19,088 bases of DNA from positions 1 through 19,088 of the forward strand of contig CBDUXZ010000002.1 of NCBI GenBank assembly GCA_965371325.1. The letters run 5' to 3'. Made by a program: the position numbers and the translations under genes. The notes below the pieces were generated by a model. That model saw only the letters and a list, made by a program, of their open reading frames with translations, was not told where the DNA came from and ran no database searches. This document shows positions 1-19,088 of the stretch, piece after piece. Each line of letters starts with the position of its first letter. Within the stretch, counting starts at the first letter, position 1. Origin of the DNA: CBDUXZ01 sp965371325 [NCBI: uncultured bacterium] (GTDB taxonomy: Bacteria > JAUYMQ01).

Positions 1-26
1 GCCTGTCTGCGTGGTTTGATGGGAAG

Positions 27-50
27 GCGCAATATAGAGACCTGACCCCA
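27..50 (-). repeat. REP-family repeat copy A
   Basis: This 24-bp sequence (GCGCAATATAGAG followed by ACCTGACCCCA) is identical to the right border of the transposase element at 6016-6039. It occurs in opposite orientation at 4915-4937 and 4970-4990. It lies 11 bases beyond the stop codon of the acyl-CoA dehydrogenase gene, an intergenic position typical of REP-type repeats. Whether it is a solo repeat or the border of another element to the left of the window cannot be decided here. Confidence 0.8.
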
Positions 51-61
51 TTGACGTTACC

Positions 62-1300
62 TCAGTAGCGGTCGATCACGTAGCGGGCGCCCGCGAGGGA
101 GAGGACGTCGTTCGTGCCGTCTTCGATGAGCGACGCCCGCGCGTCGCGGAAAATCTTCTCGATCGGGTACTCCCGCGAGAGACCGTTCCCGCCGAAAAGC
201 CCCAGCGCCTTGCTCGCCACCTCGAAGGATGCGTCGGTGCAGAATGTTTTCGAGGCGATCGAATACTGGGTCTGCGGCGGGAGGTTCATCTGGTTGTATA
301 TGAGGGCGTTTCGCGAGAGCGCACGGCACGCCTCAACCGTGCGGAACATGTCGAAGAGCGTCTTCTGAACGAGCTGATGCTCGCAGATCGGCTTTCCGCC
401 CTGCACGCGGACCTTCGTGTAGGCGAGCGCCGCCTCGAAGGCCGAGCGCGCCACGCCCGTGAAGATCGCCCCCATCCCCGCGTTGGCCATGGCGAGCACC
501 ATGTCGAGCGTGAACTCGTACATCTCCGGCTGGATGAGCATGAGCTCCTGGGGGAGCCGCACGTCGTCGAAGAAAATCTCGCCCTGGTTGAGCGCGCGCT
601 GCCCCATCTTGTTCAGCGGCTTGCCGCGCGTGATGCCTGGAAGATCGAGGGGGATAAACGCCACGCCGGCGCCGCTCGTGCCGTCGGCGCCATCGATGGT
701 CAGGAAGGCGAGCGCGTGTGTGGCGATGGTGCCGTTCGACACCCAGGCCGACTTCTGTCCTTTAAGGATGTAGTGGTCGCCGTCGAGTTTGGCCGAAACC
801 TGCGCGTGAATGTTGGGGCCGCCGAAACCCTCCGTGCCGGCGTAGAGGAAGTCGGAGCCGTGCTGCGGCTCGGTGATCGCCCAGCAGCCGATGTAGCGCG
901 CCTCGCGATCTTCCACGAAGGGCTTCACGTACTTCTCGATAAGCTCGGGATTTCCCGTGTTGGCAATGGCCGCGAAGGGAAGTCCCGCAACGCCGATGCC
1001 GATGGCGAAGTCGGCGCTTCCCCAGCCCATCTCCTCGAGAAGGAGGTGCGTTTCGAGGGGACCGAGGCCCATCCCGCCCACCTCCACCGGGAGGCCCGAC
1101 GCGTGGTAGCCCAGCTCGTAGGCGCTCCGGAACACGCGCCAGAGATTTGAGCCCTTGGCGATGACAGCCGACGGATCGTCCAGCTCGTCGAGCTCCTTGG
1201 CCGCGGGGCGAAGCTCCAGCTCGGCGAATTTGTGGATCGCTTCTCGAAGGGCGATCTGCTCGTCGGTCAGGTTCATATTCAACTCGAGATAGAGCTTCAT
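62..1300 (-). CDS. acyl-CoA dehydrogenase
   Basis: This is a 412-residue FAD-dependent acyl-CoA dehydrogenase, which introduces a 2,3-double bond into an acyl-CoA and passes electrons to an electron-transfer flavoprotein. The full family layout is visible. There is an N-terminal helical domain (LTDEQIALREAIHKFAE). A middle beta-domain follows with the FAD/substrate motif CWAITEPQHGSD and the K(S)AWVSNG strand. The C-terminal helical domain includes GLFGGNGLSREYPIEKIFRDAR. The Glu in SLIEDGTND (about residue 393) sits where family members carry the catalytic base. The start at 1300 is preferred over the internal ATG at 1276 because AAGGAG lies 8 bases upstream of it. That ATG overlaps the ligase stop codon as ATGA, so the two genes are probably translationally coupled. 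The exact substrate is not evident; the neighbouring ligase suggests an activated carboxylic acid. Confidence 0.93.
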   Translation of the reverse strand: MKLYLELNMNLTDEQIALREAIHKFAELELRPAAKELDELDDPSAVIAKGSNLWRVFRSAYELGYHASGLPVEVGGMGLGPLETHLLLEEMGWGSADFAIGIGVAGLPFAAIANTGNPELIEKYVKPFVEDREARYIGCWAITEPQHGSDFLYAGTEGFGGPNIHAQVSAKLDGDHYILKGQKSAWVSNGTIATHALAFLTIDGADGTSGAGVAFIPLDLPGITRGKPLNKMGQRALNQGEIFFDDVRLPQELMLIQPEMYEFTLDMVLAMANAGMGAIFTGVARSAFEAALAYTKVRVQGGKPICEHQLVQKTLFDMFRTVEACRALSRNALIYNQMNLPPQTQYSIASKTFCTDASFEVASKALGLFGGNGLSREYPIEKIFRDARASLIEDGTNDVLSLAGARYVIDRY

Positions 1301-2898
1301 GAAGTTTTCTCCTTCGCCCCGGCGCTCTCGCGGTCCCAGGTCTTGGGCGTCACGCCCTGACGCTTGAGATCCGTTTTCTGGACGCGGTGCGTTTCTGTCT
1401 TGGGAAGCGACTTCAGGAAATCGAGGTAACGGGGGATCATGAACTTCGCGACGCGCTTTTCGAGAAACGCGATCAGTTCCTCGGGCGAGACTTCCTCGCC
1501 GGGCTTCCTGACGATGGCCACCATGATGTCATCTTCGCCCAGTTCGGATTTCACGCCGAAGGCCGCGCTCTCGAGGACCGCGGGGTGTGCGTTGACCTCG
1601 CGCTCGACCTCGAAGGATGAGACATTTTCACCCCGCCTGCGCATCGAGTCGGTCAGCCGATCGACAAAGAAGAGATTGCCGTCTTCGTCGCGATAGACAA
1701 CGTCGCTCGTGTGGAGCCATCCATCACGGATCTTGCTCGATGATGCCTTCTCGTTCTTGTAGTACTCAACTCCCTGGGACTTCTGGTCTTCTACCTTGAA
1801 GCAGAGCTCGCCCGGATCGCCCACGGGCACCTCGTTGCCGTCCGCGTCGGCAACTTTGTAGACCGTGCCGGGTGGCGGCTGGCCGATGGAGCCGACCGGT
1901 GCGTTGCCGACGTTGAACGTGAGGAATCCCCCGCCGTCCACCGCGCCGTAGAACTCGAAAATTTTCAGATTGAAGCGCTTTTCGAAGGCCTGCCAGACAT
2001 TCGCCGGGCAGGCCGCGCTGATTATCCAGGTAACCGGGCTGTCGACGTCGTTGGGCTTCTCGGGCTGCTTCATAAGGATGGGGATCATGGCACCGAGTGC
2101 ATTGAAGGTCGTTGCTTTGTAGCGGCGCGCTTCGTCCCAGAAGCGACTGGCGCTGAAACGCTTTCCCAGGGCGAGACGCCCGCCGCAGTGCAGCGCGCAC
2201 ATCACGCTGATGAAGAGCGCGTTTGCATGGAAGAGCGGGAGGCAGGTGTAGAGCACGTCCTCTTCCTTGTAAAACATCATGGCGAGAGGTTCGCTGCGCC
2301 GCGCATCGGCGTTACTGAAACGCATGACGACGCCCTTGGGGGGGCCCGTCGTTCCCGAGGTGTACATGAGGGCGGAGATCGCCTCGGGATCGATTTTGGC
2401 ATCGGGGGCGCTCTCGTCGTCGTCGGTGATCTCTTCGAGCGTGAGGTCGCCGTCGGGAGGCTTGAACTCCGGCGCATCCGCGGTATCGAAGATCACGTGC
2501 TTGATCTTCGGCGCCCGCTCACGAACATCGGCGAGCGCCTCGGCGTACTCTGGGTCGATCACGAGCGCGACGGAGTCGGAGTGATCCAGAACGTATGCGA
2601 GGCTCTCACCCTTCAGGGCGACGTTGATCGGGACGACGCAGATGCCGAGCCTCTGAAGGGCGAAGAAGACGGCGAGCCAGCGGGGAGAGTTCGGGAGTAT
2701 GACGCTCACATGGCTCCCCGGGGCGACGCCGAGGCCCTGCAGGCCGTGAGCGACGCGGTTGGTCCAGCCGTCGAGCTGGCCGAGGGTGAGGCACGTGTCG
2801 TCGAAGAGGAGAAATTCCCGATCGGGGGCGGCGGCAGCCTTTTCCGCCAGGAGGCGGCCAAAGGGCATGAAAGCGGGATCTGCGTTGTGGTCGGTCAT
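1297..2898 (-). CDS. AMP-forming acyl-CoA ligase (CaiC/FadD-like)
   Basis: This 533-residue member of the ANL superfamily adenylates a carboxylic acid with ATP and transfers it to CoA. Visible core motifs are the P-loop YTSGTTGPPKG, the EFYGAVDGG acyl-adenylate segment, GWLHTSDVVYRDEDGNLFFVDR with the ribose-binding Asp, and RRGENVSSFEVE of the hinge and C-terminal domain. The overall pattern resembles crotonobetaine/carnitine-CoA ligase-like enzymes more than long-chain FadD, but the substrate is unproven. The C-terminal A10 motif reads PKTETHRVQK, where the usual GK lysine appears to be Arg. The start is taken at 2898 (MTDHNADPAF); an upstream TTG at 2934 would add 12 residues that look non-homologous. 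The ribosome-binding site at 2898 is weak (AAGG about 12 bases upstream). The gene is first in a two-gene operon with the dehydrogenase. Confidence 0.9.
   Translation of the reverse strand: MTDHNADPAFMPFGRLLAEKAAAAPDREFLLFDDTCLTLGQLDGWTNRVAHGLQGLGVAPGSHVSVILPNSPRWLAVFFALQRLGICVVPINVALKGESLAYVLDHSDSVALVIDPEYAEALADVRERAPKIKHVIFDTADAPEFKPPDGDLTLEEITDDDESAPDAKIDPEAISALMYTSGTTGPPKGVVMRFSNADARRSEPLAMMFYKEEDVLYTCLPLFHANALFISVMCALHCGGRLALGKRFSASRFWDEARRYKATTFNALGAMIPILMKQPEKPNDVDSPVTWIISAACPANVWQAFEKRFNLKIFEFYGAVDGGGFLTFNVGNAPVGSIGQPPPGTVYKVADADGNEVPVGDPGELCFKVEDQKSQGVEYYKNEKASSSKIRDGWLHTSDVVYRDEDGNLFFVDRLTDSMRRRGENVSSFEVEREVNAHPAVLESAAFGVKSELGEDDIMVAIVRKPGEEVSPEELIAFLEKRVAKFMIPRYLDFLKSLPKTETHRVQKTDLKRQGVTPKTWDRESAGAKEKTS
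1309..1314 (-). promoter_or_regulatory. Shine-Dalgarno that fixes the dehydrogenase start
   Basis: AAGGAG on the minus strand lies 8 bases before the ATG at 1300, inside the last codons of the ligase gene. It supports the longer dehydrogenase start and reinitiation at the ATGA overlap. Confidence 0.6.
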
Positions 2899-3163
2899 GG
2901 CTGGGGGTGACCTTTTCAGGCTGAAACCTCGCAATCCCTTTGCAAGACTTATTCCGCCTTGGAATTAAAGGGAAAACCGCGCCGGGCCCCGCAATTTCTG
3001 CACCCGCCACGCGAGGCCTTTTGCATCGGGCCGAAAATCCTGCACAATATGCATCTCGGTGGACTCGCCGGGCCCGGTGGCGAGGGCCCCCCTGGCGCCT
3101 TTTCTACACTATACTCCCGGGCGGCGTTGAGGTCCCCCCCCTGAGAGAGAGGAGATGCCCTTC

Positions 3164-3706
3164 ATGACCGTGGCCAGGAAGCTGAAGCCCGTCGAAGTGC
3201 TCGACCCCGCGGGCAAGGCCCTGCGGCTCGGTCGGACCTGGCAGAAGAAGCCTGCCGTCCTGGCCTTCGTCCGGCATTTCGGGTGTCTGTTCTGCCGCGA
3301 GCAGGTGGCGGGGTTGCGGGATGCGCTGAAAGAAATACGTGACCGGGGAGCCGAACTCGTGATCATCGGGAACGGTCATCCCGAGCAGGCGCTGGCTTTC
3401 AAGGAGAAGCATAAGATTACCTTTCCGCTGCTGACGGACCCCGACCTGAAGTCGTACCGGGCCGCGGGGCTCCGGCGCGGGCTCATCAGCACGATCAGCC
3501 CCCGTGCGATGCTTCACGGGGCAAGGGCGCTCAGCGGGGGCAACGTGGCGACCGCGGTGCTCGGGGATGCCTGGCAGCAGGGAGGCGTGTTTGTGATTGC
3601 GCCCGATGACAAGGTGCTGTTCTCTCAGCGGAGCAAGGAGGCGGGCGATCATGCCGATCCCGCCGACATCATCCGGGCGCTCGCGAAGCGCAAGCCACGC
3701 AGGTAG
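3164..3706 (+). CDS. peroxiredoxin-like (AhpC/TSA_2, SelL/PRXL2-like) protein
   Basis: The product is a thioredoxin-fold protein of about 180 residues. After a short beta-hairpin region (VEVLDPAGKALRLGRTW) comes AVLAFVRHFGCLFCREQ, a CxxC redox centre at the end of the first core strand. The strand ELVIIGNGHPEQALAFKEKHKITFPLLTDPDL and the late strand GGVFVIAPDDKVLFSQRS follow. This order matches the AhpC/TSA-type 'peroxiredoxin-like family' (PRXL2/SelL-like), whose members are presumed thiol oxidoreductases; the substrate is not known. Two ATGs are possible. The one at 3155 directly abuts AGGAG, whereas the one at 3164 has that AGGAG at 9-base spacing, so 3164 is preferred and 3155 (183 residues) is the alternative. 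A TATACT at 3110-3115 could be its -10 box. The gene is divergent from the ligase operon and 22 bases from the next gene. Confidence 0.8.
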   Translation: MTVARKLKPVEVLDPAGKALRLGRTWQKKPAVLAFVRHFGCLFCREQVAGLRDALKEIRDRGAELVIIGNGHPEQALAFKEKHKITFPLLTDPDLKSYRAAGLRRGLISTISPRAMLHGARALSGGNVATAVLGDAWQQGGVFVIAPDDKVLFSQRSKEAGDHADPADIIRALAKRKPRR

Positions 3707-3728
3707 AAAGATTCAAAAGGGGGAGAGG

Positions 3729-4886
3729 ATGCGCGTTCGGGGGGGAGGTCTTCGGCGAGGGGGCCGGGGCACGGCTTCCGCAGGGGTGGGTGTTTTGCTT
3801 CTCCTGTTCGCGGCCTGCTCGGGAGAAGAGCCGCCGCGGCCCGATTTTCGTATCGGCGCCCCCCTTCAGGAGGGGGAGGGCGCGCTCGAGCTTGTGGCGG
3901 AGCTTGATGCGCCGCTCGCGAATATCGCGGTCTCGCAGACGGGCCGCGTTTTCATCACCTACCATCCGATGGCGAGCCCCGATGTAAAAGTCGCCGAGGT
4001 TCTCGCCGACGGCACCTCGGTGCCCTATCCCGATGAGGCGTGGCAGTCGAAAGAGGGCGGTTTCCAGTCGCCCCAGGGGATCGTGCTCGACAGCGCCGAT
4101 CGGCTCTGGGTGCTCGATCACGGGAAGAACGGCCTCGGCACGCCCGCGCTCATCGCCTTCGACATCGACACCGGCGGCATGGTCCACCGCCGCGACTTCA
4201 CTTCCGACGAGGCGGGCCTTGGCTCCTACCTGAATGATCTGTCGGTCGACGCCCGGAAGGGGAAGGTCTACATCGCCGACACCGCGAACTTCAACTTCAA
4301 CCCGGCGCTCATCATCTACGACATCAACACGCAGAAGGCGCGCCGCGTCCTCGAGGATCATCATTCCGTCAAGGAAGAGCCCGTCGACATGATCGTCGAA
4401 GGGGAGAAGGTGAAGGTCTTCGGCATCATGCCCCTGCGTATTGCGGTGGATTCGATCGTGCTGAGTATCGACGGCGACTATCTCTTCTACGGTCCCATGT
4501 CGGGTACCACGATGTACCGGATAGCGGCCGATGCGCTTCTTGATGAGAGCGTGACGGACGAGCAGCTGGCGATCGAGGTGGAGGCATTCGCGCCGAAGCC
4601 GCTTTCGGACGGTCTGACAATTGACCGCGCGGGAAATATCTACCTCACGGCCATCGAGGAGCGGGCCATCATGCTCATCCGCCCGACCCGCGAAGGGGTT
4701 ACACTATTGCGTGACGAGCGGTTGATCTGGCCGGATGGCCTCTCCTTCGGGCCCGACGGCTGGGTGTATCTGACCGACAGCCAGCTCAACCGGGTGATGT
4801 TCAAGTCGGCGGCCGAGGTCGCCAAAGCCGCCCCGCACAAGATCTACCGCCTTCGCGGCCTCTCCCCCGGCCTCCCCGGCCGCTAA
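3729..4886 (+). CDS. MRJP/Yellow-like beta-propeller lipoprotein
   Basis: This is a 385-residue secreted protein. The N-terminus has a basic stretch (MRVRGGGLRRGGRG), a hydrophobic core (VGVLLLLF) and the lipobox FAAC with Cys30, so it is predicted to be a lipoprotein. The mature part matches the major royal jelly protein/Yellow family (related to SMP-30 type six-bladed propellers). Visible elements include QSPQGIVLDSADRLWVLDHGKNG, LNDLSVDARKGKVYIADTANF, IYDINTQKARRVLEDHHSV, the family-typical GIMPLRIAVDSIVLSIDGDYLFYGPMSGTTMYRI split across adjacent blades, and DGLTIDRAGNIYLTAIEERAI. Bacterial members are mostly of unknown substrate, and some relatives are lactonases. The start at 3729 is chosen because AGGGGGAGAGG stands just upstream and the signal peptide begins there. 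The open frame extends upstream into the previous gene but has no homologous content there. Confidence 0.82.
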   Translation: MRVRGGGLRRGGRGTASAGVGVLLLLFAACSGEEPPRPDFRIGAPLQEGEGALELVAELDAPLANIAVSQTGRVFITYHPMASPDVKVAEVLADGTSVPYPDEAWQSKEGGFQSPQGIVLDSADRLWVLDHGKNGLGTPALIAFDIDTGGMVHRRDFTSDEAGLGSYLNDLSVDARKGKVYIADTANFNFNPALIIYDINTQKARRVLEDHHSVKEEPVDMIVEGEKVKVFGIMPLRIAVDSIVLSIDGDYLFYGPMSGTTMYRIAADALLDESVTDEQLAIEVEAFAPKPLSDGLTIDRAGNIYLTAIEERAIMLIRPTREGVTLLRDERLIWPDGLSFGPDGWVYLTDSQLNRVMFKSAAEVAKAAPHKIYRLRGLSPGLPGR

Positions 4887-4890
4887 AATT

Positions 4891-4920
4891 CCGGGGTCAA
4901 TTCCCGGGGTTCCCGGGGTC
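4891..4920 (+). repeat. Degenerate CCCGGGGT tandem array
   Basis: Three near-identical units (CCGGGGTCAATT at 4891, CCCGGGGT at 4903, CCCGGGGTC at 4912) follow the lipoprotein stop codon. The last one merges into the GGGGTCAGG start of the REP repeat copy B. This looks like partial or stuttered copies of the repeat's GGGGTCA end. Confidence 0.5.
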
Positions 4921-4937
4921 AGGTCTCTATATTGCGC
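4915..4937 (+). repeat. REP-family repeat copy B (outer left)
   Basis: This sequence begins GGGGTCAGGTCTCTATATTG and continues CGC. It is the exact reverse complement of 23 of the 24 bases at 6016-6039 and 27-50. It lies 32 bases outside copy C in the same orientation, so the left side of the transposase gene carries two direct copies. Confidence 0.85.
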
Positions 4938-4969
4938 GGCGCCCTGTCACAGCTCGTGGTAAAATGATC

Positions 4970-4990
4970 GGGGTCAGGTCTCTATATTGC
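4970..4990 (+). repeat. REP-family repeat copy C (inner left border)
   Basis: This 21-bp copy begins GGGGTCAGGTCTCTATATTG. It is the perfect reverse complement of 6019-6039 and forms the nearest inverted-repeat pair around the transposase gene. After it the sequence diverges (TCG rather than GC). Confidence 0.85.
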
Positions 4991-5092
4991 TCGTTTCTTC
5001 TGAAGCAAGGTCCTCCGTTCGGTTCAAATCTCGTTCTCCGATCTCCCTCGGATGCGGTTTCACAAAAAACTGTTTCCGTGCTGGAGATCGCC

Positions 5093-6034
5093 ATGGCAAG
5101 GCCACTTCGACTCGAATTTCCAGGGGCACTCTACCACCTCACCGCACGCGGCAACGCGCGTCAGACAATATTTCTTGACAAGGATGATTACTCACGATTC
5201 GTAGCGCTGCTTGGTGAAGAGGTCACAGCACGCTCCTGGCGCTGCCACGCGTACTGCTTGATGCCTAACCACTATCACCTTTTGATGGAAACCCCGGATG
5301 CGAATCTTGTCCGCGGCATGCACCGCTTGAATTGTCGGTACACGCAATGGTTCAATCGCAGACATGAGCGGGTCGGTCATCTGTTTCAGGGTCGTTACAA
5401 AAGCATCATCGTCGAGAGCCAAAACTACCTGCTTGAGCTGGCTCGTTACATAGTGCTCAATCCGGTGCGTGCCGGTATCGTCCCTTGCCCGGGAGATTGG
5501 CCGTGGAGTAGCTACCGCGTGACGGCGGGGGAGCTGAAGGCGCTGGATTGGATGAAGCCGACTTGGCTGCTCGAACAGTTCAGCGGTGAGCCTGACGGTT
5601 CCCGGCGAGCGTATCGAAAATTCGTTGCACAGGATGCGGGATTGGCTTCGCCCTGGGAGCGACTGAAGGGGCAAATCTGGCTGGGGGAGGCGGTTTTCCT
5701 GTCAGAAATGGAAAGCCTTATCCGAGGAAGGAAGTTCCCCGAAGTTCCGCAGGGACAGATCCGACCGGACGCCCGGGGTCTCCAACCGGTCCTGACCTTC
5801 ATAGGCAGGCAATTCGGGATCAGCCCTGATTCTGTTCTGCTGGGAGCACATCAGCAGGCTTTTCAGGCTGCCGTATACTTGCTGAGGCAGGAAGTTCTGC
5901 TCAGGCCGAAGGACATTTCAGCGTTGTGCGGAATTTCACCTTCTCGCGTATGTCATATCCGGCGTGAGCTTGAGAGGAGCGGTAAGGGAAAGCGACTCAT
6001 CCGGCTACTCAGGGGGCGCAATATAGAGACCTGA
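5093..6034 (+). CDS. REP-associated tyrosine transposase (Y1 HUH family)
   Basis: This is a 313-residue single-strand transposase of the Y1_Tnp/RAYT family. The N-terminus MARPLRLEFPGALYHLTARGN is family-typical. The HUH metal-binding motif is NHYHLL (His60, His62), preceded by CHAYCLMP. The catalytic tyrosine is probably Tyr119 in LARYIVLNPVRAG, followed by PWSSYR. The segment LFQGRYKSIIVE also matches. The C-terminal third (about 240-305) holds an HTH-like stretch, DISALCGISPSRVCHIRREL, similar in style to the DnaA-like tail seen in some subgroups. The start at 5093 has GGAG 6 bases upstream; longer in-frame starts reach into the left repeats and are not supported. The last five residues (RNIET) and the stop codon are encoded by the right repeat copy. 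Base composition looks less GC-rich than the neighbours, consistent with transfer. All visible catalytic residues are present, so it could be active. Confidence 0.9.
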   Translation: MARPLRLEFPGALYHLTARGNARQTIFLDKDDYSRFVALLGEEVTARSWRCHAYCLMPNHYHLLMETPDANLVRGMHRLNCRYTQWFNRRHERVGHLFQGRYKSIIVESQNYLLELARYIVLNPVRAGIVPCPGDWPWSSYRVTAGELKALDWMKPTWLLEQFSGEPDGSRRAYRKFVAQDAGLASPWERLKGQIWLGEAVFLSEMESLIRGRKFPEVPQGQIRPDARGLQPVLTFIGRQFGISPDSVLLGAHQQAFQAAVYLLRQEVLLRPKDISALCGISPSRVCHIRRELERSGKGKRLIRLLRGRNIET

Positions 6035-6039
6035 CCCCA
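6016..6039 (-). repeat. REP-family repeat copy D (right border)
   Basis: This copy is identical over 24 bases to copy A (25 counting one more G on the left) and is the inverted partner of copies B and C. The TGA stop codon of the transposase (6032-6034) lies inside it. Immediately to the right comes AAAGTTG, also found after the related repeat at 6447. Confidence 0.85.
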
Positions 6040-6069
6040 AAAGTTGATCGCATTAATCGGGAGGAACGT

Positions 6070-6441
6070 ATGACGCTGATGCTCGAGATCCTGAAGGAGC
6101 CGCTGTGGCTGCAGGGTTGGATAGGCTGGCTGTTGATGGTGAACATGGGCGGACTTGCCTTCTGGAAAGTGCGCGAGGCGCGGATCATCTTTTGGATTTT
6201 CACCGCGAACGCTATTTTCCTGGCAATCCTGTGCGAGATCAACGGTTACAATAAGCTTCTCGGCATCTCCCACATCATCTTCTGGACACCGATGCTCATC
6301 TGGCTCGCCCGGAAGCTTTCCGGCTTCAACCGCGCCAGCGGGTTCGGCAAATGGATCGTGGTTCTCATCGTGACCGACACGCTTTCGCTCATCGTGGACT
6401 TCGCGGACGTGATCCGTTATATCCTTGGCGAAGGGGCTTAA
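6070..6441 (+). CDS. small four-helix membrane protein of unknown function
   Basis: This is a 123-residue protein with four predicted membrane segments, at roughly 15-33 (GWIGWLLMVNMGGLAF), 38-56 (RIIFWIFTANAIFLAIL), 64-81 (LGISHIIFWTPMLIWLA) and 94-113 (KWIVVLIVTDTLSLIVDF). I do not recognise a named family. The start is well supported by GGGAGGAA 5 bases upstream. Charged residues fall between helices (KVREAR, RKLSGFNRASGFGK). It starts 30 bases after the right repeat of the transposase element and is separated from nfuA by 67 bases containing another repeat. The clean start signal and coding bias suggest a real gene unrelated to transposition. Confidence 0.75.
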   Translation: MTLMLEILKEPLWLQGWIGWLLMVNMGGLAFWKVREARIIFWIFTANAIFLAILCEINGYNKLLGISHIIFWTPMLIWLARKLSGFNRASGFGKWIVVLIVTDTLSLIVDFADVIRYILGEGA

Positions 6442-6446
6442 ATAAA

Positions 6447-6467
6447 GGGGTCTGGCCCCAAAAGTTG
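6447..6467 (+). repeat. Second REP-like palindromic repeat
   Basis: GGGGTCTGGCCCC (6447-6459) can pair GGGG with CCCC and is followed by AAAAGTTG. The segment 6452-6467 matches 6031-6046, which spans the right border of the transposase element, at 15 of 16 positions (CTGGCCCCAAAAGTTG versus CTGACCCCAAAAGTTG). It lies between the membrane protein and nfuA, so it is probably a related REP unit. It could also act as a weak hairpin between the genes. TAGAAT at 6471-6476 just after it may serve as a -10 box for nfuA. Confidence 0.6.
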
Positions 6468-6508
6468 GGCTAGAATAATTAGCACCACACGCCCTTGGGA
6501 GAGACGGC

Positions 6509-7099
6509 ATGGCAGATGAAATTCTCACATTGACCGACACCGCGCGCGAAAAAATCACGGACATCCGGGAGGCGCAGAATCGACTTGACGCCTGCATCCG
6601 GGTGACTGTGAAGCAGGATGGCATCGCCTCCTGGAGCTACGATCTGCGCCTGGTTTCGGCGGATGAAAAATCCGACGACGACGAGATCGTCGATTCCGGC
6701 GGCGTTCTAGTTTACATTGACGAAGAGAGCGTTCCTCGCATACAGGGAGCGACGCTCGACTTCGTAACCGGGATGTCGGGAAGCGGCTTCAAGTTTGACA
6801 ATCCGAACCAGCCGGAGGGTGCGTCGGATCCGCTCGTCTTGCGCGTTCAGAAGGTCCTTGAAGATAAAATAAACCCCGGCGTTGCCAGCCACGGGGGTCA
6901 CATCATGCTCCTCGGGGTGCAGGAGGGGACAGCCTACATCCGGATGGGCGGCGGCTGCCAGGGCTGCAGCAGCGCTGACGCCACCCTCAAGCAGGGAATT
7001 GAAGAGACGATCAAATCCGAGATTCCGGAAATTTTAGCCGTTCTCGACGAGACCGATCACGCGGCGGGAACGAACCCCTATTACAAGTCCGATAGGTAA
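6509..7099 (+). CDS. nfuA: Fe-S cluster carrier NfuA
   Basis: This 196-residue protein is close to the 191 residues of E. coli NfuA. NfuA binds a [4Fe-4S] cluster between two monomers and delivers it to apo-proteins such as aconitase, especially under oxidative stress or iron limitation. The N-terminal half (about 5-105) is the degenerate A-type carrier domain without cluster cysteines; it has LTLTDTAREKI and ends in SGSGFKFDNPN. The C-terminal NifU domain (about 108-180) carries MGGGCQGCSSADATLKQGIE with ligands Cys150 and Cys153. The start codon is the conserved Met; GGGAGAGA stands 8 bases upstream. It is followed 22 bases later by aguB. An aconitase gene, a classic client, is present 8 kb downstream. 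Confidence 0.92.
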   Translation: MADEILTLTDTAREKITDIREAQNRLDACIRVTVKQDGIASWSYDLRLVSADEKSDDDEIVDSGGVLVYIDEESVPRIQGATLDFVTGMSGSGFKFDNPNQPEGASDPLVLRVQKVLEDKINPGVASHGGHIMLLGVQEGTAYIRMGGGCQGCSSADATLKQGIEETIKSEIPEILAVLDETDHAAGTNPYYKSDR

Positions 7100-7121
7100 A
7101 CGCCTCCTACCCGCCCTGCCC

Positions 7122-8011
<890 letters not shown>

Positions 8012-8015
<4 letters not shown>

Positions 8016-9298
8016 CCCGGCGCCGTTCCGCCAGGCGCCGCCGATCCGCGGGACGGGATCGTTCAGCCGAAAAGGTCCGCGCCGGGAATCGCGACCGTTC
8101 CACCGAACCGCCCCGCACCGCGAAACGCCGTCGTCCTGATAAGGAAAGCCGCCCGGTCCCCAAGCGCCGGCCTTCGCAAGAAAAACCTCTCGCCAGGAAG
8201 GATCCTCCCGCCAGGAAAAGACGCCCCGCCGGGAAGGATCGCCGCCCTCCACCGAAACCGCCCGCAGCTCCTCGCCATCGCATGCCGGCCGAGTTCGAGC
8301 CCCACGTGGCGACCTGGATTAGCTGGCCCCACCACGCGCCGGACTGGCCCGGAAAACTTGCCACTATCCAGTGGGTGTACGTCGAAATCGCGCGCGCTCT
8401 CGCGCGCAGCGAGCCCGTACGAATTCTTGTCAAGGATGCAGCCTCCCGCACGCGTGTGCGCAAACTTCTTGCCAGGGCGCATGTCCCGCAGGAAAATATC
8501 GCCTTCTACGTCGTCCCCACGAACCGTTCCTGGATTCGCGACTACGGCCCGATCTTTGTCCGCCGTGGACGCGAGATCGTGATGACCGACTGGAAATTCA
8601 ACGGCTGGGCGCGCTACGCGAACTGGCGTTTCGACAACACGGTGAACGCGAAGATTGCGAAGTTTCTCGGCCTACGGCGGATCACGCCGCGCGCCGGAAA
8701 AGTGGACGTCGTCCTGGAGGGCGGAAGCGTCGATGTGAACGGTCAGGGGACATTGCTCACGACCGAGGCGTGCCATTTATCGAAGGCGCAGGCGCGCAAT
8801 CCCGATCTCTCGCGGGTCGGTCTGGAAAAGTTGTTCCGGGAGTGGCTGGGGGCGAGGCAGGTGATCTGGCTCGGGGAGGGTATCGCAGGCGACGACACCC
8901 ACGGCCACGTGGATGACATCGCGCGGTTCGTTGACCCCACGACGATTGTCGCGGTGCGGGAGGGGAACCGGCGCGATGAGAACCGGGAGCCGCTGGAAGA
9001 GAACCTGCGGCGGCTGCGGGAGGCGCGCGATCCCCAGGGGCGCCCTTTCCGAGTGGTGACGCTCCCCATGCCCGAGCCGATCCGGTACGAAGGGGAGAGG
9101 CTTCCCGCGAGCTACGCGAACTTCTACATCGGAAACCGGACGGTGCTTGTTCCGACCTTCAACGACCCGAATGATCTTCTTGCTCTCGACACGCTGAGCC
9201 GCCTCTTCCCGGGGCGGGAGGTCATCGGCATTCATTCGGTGGATCTGATCCTGGGTCTCGGAACGATCCACTGCCTCACCCAGCAGCAACCTGGCTGA
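8012..9298 (+). CDS. aguA: agmatine deiminase with Arg-rich N-terminal extension
   Basis: This enzyme hydrolyses agmatine to N-carbamoylputrescine plus ammonia. The catalytic domain (about residues 91-428) begins with the family-typical MPAEFEPHVATWISWPHH. Key residues are Asp177 in WIRDYGPIF, Glu237 in LEGGSVDVNGQG, His299 in DDTHGHVDDIARF and the nucleophile Cys421 in GLGTIHCLTQQQPG. The start is uncertain. The GTG at 8012 overlaps the aguB stop codon (GTGA) and yields 428 residues with a 90-residue tail containing about 27 Arg and 9 Lys and no aromatic residue. The ATG at 8282 gives a normal 338-residue enzyme but leaves an unusual 266-base gap. Neither start has a good Shine-Dalgarno. I choose 8012 because the frame stays open for 90 codons in step with an 18-bp repeat. 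The core assignment is secure and the extension is a hypothesis. Confidence 0.85.
8018..8251 (+). repeat. Decayed 18-bp minisatellite encoding hexapeptide repeats
   Basis: Thirteen consecutive 18-bp units can be laid out in frame with aguA. Examples of encoded hexamers are RRRSAG, RDRSAE, RDRSTE, RRRPDK, KRRPSQ, KDPPAR and KRRPAG, with a loose consensus (R/K)-x-R-(S/P)-A-x. The best DNA matches are CGCCAGGAAGGATC at 8191, CGCCAGGAAAAGAC at 8209 and CGCCGGGAAGGATC at 8227, exactly 18 bases apart. The other frames on both strands also show periodic proteins here, as expected for a repeat at DNA level. Confidence 0.7.
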
Positions 9299-9318
9299 CG
9301 CCAGGCGAAGGGGGCGTC

Positions 9319-10995
9319 GTGGGGGGAAGCGGGAGCGGGAGGAGGGCGCGGTGGGCGGCGGCGGCAATCATTGCCCTGGCCGTTGCTCTGTCGGCGCACG
9401 CCTCCTTCCAGTTCTCTCCGCCGAACGACGAGTTCTCCCGCATCAACAGCGGTCTCGCATACCTGCGTTTGGGCGATTTCCGGATGGACTTCGCCACGCC
9501 CCCCCTCGCGAAGTACCTGGTCGCCGCGCCCCTGCTGATGAAAGACATCGATCTCGCGCTTGATCACCCGGCCTGGCAGAAGATCGATGACATTCCCTGG
9601 ATCGCCGCGGTTGCCTACGAGGCAGGCAACGATCCGGTTGAAATGCTCCGCCTGGCGCGCCCACCCATGCTCCTTGTTCTCGTGGGGATCGGCGCCCTTG
9701 TCTTCACGTGGTCGCGCCGGCTCTACGGCCCGTCAGCGGCCGTCCTCTCGACAGCGCTCTTCGCCCTCACGCCGAACACGCTGGCCTACGCCTGGTTCGC
9801 CAACATGGATTTTGCGCTCGGCCTGGCGTTGCCCCTCGCGCTTTTCACGCTCTGGCGCTTTCTGAACAGTCCGACGCGGGGCCGGCTCGTCCTATGCGGC
9901 GTAAGTCTCGGCGTGGCGTTCGCCACCCACCTGGCGTCGATCTCCCTGGGGTTGATCTATCCCTGTCTGCTGATCCTTGCCGCGCTGTGGGGGCCCCGGC
10001 CCGCGGGCCGCGCGGTCTTCGCGAAGCTCGCCGTACATCGGGGGGGGCATCTGCTGGTTTCCTTCCTGGCGATGGGCCTCATTGCGCTTCTGTTTGTCTG
10101 GGGTGTTTATCGCTTCGAGGTGGCCCCCCTTCTTAATCACGCGCCGAAGCCCGACGAGAAGACGGCCTGGATCATAGATCATGCGCCTGGTTCGCTCGCG
10201 TTTCGCGTACACATCGCCAAGGCGGCCGCGTCGTTCCCCGTTCCGGGCCCGACCTTCGCCCGGGCGATCCTGAACGTTCTTCGGCGAACGGGAGAGCTTG
10301 GGACGCAGGGGCACTGGTGGTTCTACATCGCGGTTGTCATGGCGAAGGTTCCGCTTCCGGCGCTCATCCTTTTCGGCTGGGCGATTTTCCGTCGCCCGAG
10401 AAAGCCCGGCTATGACGAATGGTTCCTGCTGGTCCCCGCCGCAATTCTGTTTTTTCTTGCCAGCCGCAGCGTCTATCAGTCGGGGCTCCGCAACATTTAC
10501 CCCCTCATTCCCCTCCTTGCGATCTACGCGGGGCGCATTTTGCGCCCGCCAGTTCCTCCGGCGCGTGACGTTGGGCCGGGCACAGGTACGCGCGTCGCGG
10601 CCACCTTCGGTGTCTGGCTCGCCCTGATCGCGTTTTCGGTGCATCCCTACCATCTCTCCTATTACAACGCGCTCGTCGGAGGGCCGCGGGGAGGAATTTG
10701 GGCGGCTGTCGGATCGCCCGATCTCGACTGGGGCCAGGGGCTCGTGGGGCTTGGCAAGACGATGGAGAAGCTGGGTTTGGAGGAGGTGTACCTGGCGACG
10801 CCAGGACAGGCGCGCGCTTCGTTTTACGGGGCCCGGGTCCGGCGCGTGCGCTTTGACGTCTTCGAACACCCCGAGGATCTCGAGCCGGGGGTCTACGCCG
10901 TCAGCACCACCTACGTCCGACGGCTCAGCTGGCTCCGGAAGATCGAACCCATCGGGCGCGTCGGTAACGTGCTCTGGCTTTATCGCCTGGGATAA
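9319..10995 (+). CDS. polytopic GT39/PMT-type glycosyltransferase
   Basis: This is a 558-residue integral membrane glycosyltransferase of the ArnT/PMT-like (PF13231-type) class, which uses a polyprenyl-phosphate-linked sugar on the outer face of the membrane. Visible marks are the first periplasmic loop with Asp-Glu (SPPNDEFSRINSGLAYLRLGDF), the TPPLAKYL motif (usually HPPL) and about ten hydrophobic segments from residue 12 on (for example AAAAIIALAVALSA, PMLLVLVGIGALVF, ALGLALPLALFTLW). GLRNIYPLIPLLAIYAGR follows, and the late HPYHLSYYNALVGGP with PDLDWGQGL is typical of this family. The acceptor is unknown. The start is GTG with AAGGGGG 4 bases upstream and no upstream alternative. It begins 20 bases after aguA and probably closes the nfuA-aguB-aguA transcription unit; no functional link to polyamines is apparent. 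Confidence 0.85.
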   Translation: MGGSGSGRRARWAAAAIIALAVALSAHASFQFSPPNDEFSRINSGLAYLRLGDFRMDFATPPLAKYLVAAPLLMKDIDLALDHPAWQKIDDIPWIAAVAYEAGNDPVEMLRLARPPMLLVLVGIGALVFTWSRRLYGPSAAVLSTALFALTPNTLAYAWFANMDFALGLALPLALFTLWRFLNSPTRGRLVLCGVSLGVAFATHLASISLGLIYPCLLILAALWGPRPAGRAVFAKLAVHRGGHLLVSFLAMGLIALLFVWGVYRFEVAPLLNHAPKPDEKTAWIIDHAPGSLAFRVHIAKAAASFPVPGPTFARAILNVLRRTGELGTQGHWWFYIAVVMAKVPLPALILFGWAIFRRPRKPGYDEWFLLVPAAILFFLASRSVYQSGLRNIYPLIPLLAIYAGRILRPPVPPARDVGPGTGTRVAATFGVWLALIAFSVHPYHLSYYNALVGGPRGGIWAAVGSPDLDWGQGLVGLGKTMEKLGLEEVYLATPGQARASFYGARVRRVRFDVFEHPEDLEPGVYAVSTTYVRRLSWLRKIEPIGRVGNVLWLYRLG

Positions 10996-11003
10996 AAGAA
11001 GGG

Positions 11004-11026
11004 GTGAGGCTGGTTTACAAGCTCAC
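11004..11026. terminator. Possible hairpin between convergent genes
   Basis: GTGA(g)GCT pairs with AGCTCAC across an 8-base loop in the 27-base gap between the glycosyltransferase and the convergent cyclase gene, touching the cyclase stop codon. There is no T-run, so a terminator role is only a possibility. Confidence 0.25.
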
Positions 11027-12348
11027 TCGCTACCGTTCTCGTCGACCTCCTCAATGAGCAACGAGTGAAACTCGCCCGTGGCCGGATCGTAGGGATCGTC
11101 GGTGCCGATGTCGGGGGGCGAATATGCGATCACGCGGTTCCGGCCCTCGCGCTTCGCCTCGTAGAGCGCTTCGTCGGCGTGGCGGAGGAGGGTTTCGGTG
11201 TCGTCCGCATCGGCGGGATAGTTCGCGACGCCTCCGCTAACGGTCAGATTGCCGCCCGGCTGTTTTTCCCCGTATTGGAAGTTCTCTTTCTCGATGAGCC
11301 GTCTAATCCTCTCCGCGGCCTGCAAAGCGGTGTTCCGATCCGTATCCGGCATTACCATCAGGAACTCCTCACCGCCGTAGCGGCCGACGCTCTCCCCATC
11401 CCGAACCTGTTCCTTGAGCAACGTAGCCATGGATCGCAGGAGGTCGTCGCCCGGGAGGTGGCCGTTCGTGTCGTTGTAGTGCTTGAAATGATCGATGTCG
11501 AAGAGAAAGATCGAGAGCGTCTTGGGCGCGTCGCCCTCCATGTCCACGACATCCTGAACATGCCGAAGGATATGCACCCTGTTGAGGAGAGTCGTGAGCC
11601 CGTCGATCTTCGCGAGCATCTTCTGCTGCTTGAGCACCGCCGCGCTATTCATGGACACGGACGTGAGGAGTGCGATGGTGCGACCGAGCTCCCGTGCGTT
11701 CGGTACCTCACGCTCGGTCGGGCCGACGAGAATAACGCCGATGGTGAGATGCTCGGCAAGAACAGGGAGGCAGATCGAAAAGTCAGGCTCGGAGCCGTTG
11801 CACTCGAGAAGCTTGTACCTGACCTGTGCCGTTTCGTATTTGAGATCCTCGGATCGAATGGGAATCTGCTTCATCGCGGTGATGCCTGCGATCCCCTCTC
11901 CAGGCTTGACTTTCTGTCCGGACTTGTAGGGGGCGTCACCTTTTGTCGCCTGGACAATGAGGCTCCCTCCCCGTGTTCTGAAGAAGACCGCGTAAGAGGA
12001 CCCGAAAATCTCCTGAACGAGATCAATCGCGCGGGAGGGAATTTCGCGCAGATCGCGCACGGAGGAGAGCCGCTGCGCCAGCTCCGGAAGCTCGATGAGC
12101 GATCGCTCGAGCTGATGGATCGTCTGCTCGGCCCGTTCTGCGCGTTCATAGAGATCCTGCGCCGCGCGCTGATGCTCCTGAGCGCTAATCTCCAGTCGGG
12201 AGGAGAGCCGTTTCAAATCGCGGATGGCGCCCTTGCCCTCGATCGCCATGGCGCGACGTCCAAGGTAGTACCCGATGACTCCAACGAAGAACACGAGGGT
12301 CGCTATCTGGCCCGCGTGGTCGTTTATGATCATCCACAAATCGTTCAT
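11023..12348 (-). CDS. membrane GAF-GGDEF diguanylate cyclase
   Basis: This 441-residue protein is predicted to make cyclic di-GMP from two GTP. Domains in order: one membrane helix (about 14-30, IATLVFFVGVIGYYLG) with only a short outer stretch, a coiled-coil (about 40-90, RDLKRLSSRLEISAQEHQRAAQDLYERAERAEQ), a GAF-like sensor domain (about 95-235, including AVFFRTRGGSLIVQATKGDAPY and SICLPVLAEHLTIGVILVGP), and the GGDEF domain (about 243-410). The last has DGLTTLLNR, FLFDIDHFKHYNDTNGHLPGDDLL and the active-site GGEEF (325-329) preceded by RY. The product-inhibition I-site, normally RxxD, reads RDGE at 316-319. The GAF domain suggests a cytoplasmic small-molecule signal. A sigma-54 promoter lies about 120 bases upstream of the ATG. 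The gene is convergent with the glycosyltransferase and divergent from the sulfotransferase. Confidence 0.93.
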   Translation of the reverse strand: MNDLWMIINDHAGQIATLVFFVGVIGYYLGRRAMAIEGKGAIRDLKRLSSRLEISAQEHQRAAQDLYERAERAEQTIHQLERSLIELPELAQRLSSVRDLREIPSRAIDLVQEIFGSSYAVFFRTRGGSLIVQATKGDAPYKSGQKVKPGEGIAGITAMKQIPIRSEDLKYETAQVRYKLLECNGSEPDFSICLPVLAEHLTIGVILVGPTEREVPNARELGRTIALLTSVSMNSAAVLKQQKMLAKIDGLTTLLNRVHILRHVQDVVDMEGDAPKTLSIFLFDIDHFKHYNDTNGHLPGDDLLRSMATLLKEQVRDGESVGRYGGEEFLMVMPDTDRNTALQAAERIRRLIEKENFQYGEKQPGGNLTVSGGVANYPADADDTETLLRHADEALYEAKREGRNRVIAYSPPDIGTDDPYDPATGEFHSLLIEEVDENGSE

Positions 12349-12370
12349 GATGCTCTCTGCTGCGTGCCCG

Positions 12371-12464
12371 CCGGTGCCCTACCGGAGGGATGCGGCTTCG
12401 GGTTCGCTCGATCTTCGCCGATCGGCGGCTGAGACTGAAGCGGTCCCAAACCCGGGCAGACCGC
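12371..12464 (-). other. Hairpin-rich 5' leader of the cyclase mRNA
   Basis: Three perfect stems lie between the predicted transcription start (about 12471) and the ATG (12348). They are GCGGTC/GACCGC with a 13-base loop (12440-12464), the self-complementary CGCCGATCGGCG (12416-12427) and CCGGT/ACCGG with a 5-base loop (12371-12385). I do not recognise a known riboswitch; the conserved GEMM/c-di-GMP aptamer core is not seen. Confidence 0.35.
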
Positions 12465-12481
12465 ACAGAGCCTTGTAGTAA

Positions 12482-12497
12482 AGCAAGTGGCGTGCCA
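12482..12497 (-). promoter_or_regulatory. Sigma-54 promoter for the diguanylate cyclase
   Basis: On the minus strand the sequence TGGCACGCCACTTGCT matches the RpoN consensus (TGGCAC-N5-TTGCW) at every fixed position, with exact GG-N10-GC spacing. The start point would be near 12471, giving an mRNA leader of about 120 bases before the cyclase ATG. Sigma-54 promoters need an enhancer-binding ATPase, and a palindrome lies at suitable distance upstream (12616-12630). Confidence 0.75.
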
Positions 12498-12615
12498 TTT
12501 GGCGAAATGCTTTGTGGACGGATCGAGCGGGAGTAATCTCTTGTGATCACGGGGCCTTGAGTTAAAACCAGAGGTCAGCGGGGGGAAGCTTCCCGTGTTC
12601 AACGGGGTGTAGAGT

Positions 12616-12630
12616 GACGCATTTTGCGTC
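12616..12630 (-). promoter_or_regulatory. Candidate enhancer-binding-protein site
   Basis: GACGCATTTTGCGTC is a perfect inverted repeat (6-base arms, 3-base centre). Its centre lies about 150 bases upstream of the predicted sigma-54 transcription start, inside the usual range for NtrC-type activator sites. An outer GTGAC/GTCAC pair (12614-12618, 12637-12641) adds symmetry. Assignment as an activator site is by position and symmetry only. Confidence 0.45.
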
Positions 12631-12719
12631 GTCCCTGTCACAACTTCGTACTCGCCGGCCTCCGGACAGCGATCTCCCGGATGATAGGAGCGGGCGCTTT
12701 TCGCGCCACCTTCTTCACC

Positions 12720-12746
12720 TTGCGCGCCGGGCTTGTTTGCTAGAAT
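12720..12746 (+). promoter_or_regulatory. Weak sigma-70-like promoter for the sulfotransferase
   Basis: TTGCGC (12720-12725) and TAGAAT (12741-12746) are separated by 15 bases, short of the ideal 17. The -10 box is good and stands about 50 bases before the ATG at 12798. Confidence 0.3.
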
Positions 12747-12797
12747 GGCGTTCGGGAGGGGGGCGTGTCGCCGCCCCGGGGCAGGGGAAGCTTTCGA

Positions 12798-13802
12798 ATG
12801 GAAGAAAGGCTGATATTTCTCATCGGGGCGCCGCGATCCGGCACGACCCTGCTCGCCCGGATGCTCTCATCCCACTCGGCTATCCATGGCCGCCCCGAGC
12901 CGCATCTCATCGTGCCCCTGGCGCATCTGGGATTCTACGGCCGGGTCGACAAGGCGCCCTACGATCCCTTTATCGTGCAGCAGGCGGCTGAAGAGTACGT
13001 TCGCGATCTGCCGCGGGGCGAGATCGACTATCTGGACGCGCTGCGGGCATACACCGATACACTCTACGAACGAATGCTGGCGCCCTCTAACAAGAAGCTC
13101 TTCCTCGACAAGACGCCGGCCAACTCCCTGGCGCTTCCGTTCCTCGGAAAACTCTACCCGAAGGCGCGGTTCGTCGTAATTACACGGCACCCCGTTGCCG
13201 TCTTTGTCTCCTACGCTGAATCCTTCTTCGACGACGACTACGACGTCGCGCTGAGCCACAACCCGATCCTGGGCCGCTACGTGCCGGCCATCGCGAAGTT
13301 TCTGCGGGAGAAGCCCGCGCCGCTTGTTCACGTACAGTACGAGCAGCTCGTGGCGCAGCCCGAGGCCGAGATGAAGCGGATCTTCGCCTTTCTCGGGCTC
13401 CCCTTCGAGCCGGGGACGATCGAGTACGGCGGGCAGGAGCAGGGGGGGAAGGGGCTTGGCGATCCGATCAACGTGGCGCGCCATACCCGGCCCATGACGG
13501 CGTCGGTGGAGAAATGGGCGGAGGTGCTCGCGGGAGATCCGGTGAGGCTGGAGAAGGTGCAGCGGGTTACCGACCGGCTCGACCCCGCCGATCTGGCCGC
13601 GTGGGGTTATCCGGTCGAAACGCTCTATGAGGCCATCGTGCGTCTCCGGGGAGCTCCGCTCCGGCCCCGGCGCGCGCGGCTCACGCGATACCGGCTCGAG
13701 CGGAAACTTCTTGTCGCGCTCCGTCGCAACATTCATCAGAACGCGCTTGGCCGCCTCCTCAAGCGGTTCCGCTTGGCCCTCGACGTAATCCTCCGCGATT
13801 GA
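12798..13802 (+). CDS. PAPS-dependent sulfotransferase family protein
   Basis: This is a 334-residue sulfotransferase-fold protein (Sulfotransfer_3 type), which transfers a sulfuryl group from PAPS to an acceptor. The 5'-phosphosulfate loop is IFLIGAPRSGTTLLARML at residues 6-23. The 3'-phosphate-binding segment is FVVITRHPVAVFVSY (Arg130 and Ser138). The helix KKLFLDKTPAN with the conserved K(T)P and the later LVHVQYEQLVAQPEAEMKRIFAFLGLPF are standard for the family. The acceptor cannot be read from sequence; bacterial relatives act on glycans, lipids or small molecules. The start at 12798 has GGGGAAG 8 bases upstream; an upstream GTG at 12765 gives 11 extra residues without a supporting signal. 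The basic C-terminal tail (LRPRRARLTRYRLERKL) may be membrane-peripheral. It is transcribed away from the cyclase. Confidence 0.85.
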   Translation: MEERLIFLIGAPRSGTTLLARMLSSHSAIHGRPEPHLIVPLAHLGFYGRVDKAPYDPFIVQQAAEEYVRDLPRGEIDYLDALRAYTDTLYERMLAPSNKKLFLDKTPANSLALPFLGKLYPKARFVVITRHPVAVFVSYAESFFDDDYDVALSHNPILGRYVPAIAKFLREKPAPLVHVQYEQLVAQPEAEMKRIFAFLGLPFEPGTIEYGGQEQGGKGLGDPINVARHTRPMTASVEKWAEVLAGDPVRLEKVQRVTDRLDPADLAAWGYPVETLYEAIVRLRGAPLRPRRARLTRYRLERKLLVALRRNIHQNALGRLLKRFRLALDVILRD

Positions 13803-14053
13803 AAAGCCACCCTAGGCCCCCCCTGTGCTTCCGTACTCGACGGGTCCCGTCCCCCGCGCGGCGCGACGACGGCGCGATCGCCTCGCGCGTCGGGGAAGGT
13901 CCCGCAAACCCCGTAGAGCATTCCAGCGATGCCTCGGGACTGGTCCCCGGCGCGCGAGGGCGCCGCCGTTTTGCGCCTTTTGCGCGGGGGAATCCCGTCT
14001 GCGTGCGGAAGCCCCTGGGGCACTCCAGCTTCCAACGGGACTCTTTATCTATC

Positions 14054-15424
14054 ATGATAAGATGGTACGAGAAGCTTCCGCCCCGAGCGGGCGTCTACGA
14101 GACCACTGCGATGACCGAATACATCAGTCCGTGGATGGAGGGGGTCGACGAGCGGGCGCCGGCGCTTTCCGGAGATCTCGACGTCGACGTTGCGATCGTC
14201 GGTGCGGGCTTTACGGGACTCTCCGCTGCACTCGCGCTTCGCGAGCAAAACGTCTCCGTCTGCGTGCTCGAGGGGGAAATCGCCGGCTACGGCGCGAGCG
14301 GCCGCAACGCGGGACACCTCACGCCCTCAATCGGGAAGGATCTTCCCACGCTCTCCCTCATGTTCGGGCGGTCGCGTGCGGCCGAGCTGGTGCGCCTCGT
14401 CGAAGCGGGGGTCAGTCACGTCGAGCGCTGCATTGAAAAGCACGCCATCGATTGCGCCTACGAGCCCGTGGGGAATGTTATTGCGGCGGTGCACCCCAGG
14501 CAGTTTGCGGCGATCGATCGCGCGGCCCGCGCGGGAGAGAAGTTCGGGGCCGACGGCGAACTGCTCGAGCCGGACGAGATGCGCAAGCGTGGCATTCCAG
14601 CGCGGTTCCTGCGCGGTTTTCTGGAGCGGCGGGGTGGGATTCTTCATCCGGGCCGTTACGTCCGGGGATTGCGTCGCGCCGCACTGGCGGCGGGTGCGAA
14701 GGTTTTCGAAGAGACGCCGGTCCAGCGCATTCAAGACGGCGAGCCCGCCACGCTTCACACGCCGGGCGGCCGTGTCCGGGCGCGGATGGTCGTTCTTGGC
14801 ACGAACGCCTTCACCGCGGATCTCGGCTTTCTCCGAAGTCCCTTCATCCGGCTGAATGTCTATCTCTTCCGCACGGCGCCCCTTGGCGACGCCCGGCGCG
14901 CCCGGCTGGGCTGGCAGGGGCGCGAGGGAATCTACACCGCCCACGAGATGCTCGAGAGCTACCGCCTGACCGACGACGACCGCATCGTCGGCGGCGCCAA
15001 GACCGTCCGGTACGCATACGGAGGCCGGGAGCTTCCCTACCAGGATCCGCAAACCTTCGCGTTTATCGAGCGCGCCTTCCGAGATCGGTTTCCGGAGCTT
15101 GGAGATCTCGCCGTGACGGATCGCTGGGGCGGTCCGATCGCGATCACCCTAGATTTTCTTCCCCTGCTCGGTCGAACCGGGGCGCGCGGGAACGTCTTCT
15201 ACAGCCTGGCCTACGCGGGCCACGGCATTGCGATGGCGAGTTACGCGGGCGCCTTGCTTGCCGATCTCATGCTCGATCGTGATGGCCCGGGGAAAACGCT
15301 CTCCGCCCGGCGGCGAATTCCGCTTCCGCCGGAGCCCTTCCGCTGGCTTGTTTTTCGCGCGCTGACCGGCGTCTTCGGCGCCATCGACGCGCGGGTCGAT
15401 CGCGCCGCCTCCACACCGAATTGA
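14054..15424 (+). CDS. DAO-family FAD-dependent amine/amino-acid oxidoreductase
   Basis: This is a 456-residue flavoprotein of the D-amino-acid oxidase (DAO) superfamily. The dinucleotide-binding loop VAIVGAGFTGLSAALAL is at about 46-62 and Glu73 ends the second strand. The second FAD contact GYGASGRNAGHLTPSIGKD follows. The C-terminal flavin-binding part reads VTDRWGGPIAITLDFLPLLGR and YSLAYAGHGIAMASYAGALLADL. The N-terminus (WYEKLPPRAGVYETT) and these motifs resemble gamma-glutamylputrescine oxidase (PuuB) and related enzymes, so an amine or N-acylated amine substrate is plausible but unproven. The start at 14054 has no good Shine-Dalgarno. The frame is open for 85 codons upstream, but that part looks like non-coding GC-rich sequence. 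It lies 251 bases after the sulfotransferase and 99 bases before acnA. Confidence 0.85.
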   Translation: MIRWYEKLPPRAGVYETTAMTEYISPWMEGVDERAPALSGDLDVDVAIVGAGFTGLSAALALREQNVSVCVLEGEIAGYGASGRNAGHLTPSIGKDLPTLSLMFGRSRAAELVRLVEAGVSHVERCIEKHAIDCAYEPVGNVIAAVHPRQFAAIDRAARAGEKFGADGELLEPDEMRKRGIPARFLRGFLERRGGILHPGRYVRGLRRAALAAGAKVFEETPVQRIQDGEPATLHTPGGRVRARMVVLGTNAFTADLGFLRSPFIRLNVYLFRTAPLGDARRARLGWQGREGIYTAHEMLESYRLTDDDRIVGGAKTVRYAYGGRELPYQDPQTFAFIERAFRDRFPELGDLAVTDRWGGPIAITLDFLPLLGRTGARGNVFYSLAYAGHGIAMASYAGALLADLMLDRDGPGKTLSARRRIPLPPEPFRWLVFRALTGVFGAIDARVDRAASTPN

Positions 15425-15473
15425 AATGCGGGACGGTTCCCGTACCGCGGGTAGGGGTTTCGGCCTTCCGCGA

Positions 15474-15503
15474 TTGGCCTTCGCCACCGATCACGGCTAT
15501 AAA
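15474..15503 (+). promoter_or_regulatory. Sigma-70-like promoter of acnA
   Basis: TTGGCC (15474-15479) and TATAAA (15498-15503) are spaced by 18 bases. The predicted start lies about 15 bases before the acnA ATG, enough for the GAGGGAGAG ribosome-binding site at 15512-15520. Confidence 0.45.
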
Positions 15504-15523
15504 GGGAACAGCGAGGGAGAGCC

Positions 15524-18217
15524 ATGAGCGGAGGGGAAGGGAATAGTTTCGGGGCGCGAAGGACGCTCTCGGCGGGCGGGCAAGGCTACACGATCCATTC
15601 GCTCCGCGCGCTCGAGGAGCGCGGCTTCCCCGGCGTCGCGACGCTTCCGGTCTCGCTCCGCATTCTCCTTGAAAACCTTCTCCGCCATGAAGACGGCCAC
15701 AGGGTCACCCGCGACGACATTGAGGCCCTTGCGCGCCGGGATGCCGGCGCGCGCGAGATCGCTTTCACTCCGGCGCGTGTGATCCTCCAGGACTTCACGG
15801 GTGTTCCCGCCGTGGTCGATCTCGCGGCCATGCGCGACGCGATCGCGCGCATGGGGGGCGATCCCGCGAAGATCAATCCGCTGCAGCCTGTGGATCTTGT
15901 CATTGATCACAGCGTCCAGGTCGACCGCTTCGGCTCCCCGGGGGCTTTCGAGGAAAACGTCCGCATCGAATACCAGCGAAACCTCGAGCGCTACGGGTTT
16001 CTCCGCTGGGGAGCCGGGAGCTTCGCCAACTTCCGCGTAGTGCCTCCCGGGACGGGAATCGTACACCAGGTCAATCTCGAGCACCTCGCGCATGTGGTTT
16101 TCACGAAGAAGAGAAACGGCGTGACCTGCGCGTTTCCCGACACCCTCGTGGGCACGGACTCCCATACGACGATGATCAACGGCCTCGGCGTTGTGGGGTG
16201 GGGTGTGGGCGGCATCGAAGCCGAGGCGGCGATGCTGGGCCAGCCCATCTCGATGCTGATTCCACAGGTTGTCGGTTTCAAGATCACCGGTCGGCTTCCC
16301 GCAGGGGCCACGGCGACGGATCTCGTGCTCATGGTCGTGCAACAGCTTCGCCGGAAGGGGGTGGTCGGGAAATTCGTGGAGTTCTATGGCGAGGGGCTCT
16401 CTGCGCTGTCCCTCGCCGACCGCGCAACGATCGCCAACATGGCCCCCGAGTATGGGGCCACGATGGGTTACTTTCCGGTCGACGATGAGGCGCTGAACTA
16501 TCTCCGCTTCACGGCCCGGCCGCCGGCGCTCGTCGCGCTTGTGGAGGCTTACTTCAAGGAGCAGGGGCTCTTCCACGGCGCGGACACGCCCGATCCGGAA
16601 TATACCGACACGCTTACGCTCGATCTTGCCGACGTGGAGCCCAGCCTGGCCGGCCCGAAGCGACCCCAGGACCGGGTACCGCTTCGCGAGGCCAGGGGGG
16701 CCTTCGCGACGGCGCTCGCGGGGATGTTGGAGGCGGCCGGGTCGGGATCCGCGGATGCATCCGTTCCGGTGATCTGGAATGACGCGGCCTTCGATCTCAA
16801 ACATGGCGCCGTCGCGATCGCAGCCATCACGAGCTGCACCAACACCTCGAACCCATCGGTCATGATGGCGGCCGGCCTTCTTGCGCGCAATGCCGTGAAG
16901 CGGGGGCTGGGGGCGAGCCCCTGGGTGAAGACAAGCCTCGCGCCGGGATCGAAAGTAGTGACGGACTACCTGAAGGCCGTGGGGCTTCTGGCATACCTCG
17001 AGTCGCTCGGCTTCAACCTTGTGGGGTACGGCTGCACGACGTGCATCGGGAACTCGGGACCCCTCCCCGATCCGATCGCGAAGGCCGTCAGGGAAGGGGG
17101 CCTCGTCGTCACGTCGGTACTCTCCGGAAACCGGAACTTCGAGGGGAGAATCAGCCCGCTCGTGCGCGCCAACTACATCGCTTCCCCGCCCCTCGTGGTG
17201 GCTTACGCCATCGCAGGCACGATGGCCATCGACCTTGTGCGCGAACCGCTGGGGGCCGATCGCGAGGGGAAGCCCGTTTATCTGCGCGAAATATGGCCGG
17301 AGGCCGAAGAGGTGTCGCGGACGGTGCGCGAGGGAATTCAGTCGGAGATGTACGAGCGGATTTACGCCGACGTCTTCACGGGGGACGAGGCCTGGGCAAA
17401 ACTTCCCGTCCCCGAGGGAGATCGCTACGCCTGGTCTTCCGGATCGACCTACATCAAGCCCCCCCCCTTCTTCGATAACATGTCGCCCGAGCCGGCGCCT
17501 TTAAAGGACGTGCGCGGTGCCCGGGTGCTCGCGCTCCTGGGCGACTCCGTGACGACCGATCACATCTCTCCGGCGGGAGCCATTGCGGAGGACTCTCCGG
17601 CGGGCCGCTACCTCACGGAGCATGGCGTGGCGCGCAAGGACTTCAACTCCTTCGGCTCACGCCGGGGCAACCACGAAGTCATGATGCGCGGAACCTTCGG
17701 GAACCTCCGCCTCCGAAACCGGATCGTTCCGGGGATCGAAGGCCCCTGGACGAAGCATTTTCCGGGCGGAGAGAAGGCCTTCATCTACGATGCGGCCATG
17801 GCCTACGCCGCGGACGGCGTGCCGCTCATCGTGATTGCGGGGGCTGAGTACGGGCCCGGGTCCTCGCGCGACTGGGCGGCCAAGGGAACCTTGCTCCTGG
17901 GTGTTCGGGCCGTTCTCGCCGGGAGCTTCGAGCGGATCCACCGATCGAATCTCATCGGAATGGGTGTTTTACCGTTGCAGTTCGAGCCCGGGGAGGGCTG
18001 GGAGAAGCTTGGCCTTACGGGCGAGGAGCGCTTCGATATCGACGGGATCGCCGAGGGTGTGGCGCCCCGCAAACGCCTTTCGGTGAGGGCCACCGGCCCG
18101 GACGGAGAAGAGAAGCACTTTCACGTGGTCGCGCGCGTGGATACCCCCAACGAGGTCGATTACTACCGCCACGGCGGGATTCTGCAGTTCGTCCTGAGAT
18201 CCCTCCTCGCGGCATAG
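15524..18217 (+). CDS. acnA: aconitate hydratase A
   Basis: This 897-residue cytosolic [4Fe-4S] enzyme interconverts citrate and isocitrate through cis-aconitate in the TCA cycle. The length and motifs fit the AcnA/IRP1 class. Visible elements are [20 protein letters not shown], the [27 protein letters not shown] active-site segment, and the cluster ligands Cys438 ([14 protein letters not shown]), Cys504 and Cys507 ([12 protein letters not shown]). The C-terminal swivel domain follows, with [31 protein letters not shown] and [15 protein letters not shown]. The start at 15524 has GAGGGAGAG just upstream and a TATAAA promoter. The C-terminal end is intact, and the stop is followed at once by a terminator-like structure. 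NfuA in the same window is a plausible Fe-S donor. Confidence 0.97.
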
Positions 18218-18279
18218 ATCGCCCAGGGGGGCTCTCCGGGCGTACGTGAAGCCCCTCCCCGCGGGGCCCTGCGATCTTT
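18216..18279 (+). terminator. Terminator-like long stem after acnA
   Basis: AGATCGC(CC)AGGG at 18216-18228, starting within the acnA stop codon, pairs with CCCTGCGATCT at 18267-18277 and is followed by TTG. It is an 11-pair stem with a 2-base bulge. The interior can form a second stem around CCCCGCGGGG. The T-run is short, so it is an imperfect rho-independent terminator. Confidence 0.45.
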
Positions 18280-18316
18280 GGGGCGGCGCGCGCCACAAGC
18301 GTCTCTTCGTAACCGC

Positions 18317-18322
18317 TATAAT
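18317..18322 (+). promoter_or_regulatory. Consensus -10 box upstream of the LLM oxidoreductase gene
   Basis: TATAAT matches the sigma-70 -10 consensus exactly and lies 59 bases before the ATG at 18382, after the acnA terminator. No convincing -35 box stands 17 bases upstream. Confidence 0.35.
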
Positions 18323-18381
18323 CCCGGATCACACCTGCCGCCGATGGGTGAGGTGTGTCTTCATGAGGGAGGGACCTTCGC

Positions 18382-19088
18382 ATGAAATTCGGAATTTTGA
18401 TCTTTCCGACAGACTACGCGATCCAACCGGTCGAACTGGCCGTGGCCGCGGAAGAGCGCGGCTTCGAATCGATCTGGCTCCCCGAACACACCCACATCCC
18501 CGCTTCCCGTCTCTCCCCCTGGCCCGGCGGCAGCGATCTCCCCAAGGAGTACTGGCATACCCACGATCCCTTCGTTGCGCTTGCTGCGATCGCCGGGGCG
18601 ACCTCGCGCATCAGGATCGCGACGGGGATCTGTCTGCTTATCGAGCGCGATCCGATCACAACGGCGAAGGAGGTGGCCAGCCTCGACATGATCTCCGGCG
18701 GGCGGCTCATCTTCGGCATCGGCGCCGGATGGAACGCCGAGGAGATGGAGAACCACGGGGCGAATTTCAAGGAGCGCTGGAAGATCGTTCGTGAGAAGAT
18801 CGAGGCGATGAAAGAGATCTGGACAAAGGACGAGCCGGAGTACCACGGGCGCTACGTGAATTTCGACAAGATCTGGAGCTGGCCGAAGCCCGTCCAGAAG
18901 CCGCATCCCCCCATCATTCTGGGGAGCGAGACGAAGTGGGCCCGGCAGCGGGTGGTCGATTACGGGGACGGCTGGATGCCGATATTCAGGATGAGTCCCG
19001 ATCTGGGAGAGAGTGTGAAAGATCTGCGGGATCGCGCTGAAAAAGCGGGCCGGGACCCGGGTTCAATTTCACTCACGATGTATGGGGG
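18382..19088 (+). CDS. LLM-class (F420-dependent type) oxidoreductase, 3' end cut off
   Basis: The first 235 codons of a luciferase-like TIM-barrel oxidoreductase are present and the frame is open to the window end. The start MKFGILIFPTDYAIQPVELAVAAEERGFESIWLPEHTHIP is typical of F420-dependent family members. THDPFVALAAIAGATSRIRIATGICLLIERDPITTAKEVASLDMISGGRLIFGIGAGWNAEEMENHG holds the conserved cofactor-binding turns, and PKPVQKPHPPIILGS follows. The cofactor could be F420 or FMN; the subgroup without long inserts usually uses F420. The substrate is unknown. The ATG at 18382 has GAGGGAGGGA about 8 bases upstream. Complete relatives are roughly 290-330 residues, so about 60-90 residues are missing. 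Confidence 0.88.
   Translation, partial: MKFGILIFPTDYAIQPVELAVAAEERGFESIWLPEHTHIPASRLSPWPGGSDLPKEYWHTHDPFVALAAIAGATSRIRIATGICLLIERDPITTAKEVASLDMISGGRLIFGIGAGWNAEEMENHGANFKERWKIVREKIEAMKEIWTKDEPEYHGRYVNFDKIWSWPKPVQKPHPPIILGSETKWARQRVVDYGDGWMPIFRMSPDLGESVKDLRDRAEKAGRDPGSISLTMYG

Follow-up and report, generated by a model that had tools for sequence, protein, structure and literature searches.

An arginine-rich hexapeptide repeat in frame with an agmatine deiminase-family gene: a probable polycationic N-terminal tail

In the window analyzed here, a 19,088-nt stretch of a contig from an uncultured bacterium, 90 codons rich in arginine lie between the stop codon of an aguB-like gene and the point at which the agmatine deiminase-family core of the next gene begins. 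Does the aguA-like gene begin with this segment and so encode a basic N-terminal tail, or is the segment a non-coding spacer, and, if it is translated, could the tail have a function?

Gene Pair and Protein Family

The aguB-like gene (7122-8015, forward strand) encodes a carbon-nitrogen hydrolase of the N-carbamoylputrescine amidase family (PF00795, E = 1.5e-69); its score against TIGR03381, 326 bits, falls short of the curated cut-off of 410 bits. The TGA stop codon of this gene (8013-8015, forward strand) overlaps a candidate GTG start (8012-8014, forward strand) by four nucleotides, GTGA. From this GTG the aguA frame runs through 90 codons without a stop (8012-8281, forward strand) into MPAEFEPH at 8282; both the open frame and the overlapping, usable start had been pointed out in the first-pass annotation, and both were confirmed. 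GTG 8012 is the only in-frame ATG, GTG or TTG upstream of ATG 8282, and so the sole option for an enzyme starting ahead of MPAE.

The core (8282-9298, forward strand) matches PF04371 (PAD_porph) over model positions 1-321 of 321, with E = 1.2e-116. Residues H299, D301, and C421, to which we ascribe presumed catalytic roles, are invariant in a 41-row alignment. The protein scored 271 bits against the equivalog model TIGR03380 (cut-off 382) and 282 bits against the subfamily model NF010070 (cut-off 483). As these NCBIfam cut-offs were missed, the agmatine and N-carbamoylputrescine function names are based on family membership, motifs, and aguB-aguA pairing, by which the core is a putative agmatine deiminase. 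The best-scoring solved structure was 1xkn, other solved relatives being 2jer and 3h7c; they share the core with the window protein from end to end, including the invariant His, Asp, and Cys, and the adjacent aguB is a further feature in common with the family. In nine of the 13 solved relatives listed, the aligned region begins at chain residue 3-10, and in the window protein only at residue 83-93.

In the AlphaFold2 model built on the 41-row alignment, pLDDT is at least 90 in 282 of the 428 residues and the core is predicted confidently, whereas residues 1-89 are all coil, with ten-residue pLDDT means of 37-68. A translated tail would thus, according to this model, very probably be disordered.

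No SD-like motif was found upstream of GTG 8012, ATG 8282, or aguB. Five other genes of the window have SD-like matches of 4-5 bases (NfuA, ORF 6070, PMT, and the genes that we take to encode a sulfotransferase-like protein and aconitase), and a sixth, presumably AhpC, has a match of 3 bases. A coupled start at GTGA may do without such a motif; at ATG 8282, an isolated start 266 nt past a stop, one would be expected, and its absence there argues against translation beginning at the core.

Composition and Repeat Structure of the Segment

The 90 codons specify 27 Arg, 16 Pro, 10 Ala, and 9 Lys residues; with 36 Lys and Arg against nine Asp and Glu the net charge is +27, and Phe, Trp, and Tyr are absent, which bears out the earlier description of a strongly basic, aromatic-free tail. 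A Pfam search with these 90 residues gave no match to any known tail family at E ≤ 0.001.

An 18-nt (six-residue) period extends over the segment. Autocorrelation over its whole length gave an identity of 0.468 at lag 18 and 0.500 at lag 36; the mean of codon shuffles at lag 18 was 0.305, and none of 5000 shuffles matched the observed value. Tandem Repeats Finder reported only the best-kept stretch, 8186-8240 (forward strand), with period 18, 3.1 copies, 74% matches, and 10% indels; since it picks up only these 3.1 copies, the array is diverged. The earlier count of about thirteen 18-bp units is fair on this evidence: thirteen degenerate units could be cut by hand.

Evidence for and against Coding

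The openness of the aguA frame is weak evidence for coding. In mononucleotide shuffles of this low-T segment the frame stays open in 23% of cases, a rate that suits a non-coding spacer; on the opposite strand, two of the three frames lack stops along the entire segment. The antisense ORFs were set aside as composition-driven, although one of the frames on that strand, with the same wobble position as aguA, still scores a pN/pS of 0.81.

Codon choice is evidence against coding. GC3 of the tail is 0.63, compared with 0.71-0.87 in the other non-transposase genes of the window. Under a synonymous-codon model trained on the neighboring genes, the tail has a log-likelihood per codon of -0.05, while the minimum among 136 in-frame 90-codon stretches, taken from the same training genes, is 0.01. 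This lack of host codon bias favors a spacer.

The differences among the units, on the other hand, are concentrated at third codon positions, which is evidence for coding. Identity at lag 18 for codon positions 1, 2, and 3 is 0.57, 0.57, and 0.26 (chance 0.34, 0.32, and 0.28); at lag 36 the positions differ less (0.58, 0.49, and 0.44). With units compared as 18-mers in a fixed register without indels, the aguA frame has a pN/pS of 0.77, the lowest of the six frames; the other five range over 0.81-1.17, the nearly as low value of 0.81 belonging to the wobble-sharing antisense frame. Among simulated stop-free arrays of similar identity, evolved under a simple neutral model, pN/pS was at or below 0.77 in 0 of 400 and the contrast between positions was matched in 1 of 400. 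Such an asymmetry is unexpected for a decaying non-coding array and points to some constraint on residue type.

A structured RNA in the segment was considered and rejected, folding being no better than in shuffles (z +1.3); an Rfam search of the window at gathering thresholds gave no match.

Distance of Relatives and Gene Neighborhood

The AguA relatives available for comparison are distant. In a scan of genome contigs, top identity among the best 80 of at least 576 relatives was 61%. Group searches with the tail in the query gave best identities of 55% (118 genomes), 63% (101 genomes), and 60% (95 genomes), and those with the core only 64% (61 genomes) and 58% (68 genomes), the 101- and 61-genome searches having some genomes in common. 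In the contig scan (among the matches listed) and the five group searches, no relative exceeded 64% identity. A quick tree of 149 rows has the window sequence on a long branch (0.59) at a fork without resolution. The presumed aconitase of the window, compared with 22 genomes, reached at best 68% (G013) and singled out no lineage. Finally, the HesB-NifU fusion of NfuA type (6509-7099), which scores below the curated NfuA cut-off, had a match at E ≤ 1e-25 in only one of 33 genomes of AguA relatives, and there over residues 91-194 only; this single partial match suggests that the host belongs to a lineage other than those sampled.

Three further observations concern the neighborhood and distribution of the gene. 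First, the ORF at 4964-6034, which we take to be a REP-associated tyrosine transposase-like gene, has a GC3 of 0.61, lower than any of the twelve other genes in the comparison (0.71-0.87), as would suit a recently acquired gene. Second, an ORF about 4.5 kb after aguA (13799-15424) presumably encodes a protein resembling PuuB-type FAD-dependent oxidoreductases, a possible tie to putrescine use. Third, the viral collection IMG/VR yielded one AguA locus (L091, 51% identity), an AguA-family gene at 1464-2507 with no aguB detected on its contig; it may be host DNA or a carried gene.

Start Sites and Reading Frame in Relatives

Upstream regions were compared in 114 distinct relatives. These come from the loci up to L154, each distinct 600-nt core start being counted once, and all have an aguB stop within 600 nt upstream. 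This set leaves out loci without an aguB neighbor (34 of 174 rows in a larger set), duplicates, and loci L155-L173. Starts are available ATG, GTG or TTG codons, that is, candidates rather than proven starts, and the relatives are not independent samples.

An in-frame start is available ahead of the core in 113 of the 114, the exception, L118, having none. The positions just before the core are conserved, with G at -3 in 93 relatives, F or Y at -2 in 95, and R at -1 in 92. Given these starts and this conservation, the enzyme of the relatives most likely begins upstream of MPAE. The statement that agmatine deiminases normally start at MPAEF therefore did not hold, nor is the "conserved start" at 8282 the first available one in relatives; start sites of AguA should not be called at MPAE. 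The residues before the window core are R at -1, H at -2, and R at -3, so that the conserved LG[YF]R is reduced to R. Upstream starts in 113 relatives and an Arg at -1 in both the window and most relatives speak against a spacer; the Arg match itself is weak, since with 30% Arg in the tail one could easily stand there by chance.

As to the frame between the genes, which the first-pass annotation had proposed to check for stop codons and frameshifts in orthologs, these distant relatives (best 64% identity) gave a divided answer: the aguA frame has no stop as far back as the aguB stop codon in 88 of the 114, but is closed in 26, in line with a spacer. The window's frame relation is shared by 82 of the 88 open relatives. 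By type of overlap, 53 have a 4-nt NTGA overlap, 11 a 1-nt overlap, and nine a longer one, while in 41 a start occurs only after the stop or, in one case, not at all. In this frame the 4-nt overlap comes in part by default, since three of the four possible bases ahead of TGA (A, G or T) yield a start codon. Some closed gaps are as long as the segment in the window (312 nt in L004 and 404 nt in L056), so that spacer length alone proves nothing.

In composition the tails of relatives (867 residues) are only mildly basic, with 17% Lys and Arg, 8% Asp and Glu, 1.5% aromatics, and 11% Arg. Among the 138 rows that have aguB upstream (duplicates counted), extensions reach at most 52 residues and net charges at most +8; with 90 residues and +27, the tail in the window is longer and more basic than that of any relative examined. 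Of the earlier view that a polycation tail on this enzyme is unusual, the part on length and charge stands, while an N-terminal extension in itself is normal.

Length Variation and Repeats in Relatives

The extensions vary in length within a single clade. The 149-row tree contains a clade of 29 rows of Acidobacteriota, mostly of one order (that of the 95-genome search). In 14 hand-picked rows of this clade the frame is always open, in the same relation as in the window, with starts 20-52 codons before the core, and the tail begins with [M/V]AR[L/V/M] in 11 of the 14. Among the remaining 15 rows, seven are open, all with the window's frame relation, and eight are closed, with scattered frame relations. 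Tails differ by 66 nt within the sister pair L027/L104 and by 72 nt between L043 and L122.

Short-period repeats were sought in relatives' tails of at least 74 nt and appeared at p < 0.05, uncorrected, in five of 17, the other 12 being without significance. The periods are 12 nt in L125 (0 of 2000 codon shuffles) and 30 nt in L135 (p 0.0005) and L058 (p 0.008); L052 and L126 have weak signals. The L125 protein (1636-2763) carries Ser/Lys/Pro tetrapeptide repeats, an independent case of a repeat-built tail. In an Ignavibacteriaceae AguA (L066, 430-1527) the extension is Lys-rich, with 27 residues and a tail GC3 of 0.19, and the in-frame starts after the aguB stop are TTG only.

A synonymous bias in substitutions, proposed earlier as a check of coding, was found in part: it is present among the window units but mostly lacking in relatives' tails. 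In every one of the 14 equal-length pairs listed, third positions hold two thirds or more of the differences within the first 50 codons of the core; in the tails of the same pairs the third-position share exceeds one half in only four of 14.

Origin and Possible Role of the Tail

We lean toward a reading in which the aguA-like gene would begin with the segment 8012-8281 and a ribosome finishing aguB would restart at the overlapping GTG. The product would be a 428-residue enzyme in which some 90 disordered, polycationic residues precede a normal deiminase core. This tail may be an overgrown form of the linker, short, mildly basic, and variable, that members of the family carry at the N terminus. 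It would have grown by tandem duplication of the 18-nt unit with the frame preserved; the units would then have diverged under selection for amino-acid type, with R or K at fixed spots and P, A or S between them. With no catalytic role, the tail could make electrostatic contact with polyanions such as RNA, DNA or polyphosphate, weakly and without regard to sequence. Translation of the tail is, in our view, probable; a selected binding role, should the tail be translated, is a tentative proposal that we hold somewhat more doubtful than not. A translated tail would either bind polyanions weakly or be nearly neutral.

The second of these is the main alternative, if a rather unlikely one: a translated linker under little selection, tolerating in-frame repeat growth and basic by chance of the expanded unit. 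It agrees with the fast shifts in length and composition of relatives' tails, with their differing repeat periods, and with the rarity there of the third-position excess seen in the core. It accounts less well for the third-position freedom among the window units and for a net charge far beyond that of any relative.

A spacer role for the segment, as the decayed remains of an untranslated minisatellite ahead of a start at ATG 8282, is improbable. The lack of host codon bias, the frequency of open frames in shuffles, and the closed frames of 26 relatives fit it; the codon-position asymmetry, the upstream starts of the relatives, the bare ATG 8282, and the folding of the segment, no better than shuffled, do not.

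Still less probable is translational control, in which 27 Arg codons and a PPP run would slow the ribosome when arginyl-tRNA or EF-P is short and so tune AguA to arginine, the peptide being incidental. Agmatine is made from arginine, and RPPPKPP stands just ahead of the core of this Arg-rich tail, but the Arg codons are mostly the common CGC (14 of 27) rather than rare ones, and 11% Arg in relatives' tails is little for such a mechanism. PF04371 is named for peptidyl-arginine deiminase, and it is barely conceivable that the deiminase domain takes its own tail as substrate or pseudo-substrate, by self-citrullination or with tail arginines blocking the pocket; if true, this would cut the charge of the tail and couple polyamine synthesis to its release from nucleic acid or polyphosphate.

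Should the polycationic tail that we favor be translated and used, an enzyme of a polyamine pathway would carry its own polycation, and in-frame repeat growth would tune the charge and length of an enzyme tail; otherwise, the locus is an example of tolerated N-terminal drift. The 20-52-residue tails of relatives in one clade offer a natural length series on whether such tails matter.

Comparison with Known Basic Tails

Among the titles and abstract openings of the literature on N-terminal extensions or intrinsic disorder of agmatine deiminase, none seems to describe such a tail. Low-complexity regions of prokaryotes, a general class of compositionally biased segments to which the tail would belong, have been linked to nucleic-acid binding among other roles, in a study whose abstract does not mention agmatine deiminase (PMC6821194). 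Closer parallels are described in bacterial proteins with basic repeats. The KPAA C-terminal domains of AlgP and PhaF are, like the window tail, short tandem basic Pro/Ala repeats, predicted to be disordered and variable in repeat number (PMC9239181). As reported there, AlgP is located on polyphosphate granules, removal of its repeat domain disturbs granule spacing, and KPAA peptides bind DNA in vitro (PMC9239181). The window tail differs in being Arg- rather than Lys-based, N-terminal rather than C-terminal, with a period of six rather than four residues, and attached to a metabolic enzyme. Mycobacterial HupB, like the window AguA, joins a basic low-complexity tail to a folded domain, and this C-terminal domain is reported to be required for nucleoid association; unlike AguA, HupB is a nucleoid protein, with PAKK and KAAK motifs (PMC5676037). 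AlgP and HupB may indicate what such tails can do rather than what the window tail does, and the window tail appears to resemble those of AlgP, PhaF, and HupB in kind, a likeness that need not mean homology.
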